A stretch of 49,029 bases of DNA, taken from assembly GCA_902778175.1 (NCBI GenBank), contig CACYWT010000028.1:1-49029 (forward strand), written 5' to 3'. How positions within the stretch are numbered: the stretch's first letter is position 1; each line of letters opens with the position of its first letter. The translations under genes and the position numbers were made by a program. Shown here in pieces: positions 1-49,029 of the stretch. Under the pieces are notes generated by a model. The model made no database searches and was not told where the DNA came from. It worked only from the letters and a program-made list of their open reading frames with translations. The stretch is from an uncultured Ruminococcus sp. (GTDB lineage: Bacteria; Bacillota; Clostridia; Oscillospirales; Acutalibacteraceae).

Positions 1-2
1 CC

Positions 3-99
3 GCCTTAGAGGGTGCGGGTGTCCAGTGGACACCTCTGCGAAGCAGAAGCACCGACCGAGCCGGCAGGCGAGACTCGGGGGACATACTTTGCGGTTATA
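3..99 (-). repeat. Family A repeat, structured 97-nt cassette (copy A1)
   Basis: This stretch is identical, in inverted orientation, to 21335-21431 over all 97 nt. It can fold into a three-way junction: outer stem GGTGC 12-16 with GCACC 49-53, inner hairpins at 19-33 (GTGTCCA/TGGACAC) and 35-47 (TCTGC/GCAGA). A further hairpin follows at 56-78 (CCGAG/CTCGG). It ends in the GCGGTTATA terminus shared with other family A copies. The left end may continue outside the window. No coding frame is evident. Confidence 0.85.
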
Positions 100-110
100 C
101 TAAAAGACAA

Positions 111-140
111 ACGGGACAGCCGCTGATGAGGCAGTCCCGT
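111..140 (-). terminator. Rho-independent terminator of the carboxypeptidase gene
   Basis: A 7-bp stem, ACGGGAC 111-117 with GTCCCGT 134-140, is followed on the minus strand by a T-rich run (TTTGTCTTTTAG). It lies 9 nt past the stop codon of the minus-strand gene at 149-1399. Confidence 0.75.
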
Positions 141-148
141 ATCCTTGT

Positions 149-1399
149 TCATTCATCATAATATGAGGTTATGCCAAAATACTCCTCAAGCGTTTCTCCG
201 CTTTCGTGCAGGGTCTTTGCAAGCTCCATACCGACATAGCGGATATGCCAGCTTTCATATGCATAACCTGTTATATCCTCCTTACCCTCGGGATAGCGTA
301 TGATGAAGCCGTATTTCCAGCAGTTCTCCGCAAGCCACTTTCCCTCGGCAGTATCGGCAAAGGTAAACCATGTGCTGTTAATATCCATAGCCAGACCTGT
401 CTGATGCTCGGAATGACCCGGACGGGCTGAAACCCTGTCGGCAGCCTCCTTTCCCCTGTCGCTGCAGAAACTCTCATAGACTACCGCCTGAGTATAATAG
501 CTGCGGAAACCCGAAATGATCTCCAGCCACAGACCCTCCTGCGAGGCATCGGAACACATAATACTGAAAGCCTCCAGCGCCTCGCTGTCAAGCCCGTCGC
601 CGTAGTATTCGGGAAGGGCGTAAGTCTTGTTCGCTATCACTATTCCATCAATATAGGTCACTCCGTCACGAACCTCGATTTTTTTCGTATCGGCGCTGAT
701 GATATCACTGTACGGCGAACAAAGCTTTTTCCCGTCATCAAGTATTTTAAACGATCTTATCCGGACATAAAGCGTTGTGTTTTCATCAAGAGCGTCAAAG
801 CAGAAACTGTCATTATCTCCGCCGGAAATCTCTGTTATTTTTGCATCGGACATATCCTGATTATTTGAATACTCGATCTCATATCCGTCTGCGCTGTTTC
901 TTTTCAGCCAGCCGACGGTTATGCTTCCGACCTTTGAGCCTGTCTGATGTATTGATGTTCCCACAGGCTTTATATAATAATCATATTTTTTGCTTCCCTG
1001 ATAATCTCCGCACATTCTGACCGTAAGGGAATACCTTCCTGCGCCCTTGTCGGTCGTTTCATCATAGACAACGGTATAGTCCTTACCCCTGACGAGGGTA
1101 TTGTTACCGTATTTCACACTGATATAAGGCTCTGTATATTTCTCACAGTAGACCCTGTCCCTCACGGTAACGGTACATTTCTCAATTTCCGTCGGTTTGG
1201 TATTCACAGGATCAGCACTCACGGAGGATTCTTCTTCGTCGGTAAAATTATTCATATGCGCAATGATCTTGCTTGAGGTGCTTGTTTCAGCCTGAGCGCC
1301 ACCGTCAGACCTGCTTTGCTTATCAGCCGTACCGCATGACGCCATTGACGCCGCGGCTAAGATAAGTAATAATATACCCGGAAAAAATCCTTTTTTCAT
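149..1399 (-). CDS. D-alanyl-D-alanine carboxypeptidase lipoprotein, VanY-like (peptidase M15B)
   Basis: The 416-aa precursor begins with a lipoprotein signal peptide ending in a lipobox (SMASC), so it should be anchored on the outer face of the membrane. Residues about 70-145 form an Ig-like beta domain and about 145-240 a fibronectin type III-like domain. The C-terminal third is an M15B/VanY domain with the zinc motif SEHQTGLAMD (about 330-339) and the second motif ESWHIRY (about 382-388). The family trims the terminal D-Ala from peptidoglycan stem peptides. A GGGAG lies 13 nt before the ATG, rather far. It is monocistronic and divergent from the next gene. The enzyme assignment is strong; the exact substrate is inferred. 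Confidence 0.88.
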   Translation of the reverse strand: MKKGFFPGILLLILAAASMASCGTADKQSRSDGGAQAETSTSSKIIAHMNNFTDEEESSVSADPVNTKPTEIEKCTVTVRDRVYCEKYTEPYISVKYGNNTLVRGKDYTVVYDETTDKGAGRYSLTVRMCGDYQGSKKYDYYIKPVGTSIHQTGSKVGSITVGWLKRNSADGYEIEYSNNQDMSDAKITEISGGDNDSFCFDALDENTTLYVRIRSFKILDDGKKLCSPYSDIISADTKKIEVRDGVTYIDGIVIANKTYALPEYYGDGLDSEALEAFSIMCSDASQEGLWLEIISGFRSYYTQAVVYESFCSDRGKEAADRVSARPGHSEHQTGLAMDINSTWFTFADTAEGKWLAENCWKYGFIIRYPEGKEDITGYAYESWHIRYVGMELAKTLHESGETLEEYFGITSYYDE

Positions 1400-1473
1400 T
1401 CTGTTTTTTCATCTCCCGGCTAAAATCATTCTTTTTTTATTTTAATACCAAAGAAGATAAAAAGTCAACAGCA

Positions 1474-1523
1474 TAACAAAGAAATCATATATTATAAATA
1501 ACAAAGAAATCATATATTATAAA
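1474..1523. repeat. Perfect 25-bp tandem duplication
   Basis: The unit TAACAAAGAAATCATATATT plus five more bases occurs at 1474-1498 and again, without change, at 1499-1523. It lies in the divergent intergenic region between the carboxypeptidase and the HTH regulator. It could duplicate an operator or promoter element; nothing else supports a function. Confidence 0.9.
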
Positions 1524-1643
1524 TTCATATTCCGGTTTTTTATTTCAGATTAATAAAATAAAATCTTTTCCCGATACTGAAATAATGATATAATATACTC
1601 AGAAAACCGATCCCTTTATCGGATATATACGGAGAATCATACT

Positions 1644-3386
1644 ATGAGATTTTATGAAACACTTGAAAAATATATCAATGCCTGCGGCAGCAGCAACAAA
1701 GAAATATCAGAGCTGAGCGGAATATCAGCCGAAACTATCAGCTGCTACCGCCGCGGCGTCCGCGAACCTTACCCCGAAAGCAAAAGCCTGTCAAAACTCG
1801 CTTACGGGATCTTCCGCGCCTTCCGGATATGCGGAACGGAAATTTCCGAAGAAGAAATACTTTCCGAATTGTCTTCCTCCCTTTACCGCAGTACGGAAAC
1901 GGACGCGGAAGGACTGAGCAATAATCTCCGCCTGCTTATGGAAAGCTGCGATATAACCAATAACGAGCTTGCCAGAAATATCTGCTTTGATCCGTCATAT
2001 ATTTCACGGATCCTTTCAGGAAAACGCAAACCGTCTGACATCAATAAATTCATCACAGATACCGCTTCATTCATTGCATCAAAAGCTGAAAACGGCGAAA
2101 ACCTCTCGGCTATTGCCGGAGTCATGGAATGTAAAACACAGGAAATAACCGACTGGGATATGCGTATCAGAAAGATCATTTCATTTCTTTCTTCCCGTAA
2201 GGAATACGATCCTATCAATTTCGGCAGCATACTTGAGAAAATGGACGAATTTGATCTGGAAGAATATTCCAGAACAATGAAATTTGACGATAGTTTTTCC
2301 CTGCCGGCAGTCAGTATACCCGGCGGTCATAAAAACTATTGCGGTCCGAATGAAATAAAAAAGAGCGAACTGGATTTTCTCAGCCTTACTTTAGCCTCCG
2401 ACTCAAAAGAAAGCGTTATATCATATACTGATATCCGTATCAATGAGGTAATGTCAGATAAAAACTATATGAGAAGCTGGATAAACGGTATGTCAATGCT
2501 GCTCAGAAAAGGTCTTGATCTGAAAATAATCCATGATATGAGCAGAACCACATATGAAATGATGCTCGGGATCGAAACATATATTCCAATTTATATGACA
2601 GGAAGAATCACGCCGTATTATTTTGTAACCAGTCAGAGCGACGCTTTTCATCACATTCTCAGGGTGTCCGGGGCGGCAGCAGTTGCAGGCGGAGCAATAG
2701 AAGGATTTCCGGACAGCAGCCATTGCAGGATCTCTACCGAAAAAAACGAGATCCGATTCTTCCGTAAAACCGGAGAGCAGCTATTGTCTATCGCACGTCC
2801 GCTTATGGAAATATACAGAAAAGACAGGCTCAGAGAATTCAGCAAGCTGCTCAACGATTGCTTTGAAATGCCCGGCACAAGACGGATATATCTCAGCGCA
2901 CCGCCGTTTTTCACGATACCCGATGAAGTTCTGGAAAGCATCCTTAAAAGAAACAATGCCGATGAAACCAAGAAAAAGCAGATCAGGAATTATCTCGAAA
3001 GCTTCCGCAAAAAAATTGATCCCGTGCTTGTAAATGAATTATCATATTTTCAGTTTTCAATATTCAGCCGTGACGAATTTGCCGTTCATCCGGTTTCAGT
3101 TATCATACCTGAAATATTCTACGAAGACAATCTTTATTACACCTATGAGGAATATCTTGCCCATATCCGCAGCACTGCATTATATCTGAAAAAATATCCT
3201 CATGCACAGCTCGATACCTCTGCACGGCAGGCTTTCCGAAATATAGTGATCTCTGTCATAGGGGATGAATTTGCCGTGATATCCAAAAGCAGGCGTCCCT
3301 CGGTACATTTTATTCTGCGTCACCCAAGGCTGATAGACGCCATTAACGGTTTCTGTCTTTCCGAATCCGATGAATGTGATGAATAG
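1644..3386 (+). CDS. Large XRE-like transcriptional regulator with two HTH regions
   Basis: The 580-aa protein has two separate Cro/C1-type helix-turn-helix regions, about residues 8-60 (NKEISELSGISAETISCYRR) and 95-140 (NELARNICFDPSYISRILSG). About 400 further residues show no domain I recognise and no membrane segment. The length is far beyond a classic XRE repressor, so the C-terminal part is probably a sensory or oligomerisation region. A TATAAT at 1589-1594 could be its -10 box; the -35 match is poor. The ATG follows a CGGAGAA ribosome site. The gene stands alone between divergent and convergent neighbours. Targets are unknown. Confidence 0.75.
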   Translation: MRFYETLEKYINACGSSNKEISELSGISAETISCYRRGVREPYPESKSLSKLAYGIFRAFRICGTEISEEEILSELSSSLYRSTETDAEGLSNNLRLLMESCDITNNELARNICFDPSYISRILSGKRKPSDINKFITDTASFIASKAENGENLSAIAGVMECKTQEITDWDMRIRKIISFLSSRKEYDPINFGSILEKMDEFDLEEYSRTMKFDDSFSLPAVSIPGGHKNYCGPNEIKKSELDFLSLTLASDSKESVISYTDIRINEVMSDKNYMRSWINGMSMLLRKGLDLKIIHDMSRTTYEMMLGIETYIPIYMTGRITPYYFVTSQSDAFHHILRVSGAAAVAGGAIEGFPDSSHCRISTEKNEIRFFRKTGEQLLSIARPLMEIYRKDRLREFSKLLNDCFEMPGTRRIYLSAPPFFTIPDEVLESILKRNNADETKKKQIRNYLESFRKKIDPVLVNELSYFQFSIFSRDEFAVHPVSVIIPEIFYEDNLYYTYEEYLAHIRSTALYLKKYPHAQLDTSARQAFRNIVISVIGDEFAVISKSRRPSVHFILRHPRLIDAINGFCLSESDECDE

Positions 3387-3402
3387 ACGAATAAAAAAAA
3401 TA

Positions 3403-3437
3403 GCCGCTGCAGCATATCAGCCGCAGCAGCTTTTTTT
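3403..3437. terminator. Bidirectional terminator between convergent genes
   Basis: An imperfect hairpin (GCCGCTGC 3403-3410 with GCAGCAGC 3423-3430) has eight A residues before it and seven T after it, so it can end transcription from both the HTH regulator and cardiolipin synthase. Confidence 0.8.
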
Positions 3438-3445
3438 GACGTGCA

Positions 3446-5059
3446 TCAGAGCAGAGGAGCAACAAGCTTGAGCAGATGTCCCTTTAAATTCAGCATAGTT
3501 TTTCCGTTATAGATCTTTGCAGGAACAACAAGGCGGGATTTTTCAATTGTATCCAGCATATCCGCCTTGATATCGGGCAGACATGAGGTTCCGTGCATAT
3601 ATACCGCACATTCAAAATGATGATAAAGGCTTCTGTAATCAAGATTTATCGTTCCGACTACCGCCTTTATATCATCGGAAATAAACACCTTTGAATGAAT
3701 GAATCCCGGATCGTATTCATACACCTTTACCCCGGCATCCATAAGGTTTTTATAATGTGATTTCGACAATGCCCATATAGCATTTTTATCCGGAATCCCC
3801 GGCAGAACAAGACGGACATCAACTCCGCGCTCTGCGGCATATCTCAGAGCAACACGCAGCGGATCATCAAGAATAAGATACGGCGTCGTAATATAGACAT
3901 AATCTTTTGCCTTATTTATTATATCCATATATACTCTCTCTGCGATCTTGTGGTCGTTCAGCGGAGAATCACCGTATGGCATCATATAACCCTTTGCCTT
4001 TATATCCTTATCATACAAGCCGAGATAATTCGTGAAATTATCAGTACTTTTATCCTTTTCGCTTACCGTCCACATCTGAAGGAACATCAGCGTCAGACTG
4101 TCAACAGCCGCGCCCTTTATCATAATAGCAGTATCCTTCCAGTGACCGAAACGGTTTATCTCATTTATATATTCATCGGCAAGGTTGACGCCGCCGCAGA
4201 AACCGACCTTTCCGTCAATTACGAGTATCTTTCTGTGGTCGCGGTAATTATACGACGAAGTGATCACGGGCTTGATCGGCTCCCACATCTTGCATTTTAT
4301 TCCGTATTTTTCAAGCATTTTCGGATATTTGTACGGCAGTGTGGATAAAGCGCAGGTACCGTCATACATCACACGAACGTCTACTCCTGCCTTTGCCTTT
4401 TTCGCAAGAAGGTCAAGTATCTTTCCCCACATATGACCTTCCTCAACAATGAAGTATTCAAGGAAGATGAATTTTTCAGCCTTTTCGATCTCCTCAAGCA
4501 TATGTGGAAGCTTTATCTCTCCGAGAGGGAAATATTCAACGCTTGTATTTTCATATACAGGATAATGCCCGACTTTATATAAATAATTGCTTATTGCCGC
4601 AGAATCGGCATTTTCCTTTTGCAGATCGTCTATTGCTTTCTGATCCTGTTCAAGCAGTCCGGCAGTTTCATAATTGATCTTAGTAAGATCCCGTTTCAGG
4701 CGGCGGTGACCAAGCTCGACCTGAGTCCATATATAGAATATCGTGCCGAGCATCGGAAAGGTCGATATCAGAAGCATCCATGACAGCTTTGCCGAGGAAT
4801 CCATCGGACTGTTATAAAGAAGCAGCAAGACTACAAGCTCAAAAAATATCTGCTGATCGAGATAATATCTTTCGATAACGCTGCCGAATATAAGCCATAT
4901 CAGAAGTATGACCGCTCCCTGCAATAAAAGGAGAATAATAAAGAATCCAAGACGGCTGAACAAAACGGAGAAAACACCCTTTCTCCATTTGCTTGCAACT
5001 CTTAACTCAGTGTATTCGTGCGTATTATTATCATTTTTCTTTTTACGAATCCTGCTCAT
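3446..5059 (-). CDS. cls: Cardiolipin synthase (phospholipase D family)
   Basis: The 537-aa membrane protein condenses phosphatidylglycerol to cardiolipin. It has an N-terminal hydrophobic region (about residues 36-60 and 70-112) and two phospholipase D domains, each with an HKD motif: HRKILVID near 275 and HSKVFISD near 455. Length and layout fit the ClsA type. It is monocistronic on the minus strand and divergent from nadB. The start MSRIRKK is basic, as expected for a cytoplasmic N-terminus. Confidence 0.93.
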   Translation of the reverse strand: MSRIRKKKNDNNTHEYTELRVASKWRKGVFSVLFSRLGFFIILLLLQGAVILLIWLIFGSVIERYYLDQQIFFELVVLLLLYNSPMDSSAKLSWMLLISTFPMLGTIFYIWTQVELGHRRLKRDLTKINYETAGLLEQDQKAIDDLQKENADSAAISNYLYKVGHYPVYENTSVEYFPLGEIKLPHMLEEIEKAEKFIFLEYFIVEEGHMWGKILDLLAKKAKAGVDVRVMYDGTCALSTLPYKYPKMLEKYGIKCKMWEPIKPVITSSYNYRDHRKILVIDGKVGFCGGVNLADEYINEINRFGHWKDTAIMIKGAAVDSLTLMFLQMWTVSEKDKSTDNFTNYLGLYDKDIKAKGYMMPYGDSPLNDHKIAERVYMDIINKAKDYVYITTPYLILDDPLRVALRYAAERGVDVRLVLPGIPDKNAIWALSKSHYKNLMDAGVKVYEYDPGFIHSKVFISDDIKAVVGTINLDYRSLYHHFECAVYMHGTSCLPDIKADMLDTIEKSRLVVPAKIYNGKTMLNLKGHLLKLVAPLL

Positions 5060-5159
5060 AATACATTATTCACACTCCAATGCTGTATGATTACATTATA
5101 AATTATAACATCACTGAAGTTTTTTGTCAATTTTTCTGTATTCTTTATTTTACTTATTT

Positions 5160-5192
5160 TTAGGGCAATACCGCATAAAGACAGCGCCTTAA
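5160..5192. repeat. Family B repeat, short copy
   Basis: The segment begins TTAGGGCAATACCGCATAAA and ends GCGCCTTAA, matching one terminus of the full family B element at 43098-43240. It lies in the cls-nadB intergenic region upstream of nadB. Confidence 0.75.
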
Positions 5193-5337
5193 AAAAATGT
5201 TTTACAAAGCATTTAAAAATGGATCAATATATGCTACAATAGAATAAGTATGGTATTTTGTTTGCAGCTGCATTTCCAGGCAGTGAAACTTATACCCGAA
5301 AGCAAAAAATCTATGGACTGAAAAAGAGGTCTTGACT

Positions 5338-6816
5338 ATGAATAAGGAATATGATGTACTGATCGTTGGCACCGGCGCTGCCGGACTTTACGGAGCTTTG
5401 CAGTTCCCGGAGGATATCAGGGTCCTGCTGATCTCCAAACGTGAGCTTACCCTGTCGAACAGTTCTCTGGCACAGGGCGGCGTTGCCTGTGTGCTTGATA
5501 AGATCAATGATGATTTTGCCCTGCATATTGCCGATACACTCACTGCAGGAAAAAATAAAAATAATGCGGATGCTGTTGAGGTCCTTGTCAAAGAGGGACC
5601 GGGAGATGTTCTCAGGATCAGGGATCTCGGCGTGGATTTTGACCTTGATGAAAACGGTGAGCTTCAGAAAACACTTGAAGCTGGTCATTCCCGTCACAGA
5701 ATAGTACACCACAAGGATTCCACCGGAAAGGCGATCGTAGATGCTCTTCTGATTCAGGTCAGAAAACGCCCGAATATAGATATCTGTGAAAATACGCTGC
5801 TTTATAAGCTTGACAAAGCTGATGACGGTTTTCTTGCAGGACTGATACTCCCCTCCGGAGAATCACAGGTAATTGCGGCGCGCTACTGCATAATGGCTTC
5901 CGGCGGCATCGGCAGAGTTTATCAGTATACAACAAATTCCGCCATAGCAACCGGCGACGGGATCACACTCGCATTTATGCTCGGCGCAAGAATAAAGCAC
6001 CTGAGCTGGATACAGTTCCACCCGACCGCCTTTGCTGCCGAAAATGACCGTGAGCGTTTTCTCATCAGCGAAGCTGTTCGCGGAGAAGGCGCGATACTTC
6101 TCAACTGCAACGGTGAACGATTTGCCGAAAAATACGATCCGCGCGGTCATCTTGCTCCCCGTGACGTTGTTTCCAATGCCATCATGCAGGAATCAAAAGC
6201 GACCAACAGCGAAAAATTCTACCTTGATATCACATATAAGGATCCGGATTTCGTCAGGAACCGTTTCCCGATGATATATGAAAACTGCCTTAAAGAAAAT
6301 ATTGATATAACAAAGGATCGTATTCCCGTATTCCCGTGTCAGCATTATCTTATGGGCGGAATTGATGTTGATCTTCACGCCCGCACGACCGTTGACAGGC
6401 TCTATGCCGCAGGAGAATGTTCCCATACAGGAGTTCACGGAGCTAACCGTCTGGCAAGCAATTCACTTCTTGAAGCTCTGGTTTTTTCCAGACGCGCTGC
6501 CGAGGATATCATTCAGCGCAGAAAGACCGACAGTGCGCGTCCCTTCCCTCCCTTCGAGGAAAAGGAGGATCTCAGCGGCAAGCCCCTTCCCCACGGATAC
6601 CGTACCGAGATCAGAAAGATCATTCAGAATGTTCATTTCGTTATTCCAAACCATGACGCCGCGCCTGCAAGCCTTGAACGGATAACCGAAATCCTCAGCG
6701 AGATAATCAGCGGAGGTTATGCGGTAAACCGTGATTTTGTAGAAGCGCGCAGCCTTGCAACGGTAGCGGCTATAATTCTGAGGGAAGTTGTCAAAAATAA
6801 AACAGAAACGGAGTAA
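5338..6816 (+). CDS. nadB: L-aspartate oxidase
   Basis: The enzyme oxidises L-aspartate to iminoaspartate with FAD, the first step of de novo NAD synthesis. The 492-aa protein shows the N-terminal FAD motif GTGAAGLYGAL, QFHPTA, RGEGAIL, DPRGHLAPRDVV and the C-terminal FAD segment HGANRLASNSLLEAL, all typical of NadB. An in-frame TTG lies at 5332, but the ATG at 5338 is better placed, with AAAGAGG about 8 nt upstream. nadC follows after 4 nt. The usual partner nadA (quinolinate synthase) is not in the window. A short family B repeat lies in the leader. Confidence 0.95.
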   Translation: MNKEYDVLIVGTGAAGLYGALQFPEDIRVLLISKRELTLSNSSLAQGGVACVLDKINDDFALHIADTLTAGKNKNNADAVEVLVKEGPGDVLRIRDLGVDFDLDENGELQKTLEAGHSRHRIVHHKDSTGKAIVDALLIQVRKRPNIDICENTLLYKLDKADDGFLAGLILPSGESQVIAARYCIMASGGIGRVYQYTTNSAIATGDGITLAFMLGARIKHLSWIQFHPTAFAAENDRERFLISEAVRGEGAILLNCNGERFAEKYDPRGHLAPRDVVSNAIMQESKATNSEKFYLDITYKDPDFVRNRFPMIYENCLKENIDITKDRIPVFPCQHYLMGGIDVDLHARTTVDRLYAAGECSHTGVHGANRLASNSLLEALVFSRRAAEDIIQRRKTDSARPFPPFEEKEDLSGKPLPHGYRTEIRKIIQNVHFVIPNHDAAPASLERITEILSEIISGGYAVNRDFVEARSLATVAAIILREVVKNKTETE

Positions 6817-6820
6817 GCTT

Positions 6821-7657
6821 ATGATACTGAATAAATTCTATGTTGACGGAATAATCGAAACCGCACTGAGAGAAGATATCAATTACTGCGACGTCACCAC
6901 CGACTACCTTATCCCGGCAGACCAGCAGGGCGAGGGCAGACTTATGGCAAAGGCGGACGGTATCGTATGCGGAACGGAGATAGCCGCAAGAGTTTTTACC
7001 ATGCTTGACGCATCTACCGATATCGAGATACTGAAAACCGACGGCGAAACCGTAAAATACGGTGATGATATCATGCGCCTGCATGGAAAGACTGCAATTC
7101 TTCTCAAGGGTGAAAGAACCGCCCTCAATCTGATTCAGCATATGAGCGGAATCGCCACAGCCGCAAACAAATATGTAAAGATAATTGAAGGAACAAATGC
7201 CTCGATCGCTGATACAAGAAAAACACTTCCGGGGCTTCGTCCTCTCCAGAAATATGCCGTCATGTGCGGCGGCGCAAAAAACCACCGCTATAACCTTTCC
7301 GATGCTGCAATGCTGAAGGATAACCATATCGACGCTGCCGGAGGCATCACTGCGGCAATTACAAAGCTCAGAACCAGGGTAGGACATATGACCAAGATCG
7401 AGGTCGAAACAAGAAATCTTGATGAGCTTCGTGAGGCTCTTGCAGCCGGCGCAGATGTAATCATGCTTGATAATATGAGCCCTGAGATCATGAAGGAAGC
7501 TGTTGCTATCAATAACGGACGCGCACTGCTTGAAGCATCAGGCGGTATCACGGACGAAACTCTCCGCGCCGTTGCAGAAAGCGGAGTCGATATCATTTCC
7601 GTCGGTGCGCTCACCCATTCCGTGAAGGCTTTCGATATATCAATGTATATAAAATAA
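6821..7657 (+). CDS. nadC: Nicotinate-nucleotide pyrophosphorylase (carboxylating)
   Basis: This quinolinate phosphoribosyltransferase converts quinolinate and PRPP to nicotinate mononucleotide. The 278-aa protein carries TRKTLPGLRPLQKYA and the GGAKNHRYNLSD and KDNHID signatures of the family. I place the start at ATG 6821, 4 nt after nadB, with AACGGAG upstream; an in-frame TTG at 6788 inside nadB is less likely. Tight spacing argues for a nadBC operon. Confidence 0.95.
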   Translation: MILNKFYVDGIIETALREDINYCDVTTDYLIPADQQGEGRLMAKADGIVCGTEIAARVFTMLDASTDIEILKTDGETVKYGDDIMRLHGKTAILLKGERTALNLIQHMSGIATAANKYVKIIEGTNASIADTRKTLPGLRPLQKYAVMCGGAKNHRYNLSDAAMLKDNHIDAAGGITAAITKLRTRVGHMTKIEVETRNLDELREALAAGADVIMLDNMSPEIMKEAVAINNGRALLEASGGITDETLRAVAESGVDIISVGALTHSVKAFDISMYIK

Positions 7658-7723
7658 TACCTCAGTCACCCTGCGGCGCAGCTGCGCTATCCAGCTGAAA
7701 AAACCTGTTCACGGAGGAATTAT

Positions 7724-8803
7724 ATGGATCTTCCAAAGCAAGATATATATATGCATCTGAAGGAAGAACGCCGTCCTGTCATCATATATGGCATGGGTAA
7801 CGGCGCAGATAAGATAATCACAAGGTTTGAACTGCATGGTATCCCCGTCAGCGGTATTGCCGCAAGCGATGATTTTGTCCGCGGACAAAGTTTCCGCGGC
7901 TTTACTGTACGGAAAATATCTGATTTTGAAAAGCAGTTCGGAGATTTTGTTATTGTCATAGCCTTCGGTACCTCTATGCCTGATGTCATGGAGCATATTT
8001 ACAGTCTTGCTCAGCGTCATACCGTTTATGCGCCTGATGTTCCCGTTTACGGTGATAATTACTGGTCACAGGACTTTTTCACTGAAAACCGCAGCGATAT
8101 AGAAAGAGCCTATTCTCTGCTCGCTGACGAACGATCACGATTTGTATATGAAAGCATGGTCTGTTTCAAGCTGACGGGAGAACTGAAATATCTCAGAAGA
8201 TGTGAAACGGACAAAGATGAGGTATTTGAAAATATCATTCCCCTTTCAGGAAATGAAACATATCTTGACCTCGGCGCATACCGCGGCGATACGATAGACG
8301 AGCTTCTGCATTATTCAGGCGGCAGATACAGCCATATCACCGCGCTTGAGCCAGACAGAAAAAACTTTGCCAAGCTGAAAGAACATACCAAAGATATGAA
8401 AAACGTCCGTCTTTTCCGTATGGGCATATGGAGCGGTGACAGGGACATTCCGTTTGACGGTTCTCTCGGAAGAGGCTCGTCAATACAAAGCAGCGGAAAT
8501 GAAATGCTTGCTGTCACCTGCATTGATACGCTTTATGCGGTACGAAATGTCAGTTATATCAAAATGGATGTTGAAGGCTGCGAAAGGCAGGCTCTTCTCG
8601 GAGGAATAAAAACTATCTGCCGCGACAGACCCAAAATGAATATCGCCGCATATCACCGCAGCGAAGATCTTTTTTCACTGATATTACAGCTGCACGATAT
8701 CGAACCGTCATATCGCCTGTACCTGCGCAAGCACCCCTATATACCGGCTTGGGATATCAACCTGTATGCAACTGTGAATTTCAATAAGGAGGAACATACA
8801 TGA
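7724..8803 (+). CDS. FkbM-family SAM-dependent methyltransferase
   Basis: The 359-aa protein has an N-terminal nucleotide-binding-like stretch (VIIYGMGNGADKI) and a central FkbM methyltransferase domain: motif I LDLGAYRGDT (about residue 185), ALEPD, and YIKMDVEGCERQALLGG near 285. FkbM enzymes O-methylate sugars, polyketides or peptides; the substrate here is unknown. The ATG follows GGAGGAATTAT. It lies 66 nt after nadC and its stop overlaps the next ATG (ATGA), so it may be part of a longer nad transcript or an unlinked passenger. Confidence 0.85.
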   Translation: MDLPKQDIYMHLKEERRPVIIYGMGNGADKIITRFELHGIPVSGIAASDDFVRGQSFRGFTVRKISDFEKQFGDFVIVIAFGTSMPDVMEHIYSLAQRHTVYAPDVPVYGDNYWSQDFFTENRSDIERAYSLLADERSRFVYESMVCFKLTGELKYLRRCETDKDEVFENIIPLSGNETYLDLGAYRGDTIDELLHYSGGRYSHITALEPDRKNFAKLKEHTKDMKNVRLFRMGIWSGDRDIPFDGSLGRGSSIQSSGNEMLAVTCIDTLYAVRNVSYIKMDVEGCERQALLGGIKTICRDRPKMNIAAYHRSEDLFSLILQLHDIEPSYRLYLRKHPYIPAWDINLYATVNFNKEEHT

Positions 8804-9240
8804 ATGATAAAACATTATTCCTGATTTTTTTTTCGTCGATATTATGCGGTCTGGGACTTATTTTTCTGCTGATCTTCATCGGCATATTGTCATCAACCAA
8901 AAAGAAACGGCAAAGATGCACTTCAAAAGCCCTCGGAACAATTAAAGATCTGGTAAAGAGATCAGCCACAACCCCCCGATACGGCAATTATCACCCGGTG
9001 ATAGAATATCAACTGCCATCAGGCGAAATTATGACAGTAGAATCAAATTTCGGTTCACGTCCTCCGAAATATTCGATCGGACAAGAGGTATATATACTTT
9101 ATGACCCGAATAAGCCCGATTATTTCTATATTGCAGATGACAATACAGCAAAAATCCTTGTGACGGTTTTCGGATCGATCGGTATCGGAATGATTTCCGT
9201 CGGTATTCTCGTCACTGCTATCGTAGGCTTTTTAGCATAA
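8800..9240 (+). CDS. DUF3592-like small membrane protein
   Basis: The 146-aa protein has two membrane segments (about 7-30 and 120-143) around a soluble loop with the pattern HPVIEYQLPSGE and YSIGQEVYILYDPNKP, typical of DUF3592 proteins. Its function is unknown. The ATG at 8800 overlaps the methyltransferase stop by 4 nt and has a perfect AAGGAGG, which points to translational coupling. Confidence 0.8.
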   Translation: MNDKTLFLIFFSSILCGLGLIFLLIFIGILSSTKKKRQRCTSKALGTIKDLVKRSATTPRYGNYHPVIEYQLPSGEIMTVESNFGSRPPKYSIGQEVYILYDPNKPDYFYIADDNTAKILVTVFGSIGIGMISVGILVTAIVGFLA

Positions 9241-9259
9241 AAAAACAATACATAAAAAA

Positions 9260-9290
9260 ATCCGTTACCCTGTTTTGCAGAGTAACGGAT
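9260..9290. terminator. Bidirectional terminator
   Basis: ATCCGTTAC 9260-9268 pairs with GTAACGGAT 9282-9290; A7 precedes it and T7 follows soon after. It sits between the convergent DUF3592 gene and the ABC permease operon. Confidence 0.88.
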
Positions 9291-9309
9291 CATTTTTTTA
9301 TCTTTGGTT

Positions 9310-10248
9310 TTAGCCTTTGACAGCACCTGCTGCAACACCCTTGATAATGTATTTCTGACAGATCAGATAGAATACGATTACGGGGATAATGCTCAGGAGA
9401 ATGAGCGCCATGCTGGCACCCAGGTCAACCGTGCCGTAGCTTCCTTTAAGATACTGGATATGGATCGGGATCGTTCTGTACTCGTTGATATCGAGAACAA
9501 GATACGGAAGAAGATAGTCGTTCCAGATCCACATGATCTCAAGAATACCTACAGAGATCATGGTAGGACGAAGCATCGGGAATACGACCTGGAAGAAAGT
9601 CCTTACGGGACCGCATCCGTCGATAGCCGCAGCTTCTTCGATCTCAATGGGTATAGATTTAACAAAACCTACGAACATAAATATCGCAAGTCCGGCGCCG
9701 AATCCTAAATAAACGATCGGGATCGTCCACGGAGTATTCAGCTTGAGGGTATCAGCTGTTTTCGACAAGGTGTACATTACCATCTGGAAGGGAACTACCA
9801 TCGAGAATACGCAGAGATAGTAGATGATCTTACAGAAAATGGAATTTACTCTTGCGATGTACCATGCAGCCATAGAGGTGCAGAATACAATAAGCGCAGT
9901 CGAAATAAGCGTGATGATAAGGCTGTTGATAACACTGTTGATAAAGGGATAGTTACCAAAGGTCATACCCTTTTCAAAGTTTGAAAAACCTGCCCACATT
10001 CCATCATTGAAAGGAAGGGCAAACGTATCGGTTTTAACATATGTATTATTCTTGAAGGAGTTCACAAGAACCGCTGCAACAGGAAATACATAAACTACAC
10101 TGATTATTGAAAGAATGATAGTCAGTGCAAGACCCTTTTTCTTTTTGGATTTTTTCTGGGCGTCTTTCAGTATATTCGGGTCAATATCATGGACCGTAAT
10201 TACCTTTTTAGCCTCGGAAAATTCCATATCATTAGTCTTTTTAGCCAT
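9310..10248 (-). CDS. Carbohydrate ABC transporter permease, MalG type
   Basis: The 312-aa inner permease has six predicted membrane spans. Its cytoplasmic EAA loop (EIEEAAAIDGCGPVRTFFQ) contacts the ATPase. A basic N-terminal region of about 40 residues precedes the first span. It is the last gene of the binding protein-MalF-MalG operon and starts 2 nt after the MalF-type gene stop, with GGAGGTG overlapping that gene's end. No ATPase gene follows; the family often shares one MsmK-type ATPase encoded elsewhere. Confidence 0.92.
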   Translation of the reverse strand: MAKKTNDMEFSEAKKVITVHDIDPNILKDAQKKSKKKKGLALTIILSIISVVYVFPVAAVLVNSFKNNTYVKTDTFALPFNDGMWAGFSNFEKGMTFGNYPFINSVINSLIITLISTALIVFCTSMAAWYIARVNSIFCKIIYYLCVFSMVVPFQMVMYTLSKTADTLKLNTPWTIPIVYLGFGAGLAIFMFVGFVKSIPIEIEEAAAIDGCGPVRTFFQVVFPMLRPTMISVGILEIMWIWNDYLLPYLVLDINEYRTIPIHIQYLKGSYGTVDLGASMALILLSIIPVIVFYLICQKYIIKGVAAGAVKG

Positions 10249-10250
10249 AA

Positions 10251-11294
10251 TTACTGCTGCACCTCCTTCTTACGGGTGATACCGAGCTGTACAAGACCGA
10301 TTACCGCAACGAGAATGAAGAACAGTACAGCCTTGGACTGAGCCATGCCGCGTGCAAATTCACTCTGGTTATTGTAGAAGGTATTATAGATGTTGAGTGC
10401 GAGCAATTCTGTTTCCTTGATAGCAATACCGTTTTCTACAGTGATCGGCTGACCGCCGGTAAGAGCTATGTTCTGGTCAAACAGCTTGAAGCCGTTGGTC
10501 AGGGAAAGGAACATACAAATTGTGATCGAAGGCATTACGTTGGGGATCGTTACCTTGAACAGTGTCTGGAAATAGTTTGCACCGTCGATCTTTGCAGCCT
10601 CAAGCATATCCTCAGGGATAGCATTGAGTCCGGCAATATAAATGATCATCATGTAGCCGATCTGCTGCCAGCTTACAACTATTATCAGTCCCCAGAAGCC
10701 CCATGTTGAATCCTGAAGGATAGAGGTACCGAAATGTGAAAGTATTCCGTCGAAGATCATTGACCACAGATAACCGAGAACGATACCGCCGATGAGGTTT
10801 GGCATAAAGAATACCGTTCGGAAAATATTGCTGCCGCGTATGCTTTGCGTCAGCGCAAGCGCAACAGCAAATGCCAATACATTGATAATTACAAGACTGA
10901 CCACTGCAAACACAGCAGTGTACCAGAATGAACGCATGAACGCCTGGTCACCGAAAATTCTTGCATAGTTGTCAAAGCCTACAAAAGTAGCATCAGAAGT
11001 AAGTCTGAATTTACAGAAGGACAGATAAATGCCCTGAATGAACGGCCATACAAAGCCGATAACAAACGCTGCCGTAACAGGAAGAAGGAACAGCCAGAAC
11101 CATTTGCGCAGAGGCTTGCGCAGGGTATATGTACTGCCTGTATTGAAAAGACGGCGCTTTTTTGTGAGCGGCGGGGGTGCTGCCGTGCTTTTTACGAACT
11201 GCTTCGATATATCCGCACTTGAAACAGTACTGCTTCCGGCATCTTTTTTTACCTCCGGCTCAGCGGTTTTTTTATTGAGATCATCATTCGTCAA
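10251..11294 (-). CDS. Carbohydrate ABC transporter permease, MalF type
   Basis: The 347-aa permease has six predicted membrane spans and an EAA loop (DMLEAAKIDGANYFQTLFKV). An unusual N-terminal extension of about 65 residues, rich in Ser, Ala and Lys, precedes the first span. The start codon is TTG at 11294, supported by AAGGGAG 9 nt upstream; no in-frame ATG occurs before the second membrane region. It forms the transmembrane heterodimer with the MalG-type partner. Confidence 0.92.
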   Translation of the reverse strand: MTNDDLNKKTAEPEVKKDAGSSTVSSADISKQFVKSTAAPPPLTKKRRLFNTGSTYTLRKPLRKWFWLFLLPVTAAFVIGFVWPFIQGIYLSFCKFRLTSDATFVGFDNYARIFGDQAFMRSFWYTAVFAVVSLVIINVLAFAVALALTQSIRGSNIFRTVFFMPNLIGGIVLGYLWSMIFDGILSHFGTSILQDSTWGFWGLIIVVSWQQIGYMMIIYIAGLNAIPEDMLEAAKIDGANYFQTLFKVTIPNVMPSITICMFLSLTNGFKLFDQNIALTGGQPITVENGIAIKETELLALNIYNTFYNNQSEFARGMAQSKAVLFFILVAVIGLVQLGITRKKEVQQ

Positions 11295-11360
11295 GAAATC
11301 ATCTCCCTTGATTTAATTGCACACGCATAAATCCTGTTATAATTTATGCAAAGTCAGTAA

Positions 11361-11383
11361 AAGGCGGGCGCTCTGCCCGCCCT
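11361..11383 (-). terminator. Intercistronic hairpin (attenuator or mRNA stabiliser)
   Basis: GGCGGGC 11363-11369 pairs with GCCCGCC 11375-11381 around a 5-nt loop, followed on the minus strand by TTTTAC. It lies 39 nt after the binding-protein stop and before the permease genes. Such hairpins typically give more binding protein than permease; that role is inferred. Confidence 0.7.
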
Positions 11384-11421
11384 TTACATTAAGGCATTAT
11401 TGATCGTGTATTAAGCTTTTA

Positions 11422-12813
11422 TCAGCTGTTAGCGATTGCATACTGAGTTGCCCAACCGTCTACGAAAGCCTTCTTAACGCCGTCCCAGTTAGCGTCTGAC
11501 TGATCTGCGCAGTAAGCGTTGAGAGCAGATACGAGAGCTGCACGGTAGTCGTTTACGTTCGGCTGATAGTTAGTAGCCCAGTCCATAACATAGTTGCCTG
11601 CGTTTGTGTACTCATCAGCATTCTTGAGGAAGCCGTTTGAAGAAGCAGCAGCATTCTTATAAGGCATTACACCAAATGTATCAACGAGCTTCTTGGAAGC
11701 GTCAGGATCGGTTACACACCAATACATGAAATCCATTGTAGCAGCCTGATTATCCTCAGATGTCTTGGAGTTGATAGCCCAGCAGTTTTCTGTACCGCAG
11801 TTCAGACCTGCCTTGTCTTCGCCCTCTACGCCGCAGTAGTAGGGGATCATCTTCATGTTCTTAAGACCTGCTTCTGCATAGCCTGCATATTCCCATGAAC
11901 CCTGTACTGTGAATGCAGCCTTCTTTGTCTTGAACTGGTTGGAAGCGTCATGTCCGCCTGTAGCGAGTTCCTTAGGATCGGAAATGCTGTTGTTGATGCA
12001 GAGATCAAACAGTTTCTTGTAGTTCGGGAGATAATCGCCTGTGATGGAAGCAGGACATTCAGTCCACTTTGTGCCTGCCTTCTGCTCCTCATAGTAGTAA
12101 TCAAGGTTAGCCATATGACCTGTGAAACGCCATGATGAAGAATCATCCATATCGCAGGAAGTGAATGCGTCGAAGCCAAGCTCGGAAGCCTTGCTGTGGA
12201 TACCCTCAACAACTGTCTTGAGAGAATCGAAATCCTTGATATCCTCAGCCTTATAGCCAGCCTGCTCAACGAGATCTACGTTCATGATAAGGCCGTAAGC
12301 CTCATAGCAGTAACCGATGGAGCAGAGCTTGCCGTCTGCATTTGTGAGGTTGTATGCGTCTGTTTTAAGCTCTTTAGCGATCTTTGTGTTCTTGAGATCG
12401 AGAGCATAGTCGCCCCACTGCTTTACGCCTGCGGGAGTACCGATTACAAACATTGTCGGAGCATCTGACTTATCCATTTCGGATGAGAGGGTCTGCTCAT
12501 AAGTACCGGATGAAGCTGTTACTACCTTTACCGGAATCTTTGTCTTGTCGGTATACATTTTTGCAACTTCCTGAAGAACTTCGTCTGACTCAGGCTTGAA
12601 GTTCAGCCAGTAAACAGAGCCCTTGCTTGCGTCGCCCTTAAGCTCTACGGTTTCTCCGCCGTCGTCAGCCTTTTTATCGTCTGCCTTGCTTGCTGTGCTT
12701 GCTGTGCCCGAGCTTCCGCTGCTGCTGCCGCTATCTTTTTTACAGCCTACAAGTGCGCCTGCGCACATACAGCCAACAAGAGACAAAGCAAGAATCTTCT
12801 TCATGTTTTTCAT
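11422..12813 (-). CDS. Extracellular sugar-binding lipoprotein of an ABC importer
   Basis: The 463-aa protein has a signal peptide and lipobox (GALVGC, lipid Cys about residue 24), a short Ser/Ala/Asp-rich linker and a family 1 solute-binding domain, with a typical C-terminal run of Trp and Tyr residues. It should capture an oligosaccharide and deliver it to the two permeases downstream. The ATG at 12813 has AAAGGAG 14 nt upstream; a second ATG 9 nt further in is possible. The sugar cannot be told from sequence. Confidence 0.92.
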   Translation of the reverse strand: MKNMKKILALSLVGCMCAGALVGCKKDSGSSSGSSGTASTASKADDKKADDGGETVELKGDASKGSVYWLNFKPESDEVLQEVAKMYTDKTKIPVKVVTASSGTYEQTLSSEMDKSDAPTMFVIGTPAGVKQWGDYALDLKNTKIAKELKTDAYNLTNADGKLCSIGYCYEAYGLIMNVDLVEQAGYKAEDIKDFDSLKTVVEGIHSKASELGFDAFTSCDMDDSSSWRFTGHMANLDYYYEEQKAGTKWTECPASITGDYLPNYKKLFDLCINNSISDPKELATGGHDASNQFKTKKAAFTVQGSWEYAGYAEAGLKNMKMIPYYCGVEGEDKAGLNCGTENCWAINSKTSEDNQAATMDFMYWCVTDPDASKKLVDTFGVMPYKNAAASSNGFLKNADEYTNAGNYVMDWATNYQPNVNDYRAALVSALNAYCADQSDANWDGVKKAFVDGWATQYAIANS

Positions 12814-13295
12814 TTGTTTTACAGCTCCTTTAAAAAAAAATAAAATTAAGAATCGGTACCGCAGTATTTAGTTTTTGTAATTCCGTACCTGCGGCAATAT
12901 TCCAAACACATAATAACATTTTTTTCAAAATATATCAATTGTTTTTTACCTGATTAATAATATTTGTAAGATATTACATATTACCAATTATCGTTTTAGT
13001 CTATTTTGACATAAATTAAAAATAATAATCAATTTTTTTATATTTTTTATAGCTGAACATAGATAATTACAAGCTCGTTTGGTAATTTTCACTAATAATT
13101 ACCATATAATAACAATAAAAGCAATAAATATACAATGGAAGAAAAACTGCCGGAAAAAGTTCAAGGCAATACCGCAAGTATTTTCAAAAAATTAATTTTA
13201 TTTTTAGGATTGAAATACTGTCTGTAATGTGCTAAAATTTACAAAAGCCATTTTTGATATCTTCGGCTTTAATAAACTAAAAGGGAGTTTTTGAC
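12814..13295. other. Divergent AT-rich intergenic region with a candidate operator
   Basis: This 482-nt region separates the ABC importer operon from an unknown lipoprotein. It holds an inverted repeat TGGTAATT 13080-13087 / AATTACCA 13097-13104 with a 9-nt spacer, plus a related TTACCA half site near 12984. A short family B-like sequence (AAGGCAATACCGCAAG) lies near 13165. No gene is seen. The inverted repeat is a plausible repressor site for the sugar operon. Confidence 0.5.
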
Positions 13296-14333
13296 ATGAA
13301 AAAGAAATTTGCAGCTCTTATGCTTGCTGCCATGCTTTCAGTTTCCTTAACCGCCTGCAGCGGCAAGGACGATAACAAAAACAGCGCTGCCTCACAAACA
13401 GCTTCAACAGCATCTGCTGCCGAAAAAGCAGATGAAGCGCCTGCAATTGATTATGAGGTAAACGAAAGCGTCAAAAAGGCTATCGACGATAATTTATCCG
13501 CAGATAAGTTAGGCAAGAAAACAAAATATACTATCGACAAGTTCGCAGCAAAGGAGCTGGACATCAAAGTATCATTTACGATTGAAAACGAAGGCTCCGA
13601 ATCATCAGAAAGCAGCGCTCAGGCAAATACTAATCCTCTCGCAGCTCTCAGCGGAAGCGAGATCAAGTTAAGCTTTGCAAAAAACAATGACAACGATATC
13701 CGCGCAGATATTAATTTTTCCGGCATCACAATGGATATCCTTTCAAACAAAGACGGTATTTATTTCCTTGATTCATCTGCAAAGATCGCTACCCATATGC
13801 CTTCGCAAAATACTTCTGAGGAAGCTTCCGAAGCAGGAACCTCAGCAACGGAAAAAGCTGCATCACAAAGCCTTTTACCTTCAATTGATTCAGACAGCAT
13901 CAAAGATACGTTAAAATCAGACAAAAATAAATTTGAATACACAGGCGACGGCGAGGGTGAATTCAACGGAAAGAAATACAGCTACGAAGGCTACAGCATA
14001 AGTATGAGCGGTCTTTCCGGACTTTCAATGCCCGGAATGACTGCAGGCGAAAGCAGCACCGATAAAAAGGACGAAGAAGTCAAGGCGGATATGAAGCTTT
14101 ACTTTGACGAATATGACCTCAAGGGCATTGAATTCAATGCAGACAAAACAAAAGTACTGCTCACCGTAAATTCCTTCAATACCAAGGCAGACAGCAGCCT
14201 GTTCGTAGTTCCCGAAGGCTACAAAGTCAAGGAAGACGACGGAACTTATATAATGAAGCTCCTGAGTATGTTCTCTGCATTCGGCACAGGCTCAGATACA
14301 GGCACAGATGAAAATATCATAACAGCAGACTGA
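13296..14333 (+). CDS. Lipoprotein of unknown function
   Basis: The 345-aa precursor has a lipobox (SLTAC) and then a low-complexity Ser/Ala/Lys linker. The body alternates beta-strand-like stretches with Ser/Glu-rich loops (about residues 170-195), reminiscent of LolA/LppX-like lipid-binding lipoproteins, but no motif proves this. The ATG has AAAGGGAG 8 nt upstream. It is monocistronic, with a terminator just after. I do not recognise the family. Confidence 0.65.
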   Translation: MKKKFAALMLAAMLSVSLTACSGKDDNKNSAASQTASTASAAEKADEAPAIDYEVNESVKKAIDDNLSADKLGKKTKYTIDKFAAKELDIKVSFTIENEGSESSESSAQANTNPLAALSGSEIKLSFAKNNDNDIRADINFSGITMDILSNKDGIYFLDSSAKIATHMPSQNTSEEASEAGTSATEKAASQSLLPSIDSDSIKDTLKSDKNKFEYTGDGEGEFNGKKYSYEGYSISMSGLSGLSMPGMTAGESSTDKKDEEVKADMKLYFDEYDLKGIEFNADKTKVLLTVNSFNTKADSSLFVVPEGYKVKEDDGTYIMKLLSMFSAFGTGSDTGTDENIITAD

Positions 14334-14343
14334 TACAAAAAAT

Positions 14344-14365
14344 TCCCGTCTCTTGCGAGACGGGA
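14344..14365. terminator. Bidirectional terminator
   Basis: TCCCGTCTC pairs perfectly with GAGACGGGA around a TTGC tetraloop, with A6 before and T6 after. It lies between convergent genes. Confidence 0.9.
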
Positions 14366-14386
14366 TTTTTTCAGGCATAAATATAA

Positions 14387-15160
14387 CTATGACCGTATCC
14401 TGTTCCATACGGCAAGAAGATCGGATCCGGGAATATTCATCTCACTGCGGACATAGTATACCGTAAGCATGATAAGCAGAACACTCATCATTATAAGTGA
14501 TCCCATAAGGAAAGCCCTGCTGACAGCCCTTTTGTTACGGTTCGCAGATGACGCAAAGGAATAGTATATTGCAGCAATAATATTGACCCCGGGAATAATA
14601 AGAAACAACAGCAGCCTGAATGCTGACGCTGTGCTTATCGGCTTGTCACGCTCATCATAAAGCCCTTCGGGAAGAAACGCCGGTTCCCCTATCCGCTCTC
14701 TGGCAGAATTCAGTATCTGCCGCGTCTGTTCCTCCGACTGACGGTCAAGTCCGCATTTTTCTCCTTCGCTGAATTTCTTGCGGAAGGGCGGCTGACATAA
14801 TGCCTCAAGCTCCGCCTGAGTTTTTTCACGCCGGTAAAGTTCTTCGGCGATCTCATACACTATCCCCTCGGTCTGAGGAGCCGGGACCGGATTCTCCTCC
14901 GGCTCGATCTCTGTGGTGATCCCCTCTCCGAATAGGCGGCTGAGCTGCGGCTGATGCGGGTCATCTTCCTCCTGCACGGCATCATCTGCTGTATTGCCGT
15001 CACTGTTTTCCTTTTCTTTTTCCGCCGCATATGTAACGGCACCGTTTTTTATTTTCCTGCGGCTTTTCTTTTCCCCCACTATCACGGGCATATCCACAGC
15101 AACAGCCGCCGTCCCGTCAGTGGGATAGTTCATACTCTCTTTGTCGCAGATCTTACGCAC
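14387..15160 (-). CDS. Membrane protein of unknown function with a long cytoplasmic N-terminus
   Basis: The 257-aa protein has about 170 residues of charged, Glu-rich, probably disordered sequence. Two C-terminal membrane spans follow (about 180-203 and 215-240). I recognise no domain. The start is either GTG 15160, with GAGGG 8 nt upstream, or ATG 15133 (MNYPTDG) with a weaker GAGAG. It is 46 nt downstream of the DUF1015 gene on the same strand and may be cotranscribed with it. Confidence 0.6.
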   Translation of the reverse strand: MRKICDKESMNYPTDGTAAVAVDMPVIVGEKKSRRKIKNGAVTYAAEKEKENSDGNTADDAVQEEDDPHQPQLSRLFGEGITTEIEPEENPVPAPQTEGIVYEIAEELYRREKTQAELEALCQPPFRKKFSEGEKCGLDRQSEEQTRQILNSARERIGEPAFLPEGLYDERDKPISTASAFRLLLFLIIPGVNIIAAIYYSFASSANRNKRAVSRAFLMGSLIMMSVLLIMLTVYYVRSEMNIPGSDLLAVWNRIRS

Positions 15161-15206
15161 GGTCTTTCCCTCATTTCCCCTGATTACCGCCGCAGGGGAA
15201 AGACAA

Positions 15207-16481
15207 TCAGTCTATTTCATTCATTACAAGTCCGGTGATAAGCTTGGGATAGAAATATGTGGACTTCTGGGGCATTTTCTCTCCTGCCGCGGCAACGTCA
15301 CGGATCTCCTCTACCTTTGTCGGGTTAAGGATAAACGCGCACTGCGCCCTGCCCTCGTCCACAGCCGAAAGCGCATCATCAAACTTCTTTACATAGGTAA
15401 GATTTATCTGCTTAGCCATATTTTCCGCGTCAATACCGAAAATGCGCTCAAGTATAAGCGTATGCAGCACCGAAACATCAAGTCCGCAGTATGCGCTGCT
15501 CTTATCCGGCAGGAAGGAGCTTACAGCCTGCTTGTCTTTGAGCACCAGCAGACGGTATTCATCACCTCCGCAATAGAAAGCGACAGCCTTTTCTCCGGCA
15601 AGGTATTTTTCATGCAGAGTTTCTTCCATGCTTTCCGTACCCTTAAACGCCGTGATATCGAACCACTCTGCGCATTTTGCCATTGCAGCTTCGGCATCAA
15701 ATGATGCAAGGTCGCGGACGATCCTGTGAGTCGGCAGAACTAAAAGTCCCGGATGCTCCATATCGACAAGCATCATCATAACGTAATCCTCAGCTCCGTT
15801 GCCGATGCCGTTTTCACGGCAGTAATTACGGTAATTGAGAGCAGTTTCATAACGGTGGTGTCCGTCAGCAATGTACAGCTTCTTATCGGCAAATGCCGAG
15901 CAGACGGCGCCGATCTCGCAAGCATCTGTAACAGCCCACAGACGGTGCGTAACGCCCTCACCGTCGGTAAGCTCGCTTACGGGAGCGCTCTGCGCAAGGC
16001 GGTCAAGACGAGCTGTCACTTCATGGGAAGCGTCATTGAACAGCGAATATATCTGGCTGAAATTGCAGTTGGTCGCCTTCATCAGATTGAAACGATCCTC
16101 TTTTGCCTTTGAGAGAGTTTCCTCATGCGGAAGAATGACGCCTTTTGAAAATTCCTCAAGCTTCACTCTGACGATACAGCCCTTAAAGCTTCGTCTTTCG
16201 CTGCCGACGGAAAATTCCTCCTCATAGATATATACAGCCTGCTCGTCGTCACGTCTGAGTATACCGCGCTCAAGCCAGTCGGAAAGTGTTTTTCCGGCAT
16301 TCTCATAGGGAGCTTCTCCCTTCGGAAGCTCCAGTCTGATGATATTGTTTTCATTTTCGGCAAGATAATCCTGTCTTTGCTGTTCGCTGATAATATCGTA
16401 AGGCGGACATACAAGCTTTTCGATATCACCTGCCTTTTCGCAGTCAAATCTCAAACCCCTGAATGGTTTTACTTCTGCCAT
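15207..16481 (-). CDS. DUF1015 family protein
   Basis: The 424-aa protein opens with the family signature VKPFRGLRF and CPPYDIIS. It also has the conserved IADGHHRYETALNY (about residues 210-223) and LPTHRIV segments. The family is widespread in Clostridia and often lies beside serine or phosphoglycerate metabolism genes, but no such neighbour is here. The biochemical role is not settled from this sequence. The ATG has AAAGGAGA 8 nt upstream. A short leader ORF with its own GGAGG overlaps this start. Confidence 0.85.
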   Translation of the reverse strand: MAEVKPFRGLRFDCEKAGDIEKLVCPPYDIISEQQRQDYLAENENNIIRLELPKGEAPYENAGKTLSDWLERGILRRDDEQAVYIYEEEFSVGSERRSFKGCIVRVKLEEFSKGVILPHEETLSKAKEDRFNLMKATNCNFSQIYSLFNDASHEVTARLDRLAQSAPVSELTDGEGVTHRLWAVTDACEIGAVCSAFADKKLYIADGHHRYETALNYRNYCRENGIGNGAEDYVMMMLVDMEHPGLLVLPTHRIVRDLASFDAEAAMAKCAEWFDITAFKGTESMEETLHEKYLAGEKAVAFYCGGDEYRLLVLKDKQAVSSFLPDKSSAYCGLDVSVLHTLILERIFGIDAENMAKQINLTYVKKFDDALSAVDEGRAQCAFILNPTKVEEIRDVAAAGEKMPQKSTYFYPKLITGLVMNEID

Positions 16482-16503
16482 TATAATTCTCCTTTTTACT
16501 CAT
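16444..16503 (-). CDS. Possible 19-aa leader peptide overlapping the DUF1015 start
   Basis: An ATG at 16503 with GGAGGAATA directly upstream opens a 19-codon frame (MSKKENYNG...) that ends inside the DUF1015 gene. The DUF1015 ribosome binding site lies within this frame. It may be a coupling leader or chance. Confidence 0.3.
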   Translation of the reverse strand: MSKKENYNGRSKTIQGFEI

Positions 16504-16668
16504 TATTCCTCCTGCACGAATGCAGGGCATAGTTATATTGTAGCCTAATGAAAGGAGAATTGTCAATCCCAAACGGCGGCAAAATAAATATATCACACCT
16601 CATGCAAGAAAAAAGGGGAAAAATGGTATAAAATATATTTTTGTTATTACAGGACTTCCGAAAAAAGA

Positions 16669-16720
16669 CCGCACGGAGCGATCATACGCGGCTGAAAAAG
16701 CCTTCTGTCATTCCATGCGG
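16669..16720 (-). terminator. Long nested hairpin with a minus-strand T-run
   Basis: CCGCA-C-GGA 16669-16677 pairs with TCC-A-TGCGG 16712-16720, with an inner GGCT/AGCC hairpin at 16690-16702. On the minus strand it is followed by six T residues after GGTC. It lies 8 nt from the TATAACCGC end of the adjacent family A repeat. Confidence 0.55.
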
Positions 16721-16728
16721 CAACATAC

Positions 16729-16785
16729 TATAACCGCAAAGCAAGCCTACGGCTTGCCTTTGCTTGTTGAAAGCAAAGCTTTTAA
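16729..16785 (+). repeat. Family A repeat, short form (copy A2)
   Basis: The copy runs from TATAACCGC to GCTTTTAA and contains two hairpins, GCAAGCC/GGCTTGC and CTTTGCTT/AAGCAAAG. It lacks the 13-bp hairpin module present in the copies at 21335, 40800 and 43710. It differs from 26233-26289 at a single base. Confidence 0.9.
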
Positions 16786-16829
16786 TACTGAGCATTAACT
16801 GAAAGCATAAAAATGAATAATACAAAACA

Positions 16830-16859
16830 AAAATCCTGCCACTTGCGTGTCAGGATTTT
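16830..16859 (-). terminator. Terminator of tRNA-Thr
   Basis: AAAATCCTG pairs with CAGGATTTT, extended by CAC/GTG inside, giving a strong stem just after the tRNA 3' end on the minus strand. Confidence 0.8.
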
Positions 16860-16864
16860 CGCTT

Positions 16865-16940
16865 TGGAGCTGGTGAACGGACTCGAACCCCCGACCTGCT
16901 CATTACGAATGAGCTGCTCTACCGACTGAGCTACACCAGC
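16865..16940 (-). tRNA. tRNA-Thr (anticodon CGU, reads ACG)
   Basis: The 76-nt gene folds as a cloverleaf: acceptor GCTGGTG/CACCAGC, D stem GCTC/GAGC, anticodon stem GCTCA/TGAGC with loop TTCGTAA, and a TTCGAGT T-loop. CCA is encoded. The T stem GGGGG/CCGTT is weak: two G-U pairs and a G-G mismatch. The strong hairpin TGCGGCGG/CCGCCGCA at 16945-16971 lies just upstream. Confidence 0.93.
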
Positions 16941-17066
16941 ATTATTGCGGCGGAAGATTCCGACCGCCGCATATTATTATATATTATATGTTACTATTTG
17001 TCAACCCTTTATTTCCGGTGTACGCCCATCGAAAGAGGGCGTTCCCTTGTTGAGTTACTCCGCAAA

Positions 17067-17948
17067 CTAATCTTTTTGCCGCAAATCTGAAATACTATCT
17101 CGCGCTGCCCTCGTTATCGCAGCAAAATCTGCCATTGTCATTTCCTCGGCACGGGCATTTTCCTTTATTCCTGCTTTCTTCAGCAGCGCGGTCACTTCCG
17201 CTTTAGGCACGGATAATCCGCTGCTCAGGGAATTTGCAAGCGTCTTTCTCCTCTGGGAAAACGCCGCCTTTACTACGCGGAAAAACATCTTTTCGTCATC
17301 AACGGCAACGGACGGCTCTTTGAGTATATTCAGCCTGATAACCGCAGAGTCCACCTTCGGCGCAGGCAGAAAGCTGCCTGCCGAAACCTTGAACAGCAGC
17401 TCGGGGTCGCTGTAATAATGCACTGCCGCGCTGATAGCTCCCGATTCCCTTGTACCCGGCTCGGCGCATATCCTCTCCGCCGCCTCCTTCTGTACCATTA
17501 CCGTAAGAGAATTGATCGGCAGCCGTTCTTCAAGAAGGCGCATTATCACCGGCGAGGTTATATAATACGGAAGATTCGCGCAGATCACGACCTCTCCGCC
17601 GCCGAATTCCTCTTCGATAAGCTTTACAAAATCCAGCTTCATCGCGTCCGCATTTATAACCTTTACATTATTATACTGTGCAAGTGTTTCTTCAAGCACA
17701 GGGAGAAGTCTTTTGTCAAGCTCTACCGCTGTCACCTTATATGCTGTTTTTGCAAGCTCGGCAGTAAGAACCCCTGCGCCGGGACCTATCTCTATTGCGC
17801 CGACTCTGTCACCGCAGCCGCACATCTGCGCCATTTTCGGGCAGACAGACGGATTTACCAGAAAATTCTGCCCCAATGCTTTTGAAAATGTAAAGCCGTG
17901 TTTTGAAAGCACGGCTTTGACATATGAAATATCTGTCAGTTTACTCAT
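17067..17948 (-). CDS. rsmA: 16S rRNA (adenine(1518)-N6/adenine(1519)-N6)-dimethyltransferase
   Basis: This enzyme dimethylates two adjacent adenines near the 3' end of 16S rRNA using SAM. The 293-aa protein has KALGQNFLV near the N-terminus, the SAM motif IEIGPGAGVLT, and the catalytic NLPYYITSPV motif. Its ATG overlaps the TAA of the upstream membrane-anchored protein (TAATG), so the two are translationally coupled. AGAGG precedes the start. Confidence 0.95.
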   Translation of the reverse strand: MSKLTDISYVKAVLSKHGFTFSKALGQNFLVNPSVCPKMAQMCGCGDRVGAIEIGPGAGVLTAELAKTAYKVTAVELDKRLLPVLEETLAQYNNVKVINADAMKLDFVKLIEEEFGGGEVVICANLPYYITSPVIMRLLEERLPINSLTVMVQKEAAERICAEPGTRESGAISAAVHYYSDPELLFKVSAGSFLPAPKVDSAVIRLNILKEPSVAVDDEKMFFRVVKAAFSQRRKTLANSLSSGLSVPKAEVTALLKKAGIKENARAEEMTMADFAAITRAARDSISDLRQKD

Positions 17949-19444
17949 TAATTATCCTCTTTATTACCTGACTTGTTTTTCTTCACTACAAGTATAACGA
18001 CAACAACTACTATTGCTATAACTACAAGAATTGCTATCCAGATGAATATGCACAGACCGAGCGGCTGCGGACAAAAACCGCAAAGAGAACATTTCTTCTC
18101 TTCTTTTTTATTTTCCGTCTTGACCTCCGCCTTGCTTTCGGTCTTTGAATCCTCCTCAACGCTCGATTCCTTTACGGATTCCTCGGTCGTTTTGCTCATT
18201 TCCTGAGATCCGAAGGTAAGAACATCTGAATAATCGGAATACATCTCTCCGATATATTCGCCCTGATATCCGTTATACTGATCGACCCAGTAACGTGCGC
18301 GCAGCTCTACCGGAGAATCCTTCTCCAATACAAGATCACTGTCCTCACCGTTTTCTTTATTCTTTTCGGCAATATGCTCACCGAGGAATATCAGAGTAAT
18401 GATATTCTCCCCTGCCGTAACATCGGAGTCTGCCTGCTGTTCTATCCATTCGTCTCCCGGGATTCTTGCCTCCCAGTATACTCTCATAGTACCGCCGTTT
18501 GCCGTTATCTCCGCCTGCTTTTTGCTAAGCGCTTCGGGGACGTCAAGGGTACAGGCGATCTGCGGATAACCGTTGAAATCCTCGGGATAATATCTCAGCG
18601 AGGAAATAACGGGAGGGAGAAGCTCCTCCTTTTTCATCGGCTCAAATTTTTCAGCATCCTTGCCGCAGCCGGCGATCTCAGACCATTCCGAGAACACGGG
18701 AGTCCTGTCATCATTCGTATCGACCAGAGTGACTGCCCATCGTGCGCGGACATATGCAGTATGCTGGGTGAAATCTATTTTCAGTATCTTTTCGTGGGTT
18801 TCGGGATCGATCTCCTCAAGGGTATACTGATCCTCCTTGAGCTGATCCTTTATTCCGGGATATTTGTCTGTACCGTAGAAAGCAGGATTATCTGCTTTAT
18901 TTTCTTCCTCGGATTTTGACGGATCGTTCGTGACGTGGATACCGCGGAATATCCATATATCGTTTACCGTCTTGGGATAAATGCCGCTTTCAACGATGTC
19001 CCACTCGCTGCAGCGAGCCTGATAATCCCTGTCATGACCGAATCCTGCCCACTCCGTCTTGCCGTCGTCATTTTTGAATGTTTCGCCGTCCCAGTAAGTG
19101 GTATAGTGCCAGCCGTTTTCCTGGTCGTCGATCGCCCAGTCGACCTGTATATTGACATATATGTCGTTGAGCTTATTATTCTTCACAAGCTTTTCCAGCG
19201 TCGCATCATGTGTCGTCGATTCTGATAAATCGCTGAGCCACTCGCACATACTGTCATTCATCGAGAAAGCAAGATTCATCGTTGTCGGTGAATCGTTTCC
19301 TTCAAGCCACGAAAGCGAAAGCTTTGTCGGAGCCTCAAGCTTGAACGGGAGCTTATCCTCATTTTCATTTGTTGCCGCTGCGGTCACGGTAAAGCATGAA
19401 AGCAGAACGACAGAGCTTACCGCCGCAGAAAGTATTTTTTTCAT
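17948..19444 (-). CDS. Secreted, C-terminally membrane-anchored protein of unknown function
   Basis: The 498-aa precursor has an N-terminal signal peptide (to about residue 24), an extracellular body rich in Trp and Tyr, a Ser/Glu/Lys stalk (about 425-450), two Cys-x-x-Cys-like turns and a C-terminal membrane span (about 468-490) with a Lys-rich tail. The body has repeated beta-like segments with RARW or ARYW patterns (for example VRARWAVTLVD, LRARYWVDQ), suggesting fibronectin-like domains. I recognise no family. It is upstream of and coupled to rsmA, an unexpected partner. Confidence 0.7.
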   Translation of the reverse strand: MKKILSAAVSSVVLLSCFTVTAAATNENEDKLPFKLEAPTKLSLSWLEGNDSPTTMNLAFSMNDSMCEWLSDLSESTTHDATLEKLVKNNKLNDIYVNIQVDWAIDDQENGWHYTTYWDGETFKNDDGKTEWAGFGHDRDYQARCSEWDIVESGIYPKTVNDIWIFRGIHVTNDPSKSEEENKADNPAFYGTDKYPGIKDQLKEDQYTLEEIDPETHEKILKIDFTQHTAYVRARWAVTLVDTNDDRTPVFSEWSEIAGCGKDAEKFEPMKKEELLPPVISSLRYYPEDFNGYPQIACTLDVPEALSKKQAEITANGGTMRVYWEARIPGDEWIEQQADSDVTAGENIITLIFLGEHIAEKNKENGEDSDLVLEKDSPVELRARYWVDQYNGYQGEYIGEMYSDYSDVLTFGSQEMSKTTEESVKESSVEEDSKTESKAEVKTENKKEEKKCSLCGFCPQPLGLCIFIWIAILVVIAIVVVVVILVVKKNKSGNKEDN

Positions 19445-19547
19445 GGTTTTGCCTCCTTTTCTGTAAATAAAAGCACTACTTTAGTACATTGTATCATATT
19501 ATACAAAAATATTCAATTGATTCTTGAATTAAATATAACTAAATAAT

Positions 19548-19577
19548 ACAACCGTCGGGTCAGAACCCGGCGGCTGT
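19548..19577 (-). terminator. Terminator of putP
   Basis: ACAACCGTCGGG pairs with CCCGGCGGCTGT (one mismatch and one wobble) followed on the minus strand by ATTATTT, 11 nt after the symporter stop. Confidence 0.75.
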
Positions 19578-19587
19578 ATTTACGTCA

Positions 19588-21108
19588 TTATGCTTTTTCA
19601 GGCTTGGGAAGCTTTGCAGCGTCCTCATCGGTATATGCCACTGCTTTGTCATAAAGCTCCTCTACCTCTGCGGAGGGTTTCTTTGTGATAAGCGTAACAA
19701 CAACTGCAAATATCATACCTGCTGCGAATCCCGGAAGTATCTCATAAATACCGGTATTGTATATTACCGCAGCGTCTGTCTTGAAAAGTATCAGCCAGCC
19801 GATATCCACAAGTGCGCCGCCGGCTATGCCTGCAACAGCTCCGGCAATGTTGAATCTCTTCCAGAAAAGGCTCAGAATTATGGACGGGCCTATTGCCGCG
19901 CCGAAAAGTCCCCATGCATTTTCAACAAGATCCATAATGGAACCCGAATCCGGGCTTGATGCAATTATCAGAGCGATAATTGCTACAGCAAGTACCACAA
20001 AACGTCCCACCCACTGCATTTCCTTGTCGCTTGCCTTGTTCTTTCTGAAAACAGGCTTGTAAACATCGCTTGCAAAGGAAGATGACGCAGAGAGGAGCTG
20101 GCTGTCCGCAGTACTCATTGATGCTGCAAGTACTGCCGAAAGAAGTACGCCCGACATTACTCCGGGGAATATCTTTCTTACCATTTCGATAAATACTGTT
20201 GATTTTCCTGCGATTTCTTCATTGAATCCGAGATACATCAGTCCTATAACACCGATAACAGCCGCAAAGATAACAATGAAGGCTGTCCATGTTATACCGA
20301 TAGCTGCGGATTTTTTCATATCCTTCTGCGAACGGATCGACATAAAGCGGATAATGATATGAGGCATACCAAAATAACCCAGTCCCCATGCAAGTCCGGA
20401 AATGATATCCTGCGGATTTGTGAAAACATTCCAGTAATCCGGATTTACAGTGGTAACATCGGTAACTGTATCGGGATTAAGCGTTATTGCGGCAAACACC
20501 GGAGCGATAAGCATTCCGGCAAAGATAAGCATACCCTGGAAAAAGTCTGTCCAGCATACTGCGGAGAATCCGCCGAGGAAGGTATAGCTTACAATGATCA
20601 GCGCCGCAAGATACATTGCCGTCTGAGCGTCAATACCGATAACGATATGGAAAAGTGTTCCGCACGCCTTCAGGCTCGAAGCCGAATAAACGGTATATGC
20701 GGCAAGGAACACTACCGCGCAGAGTATCTGCAAAATTTTTGATTTCGACAAAAAACGGTTCGTAAGATACTGAGGAATGGTAATTGAATCATTTGCCACG
20801 ATAGAAAACCTTCTCAGTCTTGGAGCCTCTGCGATCCAGCTTATCGTATAACCGATAGCAAGTCCGACGGGTATCCATATTTTGCCAAGGCCGACAGCAT
20901 AGATAGAGGTGGGCAGTCCCATAAGCACCCATGCGCTCATATCCGACGCTCCGGCAGACAAAGCCGATACCCACGGACCCATTTGTCTGCCTCCGAGAAA
21001 ATAAGTTTTTTCGCTGCCGTTCTTCTTTGTCTTTATGAAGAAAAATACTCCTATTCCCAGCATAAAGAGAAGATAAACGACGAATACGCTTACTTCCATA
21101 ATATCCAT
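19588..21108 (-). CDS. putP: Sodium/proline symporter
   Basis: This is a sodium:solute symporter of the SSS family with about 13 predicted membrane spans, 506 aa from the preferred start. Family features include the YFLGGRQMGPW segment and SAGASDMSAWVLMGLP in the first spans, and the NDSITIPQYL region. Proline is the likely substrate by similarity to PutP. The reading frame is open upstream to 21180, but ATG 21108 has AGGAGA 9 nt before it and gives the usual length. It is monocistronic. The C-terminal tail is hydrophilic. Confidence 0.9.
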   Translation of the reverse strand: MDIMEVSVFVVYLLFMLGIGVFFFIKTKKNGSEKTYFLGGRQMGPWVSALSAGASDMSAWVLMGLPTSIYAVGLGKIWIPVGLAIGYTISWIAEAPRLRRFSIVANDSITIPQYLTNRFLSKSKILQILCAVVFLAAYTVYSASSLKACGTLFHIVIGIDAQTAMYLAALIIVSYTFLGGFSAVCWTDFFQGMLIFAGMLIAPVFAAITLNPDTVTDVTTVNPDYWNVFTNPQDIISGLAWGLGYFGMPHIIIRFMSIRSQKDMKKSAAIGITWTAFIVIFAAVIGVIGLMYLGFNEEIAGKSTVFIEMVRKIFPGVMSGVLLSAVLAASMSTADSQLLSASSSFASDVYKPVFRKNKASDKEMQWVGRFVVLAVAIIALIIASSPDSGSIMDLVENAWGLFGAAIGPSIILSLFWKRFNIAGAVAGIAGGALVDIGWLILFKTDAAVIYNTGIYEILPGFAAGMIFAVVVTLITKKPSAEVEELYDKAVAYTDEDAAKLPKPEKA

Positions 21109-21302
21109 AATTTCATCTCCTGACCTGCGCTGCTCTGATAAAGCAGGTGCATAATAATAAAAAGCCTTTTTATTATACAATAAAAAAAAAGCCTTTTTAT
21201 TATACCATAAAACTTCTATAATGTAAAATATTTCTAAACAAATCGCAGGTATTTCGTTATTATTACAAAATATTATACATCATATTGTACAGAATTACGA
21301 AA

Positions 21303-21332
21303 ATGCTCTCCGCAGCAACCCACGGAGAGCAT
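21303..21332 (-). terminator. Hairpin terminator of the SseB-like gene
   Basis: ATGCTCTCCG pairs with CGGAGAGCAT around a 10-nt loop, followed on the minus strand by TTTTCG. It is about 200 nt past the SseB-like stop, with the family A repeat lying in between and hence transcribed. Confidence 0.65.
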
Positions 21333-21334
21333 AA

Positions 21335-21518
21335 TATAACCGCAAAGTATGTCCCCCGAGTCTCGCCTGCCGGCTCGGTCGGTGCTTCTGCTTCGCAGAG
21401 GTGTCCACTGGACACCCGCACCCTCTAAGGCTATATCCGTTCAGTGGGAGTAAAAATCTCCCACTGAACGACAGCAAGCCTACGGCTTGCCTTTGCTTGT
21501 TGAAAGCAAAGCTTTTAA
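21335..21518 (+). repeat. Family A repeat, composite form (copy A3)
   Basis: The first 97 nt (21335-21431) are identical to the inverse of 3-99. Then comes the hairpin module, a 13-bp stem CGTTCAGTGGGAG/CTCCCACTGAACG, followed by the family A core ending GCTTTTAA. Thus the 97-nt cassette replaces the short link found between TATAACCGC and the hairpin module in the copy at 43710-43812. Confidence 0.92.
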
Positions 21519-21530
21519 GCGTAATATCTG

Positions 21531-22691
21531 TTATTCCTCGTCCATATCCACATTTTCGGGCGGGAGTGAAGCGTCAATGAATATTCTCTGGAAGAAAGGC
21601 TTCGCACCGTTTGCAGCAAGCTTACCCATCTGATACGCCGTAGAGATGAACATAGGCTGTTTCTTTGTAAACTCCTTTGCTTTTTCCGAAAGCTCGTCTG
21701 TTATTTCCTTTGCCTTTTCCGGATCATCGCCACATTCCACAACGATCATAAGCTCGCTTTTTCCGCCCTTGCGCAGACCTCTGATGTAACCGGCAGTAAC
21801 CTCGTCATATTCGTCAAGCAGTCTTGAGATACGGTCAAGCAGTTCCCCGGGAACTCCATCGGGATTAAAGATCACCGCGCGCTCGGCGTCATTCTGCGGA
21901 ACCACCTTCGCAGCATTGCGGACAGCCTCGCAGGTCTTATCCGTGACTATAAAATTAAAGCCGAAGGGGTTGATGACAACTGTCTGACCGCCCTTACAGA
22001 AGGATTCGATCTGATCAAATCCGCCGACGACGATCTTGAATTGTTTTGACTGCTCGAATTTTCTCAGTTCATCTATATCTGTAAAGAAGGCAACGACCTT
22101 TGTTCCGTCATTACGTTCAAGTGCAGGAACGGTGATCTGACCGTTTTTCGGTTCATCATCGGCAGGGACAAGATATTTTGCGCGGAAGGTATCTGTCAGC
22201 AGGTTAAGCTCCATATCGGGAGTAACTGTTTTATTTTCCATACACTGAAAGAACCTGTTAGCGCTGCCGACAAGTCCGGGGTTAAGTACCGGTCTGTCTT
22301 TTTCGGGAAGATTGGAAAAATCCGGAGTATTGATAACGTCCTTCATTTCCACAAGGATATGCGTCTGACCGTTATCAATAAGGATACCCTCTATTCCGCT
22401 GCGGTGATAGTCGCTGAGCATTGCAAGGCGGCTTTCCTTTTTACATTCCGCTACGCCGACCGTCAGTTTTGATTTTTTCATATGGCGGCAGAAATTTTCG
22501 CAGAACACCTTATCGGAAAAAATAAAAGCGCAGGGTACGCCCTGTACATAATCCATGAAATGTCCCTTTGTCACCGGGGAAAAAGCCGACCACAGAACCT
22601 CAGCCGTCTGTATTTCCGAAACTATAGCACGGTAATTCTCCTGAGTCTTACGATCAGCATAAGCCTTTATCAGTTCCTGCATTTTATTCAT
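21531..22691 (-). CDS. SseB-like protein
   Basis: The 386-aa cytoplasmic protein contains an SseB N-terminal-type domain (about residues 175-260: ITVPALERNDGTKVVAFFTD and VINPFGFNFIV) and an SseB C-terminal-like domain (about 285-375). The first 170 residues appear to be a second, diverged SseB-like or restriction-like domain. SseB proteins affect serine sensitivity in E. coli, but the mechanism is unknown. The ATG has GGAGG 7 nt upstream. It is monocistronic. Confidence 0.75.
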   Translation of the reverse strand: MNKMQELIKAYADRKTQENYRAIVSEIQTAEVLWSAFSPVTKGHFMDYVQGVPCAFIFSDKVFCENFCRHMKKSKLTVGVAECKKESRLAMLSDYHRSGIEGILIDNGQTHILVEMKDVINTPDFSNLPEKDRPVLNPGLVGSANRFFQCMENKTVTPDMELNLLTDTFRAKYLVPADDEPKNGQITVPALERNDGTKVVAFFTDIDELRKFEQSKQFKIVVGGFDQIESFCKGGQTVVINPFGFNFIVTDKTCEAVRNAAKVVPQNDAERAVIFNPDGVPGELLDRISRLLDEYDEVTAGYIRGLRKGGKSELMIVVECGDDPEKAKEITDELSEKAKEFTKKQPMFISTAYQMGKLAANGAKPFFQRIFIDASLPPENVDMDEE

Positions 22692-22800
22692 ATCTATTCC
22701 TCCGAAATCAACATTGATAACCTTATTATATTATAACTGCCACTATATGTCAACTGCACCGGCGGCGGAACATCTCCGCTACCACTGAATAAAAAAACAA

Positions 22801-22824
22801 AAAGCTGAACATCGGTTCAGCTTT
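22801..22824 (-). terminator. Terminator of rpsT
   Basis: AAAGCTGAAC pairs perfectly with GTTCAGCTTT around ATCG, followed on the minus strand by TTGTTTTTTTA. Confidence 0.88.
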
Positions 22825-22853
22825 CGTAGTGACACATTATTCACAGCTATGTC

Positions 22854-23114
22854 TTAAACGCTTGCATTGAGCTTGCGCGCCAGAGAGGACTTTCTTCTTG
22901 AAGCAGTATTCTTCTTGATGATGCCCTTAGCGGCAGCCTTGTCGATCTTCTTGATAGCAACACGGACAGCCTGCTCCTTATCGGCAGCGTTGGTTTCAAT
23001 TGCAGCGGCAGCTTTCTTGATGTCTGTTCTCATCGCACTGGTAAAGGACTTGTTAGCAGCAGTCTTAGCAGCTGTAACCTTTACACGCTTCTTCGCTGAT
23101 TTGATGTTCGGCAT
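22854..23114 (-). CDS. rpsT: 30S ribosomal protein S20
   Basis: The 86-aa basic protein begins MPNIKSAKKRV, the classic S20 N-terminus, and has the family's Ala/Lys-rich helices and C-terminal NTASRRKSSLARKL. It binds 16S rRNA early in 30S assembly. The frame is open upstream, but ATG 23114 has AAGGAGG 7 nt before it. It is monocistronic, with a strong terminator. Confidence 0.97.
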   Translation of the reverse strand: MPNIKSAKKRVKVTAAKTAANKSFTSAMRTDIKKAAAAIETNAADKEQAVRVAIKKIDKAAAKGIIKKNTASRRKSSLARKLNASV

Positions 23115-23498
23115 TGTTACACCTCCTTGCACTTGCAGTTGCGTACAGCTTATGATATCATTATTTCATTAAAAATGCAAGTGTTTTTTTAAAAATTGTT
23201 TTAAATCATTAAAATAATATCATATTTCACTAATCATTCTATCCTTTTATTTCGTAATTCAGTAGATTTTTGTTCGGAAATATGATACAATATTTTAGTT
23301 AAGGCAATACCGCACAAAAGCAGTGCCGCAGATGCACCGCCTGTTTTTTCGCCGGAATATGCAAAATGAGCGCAGTAAACCTGACGGTTATCAATTGGGT
23401 TTTGCGCGGAATGACGGAAAAAGAACAAACAGATGCGGCTACGCGGTGTCAGTCGGTCTTTGCATAGTGTTGACTTAAAGCATTTTCAGGGAGGTCAG
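23115..23498. other. Intergenic region filled largely by a diverged family B repeat
   Basis: Apart from AT-rich sequence that should hold the rpsT promoter (minus) and the yfhO promoter (plus), the region is occupied by the family B copy at 23299-23478. No gene is supported. Confidence 0.6.
23299..23478 (+). repeat. Family B repeat, long diverged copy
   Basis: It begins TTAAGGCAATACCGCACAAA and shares with the inverse of 43098-43240 the interior GCAAAATGAGCGCAG, CTGACGGTTATCAA and GGAATGACGGAAAAAGA blocks. Its right terminus (GTGTTGACTTAA) is degraded. It ends 11 nt before the yfhO ribosome binding site. Confidence 0.8.
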
Positions 23499-23501
23499 AT
23501 G

Positions 23502-26123
23502 ATGAATATTAACCGGACTTTGAAGGGTATGAAAGAAAACCTTACCCTTCAGACCTTTTTATGGGGCGTCGGTTTGTCGTTCCTTATATTTCTGCCGTGG
23601 ATGATCTACAACGGCGGATATTTCTTCTTTTACGGAGATTTCAACGTACAGCAGATACCTTTCTACCAGATGATCCACGATTCCCTGCAACAGGGAAATA
23701 TCGGCTGGAGCTATACTACAGATCTCGGCGCAAATATAATAGGCTCCTACAGCTTCTATAATATCGGCAGTCCGTTCTTCTGGCTGACCCTGATATTCCC
23801 GAGCAGCATCGTGCCTTATATGATGGCTCCGCTGCTTATGCTGAAATTCGGCTTTGCTTCAATGGCGGCTTACCTTTTCCTTCGCCGCTATGTCCGCTGC
23901 CAGCGTTACGCAATGCTCGGATCACTGCTGTATGCCTTTTCGGGCTTCGGTATATACAATATTTTCTTCAACCATTTTCACGAGGCTATGATAACCTTTC
24001 CGCTTATTCTTGCGGCTATGGACAGCTTTATCCTTGACAAACGCAAGGGATATCTCGCCTTCTCGGTTTTTGCCGCAGCATTTGTAAATTACTATTTCTT
24101 CGTCGGACAGGCTGTTTTTGTCTTTATTTTCTGGTGCGTCAGAATGATAACCGGCAGCTACAGAATGAGATTCATAGAATTTCTCAGAATGGTGCTGGAG
24201 ATAATCACCGGCTTCCTCTGCGCAGGTATAGTCCTTGTTCCCTCGATTTTCGCCGTACTGCAGAATTCGCGTCTGGATTCATTCCCTCACGGCTGGTCTG
24301 CCGTCGTTTATACGAGCGAACAACGCTATATGCATATCATCAGCTCACTTTTCTTCCCTCCGGATATGCCTGCATATGCAAACTTCACTCCGGATTCCAA
24401 TGCAAAATGGGCAAGCGTTGCCGCATGGCTGCCGCTGTTCAGCATGGTGGGAGTGTTCGCCTTCTACAACCTCAATACTCATAAATGGCTGCGCAAATTC
24501 ATACCGATACTTTTCGTAATGGCTATGGTGCCTGTATTCAACTGTCTGTTCCAGGCGTTCAATACTGCTTATTATGCGCGCTGGTTCTATATGATGACCC
24601 TTATGCTCTCATTGGCTACCATCGTCACCCTCGATCATAAGGAAACGGATTACAAGCCCTCGCTTATCAGGACATTCCTGATAACGGGTATCATTACCGC
24701 TCTCATCGGGCTTATGCCTGTGGATTCGGTAACTGACAAAAATTCCGATCATACAGTCGGTATCGAAAAATATCCCGACCGATTCTGGGCTTGGGTAGGA
24801 GTAGCCTTTGTCGGGCTTGCCGCCCTGGCAATAATCCTCTGCCTCCGCAGCAGAAGAAAGCTTTTCAACCGGATCATTTCGATCTCCCTGTCGGTTATGA
24901 TCGTCGGATACGGCAATCTTCTCGTAGGAACAGGCGTAGTAAACGCCAATTACGATGCCGATTTCATAGCCGGACGCGCTATCGGCAACAAGGGCGTATT
25001 TGAGAAAGAACTCAGTGATCTCCATAACGTCCGTTCCGATTTCTACGAAACAATGGACAATATGGGAATGTTCTGGCAGATACCGACTATTCAGGCATTC
25101 CAGAGCATCGTTCCCGGTTCTGTAATGGATTACTATAAATCCATCGGAGTGGAACGCAGCGTAGGCTCACGTCCGGGAACTGACGTTTACGGAATAAGAA
25201 GTTTCCTCTCAGTCAGATATCTTTTCGATTATACTGACGACAGCAAGAAGTTCACCAACGTAGTCGATACAACGGAAATGCCCGGCTGGGAAAAGATCAT
25301 GAACAAAAACGGCTTTGATGTTTACAGGAATAATTATTATATTCCCTACGGTTTCACATACGATGAATATATAACCGAAGAGGAATTTGACAGCGTTTCG
25401 GAATCCAACAGACATCTGCTCATGCTCAAGGCAATGGTCCTCAATCCCGAACAGGAAAAGAAATACGGCGATATCCTGACTCATCACGAGGGGCTTTCAA
25501 GCTTCAGCTATACAGAAAAAGCATACTTTGACGACTGCAAGGCGCGCAGTATTCTCACCTGTACCGATACCGTATTTGAAAATAACCGTATAACCTCGCA
25601 TTTCACCGCAGGCAAAAAAGACGAGCTTGTATTTTTCAGTATTCCCTATGAGGGCGGCTGGAGCGCAACAGTAAACGGTGAGCCGGCAGAGATCGAAAAG
25701 GTAAATGTCGGATTCATGGCAGTGAAAGTTCCCGCCGGAAAAACCTCGGAGATCGTTTTCACCTACAGCACACCCGGACTTGCTCTCGGAGCTGTCGTAA
25801 CGGCAGCAGGAGCCGTACTTCTGGCGGTATATATGATACTCTGGAAAGCGCCGAAAAGACGCCGCAGGGTCTATATGAATTATATCGAAGATGATGTTAC
25901 CTATCATGAGGATTATTATCCCGGTGAATCCTTTGAAGAATACGAGGTCGAAAATATCGAATCCGCAAATAACCGCGTTCCGGTACAGACTGCCGATCCG
26001 GCAGCGGAGAACGAAAAAACCGTGATACCCGACGCGGAAACAGAATCCGGATCCGCAGTCACGGAACCGGAAAAAGAAGATATTGACGACGTTACCGCAA
26101 ATGAAACAAAAAAAGAAGAATGA
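23502..26123 (+). CDS. yfhO: YfhO-family polytopic membrane protein
   Basis: The protein, about 873 aa, has around 12-14 membrane spans in its first 500 residues. A large extracytoplasmic region follows (about 505-780) and ends in a beta domain (ELVFFSIPYEGGWSATVNG). One more span and an acidic cytoplasmic tail complete it. This matches the YfhO family, proposed to transfer sugars from lipid carriers to lipoteichoic acid or other envelope polymers. GGGAGG lies 7 nt before ATG 23502 and 4 nt before ATG 23499, so the second is favoured. A GtrB-like glycosyltransferase, the usual donor-making partner, is at 30614-31588. Confidence 0.88.
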   Translation: MNINRTLKGMKENLTLQTFLWGVGLSFLIFLPWMIYNGGYFFFYGDFNVQQIPFYQMIHDSLQQGNIGWSYTTDLGANIIGSYSFYNIGSPFFWLTLIFPSSIVPYMMAPLLMLKFGFASMAAYLFLRRYVRCQRYAMLGSLLYAFSGFGIYNIFFNHFHEAMITFPLILAAMDSFILDKRKGYLAFSVFAAAFVNYYFFVGQAVFVFIFWCVRMITGSYRMRFIEFLRMVLEIITGFLCAGIVLVPSIFAVLQNSRLDSFPHGWSAVVYTSEQRYMHIISSLFFPPDMPAYANFTPDSNAKWASVAAWLPLFSMVGVFAFYNLNTHKWLRKFIPILFVMAMVPVFNCLFQAFNTAYYARWFYMMTLMLSLATIVTLDHKETDYKPSLIRTFLITGIITALIGLMPVDSVTDKNSDHTVGIEKYPDRFWAWVGVAFVGLAALAIILCLRSRRKLFNRIISISLSVMIVGYGNLLVGTGVVNANYDADFIAGRAIGNKGVFEKELSDLHNVRSDFYETMDNMGMFWQIPTIQAFQSIVPGSVMDYYKSIGVERSVGSRPGTDVYGIRSFLSVRYLFDYTDDSKKFTNVVDTTEMPGWEKIMNKNGFDVYRNNYYIPYGFTYDEYITEEEFDSVSESNRHLLMLKAMVLNPEQEKKYGDILTHHEGLSSFSYTEKAYFDDCKARSILTCTDTVFENNRITSHFTAGKKDELVFFSIPYEGGWSATVNGEPAEIEKVNVGFMAVKVPAGKTSEIVFTYSTPGLALGAVVTAAGAVLLAVYMILWKAPKRRRRVYMNYIEDDVTYHEDYYPGESFEEYEVENIESANNRVPVQTADPAAENEKTVIPDAETESGSAVTEPEKEDIDDVTANETKKEE

Positions 26124-26128
26124 CACGG

Positions 26129-26165
26129 AAGGCAGCCGCCGCTAAAATAAAACGACGGCTGCCTT
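26129..26165 (+). terminator. Terminator of yfhO
   Basis: AAGGCAGCCGCCG pairs with CGACGGCTGCCTT (one mismatch), followed by TATTTTTT. Confidence 0.9.
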
Positions 26166-26185
26166 TATTTTTTGCAAATTTATGC

Positions 26186-26219
26186 TTGACATATACCCCC
26201 ATAGGGTATAGACTATAAT
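26186..26219 (+). promoter_or_regulatory. csoR-copA promoter with CsoR-type operator
   Basis: A GC-centred inverted repeat ATACCC-CCATA-GGGTAT occupies 26193-26209, as in CsoR operators. TTGACA at 26186-26191 overlaps its left edge. Candidate -10 boxes are TATAGA 26207-26212 (15-nt spacer) and TATAAT 26214-26219 (22 nt); neither spacing is ideal. Binding of apo-CsoR would block the promoter, and copper would relieve it. Confidence 0.78.
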
Positions 26220-26232
26220 TATAGTATCAATT

Positions 26233-26289
26233 TATAACCGCAAAGTAAGCCTACGGCTTGCCTTTGCTTGTTGAAAGCAAAGCTTTTAA
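26233..26289 (+). repeat. Family A repeat, short form, in the csoR leader (copy A4)
   Basis: This is the same short form as 16729-16785, with one base different. It lies between the CsoR operator and the csoR ribosome binding site, so it should be part of the 5' leader of the copper operon mRNA. Confidence 0.92.
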
Positions 26290-26306
26290 AGCAAGGGGAT
26301 AATATT

Positions 26307-26606
26307 ATGGAAAAAGACTGTCAGTGCCGATATAAAAGCGTTCCTCGCAGCGAAGAGGAAAAAAAGAATCTCCGCACACGGCTCAACCGTATTTCGGGAC
26401 AGCTTTCGGGGATAGGAAATATGATAGATAACGACCGGTATTGCGGAGATATACTTATACAGCTTTCCGCTGCGGAAAATGCTTTACATTCCCTCGGCAG
26501 GATAATAATGAAAAACCATCTTGAGACCTGCGTGACCGATCAGATAAAAAACGGCAATACACAGATAATTGATGAGGTAATGGAACTTTTTGACAAGCTC
26601 GGATAA
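26307..26606 (+). CDS. csoR: Copper-sensing transcriptional repressor CsoR
   Basis: The 99-aa all-helical repressor has the Cu(I) ligands Cys46, His71 and Cys75 (YCGDIL and NHLETC), with the spacing of known CsoR proteins. Cu(I) binding releases it from the operator. The frame stays open upstream through the repeat to a TTG, but ATG 26307 with AAGGGG 8 nt upstream is the real start. copA follows after 15 nt. Confidence 0.94.
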   Translation: MEKDCQCRYKSVPRSEEEKKNLRTRLNRISGQLSGIGNMIDNDRYCGDILIQLSAAENALHSLGRIIMKNHLETCVTDQIKNGNTQIIDEVMELFDKLG

Positions 26607-26621
26607 GCTTCGGAGGAATAA

Positions 26622-29144
26622 ATGAAACAGATCTTTGATGTTACGGGCATGAGCTGCGCCGCCTGCAGCGCAAGAGTGGATAAATGCGTTTCGGGGCTTG
26701 ACGGTGTGGAAACAGTATCAGTCAACCTTTTGAAAAACAATATGTCCGTTTCGTATGATGAAAAGCTCGTCAGCTCTGACGAAATAATTGCCGCTGTCGA
26801 AAAAGGCGGCTACGGAGCAAGCCTCCATTCCGGAAATACCGCGCAGGATAAAAAATCCCTGCCGGACAATGCAGAGCGTCAGCAAAGGGAAATGCTCACA
26901 AGACTTATCATTTCTGCGGTATTCAGCATTATACTTTCGTATCTCGCTATGGGACATATGCTCGGTCTGCCCTTGCCGCCCTGCTTTACGGGCGCAGAAA
27001 ACAGGGGCATTTCTGCCTTTACACAGCTTTTGCTCTGTCTGCCGGTAATGGCTGTCAATTACCGTTATTACAAAAACGGAGCATTATCGCTTTTTCACGG
27101 CGCTCCGAATATGGATACACTTATAGCCGTCGGAACGGGAGCTTCCTTCATATACGGGATATATGCGATATACGGAATGCTTTACGGCTATTCCATCGGC
27201 AATACTTCTCTCGCGCAGAGTTACGGACATAATTTATACTTTGAATCCGTCGGAATGATACTGACGCTTATCACTCTCGGTAAATATTTTGAATCAAGGG
27301 CAAAAAGAAAAACAACTGACGCGGTAAGAGCACTGATGGATCTTTCTCCGAAAAAAGCTGTCATTCTCCGTGACGGAAAGGAAGAGGAAATACCTGTTTC
27401 GGAAGTAAGGACCGGTGATATACTTGTTGTCCGCGCAGGCTCGGTAATTCCTGCCGACGGGGTCATTGTCGAGGGCAGCGCTTCTATCGACGAATCCGCT
27501 CTGACAGGAGAAAGTATTCCCGCAGAAAAGACCAAGGGCGATAACGTAACGGGAGCAACTGTAAGCAAAACAGGATATTTCACCATGCGCGCCGAAAAAA
27601 TCGGAGCTGATACCGCCCTTTCTCAGATAATACAGCTTGTGGACGAGGCGACCTCCTCAAAGGCGCCTGTTGCAAGGCTCGCGGATAAGGCGGCCGGGAT
27701 CTTCGTACCTATAGTAATGACGATATCGGTCATTACTGCGGTAATATGGCTGATCCTCGGCTTCGGCGCAGATCACGCATTTACAGCGGCGGTATCCGTT
27801 CTGGTAATATCATGTCCGTGCGCTCTGGGGCTTGCCACTCCTACGGCAATAATGGTCGGAACAGGCAGAGGAACTGCCGGAGGGATACTGATCAAATCAG
27901 CTGAAAGTCTTGAGCTTGCGCATAAAGCCGATACCGTTGTATTGGATAAAACAGGGACTCTCACGCTCGGTCAGCCCGAAGTCACCGATATAATACCGTT
28001 CGGCGGCATTGACGAAAGAACTCTCATGTCATATGCATATTCCCTTGAGCGCTTGTCGGAGCATCCGCTTGCTCAGGCTGTCGTGCGAAAAGCAGAAATA
28101 ATGAAGGTTTCTTATTATCAAGTAAGCGATTTTACACAAAATGAAGGAAAGGGAATTACAGGAAAAGCAGACAATGCTTATCTCGAAGCCGGAAATGCTT
28201 TGTCATACAGCGGAAAGCTTGATTCAAAAGCCTCGGAAAGGATAGCAGCTCTTTCCGACGAGGGAAAGACGCCGATGATCTTCACGAAAGAAGGCTGCCT
28301 TATCGGTATAATAGCCGCCGCTGACAGCATCAAGCCGACAAGCGCCGAAGCAGTAAAAGAGCTCAGACGCATGGGAACAGACGTTATTATGCTCACCGGC
28401 GATAACGAGCGTACCGCAAGGGCAATAGGCAGATCGGCAGGAACAGATCATATAATATCCGACGTTTTGCCGCAGGACAAGGAAAAGACTATCGCCTCTT
28501 TGCAGAATCAGGGAAAATGCGTAGTTATGGTCGGAGATGGTATCAATGATGCGCCGGCTCTTGCTAAGGCGGATATTGGAATAGCTATCGGCGCAGGAAC
28601 CGATATAGCTATCGACAGCGCGGATATCGTTCTGATGAAAAACGATCTTTATGATGTCGTGAACACCATACGTCTGAGCAAGGCTGTTATGCGCACGATA
28701 AAGCAAAATTTATTCTGGGCTTTTTTCTACAATATAATCGGTATACCGATCGCAGCAGGAGCATTGTATTCTTTCGGGATAATGCTCAATCCGATGATAG
28801 GAGCAGCGGCAATGAGCTGCAGCTCCGTATGTGTTGTATCAAACGCGCTGCGTCTGCGGCATTTTAAATTCAGATCGGCGCAGGGCGTTAATAATATCAA
28901 AGCTGAAAAGCATGAAAGCGAGGAAACAAAAATGGAAAACAAGATCACTTTACAAATTGAAGGAATGATGTGTCAGCACTGTGTTGCTCATGTCAAAAAA
29001 GCCCTTGAAGGTATTGACGGAGTTATCAGCGCTCAGGTCAGCCTTGAAGAAAAGAATGCAGTTGTCACAACCGACGGAAGCGTTGACTCTTCGGCTCTTG
29101 TCACAGCGGTTACCGGCGAAGGCTATGAAGCAAAAGAAGCATAA
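26622..29144 (+). CDS. copA: Cu(I)-exporting P-type ATPase with N- and C-terminal metal-binding domains
   Basis: The 840-aa P1B ATPase pumps Cu(I) out of the cell. It has an N-terminal HMA domain (MSCAAC, Cys12 and Cys15), the actuator LTGES, the membrane metal site SCPCALG, the phosphorylation site DKTGTLT, SEHPLAQA, the hinge GDGINDAPALAKA and the last-span MSCSSVCVVSNALRL. Unusually, a second HMA domain (MMCQHC) forms the last 70 residues, from Met771. A good internal ribosome site (AGGA at 28921) precedes the Met771 codon at 28932, so a free CopZ-like chaperone may also be made. It is the second gene of csoR-copA, with GGAGGA before its ATG. Confidence 0.95.
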   Translation: MKQIFDVTGMSCAACSARVDKCVSGLDGVETVSVNLLKNNMSVSYDEKLVSSDEIIAAVEKGGYGASLHSGNTAQDKKSLPDNAERQQREMLTRLIISAVFSIILSYLAMGHMLGLPLPPCFTGAENRGISAFTQLLLCLPVMAVNYRYYKNGALSLFHGAPNMDTLIAVGTGASFIYGIYAIYGMLYGYSIGNTSLAQSYGHNLYFESVGMILTLITLGKYFESRAKRKTTDAVRALMDLSPKKAVILRDGKEEEIPVSEVRTGDILVVRAGSVIPADGVIVEGSASIDESALTGESIPAEKTKGDNVTGATVSKTGYFTMRAEKIGADTALSQIIQLVDEATSSKAPVARLADKAAGIFVPIVMTISVITAVIWLILGFGADHAFTAAVSVLVISCPCALGLATPTAIMVGTGRGTAGGILIKSAESLELAHKADTVVLDKTGTLTLGQPEVTDIIPFGGIDERTLMSYAYSLERLSEHPLAQAVVRKAEIMKVSYYQVSDFTQNEGKGITGKADNAYLEAGNALSYSGKLDSKASERIAALSDEGKTPMIFTKEGCLIGIIAAADSIKPTSAEAVKELRRMGTDVIMLTGDNERTARAIGRSAGTDHIISDVLPQDKEKTIASLQNQGKCVVMVGDGINDAPALAKADIGIAIGAGTDIAIDSADIVLMKNDLYDVVNTIRLSKAVMRTIKQNLFWAFFYNIIGIPIAAGALYSFGIMLNPMIGAAAMSCSSVCVVSNALRLRHFKFRSAQGVNNIKAEKHESEETKMENKITLQIEGMMCQHCVAHVKKALEGIDGVISAQVSLEEKNAVVTTDGSVDSSALVTAVTGEGYEAKEA
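28932..29144 (+). CDS. Possible internally initiated CopZ-like copper chaperone
   Basis: An in-frame ATG at 28932, with AGGA 7 nt upstream, would give a 70-aa protein (MENKITLQIEGMMCQHC...) with the length and CxxC motif of CopZ. It is the C-terminal domain of CopA read alone. This is inference from the start signals only. Confidence 0.4.
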   Translation: MENKITLQIEGMMCQHCVAHVKKALEGIDGVISAQVSLEEKNAVVTTDGSVDSSALVTAVTGEGYEAKEA

Positions 29145-29184
29145 TAAAAAGCGCAGCACTCGATAAAATGCCGCGCATATTATT

Positions 29185-29226
29185 CAGGCAATACCTCACA
29201 AAATCGTCTTTGCGCGGTATTGCCTC
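29185..29226. terminator. Family B-derived hairpin between convergent genes
   Basis: AGGCAATACC 29186-29195 pairs with GGTATTGCCT 29216-29225, and the inner CACAAA/TCTTTG also nearly pairs. On the plus strand CTTTTACTTATTTTT follows. The arms are family B termini, so a mini-copy of the repeat appears to serve as terminator of copA. Confidence 0.7.
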
Positions 29227-29232
29227 TTTTAC

Positions 29233-30591
29233 TTATTTTTCAGCCAGACCCTTTACCGCTTCAAGACAGATCCGCGCGTGTTTCCAGAAATTACCGGAAT
29301 CCATGCTTTCGTCAGCATCATGTATATGCGTCTGATCTCCAGGCATGGTCGGACCAAAAGCTACTCCGTTGTTATCAAGTGTACGGGCATATGTTCCGCC
29401 GCCCGTTGAATACAGCTCCGGTTCAACCCCCATAACAGCCTTATATGCCTCCGAAAGTATTCCTATGACCGGAGCGTCAGCCTGCATGGAAAGCGGATAT
29501 TCGTGATTGAGCAGCTTTGTTTTAAGTCCGTCTATCGCTGCTCTCTGACGCACACGGCGAAGTATTCCGCCGCTGTCTGCGCTAACGGGATAACGAATGT
29601 CTATCTGACAGTAACAGTTGTCCGAACCGATCTCGACCCTGCCGACATTTACGGTCAAAGCACCGCTTTCCGTATCTGAACACGCTATTCCCAGCGACAT
29701 ACCATCGGTTTCAAGCCCTATCGCATCATCAATAAAGCTGCACAGGCTTCCCAGCGGCAGCTCTCCGAAATTTGCGGCAAGTATGCGTATAAGGTGTGTC
29801 GCACTGTTGAGTCCAAGTTCAGGTGTGGATCCATGGGCTGCCTTGCCCTTGGCGTGTATGTCCACTCCGTCCATCGTGTAGATAAAATCATATTCTCCGG
29901 GTTTTGCATCGGCAAAACGGCGCAGACTGTTATCCTCTGATTCGGTACAGTCAACAAGCGCATATGCCTGCGCAGGTACGGCATTGACCGCTGTTCCTGC
30001 CCGCATTTCCGTAAGAATAGTTCCGTCATGCGTCGGAGCGGATATTTCAAGCTGCATTATTCCCTTTTCTTTCAGACAGATACCATAGTCCGAATCAGGC
30101 GTAAATGCCATTGACGGCATTTCCTCGGAAGAAAAATATTCCTCCATATCCATCATGCCGATCTCCTCGGCACAGCCTATAATAAGTCTTATCCTTCTTC
30201 CGGGTACAATACTGCTGTCCTTCAGGGCTTTCAGACAATACAGAGCGATCATTGCCGGTCCCTTATCGTCAGCAATTCCCCTGCCGTAATACCTGCCGTC
30301 CTTTTCAGTCAGCGCATAAGGCTCGCAGCTCCAGCCTGCGCCTGCCGGAACAACGTCAACGTGCGCCAGTATGCCGGCAAGTTCTTCTCCTTCACCGTAT
30401 TCGATATGTCCTGCCTTGTTCCCGACCTTCTTAGTGCGGAAACCCATTTCCTGTCCCTTGTTCAGAATATAATCCAGAGCCTTTTCCGCTTCTTTCGGGT
30501 CACTGCATGAAACCGAACGTATCGACATCAGTTCGTTCAGATCTCTGAGCAGTTCTTCATTATATTCTGTTATTTTATCACCGAAAATCAT
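29233..30591 (-). CDS. M20 family (PepV/Sapep-like) metallodipeptidase
   Basis: The 452-aa cytoplasmic peptidase has the M20 metal ligands in AHVDVVP, GIADDKGP, CAEEIG, TPDSD and the C-terminal QTHIHDADE, arranged as in PepV and Sapep dipeptidases. These use zinc or manganese to cleave dipeptides. GGGAGG precedes the ATG. It follows the GtrB-like glycosyltransferase by 22 nt on the same strand, probably one transcript, although no functional link is evident. Confidence 0.88.
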   Translation of the reverse strand: MIFGDKITEYNEELLRDLNELMSIRSVSCSDPKEAEKALDYILNKGQEMGFRTKKVGNKAGHIEYGEGEELAGILAHVDVVPAGAGWSCEPYALTEKDGRYYGRGIADDKGPAMIALYCLKALKDSSIVPGRRIRLIIGCAEEIGMMDMEEYFSSEEMPSMAFTPDSDYGICLKEKGIMQLEISAPTHDGTILTEMRAGTAVNAVPAQAYALVDCTESEDNSLRRFADAKPGEYDFIYTMDGVDIHAKGKAAHGSTPELGLNSATHLIRILAANFGELPLGSLCSFIDDAIGLETDGMSLGIACSDTESGALTVNVGRVEIGSDNCYCQIDIRYPVSADSGGILRRVRQRAAIDGLKTKLLNHEYPLSMQADAPVIGILSEAYKAVMGVEPELYSTGGGTYARTLDNNGVAFGPTMPGDQTHIHDADESMDSGNFWKHARICLEAVKGLAEK

Positions 30592-30613
30592 ATTCCTTCC
30601 TCCCTGCCGATGA

Positions 30614-31588
30614 TCAGTTTTTCTTGTTCTCTTTGCCGTAATCTTCGTTTATTACGGTCTTTTCAATTATAAATCTCGGTCGTGCCTTGACCTCACTGTA
30701 GATCTTGCCGACATATGTGCCGACTATCCCGATGGAAAGCATCTGCAATCCTCCGAGGAACCATATTGAACACATCTGCGATGCCCAGCCTGCAACGCTG
30801 CTGCCCGTAAAGAACGACACAAGCGAATATATAAAGAATATTATGCTGAGAAAGCATATTATTATTCCGATATTAGAGATGATTTTCAGCGGCTTGACGC
30901 TGAATGAGGTTATTCCGTCCGCTGCAAATTTAAGCATTTTGCTGAGCGGATATTTGGATTCTCCTGCAAAGCGTTCACTGCGTTCATAGTAAACATAATC
31001 GCTGCGGAAACCTATCAGCGGTACTATTCCTCTCAGGAAGAGATTCACTTCCTTGTATTCTGCAAGAGCATCAAGAGCGCGGCTGCCCATAAGACGGTAA
31101 TCCGCATGATTATATACGATATCCACACCGAGCATAGCCATAAATTTATAGTATCCCTGCGCAGTACCTCTTTTGAAAGCAGTATCCTTATCACGGCTGC
31201 TGCGCACACCGTATACGACCTCGCAACCCTCATTATATTTATCTATGAACTGATCGAGAACCTCGATATCGTCCTGAAGATCGGCGTCAAGAGAGATCGC
31301 ACAGTCACATTTCCCTCTTGCGGTCATAAGTCCGGCAAGAAGAGCATTCTGATGGCCGCGGTTACGGCTGAGCTTTATTCCGCCGACGAATTTATTTTCC
31401 TTACCGAACTGTTCGATAAGCTCCCATGTTTTATCCTTACTTCCGTCATCAACAAACAGCATACGGCTCTGCTTGCTCGCCCTGCCTGATTCGATAAGCT
31501 TGAAAAGCTTGATCGTCAGGCGTTTTATTGTTTCGGGAAGAACTTCTTCCTCGTTATAGCACGGAACGACAAAATATACTACAGGCAT
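30614..31588 (-). CDS. Family 2 glycosyltransferase, GtrB/CsbB-like
   Basis: The 324-aa protein has an N-terminal GT-A domain (CYNEEEVLPET, FVDDGSKDKT, SLDADLQDD) and two C-terminal membrane spans (about 232-256 and 267-290), the layout of GtrB, CsbB and YkcC. Such enzymes load a sugar onto undecaprenyl phosphate for transfer outside the cell. In Bacillus subtilis CsbB works with GtcA and YfhO; a YfhO is in this window, but no small GtcA-like flippase is seen. Confidence 0.9.
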   Translation of the reverse strand: MPVVYFVVPCYNEEEVLPETIKRLTIKLFKLIESGRASKQSRMLFVDDGSKDKTWELIEQFGKENKFVGGIKLSRNRGHQNALLAGLMTARGKCDCAISLDADLQDDIEVLDQFIDKYNEGCEVVYGVRSSRDKDTAFKRGTAQGYYKFMAMLGVDIVYNHADYRLMGSRALDALAEYKEVNLFLRGIVPLIGFRSDYVYYERSERFAGESKYPLSKMLKFAADGITSFSVKPLKIISNIGIIICFLSIIFFIYSLVSFFTGSSVAGWASQMCSIWFLGGLQMLSIGIVGTYVGKIYSEVKARPRFIIEKTVINEDYGKENKKN

Positions 31589-31703
31589 TTTTTTTACTCC
31601 TTATATCATATCTGAAAAACATTATGTAAGTACTTTTATTGTACCACAAATGATCATAATAATCAATAATCACATATTCCTGTCTGACAGCGCATGAAAA
31701 AAT

Positions 31704-31739
31704 CTCCGCCTTCGATCAATTAACAAAATGCAGGCGGAG
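31704..31739 (-). terminator. Terminator of the thioredoxin-reductase-like gene
   Basis: CTCCGCCT pairs with AGGCGGAG across a 20-nt loop and is followed on the minus strand by ATTTTTTC. Confidence 0.8.
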
Positions 31740-31761
31740 CAGTTTTTTCGTCAGCTCTGTG

Positions 31762-32631
31762 TTAAGGCAATGCCTTGAGAAATCTTATCATGCTCATAGC
31801 AGCTATCGCTCCGTCGGCTACGGCTTTTGAGATCTGCATAAGCCCTCCGGTACAATCTCCGGCGGCATAGATACCGGGAATATTCGTCGCCATATCCTTA
31901 TCGGTGATTATAACGCCGTTTTCAGCCGAAACCCCGGTCTTTCGCGCTATCTCACCGCTGCCTGCCGAACCCATGGCAATGAAAACACCATCTGTTTCCT
32001 TTTTGCTTCCGTCCCCGAACATTACCGCACGGACTTTGCTGTCGCCCACGATCTCTGATATTTTTTTATCAATGATATCTATTCCGTCCGGGATCTCCGC
32101 GTCAGGTTCAGAACCGTTTGTCAGCAGCGTCACCGACGCAGAAGTCTGTCTAAGCGTTTCAGCTTCATGGACAGCGTACCTTCCCTGCCCGATAACGGCA
32201 ACGTTCTTTCCGCGGTAGAAAAATGCATCACATACGGCGCAGTAGCTTACTCCCCTGCCCTCAAATTCCCCGATCCCCTTCACGGACGGTCTGCGCCGCG
32301 CAGTTCCGACAGCAATAAGAACAGCGTCATATGTTTCTTTGCCCAGGGTCGTTTCAGCCTCAAACTTCAGTTCCGGAGTTATGCCAAGCTCCAGCAGCTC
32401 CGTATCATGAAAAACTACCCCAAGCCTCTGCGCGCCCGCCCTGCCGTTTTCAAGAAGCTCCTTTCCCGAAACAGGCTGAGCAAAACCAAAATAGTTCTCT
32501 ATCCTTTCAGCTTTTTCAAGAGAGCTTTTTCCGTTTGTTACGACTGTGACATGAACTGCTCCGCTTCTTGCAAGATATAGAGATGCTGATATTCCGGCAG
32601 GTCCCCCGCCGATGATAAGTGCTTTTTTCAT
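31762..32631 (-). CDS. trxB: Thioredoxin reductase-like FAD/NAD(P)H oxidoreductase
   Basis: The 289-aa protein has FAD motif GGGPAGISASLYLARSG, the redox pair in CAVCDAFFYRGK, an NAD(P)H motif VIGQGRYAVHEAE and the C-terminal FAD motif GIYAAGDCTGG. It is slightly shorter than usual TrxB (about 305-315 aa). The NADPH site has GQGRYA rather than the usual GGGxxA, so cofactor or substrate choice may differ. No thioredoxin gene is adjacent. It is monocistronic. Confidence 0.85.
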   Translation of the reverse strand: MKKALIIGGGPAGISASLYLARSGAVHVTVVTNGKSSLEKAERIENYFGFAQPVSGKELLENGRAGAQRLGVVFHDTELLELGITPELKFEAETTLGKETYDAVLIAVGTARRRPSVKGIGEFEGRGVSYCAVCDAFFYRGKNVAVIGQGRYAVHEAETLRQTSASVTLLTNGSEPDAEIPDGIDIIDKKISEIVGDSKVRAVMFGDGSKKETDGVFIAMGSAGSGEIARKTGVSAENGVIITDKDMATNIPGIYAAGDCTGGLMQISKAVADGAIAAMSMIRFLKALP

Positions 32632-32819
32632 AAATATCCGACCCTTTCCATTGTAATTATCTGAAATTATTATATAATGAATCGATCACGTTATACAGTG
32701 AGTATGTCACATAAACTAAATTTTCGCCTTTTAAATGCTTGTTTTTATGAATATTACAGAAGTTTTCATTTTACCGGATAAGAAAGGTTTTCCAGTATTG
32801 TTTTTGTCACAAAAACGAG

Positions 32820-32848
32820 TTGACAAAAAAACGTATAAAGTTTATAAT
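32820..32848 (+). promoter_or_regulatory. Consensus sigma-A promoter of the cps trio
   Basis: TTGACA 32820-32825 and TATAAT 32843-32848 are both perfect and separated by exactly 17 nt, about 80 nt upstream of the CpsC gene. Such a strong site suggests high constitutive expression unless repressed. The rest of the 296-nt gap to trxB shows no gene. Confidence 0.9.
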
Positions 32849-32927
32849 GTATCATGGTGTCTGATAAAAACAGATATTTGCGTAAAACAGCCTTATGTAT
32901 TGAGCTTAATAATAAAGGAGAGGTATT

Positions 32928-33650
32928 ATGGAAGAAAAAAACACCGGCGTCCAGGAAAAAGAAATTGACCTGAGAATCATATTCGATATCCTGAAAAAGA
33001 ATATCATTCCGATAATTCTTGTTGCGGCAATCTTTGCGGCAGGTTTTTTTGCTTATTCAAAGTTTTTCATTCCCAAACAGTATGAAGCGACCGCAAGCCT
33101 TATCGTAAACAACAAATCAGATGGAAAAACAACTGTACAGAGCACAGAGCTTATGGCTGCGCGAAACCTTGCCGAAGTATATTCTCTTATCATTAAATCT
33201 GATGAAGTACTTTCAAAGGTTATCGAAAAACTTGGTCTGAGTATGTCAACTGATACTCTCAGCAAAAAGATCAGCGTATCAACAGTCGAATCAACTCAGG
33301 TTATCAAGATCGCCATGAGAGATACCAATCCAAATCTGGCGATGGATGTTGTTGGTCAGCTTGTCAAAGAAGCTCCTCCGATAATCCAGAGACAGGTTGA
33401 AGCCGGCTCGGTAAAACCTATTGACGACGCACGTCTGACCGCAAACGGCGCGCCTGTAAGCCCCAATTCCATGCGCAACGGTATAATCGGCGGTCTTATC
33501 GGTCTTGTTCTTATTCTTGCGCTTGTATTCGTCCGTGAGCTTTCAAATAATACCTTCAAGAGTGAAGATGATATCTCAAAGACTCTGAATATCCCGCTTC
33601 TCGGTATTATCCCCTCTGTAGATACAAAGGAATTCAACAAGAGCGTCTGA
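32928..33650 (+). CDS. Capsule chain-length/kinase-adaptor protein, CpsC (Wzz) type
   Basis: The 240-aa membrane protein has the Wzz layout: short cytoplasmic N-terminus, span 1 (about 22-42), a coiled extracellular region, a Pro-containing segment (APVSPNSM) and span 2 (about 183-205), then a cytoplasmic tail. In Gram-positive CpsC/CpsD pairs the tail activates a separate tyrosine kinase that controls polymer length. That kinase gene is missing here. The ATG has AAAGGAG upstream. Confidence 0.87.
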   Translation: MEEKNTGVQEKEIDLRIIFDILKKNIIPIILVAAIFAAGFFAYSKFFIPKQYEATASLIVNNKSDGKTTVQSTELMAARNLAEVYSLIIKSDEVLSKVIEKLGLSMSTDTLSKKISVSTVESTQVIKIAMRDTNPNLAMDVVGQLVKEAPPIIQRQVEAGSVKPIDDARLTANGAPVSPNSMRNGIIGGLIGLVLILALVFVRELSNNTFKSEDDISKTLNIPLLGIIPSVDTKEFNKSV

Positions 33651-33693
33651 CAATAATTAATTACTAAAATAAAGGATCAGGGTATTTTATATA

Positions 33694-34440
33694 ATGCTGG
33701 ATTTACATTGTCATATTCTGCCCGGTATAGATGACGGAGCGAAAAACCTCGATATTTCCCTCGAACTGCTCAAGGAAGAAAAACGTCAGGGCGTTCAGGC
33801 TATTGCCTTTACCCCGCATTTTCATCCGAACAGGATCTCGCTTGAAAGCTTCCTCAGAGCAAGAGAGCACAGCTTCAACAAGCTGATGTCTGCTCCCGGA
33901 GTCACCGATATGGGCATAAAATTCAAGCTTGCCGCCGAGATATATTTCTCGACTAAAATAAACGATATGGAGCTTGACGAACTTTGCTATACTGATACTA
34001 ACTATCTTCTCATTGAACTTCCGACTGATGAACGTCCCTACGGACTGACACATACTCTCAGAGATGTCATAAACCGCGGATATCAGCCGATACTTGCTCA
34101 TGTTGAGCGTTACCCGTATTTCACCTCCGATCCGACAAGACTGTATGATCTTGTGGAGATAGGGTGCATCGTCCAGATCAACGGCGGAGCTATCCTCGAC
34201 GGTGAAAAGATCGTTTCAAAATATATAAAATGGGGCATGGCACAGATCATCAGCAGTGACTGCCATAATCTCAAGAACCGTACTCCTAATCTCAAAGACG
34301 CCTACGGAGCAGTAAAAAAGAAATACGGTGATGATTATGTCGATTGGTTTGAAAAAAACGCAAGAGATGTTTTCACCGGAAGATATGTGGATATGCCTGT
34401 GCCTAAAAAACCTAAAAAGGTTATCGGTATGTGGCTATGA
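33694..34440 (+). CDS. Tyrosine-protein phosphatase, CpsB/YwqE type (PHP fold)
   Basis: The 248-aa metallophosphatase has the PHP motifs DLHCHILPGIDDGA, FTPHFHP, LAHVERYPYF and SSDCHNL. It normally dephosphorylates the CpsD/YwqD tyrosine kinase. It follows CpsC by 43 nt. Its presence without a kinase gene nearby is notable. Confidence 0.9.
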   Translation: MLDLHCHILPGIDDGAKNLDISLELLKEEKRQGVQAIAFTPHFHPNRISLESFLRAREHSFNKLMSAPGVTDMGIKFKLAAEIYFSTKINDMELDELCYTDTNYLLIELPTDERPYGLTHTLRDVINRGYQPILAHVERYPYFTSDPTRLYDLVEIGCIVQINGGAILDGEKIVSKYIKWGMAQIISSDCHNLKNRTPNLKDAYGAVKKKYGDDYVDWFEKNARDVFTGRYVDMPVPKKPKKVIGMWL

Positions 34441-34463
34441 TGAAAGAAAGGGAGAGAATTTAA

Positions 34464-35090
34464 TTGCAGTATAAGAAGAAACCGATCTACTCTTTTATCA
34501 AAAGATCATTTGATTTCATTGCATCGCTCACATTTATTCTTTTATTCTTATGGGTATACATCATCGTAGCGATAATCGTTGCAGTTTCCGACGGAGCAGG
34601 CAAGCCCTTCTTTGTGCAGGAACGTGTCGGAAAAAACGGCAAGACTTTCAAACTCTACAAATTCCGCACAATGTGCGTTGACGCGGAAGCAAAGAAAGCT
34701 GAACTGATGAAATTCAACGAAGCCGACGGACCTGCTTTTAAAATGAAAAACGATCCGCGTATCACAAAGGTCGGAAAGGTACTTCGTGCTACAAATATAG
34801 ATGAACTTCCGCAGATGCTTAATATTCTTTTCGGACATATGTCATTTGTAGGTCCCCGTCCTCCGCTTCCCAAGGAGGTCGCACAGTACAGTGAATCAGA
34901 CAGGCTCCGTCTTTTAGTAAAGCCCGGACTGACCTGCTACTGGCAGGCAAGCCGCAACAGAAATGATATTTCCTTTGCCGAATGGATGGAACTTGACAGA
35001 AAATATATCGAGGATCACAGCGTTCTTGTTGATCTCAAGCTTATTTTCAAAACAATAGGCGTTATCATCAAGCACCGCGACGGAAGATAA
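34464..35090 (+). CDS. Polyprenyl-phosphate sugar phosphotransferase (initiating enzyme)
   Basis: The 208-aa protein is a short-form bacterial sugar transferase: one N-terminal membrane anchor (about 15-40) and the catalytic domain with KRSFDF, YKFRTM, DELPQMLNI, GPRPPLP and KPGLTCYWQ. It moves a sugar phosphate to undecaprenyl phosphate to start a glycan. The start is TTG 34464, supported by GGGAGAG 7 nt upstream; the next in-frame ATG is inside the catalytic domain. It is the last gene of the trio. Confidence 0.9.
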   Translation: MQYKKKPIYSFIKRSFDFIASLTFILLFLWVYIIVAIIVAVSDGAGKPFFVQERVGKNGKTFKLYKFRTMCVDAEAKKAELMKFNEADGPAFKMKNDPRITKVGKVLRATNIDELPQMLNILFGHMSFVGPRPPLPKEVAQYSESDRLRLLVKPGLTCYWQASRNRNDISFAEWMELDRKYIEDHSVLVDLKLIFKTIGVIIKHRDGR

Positions 35091-35122
35091 GATTTATTAA
35101 ATGGTTCATTAATCACACAAAC

Positions 35123-35154
35123 AAAGCTGCCGCATCAGAGTATGCAGCAGCTTT
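35123..35154 (+). terminator. Terminator of the cps trio
   Basis: AAAGCTGC pairs with GCAGCTTT; TCTTTTTAT follows on the plus strand. Confidence 0.78.
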
Positions 35155-35195
35155 TCTTTTTATATTCACTTACAAAAATCCGGGTGTCAGATCAT

Positions 35196-35609
35196 TCAGC
35201 TATGAGGCAGATTCTTTGTCAATTCAAGCACGTTCTGACCGTTTTCATATTTATATTCTATTTTGTCCATATTCTTTTTCACAAGGAAGATCCCAAGACC
35301 GCCGATCTGTCTTTTTTCCGCCGAAAGTGTGATATCCGGATCGTCTTTTGCAAGCGGATCATACGGTATGCCGCTGTCCCTGAAGGTTATCTTCAGTTTC
35401 GGCGGATCATCAGATAACTCTGTTTCTATAACTGCCTCCCCTGTTTTTTCTGGATAGGCATAATGAGCTATATTAACGAAGATCTCTTCAACAGACAGAT
35501 TTATCTGTGTTTCGGTTTTGAAATCAAATTCAAAGCCGCACTGCTGTACGAAGGACAAAACCTGCTCAAGATTATCAGTCAAAGCATCTACTGTCATTGT
35601 TCTTTTCAT
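35196..35609 (-). CDS. Anti-sigma regulatory factor, RsbW/SpoIIAB-like ATPase
   Basis: The 137-aa HATPase-fold protein has an N-box (SVEEIFVNIAHYAY), G1 box (FRDSGIPYDPL) and G2 (GGLGIFLVKK). Such Ser kinases bind a sigma factor or phosphorylate an anti-anti-sigma protein. Its ATG overlaps the stop of the PP2C phosphatase by 4 nt (35606-35609), so the two are a pair. Confidence 0.9.
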   Translation of the reverse strand: MKRTMTVDALTDNLEQVLSFVQQCGFEFDFKTETQINLSVEEIFVNIAHYAYPEKTGEAVIETELSDDPPKLKITFRDSGIPYDPLAKDDPDITLSAEKRQIGGLGIFLVKKNMDKIEYKYENGQNVLELTKNLPHS

Positions 35610-37273
35610 TGTTTTGCTCCTCCTCCGTAATATTCAAAGCAAAGCATTGTAAGATCATCGAACTGCTCTGCGTCTTTCACAAATTCGTCTACCGATCCAC
35701 GGACATTTTTCAGTATGCCGCACGGATCCGCCTGAGGATCTTTATTCAGGGCATCAAGCATCCTGTCAGTTCCGAAAAGCTGTTTTTCACTGTTCGTTGC
35801 CTCCGGCACACCGTCGGTATAAAGAAACAGCTTTGATCCCGGAGTGAAATCAATTTCATACTCCTTATAGCGCATTCCGTCCATTCCGCCGAGAACAAAA
35901 CCATGCTTATCCTTATACAGCTCAAATTTATCGCCTTTTTTAAGCACCGGAAATTCATGTCCTGCATTGGCGGCTGTGAGCCTGCCGGTGGAAATCTCAA
36001 GTATTCCGAGCCATGCGGTAACAAACATATCCTCCTGATTCCTTGAGCATATCGCAGAATTTGCCGCAGAAAGAATTTCGGAAGGCGTTTTTCCCATTTT
36101 TGCATAATTGGCAAGAATGATCTTTGTAGCCATCATGAACAGCGCGGCAGGAATACCCTTGCCCGATACGTCCGCCATGACCATGCACAGATGATCGTCA
36201 TCAACAAGGAAGAAATCGTAGAAATCTCCGCCGACCTCCTTCGCAGGATCCATTGATGCATATATATCAAATTCCTTCCTTTCAGGGAAAGGCGGAAAAA
36301 TACTCGGCAGCATACTTGCCTGTATCTTTGTTGCGAGAGTAAGCTCCGTACTGATACGTTCCTTTTCCGCGGTGATCCTCGTAAGATCGTCAACATAACT
36401 GACTATTCTTTCCTCCATCTTATCAATAGATGCTGCAAGACCGCCGATCTCGTCCTTGTTCTTCACGGTTTCTGCGAGCTTTTTGCCTGCTATACTGTTT
36501 TCCTTTGAGAATCGGCTTGTTTCCGTGGTAATTGCCCTGATCGGCTTCAGCAGTACAAAATGAAGATATAGCGTCTGTCCTATTATTACAAGAACCGCCA
36601 ATCCTATCATTACCGCAATGACCCTGTTCACATAAGTATTGCGCACTCTGACAATGGATTCCATCTGTCTTTGAACGCACAGAATAGCCGTTGTTTTTCC
36701 CGTTTTATCTTTCAGCGGTATCATAACGGTTATATGCGGATCAGTTTCGATATAGCCCTGATCCCTTACCACTGCTTCCCTGTCCGATTCACCGTCATAC
36801 AGCCGTTTGTATTTTTCGCGGTATTCGTCATTGGTCGTATTGCGGACAAAGCCGAAATCGTAGCATTGGTAATCACTGTTATTGTTTATGGTCGAAAACA
36901 GGAATGTGATATGCTTATAGTCTGTCAGATCGGGACGAATCACATATATGAACGTCACTCCCTCGGAATTGCAGAGATCTGACATTTTTTTCCATGTTTC
37001 GAGATATTCCTGTGTTTTGCCTCCGCTTTCGGCATAGGCATCCATTCTGTCTGCATCGATCCCTGCCGACGCAGTATTTGCCGTATTGAAGGCGTCATCT
37101 GTGTACTGTTCAAGCAGCGCTGCGGTAAAGCTGTTATAACCCATGATACTGACGATAACAGAAAAAATCACAAGTATTGAGATTATTCCGAAAACGCTTT
37201 TAAAAACCACGCTTAATCCTTTTCTTTTTTTCTTAACATTTGTTTTTTCTTTTTTTGCATTATCTTTTTTCAT
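35606..37273 (-). CDS. Membrane sensor PP2C phosphatase, RsbU/SpoIIE-like
   Basis: The 555-aa protein has a basic N-terminus and span 1 (about 27-48). An extracellular sensor region (about 50-215) with several Tyr residues and a short span 2 (about 218-240) follow. Then come a HAMP linker (to about 295), a coiled coil and a SpoIIE-type PP2C domain (about 325-545: VGGDFYDFF, MADVSGKGIPAALFM, FDDLTMLCF). It should dephosphorylate an anti-anti-sigma protein in response to an outside signal. GAGG lies about 11 nt before the ATG. The STAS partner is not in the window. Confidence 0.9.
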   Translation of the reverse strand: MKKDNAKKEKTNVKKKRKGLSVVFKSVFGIISILVIFSVIVSIMGYNSFTAALLEQYTDDAFNTANTASAGIDADRMDAYAESGGKTQEYLETWKKMSDLCNSEGVTFIYVIRPDLTDYKHITFLFSTINNNSDYQCYDFGFVRNTTNDEYREKYKRLYDGESDREAVVRDQGYIETDPHITVMIPLKDKTGKTTAILCVQRQMESIVRVRNTYVNRVIAVMIGLAVLVIIGQTLYLHFVLLKPIRAITTETSRFSKENSIAGKKLAETVKNKDEIGGLAASIDKMEERIVSYVDDLTRITAEKERISTELTLATKIQASMLPSIFPPFPERKEFDIYASMDPAKEVGGDFYDFFLVDDDHLCMVMADVSGKGIPAALFMMATKIILANYAKMGKTPSEILSAANSAICSRNQEDMFVTAWLGILEISTGRLTAANAGHEFPVLKKGDKFELYKDKHGFVLGGMDGMRYKEYEIDFTPGSKLFLYTDGVPEATNSEKQLFGTDRMLDALNKDPQADPCGILKNVRGSVDEFVKDAEQFDDLTMLCFEYYGGGAKQ

Positions 37274-37574
37274 ATCATTATAACCTCATTATTCATTCAG
37301 AATTTCTGATTTTCATTTATATTTTACCACTTATTGTAAGGTAAATGTCAAATAAATTTATCATAAACAGCATAATAATCCGTTAAAAATCATAATAAAA
37401 CATAAAATCTATATTTTAACCAAATGCGTCACCGATTTATTGTATAAAATCACAGTGTCATAATTTAAATGCAGCCTGCCATTTTTTCTACAATTTTATA
37501 TTTATATAGACAGTTGTAAAAAAATATTAATTATAGTATAATTAAACCAATATATTATAAAACAGGAGGCCATT
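37274..37574. other. AT-rich divergent intergenic region
   Basis: This 301-nt region lies between the phosphatase (minus) and the DtxR-type regulator (plus). It holds the promoter at 37514-37542 and no gene or repeat that I can see. Confidence 0.6.
37514..37542 (+). promoter_or_regulatory. Promoter of the DtxR/MntR-family gene
   Basis: TTGTAA 37514-37519 and TATAAT 37537-37542 are 17 nt apart, 32 nt upstream of the ATG, which also has ACAGGAGG. Confidence 0.75.
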
Positions 37575-37964
37575 ATGAGACCTGATTTAAACCCCGAAAA
37601 AACGGCTGAGGATTATCTTGAAGCTATGCTGATGATAAAGATCAAGAACGGAGAAGTGAGATCCGTTGATATAGCACGTCATCTTGGCATTACCAAACCC
37701 AGCGTAACATATACCACCAAACGCCTGAAAGAAAAGGGTTACATCACAATGGATAAGGATAATTATATCACTATTACCGAAAGCGGATTAAAAATTGCCG
37801 AAAAAATCTTTGCCCGTCATAAAATCCTTACTAACCTTTTTATCCGTCTTGGCGTTCCGGAAAACATTGCCGAGGAAGACGCCTGCAAAATAGAACACGA
37901 TATCAGTCCGGAAACCTTCGACGCCCTTTGCAGGCATCTTGAAACCTACGGGAAAGATCAATAA
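37575..37964 (+). CDS. DtxR/MntR-family metal-dependent repressor
   Basis: The 129-aa protein has an N-terminal winged helix (SVDIARHLGITKPSVTYTTK) and a dimerisation/metal domain, without the SH3 domain of DtxR. Metal ligands match MntR at a constant offset of five: Asp13, Glu16, His82, Glu107 and His108. Cys104 stands where MntR has Glu99, as in the DtxR iron site. The metal could be manganese or iron. A perfect ribosome site precedes the ATG. The radical SAM gene follows after 68 nt. Confidence 0.9.
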   Translation: MRPDLNPEKTAEDYLEAMLMIKIKNGEVRSVDIARHLGITKPSVTYTTKRLKEKGYITMDKDNYITITESGLKIAEKIFARHKILTNLFIRLGVPENIAEEDACKIEHDISPETFDALCRHLETYGKDQ

Positions 37965-38032
37965 AAGCCATTATCAGAAACCATGTGACAGATAATATCA
38001 GAGCTAAAAATGATTATACAGAACGATGAAAA

Positions 38033-38905
38033 ATGCACTTTGTGAATGTCAAAACAATTCTTTCAGGCAGCGGCGGATATTCCGGAATGAATATTTACCG
38101 CGGGTGTACTCACGGCTGTATCTACTGTGACAGCAGAAGCAAATGCTACCAGTTCACCCACCCCTTTGAAGATATTGAAGTAAAGCAGAATGCGCCGGAG
38201 CTTCTTGAAAAAGCACTGAGATCAAAAAGAAAAAGATGTATGATAGGTACGGGTGCAATGTCCGACCCATATATGCATTGCGAGGAAAGATTACAGCTCA
38301 CGAGAAAATGTCTTGAGGTGATTCTCAGGAACGGTTTCGGCGCGGCTGTTCAGACTAAATCAGACCTGATACTCAGAGATATTGATCTGCTTGAACAGAT
38401 CAATAAAACAGCAAAATGTGTTGTCCAGATAACACTCACAACATATGACGACGCTCTGTGTAAAATACTGGAGCCGAATGTCTGCAATACCAAGCGCCGT
38501 ATCGAGGTCCTGAAAACAATTCAGGAACGCGGCATACCGACAATCGTATGGCTGACCCCCATTCTCCCGTTCATTAATGATACAAAGGAAAATATCACAG
38601 CTATCCTTAATGAATGTGTCGGCGCAGGAGTCATGGGAATTATTGATTTCGGAATGGGGCTGACCCTCCGGGAGGGAGATCGTGAATATTATTATGCGGC
38701 TCTTGACAGGCATTTCCCCGGCATGAAGGAAAAATATATCAGCCGCTACGGCAATGCATATGTGCTCACAAGTCCGCAGGCTGATGAGCTGACAACAATT
38801 TTTCACAGGATATGCCGCGAAAACGGCATCATGTCCGATCCGGACGAATGTTTTTCTTATATGAGGAAACTGCCGGAAAAATACGAGCAGCTCAGCTTTT
38901 TCTGA
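38033..38905 (+). CDS. SPL-family radical SAM protein
   Basis: The 290-aa protein has the [4Fe-4S]-SAM motif CTHGCIYC (Cys25, Cys29, Cys32) and overall similarity to the spore photoproduct lyase-like group (IGTGAMSDPYMHCEERL, AVQTKSDLILRDIDLL). The reaction is unknown; these proteins are not proven DNA lyases. The ribosome binding site is weak, so it may be read through from the DtxR-type gene. Confidence 0.85.
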   Translation: MHFVNVKTILSGSGGYSGMNIYRGCTHGCIYCDSRSKCYQFTHPFEDIEVKQNAPELLEKALRSKRKRCMIGTGAMSDPYMHCEERLQLTRKCLEVILRNGFGAAVQTKSDLILRDIDLLEQINKTAKCVVQITLTTYDDALCKILEPNVCNTKRRIEVLKTIQERGIPTIVWLTPILPFINDTKENITAILNECVGAGVMGIIDFGMGLTLREGDREYYYAALDRHFPGMKEKYISRYGNAYVLTSPQADELTTIFHRICRENGIMSDPDECFSYMRKLPEKYEQLSFF

Positions 38906-38938
38906 ACCCGATAGTGAAAAATATTACAGTACGGTGCC

Positions 38939-39247
38939 TTGCCGCGGAATGATCTCCATAAAGCATGGGCATATATCTTTAGGCAGCACCGCACAAAGAC
39001 CGCCTTAAAATATTATCACCTGCTAATCGGAATAGCTCTGATCGGGGCAATTGTAATTCTGCTTGTATCTGTTCCGGAAGGAATAGACAGCCTATTGTTC
39101 CGTATCATTCTCGGAGCTGTCATCATTATCATTTATCTTTCAGCAATGGTAATGATGTGGATAGAAAAAAAGCTTGAGTCAAAAAAACGGACAGAACAGC
39201 TCCAAAAATTCCAGTCCGAAATAAAAGGTACTGCACAAGTAAACTGA
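38939..39247 (+). CDS. Small two-span membrane protein, start uncertain
   Basis: The frame of 102 codons contains two clear membrane spans (about 26-47 and 52-74) and a basic coiled tail. It begins at a TTG with no convincing ribosome site, and its first 25 codons run through a family B repeat fragment (38978-39009). The true start may have been lost or replaced by the repeat. A strong terminator follows. The family is not recognised. Confidence 0.4.
   Translation: MPRNDLHKAWAYIFRQHRTKTALKYYHLLIGIALIGAIVILLVSVPEGIDSLLFRIILGAVIIIIYLSAMVMMWIEKKLESKKRTEQLQKFQSEIKGTAQVN
38978..39009. repeat. Family B repeat, short copy
   Basis: TTTAGGCAGCACCGCACAAA through CGCCTTAAA matches the short copy at 5160-5192 and the terminus of 43098-43240. 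Confidence 0.75.
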
Positions 39248-39254
39248 ATACGAA

Positions 39255-39285
39255 AAGCCTGACCGGTTTGATCGTCCGGTCAGGC
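39255..39285 (+). terminator. Strong terminator
   Basis: AGCCTGACCGG pairs perfectly (11 bp) with CCGGTCAGGCT, followed by GTTTTAAT. Confidence 0.88.
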
Positions 39286-39387
39286 TGTTTTAATATGTAT
39301 TAACTTGAACTGTCAGGTGCTTTTACGGCAGCATCGGATCCGGTTCATAATTACTGATTTATGCTCATTAATGATCCCGGTGATAAA

Positions 39388-40770
39388 TCACTTTGCATAT
39401 TCCTTTATGATTTTATCAATATGAATACCGCTTTCAAGCTGATGGAGCATTGTCAGGGCAGGATTGGTTCTGTTTGCGATACGCTCATAAAGGGGTAAAA
39501 GATATATCTCTTCGCCAAAGCCGCGCTCAATAAGTCCCTGCTTGCAAAGGTCAATGATCTGTTTAGTCAAAGAATACATACCGTCAGTATCTATATATGC
39601 AGGCTTGATCCGACAAACAAGCTGGCGGCGCAGCTCGACTGCATTATAACCGTTGTTATAAAGCGAACAATCATTTTTGATAAGCTCCATAAGCTCGTCC
39701 GTTTTATCAAGCAGACCGGTATGAAATGCCGCAACTGTCATAGCATCGCTTATCGGCTGACAGCAGGCGCTTCGGAATTCTATCGTTCCTCTGAATGTAA
39801 GATCCTCTGTTTTGAAGGTACGAAGATATATTATATCCTCAGGCTGAGGATTAAACTCCATAGAACATATCTCGCCGTTTTCGAGATATTCTCCGGTAAG
39901 CTTTTCCGTATTGAAGTATTCCAGAAGGTTGACCGGTTTGAAATTGAGATACTTCCCGTTTCTCTCAACACAGTAGATCGCTGTGGTGGAGATATAATTC
40001 AGAAGATCATCAACTGTATCAAGCTCACAATCATACATTCCTACATTATGCGGATTGATGCCGTGTGTACTGTTCTCCCATAGCATATCGCGGCAGCATA
40101 GCAGATCCTCATTTTCGTGCAGCAGTACGGAATTGCTGAAAAGCAGAGCCTTGATCGGTTCAAGCTGATTGAAGGTATTTATAACCTGCGGGATCCTGTC
40201 CCTGGTGACATCAAGCTGGACCTGTGATGCGCTCGAAAACATACCGAACTGAGGATAACGGTGAAAATACATCGGCAGACAGGCATATTTTGAAAAGGAC
40301 GACAGATGATGGAAAAGCATTTTATATCTGCCGTTTTCGATCGGAACATTATTATTTACCATTCGGTTGGGATTGATCCCCATACCGGTCAGTGTATAGT
40401 TGAAGCGCTTTAAATGATCCTGCACAAAATCATAATACCGTCTGAAGCGTCCGTGTATGGTGTGAAGCTCGATTTCTTTGCCAAATGAAAATTCCATATT
40501 GTTGTATGAACAGTCATAGGAGAATACATCTCCGTTTACTTTATTCAGCGCAGAATAGATATGTCCCTGCTCATCAATCCCGGTAGGAATAAAATCAAAT
40601 TCTTTCAGGAAAAGCTCTGTCAGCTTATGGACTATATCAAAATTCACTGCTTTGTGTGAGAGATTAACGATCGGCATTTCTATCTCTACGCCGATAAAGC
40701 TGCCGTCCTTGTTTTCAGTAGGTTTTATATACCGGTCATATAAAATTTCAGCCACATCATCTTTTGTCAT
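39388..40770 (-). CDS. Glutamate-cysteine ligase-family (carboxylate-amine ligase) enzyme
   Basis: The 460-aa protein resembles the GCS2/EgtA branch of glutamate-cysteine ligases: the N-terminal glutamate/metal site IGVEIEMPIV (about residue 26), YNNMEFSFG, QVQLDVTRD and the C-terminal GTIEFRSACCQPISDA. It probably joins a carboxyl group of glutamate to an amine using ATP. The acceptor is unknown. The frame is open upstream into a family A repeat, but ATG 40770 with AAGGGTG 8 nt upstream is the start. It is third in a ligase-amidotransferase-ligase cluster. Confidence 0.78.
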   Translation of the reverse strand: MTKDDVAEILYDRYIKPTENKDGSFIGVEIEMPIVNLSHKAVNFDIVHKLTELFLKEFDFIPTGIDEQGHIYSALNKVNGDVFSYDCSYNNMEFSFGKEIELHTIHGRFRRYYDFVQDHLKRFNYTLTGMGINPNRMVNNNVPIENGRYKMLFHHLSSFSKYACLPMYFHRYPQFGMFSSASQVQLDVTRDRIPQVINTFNQLEPIKALLFSNSVLLHENEDLLCCRDMLWENSTHGINPHNVGMYDCELDTVDDLLNYISTTAIYCVERNGKYLNFKPVNLLEYFNTEKLTGEYLENGEICSMEFNPQPEDIIYLRTFKTEDLTFRGTIEFRSACCQPISDAMTVAAFHTGLLDKTDELMELIKNDCSLYNNGYNAVELRRQLVCRIKPAYIDTDGMYSLTKQIIDLCKQGLIERGFGEEIYLLPLYERIANRTNPALTMLHQLESGIHIDKIIKEYAK

Positions 40771-40799
40771 AATAATCACCCTTTTATTGAGTCTGGAGT

Positions 40800-40889
40800 T
40801 TAAAAGCTTTGCTTTCAACAAGCAAAGGCAAGCCGTAGGCTTGCTGTCGTTCAGTGGGAGATTTTTACTCCCACTGAACGGATATATGG
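40800..40889 (-). repeat. Family A repeat with hairpin module (copy A5)
   Basis: It carries the core (TTAAAAGCTTTGC to GTAGGCTTGC) and the 13-bp hairpin CGTTCAGTGGGAG/CTCCCACTGAACG with an A/T loop. The TATAACCGC end is degraded. It lies between the amidotransferase and second ligase genes, 30 nt before the latter's ATG. Confidence 0.9.
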
Positions 40890-40935
40890 CACCCGTACCG
40901 CAAAGGACAATTATGCCGTATCATAATATTTCAAA

Positions 40936-40957
40936 GTCTTTGCGCGGCGCCGCCTAT
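40936..40957 (-). repeat. Family B repeat terminus at the amidotransferase stop
   Basis: On the minus strand the sequence reads TAGGCGGCGCCGCGCAAAGA, a version of the family B end. Its leading TAG is the stop codon of the amidotransferase gene. Confidence 0.6.
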
Positions 40958-41727
40958 AGGTTTGCAAATATGCGATAAAGCAGTTTCATGGATTCTTCGC
41001 TTTCAATGTATTCATGTCCGTGATTGGTTCCGGTCTTTATCAGGCTGCCCTTATAATACGCTAATGATCTTGTAAAAGGCAGGGGCTGCCATTCCTCGCT
41101 GCTGAGGGGGACTGTGGAAAGCAGCGTATAGTTATCCCTGCTCAGATAAAAAAGTGTTCCCTTGCAGTTGGTATGAGCATAAAGATACTTTCCATCTGAA
41201 AAAAGCAGATTAAGTTTGTTTCCCTTCGCCATTTCGCATATTATCCCGTCAAACAAAGCAAAGCGTTCTTCAAAGATCAGCCTTGTCCCCTTTTTAGCTT
41301 GCGCTGCATTTAATCTGTCAATAAAATACAAAAGTATTCTTTCGCTGTCGGTATCGCCAAGCTGTTTTTTTACATATTGGCTCAGCGGAGAATAATCAAA
41401 AATAGTACCGTTATGGATAAGCGTCCATCTCCTGCCCGTATTGTCCTTTGCGCTGAACGGGTGGCAGTTTTTGTATTCAACATTACCGATCGTTGCATAG
41501 CGGATATGGGCAAGCATTATTTTTGCCTTAACGGGCTGAGATAATCTTTCTTTCAGATAATTGCTTTCTGATGCCTTTATGCTTTCCTTTTCGATCAGCG
41601 CGCTGTTGCGCGAAATGCAGGCAAGTCCCCAGCCATGGGGATGATGCTCGCTGTGGCTGTAAAAGGTGCGGAGATAGTCATTTGCATTAAAATCATCTCT
41701 TGAGATCAATCCGAATATTTCACACAT
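40954..41727 (-). CDS. Class II glutamine amidotransferase (EgtC/YafJ-like Ntn hydrolase)
   Basis: The 257-aa protein starts MCEIFGL, so Cys2 becomes the N-terminal nucleophile after Met removal. It also has HPHGWGLA, LAHIRYAT, NCHPF and HNGTIFDYS, the glutaminase-site motifs of the YafJ/EgtC group. It has no synthase domain, so it probably hydrolyses a gamma-glutamyl bond. ATG 41727, not the upstream ATG at 41736, is chosen because Cys must follow Met; GGGAGAG lies 8 nt upstream. It overlaps the GshA-like gene by 8 nt. Confidence 0.9.
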   Translation of the reverse strand: MCEIFGLISRDDFNANDYLRTFYSHSEHHPHGWGLACISRNSALIEKESIKASESNYLKERLSQPVKAKIMLAHIRYATIGNVEYKNCHPFSAKDNTGRRWTLIHNGTIFDYSPLSQYVKKQLGDTDSERILLYFIDRLNAAQAKKGTRLIFEERFALFDGIICEMAKGNKLNLLFSDGKYLYAHTNCKGTLFYLSRDNYTLLSTVPLSSEEWQPLPFTRSLAYYKGSLIKTGTNHGHEYIESEESMKLLYRIFANL

Positions 41728-42937
41728 ATCCGACACTCTCCCTGTATTCTTTCGCCAGAGCGATCCCCTTATTCATATAATCATCTCCGAAACGGCTGCT
41801 TACTCTCTCCGCATAGCTTTGCCCCTTCCGGGTTTTATTTATCTGATATTCAATAATATCACTGTATTCGGGGAAATACTTTTCTGTAAAGAACTTTATT
41901 TCTTCAAGGACACTTATCGCTCTTTGTCTGATATCCTCATTTCCGAATATGGCAGCGGACTTTACGTCACGAATCGCTTTTATCTGATCTTTGCCGGTAA
42001 AATCATATTCCGGAAGTGAGGCAAGATAAAGCATGAGCAGATGTACAAATCTGATATCCTCTGTAAAAATGCCTGTCTTTGAAAGCGGATTCACATCTAT
42101 CACACGAAGTTCCAGATGATTTATACCGTTTTCCGCAAGCGCTTCCAGACTGTTTGCGCCCCTCGGTTTCAGTCTGACAGGATAATAAAGCTCGGACACG
42201 GAACGCAGATTGCCGTCGTCAATATATTTTTGTATGCTTGCGATATAACTGTCAAGACAGGAATAGTCAAGTATCGGCGTAAAATGGTTCCAATAGCCGA
42301 TCTCAGAACATCTGACGGAGGAATAGACATTGCTGCTTGTGCCTATCGTAGTATCTGCAACAGGACTTGCCGCCGTAAGATATACTACAAGCCACGCATA
42401 TTCCGTCAGCCGTGATGCAAGCTCAAGATACAGATGGTTTTTGAAATCAGAAATGCTTTCATAACCGCTTTGCTCACAGGCTGTTTCTACAAGTTCATTC
42501 GTAAAGGAAAAATTGAGATGAATCCCTGAAAACAGCATTTTTATCTTTCCGTATTTCTGAGCAAGATACTGACGATAAACAGATTTGTTCTGCAGACTTC
42601 CGCTGTACTTTGCTACAGGTATTTCAGCCTCGCCGCTTATCCTCGGCGGATTTGAAAACGGCCAGAGATATTCGTCCTGCTCTTTGAGCCTGCTGTTGAC
42701 GATTTTTTGCAGATCTGCAAGATGCTCATTGACCTGCTCAGGTGTAGCAAAAACATCACTTATCAGTTCTGTCTGATTTTCGCAGAAGTCACGTTCAATA
42801 TTCTTATTGATTTCAAACGGGTGCGGTGACTGGGCAAGACTGCCGTTATTGCATATACGCAGACCTTCCCTTTCAATACCGAATTCAGCTTGTCTAAAGT
42901 ATTCATTTAATGTGTTATTGTCTATATCCAACAGCAT
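41720..42937 (-). CDS. gshA: Glutamate-cysteine ligase, GshA type
   Basis: The 405-aa protein has the proteobacterial-type GshA signatures FGIEREGLR, FCENQTELIS, PFSNPP, YGKIKMLFSGIHLNFSF and HLELRVIDVNPL. It should make gamma-glutamylcysteine, or a related gamma-glutamyl amide, from glutamate, an amino acid and ATP. It is shorter than E. coli GshA (518 aa) and lacks the ATP-grasp half of GshF. ATG 42937 with GAGAG is preferred to GTG 42952. A long inverted repeat lies 45 nt upstream. No glutathione synthetase gene is nearby. Confidence 0.88.
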   Translation of the reverse strand: MLLDIDNNTLNEYFRQAEFGIEREGLRICNNGSLAQSPHPFEINKNIERDFCENQTELISDVFATPEQVNEHLADLQKIVNSRLKEQDEYLWPFSNPPRISGEAEIPVAKYSGSLQNKSVYRQYLAQKYGKIKMLFSGIHLNFSFTNELVETACEQSGYESISDFKNHLYLELASRLTEYAWLVVYLTAASPVADTTIGTSSNVYSSVRCSEIGYWNHFTPILDYSCLDSYIASIQKYIDDGNLRSVSELYYPVRLKPRGANSLEALAENGINHLELRVIDVNPLSKTGIFTEDIRFVHLLMLYLASLPEYDFTGKDQIKAIRDVKSAAIFGNEDIRQRAISVLEEIKFFTEKYFPEYSDIIEYQINKTRKGQSYAERVSSRFGDDYMNKGIALAKEYRESVGYV

Positions 42938-42981
42938 AATATCATCTCTCACATATTTACATAGTGGTCAGATAGGTATAT

Positions 42982-43022
42982 ATGATATAATAACCTACTT
43001 ATTTGATAGGTTATTATATCAT
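42982..43022. promoter_or_regulatory. Perfect 16-bp inverted repeat upstream of gshA
   Basis: ATGATATAATAACCTA 42982-42997 and TAGGTTATTATATCAT 43007-43022 are exact inverse copies around a 9-nt spacer. A third partial half site (GATAGGTATAT) is at 42971-42981. The position, 45 nt upstream of the gshA ATG, and AT-rich arms with TATAAT-like sequence suggest an operator overlapping the promoter. Confidence 0.75.
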
Positions 43023-43097
43023 ATTATTTCTTTTGTGTCAATGCTTATAAAAAACAAGTCTGCACAGACAGCCTGAACTTTTATATAACCATATGAT

Positions 43098-43240
43098 TTA
43101 AGGCAACACCGCACAAAGAACGCCTTACGGCTTAGCACCACATCTGCTTGCTCTTTTTCCGTCATTCTGCACAAAACTCGCTTGATAACCGTCAGGTTAA
43201 CTGCGCTCGTTTTGCACATCTTTGTGCGGTATTGCCTTAA
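43098..43240. repeat. Family B repeat, complete 143-bp element
   Basis: The element has terminal inverted repeats of 21 nt (TTAAGGCAACACCGCACAAAG and the inverse of TTAAGGCAATACCGCACAAA...), differing at one base. The interior is shared with 23299-23478. It encodes nothing credible. The TTAA ends and small size fit a miniature inverted-repeat element moved in trans. Confidence 0.85.
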
Positions 43241-43252
43241 TCCATAAAAAAA

Positions 43253-43280
43253 GACTTCCGGCATTATTTTGCCGGAAATC
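43253..43280 (-). terminator. Terminator of the starch-binding-like fragment
   Basis: GATTTCCGGC pairs with GCCGGAAGTC (one mismatch) on the minus strand, followed by TTTTTTT. Confidence 0.8.
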
Positions 43281-43404
43281 CTGAATCAATACAGCTTGTT
43301 TTCTTTACGGATCAGATCTTATCGCTAAAAGTCATCTGCGAAAAAACGGACAGATCATGTTCAATTAATACCGGGATAATTTCAGAGCTTTATTACCGTT
43401 TCAA

Positions 43405-43851
43405 TCATTCCTTGTACTCGTACCATTCCCCTTTAAGATATGCACTCTTTGTCTTTTCAGAACCCCTGCCCTTTTTGGGCTTTGCAGAAAGATCAATTGT
43501 ATAAACCTTACCTGTATTTTCATTTGATTTATATGCCAGGTCGGCTGTCTGATATGCATAAACACCGTTTTTCACTTCTTCATCAGTTACACCGTTGCTG
43601 AAAATAATGCTCGTTGCTCCCTCTGGTGCGATCACTCTGTAGATATCAGTTCCCTTGATCTGCTCCATCTCAAATCCCGGCCACATATTTTCATAAAAAC
43701 CGCCGGTTATTAAAAGCTTTGCTTTCAACAAGCAAAGGCAAGCCGTAGGCTTGCTGTCGTTCAGTGGGAGATTTTTACTCCCACTGAACGGATATATGGC
43801 ATTGCGGTTATAACACTCCTTGTATACAAATGTATAGCAAAATTCTGACAA
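43405..43851 (-). pseudogene. Starch-binding (CBM26-like) module fragment joined to a family A repeat
   Basis: Codons after the repeat (43405-43709) encode FYENMWPGFEMEQIKGTDIY, APEGATSIIFSNG and YQTADL. This pattern fits the CBM26-like starch-binding modules of Ruminococcaceae secreted proteins. The expected N-terminal strand, signal peptide and catalytic domain are absent. Upstream of FYENM the frame runs straight through a full family A repeat to an ORF start without a good ribosome site. It looks like the 3' remnant of a larger gene cut by the repeat. The terminator is still present. A short functional fusion cannot be excluded. Confidence 0.55.
43710..43812 (-). repeat. Family A repeat, full form with hairpin module (copy A6)
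   Basis: It runs from TTAAAAGCTTTGC through the core and the 13-bp hairpin module to GATATATGGCATTGCGGTTATA, giving both family A termini in one 103-nt unit. It is identical to 40800-40889 over the core and hairpin. Confidence 0.92.
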
Positions 43852-44370
43852 TATCCTGCCAAAAAATAGGACAAAACCTTTTTATATAACTTTACAAAAT
43901 TTCAGATGATTTTCATAACATTTTCTATAATAATAACCAAAAAATTGCTATTTTTTCCCGAATATCATATATTATCATTGAATCGGAAAATATCAGGATC
44001 CTCTCTGACAGCAATATGTTTCTGTGCAGATCACCAAAATCTTTTCTGAGCCGGATCAGATCTGTAATCTCTGAAAACAACATCGGAGTGAAACGGCATC
44101 AGCGGGATCCTTCAAATGAAAATGCTTTCTGTATCAAACAGAAGTTTTTTTAATTATTCTGAAAAACGCCCCGCTTTTGTTAAATATTTGTTATATATTT
44201 GTTATACACCCTATGTTATAGTAAAAAGGTAATGCTATTACTATCCTGTTTTCAAAAAATAAGAGCGGATGATTTTCTGCCCTGATAATAAGATTGACAA
44301 AAAGTAAAAGCAATAATATAATATTACCGGGCAATTCAATGCTCTGAAAAAAAAAACGGAGGTCAGACAA
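43852..44370. other. Intergenic region without a recognisable gene
   Basis: The 519-nt AT-rich region upstream of the acetolactate decarboxylase fusion shows no ORF with coding features and no family A or B repeat. A short direct repeat TTGTTATA occurs twice near 44188-44205. It presumably holds the promoter. Confidence 0.5.
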
Positions 44371-46209
44371 ATGAAAAAGAAATTAGCAATACTCTTGCTG
44401 GCATCAATGGTGATGTCCTTCTCTGCCTGCAATCAGCAGAAAGATACCAAATCAGAAGAGTCAAAGTCAACACAGACATCAGCTTCTTCCGAAACATCGC
44501 AGGACAGGGAAACTGTGTATCAGGTAGCGCTTTTGCAGTCGCTTACTCAGGGCTACTATGACGGCATTATCAAGGTAAGCGATCTTAAACAGCACGGCGA
44601 TACCGGTATCGGTACATTTGAGGGCGTCAACGGCGAGATGATCGTTATTGACGGCAAGGTATACCAGGCGCTCGGCGACGGTACGGTAAAGGAAGCCGAT
44701 GATAACGAAACAGTCCCGTTCTCAAATGTCAGCTTCTTCGACAGTGATGTTTCTGTCGATCTTAAAGATATCAAGGACATGGCATCATTCAAGGCTGAGC
44801 TTGACAAAACGGTAAACGAAAAGGGCAAGAATATGTTCTATCTCGTAAAGGTCAGCGGTACATTCGATAAGATGTTCGTCCGCAGCGAGATCAAGCAGGA
44901 AAAGCCCTACAAGAGCCTCGACAAAGCTCTTGAAACAGACCAGCGCGAATTCAATTACGACAATATCAAGGGTACGGTAGTAGGTCTTTACTGCCCCGAT
45001 TATATGGGCGGACTCAATACCCCGGGCTGGCATTTCCATTTCATTTCCGATGACAGAACAAAGGGCGGTCATATGCTCGACCTTTCATTTGCAAGCGCAA
45101 AGGCAGAGCTTGATATCACACCGAGCTTTGATATGCAGCTTTCGGATAATTCCGATTTTCAGAGCATGGAGCTTGCAAAGAATGTTGACGACGCTATCAA
45201 AAAGGTCGAAACTTCTGATAAATCCAATACACAGGAGAACTCTCTTTCTATGTGGAAGGATTCTGCGCCGCTCAAGACTCAGCTTACCGAATATATAAAA
45301 GAGATCACCGATGAAAAATCCGATTCATTTATTCCTGTTGAGAACCGTATAGCTGTATTTGATATGGACGGCACTCTCTGCTGCGAAACTGATCCGGGTT
45401 ATTTCGACCACAAGCTCCTTTATCACCGCGTAATGGAGGATCCCGATTATAAAGACAAGGCAAGCGCCGAGGAAAAGGAAACAGCAAAGATAATTGAAGA
45501 GTATTTCAAGACAGGCTCATACCCGAAGGGACTTGACGTAAAGCACGGCACAGCCGTAGCTACAGCATTCAAGGGCATGACTCCGGCTGAATTTGACGCT
45601 TATGTCAAGGCTTACAGAGATCAGCCGATGGAAAGCTATGACGGTATGACAAACGGACAGGCATTCTATAAGCCGATGTTACAGGTCATTGATCTGCTGA
45701 AGGCAAATGACTTCACTGTTTATATCGTCAGCGGAACGGACAGACTTATCACAAGAGGACTTGCTGAAGGCATCGTTGATATACCGGTCAGCCAGATGAT
45801 CGGCTCAGACGAATCCCTTGTTGCTACGGGTCAGGGTGATACCGACGGACTTGATTATACCTTCACTCATGATGACAAGCTTGTGACCGGCGGTGATTTC
45901 CTTATCAAGAACCTCAAAATGAACAAGGTCACCGTGATCCAGCAGGAGATCGGTCAGCAGCCGGTTCTGTCATTCGGCAACAGCTCAGGCGATGGCGCTA
46001 TGGCTAACTTTACGATCACAAACAACAAGTACAAGAGCGCCGCATTCATGCTCTGCTGCGATGATACCGAAAGAGAAAACGGCAACACTGAAAAGGCTGA
46101 AAAGATGCGCAAGAGCTGTGAGGAAAACGGCTGGACAGCAGTTTCTATGAAGAACGACTGGACAACCATCTACGGCGACGGCGTTACCTATAAAGGCAAG
46201 GCAGAGTGA
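44371..46209 (+). CDS. Lipoprotein fusion of alpha-acetolactate decarboxylase and HAD phosphatase
   Basis: The 612-aa precursor has a lipobox (SFSAC, Cys20) and a Ser/Thr-rich linker. Residues about 47-290 are an acetolactate decarboxylase domain: LTQGYYDGIIKVSDL, GIGTFEGVNGEMIVIDG, the conserved Arg171, and the zinc ligands His221, His223 and His234 in GWHFHF and GGHMLDL. Residues about 320-600 are a HAD hydrolase with FDMDGTLC (Asp331, Asp333), YIVSGTDR and FGNSSGDGAM. The decarboxylase makes acetoin from acetolactate; the phosphatase substrate is unknown. Both would work outside the membrane. GGAGGT lies 8 nt before the ATG. It is monocistronic. Confidence 0.88.
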   Translation: MKKKLAILLLASMVMSFSACNQQKDTKSEESKSTQTSASSETSQDRETVYQVALLQSLTQGYYDGIIKVSDLKQHGDTGIGTFEGVNGEMIVIDGKVYQALGDGTVKEADDNETVPFSNVSFFDSDVSVDLKDIKDMASFKAELDKTVNEKGKNMFYLVKVSGTFDKMFVRSEIKQEKPYKSLDKALETDQREFNYDNIKGTVVGLYCPDYMGGLNTPGWHFHFISDDRTKGGHMLDLSFASAKAELDITPSFDMQLSDNSDFQSMELAKNVDDAIKKVETSDKSNTQENSLSMWKDSAPLKTQLTEYIKEITDEKSDSFIPVENRIAVFDMDGTLCCETDPGYFDHKLLYHRVMEDPDYKDKASAEEKETAKIIEEYFKTGSYPKGLDVKHGTAVATAFKGMTPAEFDAYVKAYRDQPMESYDGMTNGQAFYKPMLQVIDLLKANDFTVYIVSGTDRLITRGLAEGIVDIPVSQMIGSDESLVATGQGDTDGLDYTFTHDDKLVTGGDFLIKNLKMNKVTVIQQEIGQQPVLSFGNSSGDGAMANFTITNNKYKSAAFMLCCDDTERENGNTEKAEKMRKSCEENGWTAVSMKNDWTTIYGDGVTYKGKAE

Positions 46210-46410
46210 TGGATCTGTCATAAAATAAGCCGCTTGCTGACAGGAAAACGTTTTTTATATTATTATCCAAAAAGAAGAACCGTCAGAGCATCAACTGCAT
46301 TACTGTAGTCGTTTTGCTTAAAGCGGTAATGGGTCGAAGATGTCATTCCCTAAAGTTCTCTATAGTATTTTTTGCCTATAGCGACTTTTGTATATGACCT
46401 CTTCGACCTC

Positions 46411-46665
46411 TCATTTTTTTGCCATATTCAAGGCGGTATTCCTGCATATCCTGGCAAGGTATGCGAAAAAATGCTTCGGCTTTTGCGGCGGTATTGAATC
46501 CCACGCTTTCATATAGGTATCGTTTTCACATTCTTCCGCATCCTCTTTACTCTGCAAAATACGGAACGCGAGAGCATAAAGCTGCCTGCCGTAGCTTTCC
46601 TTAGTCCGAGTTACAGCGTCCTCATCACGACTGAAATACAGCTCAATGATTTTGTTATCCTCCAT
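46411..46665 (-). pseudogene. Truncated ECF-type sigma factor (region 2 only)
   Basis: The 84-aa frame has sigma region 2 of the ECF type (YGRQLYALAFRILQSKEDAE and ENDTYMKAWDSIPP, FFAYLARICRNTALN). It stops right after ALNMAKK, at an A7 run. No region 4 is found in any frame in the next 200 nt. The start is intact, with GGAGG 8 nt before the ATG. It is most likely a 3'-deleted gene. Confidence 0.7.
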
Positions 46666-46851
46666 ATTGAATCCTCCAAAGGTTTATAAGATCCGGATCT
46701 ATATGCCCTTCAATATTATAGACCGGATCAAATCATTTTTCGTTGCGTTTTTTAATATTTATTTATCATATAAAAACGGACTGCCAAATTACAGTCCCTT
46801 TTACGGTAAATATTTTCATCAACTGAGCAAGCACGTCCTTTTAAAATAATG

Positions 46852-46880
46852 TTGACGTTTATTGTGATTTGTGTTAATAT
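46852..46880 (+). promoter_or_regulatory. Promoter upstream of the secreted cysteine-peptidase-like gene
   Basis: TTGACG 46852-46857 and TAATAT 46875-46880 are separated by 17 nt, on the plus strand. Confidence 0.6.
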
Positions 46881-46959
46881 TATAACAGCAACATACAAGT
46901 AAAGTGAATCGAGATATAAAACCCTTTTCAACTACCGGAGTTTGTACAAAAGATAATAA

Positions 46960-47160
46960 CTATGTGGTGGATATTACAGACCGGATTATAAAGATAAAAG
47001 CAATGGCGATGAAAATGGTATAAGCAAGGATAAAATCAAAAAATACTTTACATTCGGAACCAACGGTACGACATTATCTACAAGAATACAAGTATTCTTC
47101 CAAAACAGGGTTATATCTACGATGATACAGCTGAGCCCGGAAAAATTCAAGGAGGAATAT
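46960..47160 (+). pseudogene. Frameshifted gene remnant
   Basis: Two overlapping frames read as one disrupted protein end: YKDKSNGDENGISKDKIKKY followed by FTFGTNGTTLSTRIQVFF, then after a frame change PKQGYIYDDTAEPGKIQGG. The composition is that of coding sequence and the last frame runs into the next start. No family is recognised. Confidence 0.35.
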
Positions 47161-47162
47161 GT

Positions 47163-48857
47163 ATGAAAAGAAAAACGAAAACCAGAGCAATAGCTGCGGT
47201 ACTTGGTATCACCACCGCTGTGGGTATATTCTCATCAGGCATTGGGGCTAATGAACTAAAAGCAGATGCTGCATCAAGAGTTGATCTTAATTATCTGATG
47301 GAAAAGTTTCCTGATGGCAAATACTGGAATCACATGGGAATGTCTGAAAACAATCCTGACGGATGGACGGATATTCCGTGTCAGCATTCGATTGTTCCAT
47401 CAGCCCGTGGGTATTATTATGTAAGCAATGGCACATGCAATTATTTCGGAGGGGATAGTCAGTGCTGGGGCTTTGTTGACAAGCTTGCGTATGAGTGTTA
47501 CGGAACAATGTATCATACATTATGGCCTAAGACCACACTGGATAATCTCAAGCCCGGCGATGCGATACGATTCCAATATGATATGCATTCGGCATTCATC
47601 ACAGGAGTAGACGGAGAAAAGGTAACTTATGGTGACTGCAACAATAATTTCAGCGATTGTAAGATCCGTTGGAATGTGGAAACCACAAAGTCTGAAATTG
47701 CAAAATCGTTGATTGCAGTTTATTCTGCGCCTGAGGAGCTGACTGTCAACCTTGTTAATCGTTCCTATGCTGATACAGACGAGCTGAAATTCGGAAACAG
47801 AATAAATGCTAAAGGTGTTGCGGCAGGCGGAGCAGGACATTATCAATACGAATTTGCGGTACAGAAGCCAAATGCAAAATCCTATACAGTTATCCAGAAA
47901 TACAGTAACTTTGAATACTGCTCATATTTTCCGTGGGTAGAGGGAAAATATAATCTGAGAGTCAATGTAAAGGATAAGGACGGCAAGGTTGAAGGAAAGG
48001 TATTTCCGTTTACTGTCAAAGCAGATAAACTCCAGAACAGATCATCATTGAAAAAAAATAAATTGACTTATGGAGAAAAAGCGGAATTTACATTCGGCGC
48101 TGCGGGCGGAACAAACGGATATCAGTACTCCGTCAGTGCTGTCAAGCCGAGCGGAAAAACTGTTACCCTGAGAAATTACAGCTACGGCAAGAGTTACAGC
48201 TATTATCCGTGGGAAACGGGCAAATATACCATTACAGTCAAGGTAAGGGATGCCTCGGGAAAAACTGCATCAAAAGACTTTAGTTTCACAGTAAATGCGC
48301 CGAAGCTGAAAAACAACAGTACAGTTGACAAAGCGTCTGTTGTTTACGGTAATGATATTGGATTCAATTTCAAATCAACAGGCGGAACCGGCGGATATCA
48401 ATACCATATTGATATGTTCAAGCCGTCATCTCAGAAGTGGATCACGCTAAAAAACTACAACAATGCGACGAGATTTATTTATCACCCGTGGGAAGAAGGA
48501 AAATATAAATTCAGGATAACTGTACGTGATCGTATGGGTAAGACAGCAGTTATTGAAAAAGAGGTCACTGTTAAAACAACACCCATTCGGAATCTTTCAG
48601 TTATAGAAAAAAATGTTGTATACGGAAATGATACTTTAATGACATTTTCTGCAGACGGAGGTTCGATGAATTATCGTTTCAAAGTCGAAGCATATAAGCC
48701 TGAATCGAAGATATGGGCAACGCTTCGTGATTTTAGTTATGCGCCGGAATACAAATATCATCCATGGGAGATCGGACAATATATTATAAGGGTCACAGTT
48801 ATGGATTCCTTCGGAAAAACTGCAACAACAAAATACGGTATGGAAGTAGCAAAGTAA
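47163..48857 (+). CDS. Secreted cysteine-peptidase-like protein with four Ig-like repeats
   Basis: The 564-aa precursor has a signal peptide (to about residue 37, ADAA). A CHAP/NlpC-P60-like domain follows (about 40-185) with Cys101 in SQCWGFVDKL, His142 in DMHSAFITGV and YGDCN. Then come four repeats of about 90 residues (about 190-285, 286-375, 376-470, 471-564). Each repeat ends with a PW-E-G-Y pattern and VxVxDxxGK (for example YYPWETGKYTITVKVRDASG), like triple-tyrosine or Ig-like domains. It may cut peptidoglycan or another peptide substrate at the cell surface. AAGGAGG lies before the ATG. Confidence 0.75.
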   Translation: MKRKTKTRAIAAVLGITTAVGIFSSGIGANELKADAASRVDLNYLMEKFPDGKYWNHMGMSENNPDGWTDIPCQHSIVPSARGYYYVSNGTCNYFGGDSQCWGFVDKLAYECYGTMYHTLWPKTTLDNLKPGDAIRFQYDMHSAFITGVDGEKVTYGDCNNNFSDCKIRWNVETTKSEIAKSLIAVYSAPEELTVNLVNRSYADTDELKFGNRINAKGVAAGGAGHYQYEFAVQKPNAKSYTVIQKYSNFEYCSYFPWVEGKYNLRVNVKDKDGKVEGKVFPFTVKADKLQNRSSLKKNKLTYGEKAEFTFGAAGGTNGYQYSVSAVKPSGKTVTLRNYSYGKSYSYYPWETGKYTITVKVRDASGKTASKDFSFTVNAPKLKNNSTVDKASVVYGNDIGFNFKSTGGTGGYQYHIDMFKPSSQKWITLKNYNNATRFIYHPWEEGKYKFRITVRDRMGKTAVIEKEVTVKTTPIRNLSVIEKNVVYGNDTLMTFSADGGSMNYRFKVEAYKPESKIWATLRDFSYAPEYKYHPWEIGQYIIRVTVMDSFGKTATTKYGMEVAK

Positions 48858-48869
48858 TACAGCGAAAAA

Positions 48870-48906
48870 AGCCGTGTTTCCCACAATCAGAACGGGAAAC
48901 ACGGCT
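48870..48906. terminator. Strong hairpin between convergent genes
   Basis: AGCCGTGTTTCCC pairs perfectly (13 bp) with GGGAAACACGGCT around an 11-nt loop, with A6 before it. Confidence 0.88.
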
Positions 48907-48930
48907 ATAATTATGATTTTTTGATCGGTC

Positions 48931-49029
48931 TTATGAATTTGTTCCGAGTAATCCGATATCATCAGCATAAGGCTTCATTCCGTTAATGCAGATATCGGCA
49001 ACCTCGTTTACTGTCATATTGAGCATTTC
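48931..49029 (-). CDS. 3' end of a gene leaving the window
   Basis: The minus strand is open from the window edge to a TAA at 48931 and encodes 32 residues containing MLNMTVNEVADICINGMKPY and ending ADDIGLLGTNS. The facing terminator supports a real gene end. The family is not recognisable from this much. Confidence 0.5.
   Translation of the reverse strand, partial: EMLNMTVNEVADICINGMKPYADDIGLLGTNS

Follow-up and report, generated by a model that had tools for sequence, protein, structure and literature searches.

The 49,029-nucleotide stretch of DNA analysed here (the window), from an uncultured Ruminococcus sp., carries a conserved set of three genes whose probable role is to join glutamate to cysteine, perhaps to another compound too, and then to remove it. 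The set is apparently co-induced with cysteine genes. Open reading frame mapping places its three members, A, B and C, all on the minus strand within positions 39388-43022 of the window, the order and orientation given by the first-pass annotation. The features of the locus are as follows.

43013..43041, minus strand: promoter TTGACA-17-TATAAT, 12/12 consensus, extended -10, overlapped by the putative operator
42980..43024, no strand: putative operator palindrome, perfect 18-nt arms 42980-42997 and 43007-43024
42993-43011: core dyad ACCTA-N9-TAGGT within the operator palindrome
41720..42937, minus strand: A, stand-alone GshA-type glutamate-cysteine ligase, 405 aa from a conserved ATG
40954..41727, minus strand: B, YafJ/EgtC/Dug3-type class II amidotransferase, 257 aa, Cys2 nucleophile
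40848..40880, no strand: repeated intergenic hairpin in the B-C gap, outside the conserved operon parts
39388..40770, minus strand: C, 460 aa, assigned by profile and model to a new subfamily of GCS2/plant-type glutamate-cysteine ligase

A six-frame profile search of named loci, which are the best 80 of 499 relatives of C and thus measure co-occurrence on close relatives, found A>B>C intact in 70 of 80 loci and, counting two more with interrupted frames, in 72/80. The genes that the first-pass annotation had grouped are thus neighbours in related genomes and form a real conserved ligase/amidase/ligase set. The 8-nt overlap between A, which ends at 41720, and B, whose ATG start lies at 41727, recurs at exactly that length in 40 of the 65 delimited A-B-C operons of named relatives; the others differ, apart from 8 left unmeasured, in which the script recognised no ATG-TGY start. 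In other Clostridia the gene order varies and the three stay linked (A-B-C, C-A-B and B-C-A); A-B-C, in which C comes last, is the commonest order. Carriers of the operon include the named strain Eubacterium oxidoreducens DSM 3217 (L072).

The three genes also occur in smaller combinations. B and C are found without A in two genomes (G082 and G112), and four others pair B with a plant-type glutamate-cysteine ligase (GCL) and have neither A nor C; neighbours named by eye place these pairs beside cysK, Rrf2, OAHS-like or MetNI-type transporter genes. Genome G424 has A without B or C. C stands without A or a strong B in genomes G029 (75% complete) and G005 (92%, distant C) and likewise at loci L052 and L091. 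Contexts from 16 genomes of 18 (all but G312 and G357) also show divergent stand-alone relatives of C that have neither A nor B as neighbours. The B-C pairs without A, together with the pairing of B with plant-type GCL, suggest interchangeable or parallel ligases served by an amidase rather than an obligatory pathway from A to C, and they make it less likely that C must follow A as a second step. Thus, of the gamma-glutamyl pathway envisaged in the first-pass annotation, the conserved set of gamma-glutamyl ligases and amidase stands, whereas an obligatory multi-step route fits these combinations less easily.

A is a GshA-type ligase, as it had been called, matching Pfam PF04262 with 217.7 bits (gathering cut-off 27), the N-terminal half of GshAB with 303 bits, and structures 3ln6 and 3ln7 with E 1.1e-48 and 3e-46. 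Its invariant residues in 22 sequences, including that of the window, are E22xE24, E57, Y121R122, H140xN142 and E276xR278. It scores below the cut-offs of the NCBIfam equivalogs TIGR01434 (149 against 393 bits), NF002688 (303 against 425) and TIGR01435 (205 against 656), of which the last two, the GshAB models, include an ATP-grasp half that is missing from A. The open frame of A measures 383-447 aa in seven genomes of the class with a strong A match, indicating that there is no fused GshAB in them; the profile of A also matches open frames of 765-790 aa in seven other Clostridia of the sample.

B likewise bears out its earlier description as an EgtC/YafJ-like class II amidotransferase, with 114.4 bits against PF13230 (cut-off 23). 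Cys2, H74xR76, H105, G107 and T126-D127-S128-E129 are invariant in 24 sequences including the window, and the structural model matches YafJ-type 1te5 (E 2.9e-16) and EgtC 4zfl (E 2.5e-13). These two are its closest folds; the class II glutaminase fold is also that of GlmS and PurF. B has both the N-terminal Cys nucleophile and the class II fold that mark EgtC, and it misses the EgtC cut-off of TIGR03442 (63.6 versus 218.65 bits; the B of locus L013 reaches 56.1). Among 378 genomes of the phylum, strong B matches are confined to Clostridia, where glutamate-cysteine ligases of at least two types pair with B.

C has no Pfam match above cut-off, GCS2 included, and no NCBIfam match. PF04107 is matched by 6 of 9 members of the C family (best 2.3e-7), the window protein being among the unmatched. 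Plant glutamate-cysteine ligases match a profile built from nine sequences (the window and eight relatives) with E 5.5e-25, and the predicted structure (mean pLDDT 95.6) has 2gwc as its best PDB match (E 2.9e-20, TM 0.78). Profile match and model rule out a chance open reading frame or an unrelated protein, and they uphold the view that a second, unrelated enzyme of the glutamate-cysteine ligase family lies here; judged by both, C represents a new subfamily with a distant kinship to plant-type GCL. In the profile alignment the plant GCL motifs ExE, E, RY, Q...D and ExR align with C, so that the predicted ATP/glutamate site appears to be retained, and 27 sequences including the window share E29xE31, E93, R148Y149, Q183, D187, N213, R227 and E331xR333. 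Most members also conserve an FHxxPxFGxF-like stretch before the QVQLD strand, a candidate site for contacts with the acceptor.

The long palindrome noted at first reading is real, with its perfect 18-nt arms, and is a putative operator overlapping a 12/12 promoter. A terminator or a known RNA element was rejected, given its overlap with a perfect promoter and the lack of any Rfam match in window positions 36000-46000. Upstream of A the strict dyad occurs in 16 of 58 regions (shuffles: mean 0.16, maximum 2 in 50) and a relaxed form in 22 of 58, the regions being the window and 57 of the 65 named operons, with the 8 that have too little upstream sequence left out; promoter and dyad are similarly arranged in 16/58, window included. 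The 80 named loci hold 34 dyads, against 0-4 in ten shuffles. By eye-assigned gene names, the 35 dyads in 86 loci fall before A (15), cysK-like genes (9), Rrf2 genes (5, of which 4 are divergent from IscS), SufC (2), OAHS (1) and B (1), with 2 unassigned. In the source genome the dyad of the operon also precedes OAHS-CysK and the Rrf2/IscS-IscU promoter; of five dyads there, two (contig C31) sit inside long open reading frames and were taken as chance, and a reversed-pattern control gave 3 matches. The dyad common to operon, OAHS-CysK and Rrf2/IscS promoter probably places the operon in a cysteine/Fe-S regulon, and since the palindrome would be an operator shared by cysteine genes, the substrate of the operon is probably cysteine-related. 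Position suggests an Rrf2 (CymR/IscR-like) protein as the putative repressor at the dyad.

Neighbouring genes were named by eye unless a Pfam or NCBIfam match is given. General sulfur or NAD genes make up the commonest extra neighbours in the 80 named loci (OAHS 23, CysK 18, Rrf2 17, CysE 14, NadA 13), and no tailoring enzyme extends beyond a minority of these loci. OAHS, CysK, Rrf2, CysE or LuxS lie in the examined flanks of 37/80 named loci versus 0/15 loci of divergent stand-alone C relatives, a control that leaves out L134 (4.2 kb); the other 43/80 have none of these five families within the examined flank.

We found EgtD (PF10017) above cut-off in 0/18 genomes, with one 18.8-bit match below it (G082) and positive controls in E. 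coli and M. acetivorans, and GshB (TIGR01380) also in 0/18, the best score being 47.5 against 299 bits. These counts, at curated cut-offs, agree with the first-pass annotation, which saw neither EgtD nor glutathione synthetase; the broader PF02955 is weakly above cut-off in 3/18 (26-42 bits). Many gut and rumen carriers seem to lack glutathione synthesis. An ergothioneine operon was rejected on the EgtC score of B and the EgtD count, and an ordinary glutathione operon is disfavoured by the GshB count and by the length of the A frame in the seven strongly matching genomes of the class.

We give about an even chance to the reading that the operon caps cysteine reversibly with gamma-glutamyl groups and, in anaerobic Clostridia, is a member of their cysteine/Fe-S (Rrf2, CymR/IscR-like) regulon. 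Release of the repressor from the operator would lead to A, B and C being made together. A would spend ATP on linking glutamate, through its gamma-carboxyl, to cysteine, yielding gamma-glutamylcysteine, from which B, as an N-terminal-cysteine amidase, would strip the gamma-glutamyl group and give free cysteine back; C would be a second, parallel gamma-glutamyl ligase, its acceptor either cysteine or a second sulfur or amine compound. These reactions, the cycle of addition and removal and the identity of the repressor are deductions. In cells that lack glutathione synthetase, gamma-glutamylcysteine would be the end-product thiol of low molecular weight or else a reserve of cysteine; haloarchaea (PMC7278568) and Leuconostoc (cited in PMC3517610) have it as a thiol where gshB is missing.

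Capping is favoured by the linkage in 72/80 loci and its survival under permuted order, by the recurrence of the dyad at both OAHS-CysK and the promoter of Rrf2/IscS-IscU, by the four genomes with B and plant-type GCL near sulfur genes (by eye), by the zero counts for GshB and EgtD, by the invariant Cys2 and class II motifs of B, and by the contrast in sulfur-family flanks. Against it, forming and hydrolysing the same bond from one operon would be a waste if B were neither regulated nor active on something downstream, and the co-conservation of two unrelated ligases in most loci suggests different roles; the strict dyad precedes A in just 16/58 regions, 43/80 flanks carry no counted sulfur family, and C without A or strong B (G029, G005, L052, L091) and the lone A of G424 fit less well.

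It is possible, though unlikely, that the set makes a new low-molecular-weight thiol of anaerobic Clostridia, with C glutamylating a non-cysteine acceptor, A supplying gamma-glutamylcysteine and B deprotecting the adduct; a large gut and rumen group would then have its own glutathione substitute, induced with cysteine synthesis. We also consider it improbable that gamma-glutamyl serves as a protecting group on the way to an unassigned thiol, A making gamma-glutamylcysteine, an enzyme encoded elsewhere modifying it, B deglutamylating the product and C glutamylating another intermediate. Such a route would follow the EgtA-EgtC logic of ergothioneine synthesis (PMC7278568), to which the closest folds of B point, and would account for two unrelated ligases being kept together, but it lacks a constant tailoring gene among neighbours that are general sulfur or NAD genes, and B occurs with C in the absence of A and with plant-type GCL in the absence of both.

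The zero count for GshB and the last position of C in the commonest order would suit C as a replacement for glutathione synthetase, which would join gamma-glutamylcysteine to an amine or amino acid, giving a glutathione-like tripeptide that B would degrade in the manner of Dug3. Among the loci inspected, two exceptional ones only (L087 and L010) have next to C a peptidase that by eye is M20-like, reminiscent of the DUG system, whose Dug1 and Dug2 are M20-type peptidases. C, however, retains the glutamate-ligase motifs of plant GCL, occurs without A in G082 and G112 (where a plant-type GCL elsewhere in the genome could stand in) and has divergent stand-alone relatives with neither A nor B nearby, which leaves this a distinctly unlikely reading. 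It is very doubtful that A and C duplicate each other as isozymes for gamma-glutamylcysteine, with one of them perhaps suited to another range of redox state or cysteine level: the ligase beside B does vary, being C without A in two genomes and plant-type GCL in four, but joint retention in 72/80 loci exceeds what redundancy would predict. A true amidotransferase role for B, passing ammonia from glutamine to A or C to form the amide of a gamma-glutamyl thiol, is highly improbable, for although GlmS and PurF share its fold and glutathione amide exists in Chromatium (PMC7278568), its closest folds are YafJ-type 1te5 and EgtC, and with GCL-type partners, which activate glutamate, ammonia would merely regenerate glutamine.

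Among known systems, capping of cysteine recalls EgtA-EgtC, in which a glutamate-cysteine ligase is likewise paired with a class II amidase that has an N-terminal Cys and takes the gamma-glutamyl group off; here A is GshA-type rather than EgtA, B falls far below the EgtC cut-off and EgtD is above cut-off in none of the 18 genomes. B also resembles Dug3, the glutamine-amidotransferase-like protein of cytoplasmic glutathione breakdown in yeast (PMC12653102), but unlike the Dug1-Dug2-Dug3 pathway the operon has no constant peptidase partner and includes the ligases. The bifunctional glutathione synthetase GshF/GshAB (C. perfringens possesses a gshAB pathway, PMC2940859) has an N-terminal ligase half that resembles A (303 bits), whereas A, at about 405 aa, is without the ATP-grasp half. 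C shares fold and catalytic motifs with plant-type GCL (GCS2) and differs in the missing GCS2 match of the window protein and in the FHxxPxFGxF-like stretch of its members. The CymR regulon of Bacillus and Clostridium, in which CymR represses cysK, ssu and mccAB (PMC3828012), similarly puts cysteine genes under Rrf2-linked control, but the parts of that literature consulted show nothing like this glutamate-cysteine ligase operon. Among the matches listed, titles and abstract openings in open-licence PMC describe no such three-gene set.

The operon, as three adjacent genes with a promoter and an operator, offers a handle on the small thiol of gut and rumen Clostridia, and we know of no main small thiol established for many of them. 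B defines an amidase family that pairs with at least two glutamate-cysteine ligase types, and the window member of the C subfamily escapes recognition by Pfam and NCBIfam. Finally, the B-C gap, which contains the repeated hairpin, is 183 nt long in the window; with script-called starts, it spans 0-20 nt in 42/65 operons of relatives and more than 100 nt in 6/65.

The three-gene set and the palindrome upstream of it occupy these positions:

42980-43024: palindrome overlapping the -10 box, and continuing beyond it, of a promoter with a 12/12 consensus match and an extended -10
41720-42937, minus strand: A, a stand-alone GshA-type ligase (PF04262)
40954-41727, minus strand: B, a class II amidotransferase with Cys2 and neighbouring motifs
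39388-40770, minus strand: C, similar to plant glutamate-cysteine ligase (GCL) by profile and predicted model

Cys2 and the adjoining motifs of B are invariant in 24 of 24 sequences, the window included, and the folds nearest to its predicted model (mean pLDDT 92.4) are 1te5 and EgtC. Its glutamate-binding residues are presumably those described for GlmS and EgtC. The C of the window matched no family over cut-off in family-profile searches. A nine-sequence C profile found plant GCL at E 5.5e-25, and the C model (mean pLDDT 95.6, pTM 0.93) superposes on 2gwc with a TM of 0.78. The first-pass annotation had named the lack of an ATP/glutamate site in this second ligase as a ground for refuting its proposal. 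The profile alignment pairs residues of C with those of plant GCL, among them ExE, a second, later E, RY, Q...D, FANS, R and ExR, so at the motif level this refutation does not apply.

A scan of named prokaryote genomes gave 499 C relatives, and the presence of A, B and C at the best 80 of these 499 loci was determined by profile searches of six-frame pieces. The order A>B>C on one strand was observed at 70 of these best 80, and at two more (L020, L084) with interrupted frames. The three genes are thus linked at 72 of 80 loci: the cluster described in the first-pass annotation is real, and its conservation as a unit is genuine. Contig ends cut four loci (L021, L033, L057, L081), and four are exceptions: L052 and L091 have C only, L075 has an interrupted B and C without A, and L087 lacks A and has two genes separating B from C. 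A and B overlap by exactly 8 nt in 40 of 65 operons (8 of 65 not measurable). The genes between B and C in L087 encode an M20-like peptidase (by eye) and, at L087:2665-3285, a protein of 206 aa that matches Peptidase_C39_2 below threshold; a similar protein is found at L014:12231-12851, about 7 kb from B-C.

A family sample of 150 genomes yielded nine C matches, the window's own genome counted in. The arrangements are A-B-C (own genome), C-A-B (G121), B-C-A (G024, G036), C facing A-B (G047), B-C (G112, G082) and C only (G029, G005). A class sample of 291 genomes yielded 23 matches, and the five strong ones (>560 bits) all occur with A and/or B: A-B-C in G000 and G407, C-A-B in G344, B-C-A in G234 and, in G400, B-C at one contig end and C-A at another. 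In the remaining 18 genomes the C relatives are divergent (35-320 bits), and neither A nor B is labelled among the listed neighbours in the contexts of 16 of the 18. In a quick tree of 49 ligases, 15 divergent relatives group together (SH-aLRT 98), nested inside the C set when the tree is rooted on four B-adjoining plant-type ligases, which themselves cluster with support of 100. The divergent C relatives at these 16 Clostridia loci (L125-L140) thus belong to a branch that stands alone.

B was detected at E <=1e-30 in 10 of the 291 class genomes. Five of the ten have a strong C; in four (L163-L166) a plant-type GCL directly adjoins B (TIGR01436 132-149 bits, below the cut-off of 463), and the class-sample search found neither A nor C over threshold in these; G150 has B and, on a separate contig, A. 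Eight of 378 genomes in a phylum sample match B at E 1e-20, four at >300 bits, all Clostridia, and four at 93-106 bits. A was not found in the B-C genomes G082 (99% complete) and G112 (98%), although either may carry a plant-type GCL elsewhere. The gamma-glutamyl ligase that accompanies B therefore varies in type, and this speaks for ligases that are parallel or interchangeable rather than for an obligatory chain of A then C. The existence of B-C genomes suggests that C alone is able to feed B, whereas the retention of two unrelated ligases together at 72 of the best 80 of 499 loci suggests that A and C have separate acceptors.

Of 58 regions upstream of A, 16 contain the core of the palindrome, ACCTA-N9-TAGGT, against a mean of 0.16 in shuffles; a relaxed promoter-dyad arrangement likewise occurs in 16 of the 58. 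Across 86 loci there are 35 dyads: 15 before A, nine before cysK-like genes, five before genes of the CymR/IscR-like Rrf2 family (four of these divergent from IscS), two before SufC, one each before OAHS and B, and two unassigned. The 80 named loci hold 34 sites, compared with 0-4 per shuffle in ten shuffles. The own genome holds five, compared with three in the control: at the A-B-C operon, OAHS-CysK and Rrf2/IscS-IscU, and two within long ORFs on contig C31. From these positions and known CymR/IscR behaviour, as described in PMC3828012, we infer that an Rrf2 protein may bind the dyad.

Among the best 80 of 499 named loci, neighbours include OAHS (23), CysK (18), Rrf2 (17), CysE (14), NadA (13), LysR, methyltransferase, IscU and SufS (11 each) and LuxS (8). 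At least one of OAHS, CysK, Rrf2, CysE and LuxS occurs at 37 of these 80 loci versus 0 of 15 divergent C loci tested; the latter average 12.7 kb, and 26 of the 46 named loci of at least 12 kb (average 17.8 kb) have one. In the window, none of the nine neighbouring ORFs tested was identified as a sulfur gene of this kind. Some operons also include methyltransferase, LuxS, CysK/CBS-like and CGL-like genes, resembling methionine-to-cysteine conversion; names here are by eye, apart from the NadA, LCM methyltransferase and TusA/DsrE proteins. Quinolinate synthase NadA lies one to two genes downstream of C in its 13 loci (including L024, L048 and L091), and at some of them its neighbour, judged by eye, is a radical SAM protein of HydE/BioB-like type; one NadA member was confirmed by NCBIfam and Pfam.

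Neither EgtD nor GshB (TIGR01380) was found over cut-off in 18 genomes; the broader PF02955 is weakly over cut-off in three of the 18, probably as RimK-like ATP-grasp proteins. The findings are best read as a gamma-glutamyl cycle under cysteine control, in which A, and perhaps C too, would cap cysteine with a gamma-glutamyl group and B would uncap it. PMC7278568 and PMC3517610 give precedents for gamma-glutamylcysteine as a thiol without GshB. Searches of open-licence papers gave no published description of the A-B-C set. The undescribed pathway first proposed, with ligases on different acceptors and a hydrolase deglutamylating an intermediate, is partly supported: the set is conserved, while B-C and B/plant-type GCL genomes disfavour the obligatory chain, and the palindrome, a putative operator, narrows the pathway to cysteine metabolism.

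The window has further features around the operon. One ORF (44371-46209) has a lipoprotein-like start (by eye), then an alpha-acetolactate decarboxylase domain and a HAD hydrolase domain, a pairing that looks unusual. A 28-nt inverted repeat at 43092-43246 (89% complementary, arms 99 nt apart) shares GGCARYACCGCACAAAG with a further copy at 38982-38998. It sits directly in front of the operon and appears to be a small mobile or repeated element. Three copies of one hairpin, formed by GTTCAGTGGGAG and its reverse complement with 7 nt between them, are present at 21439-21469, 43759-43789 and, inside the B-C gap, 40849-40879.
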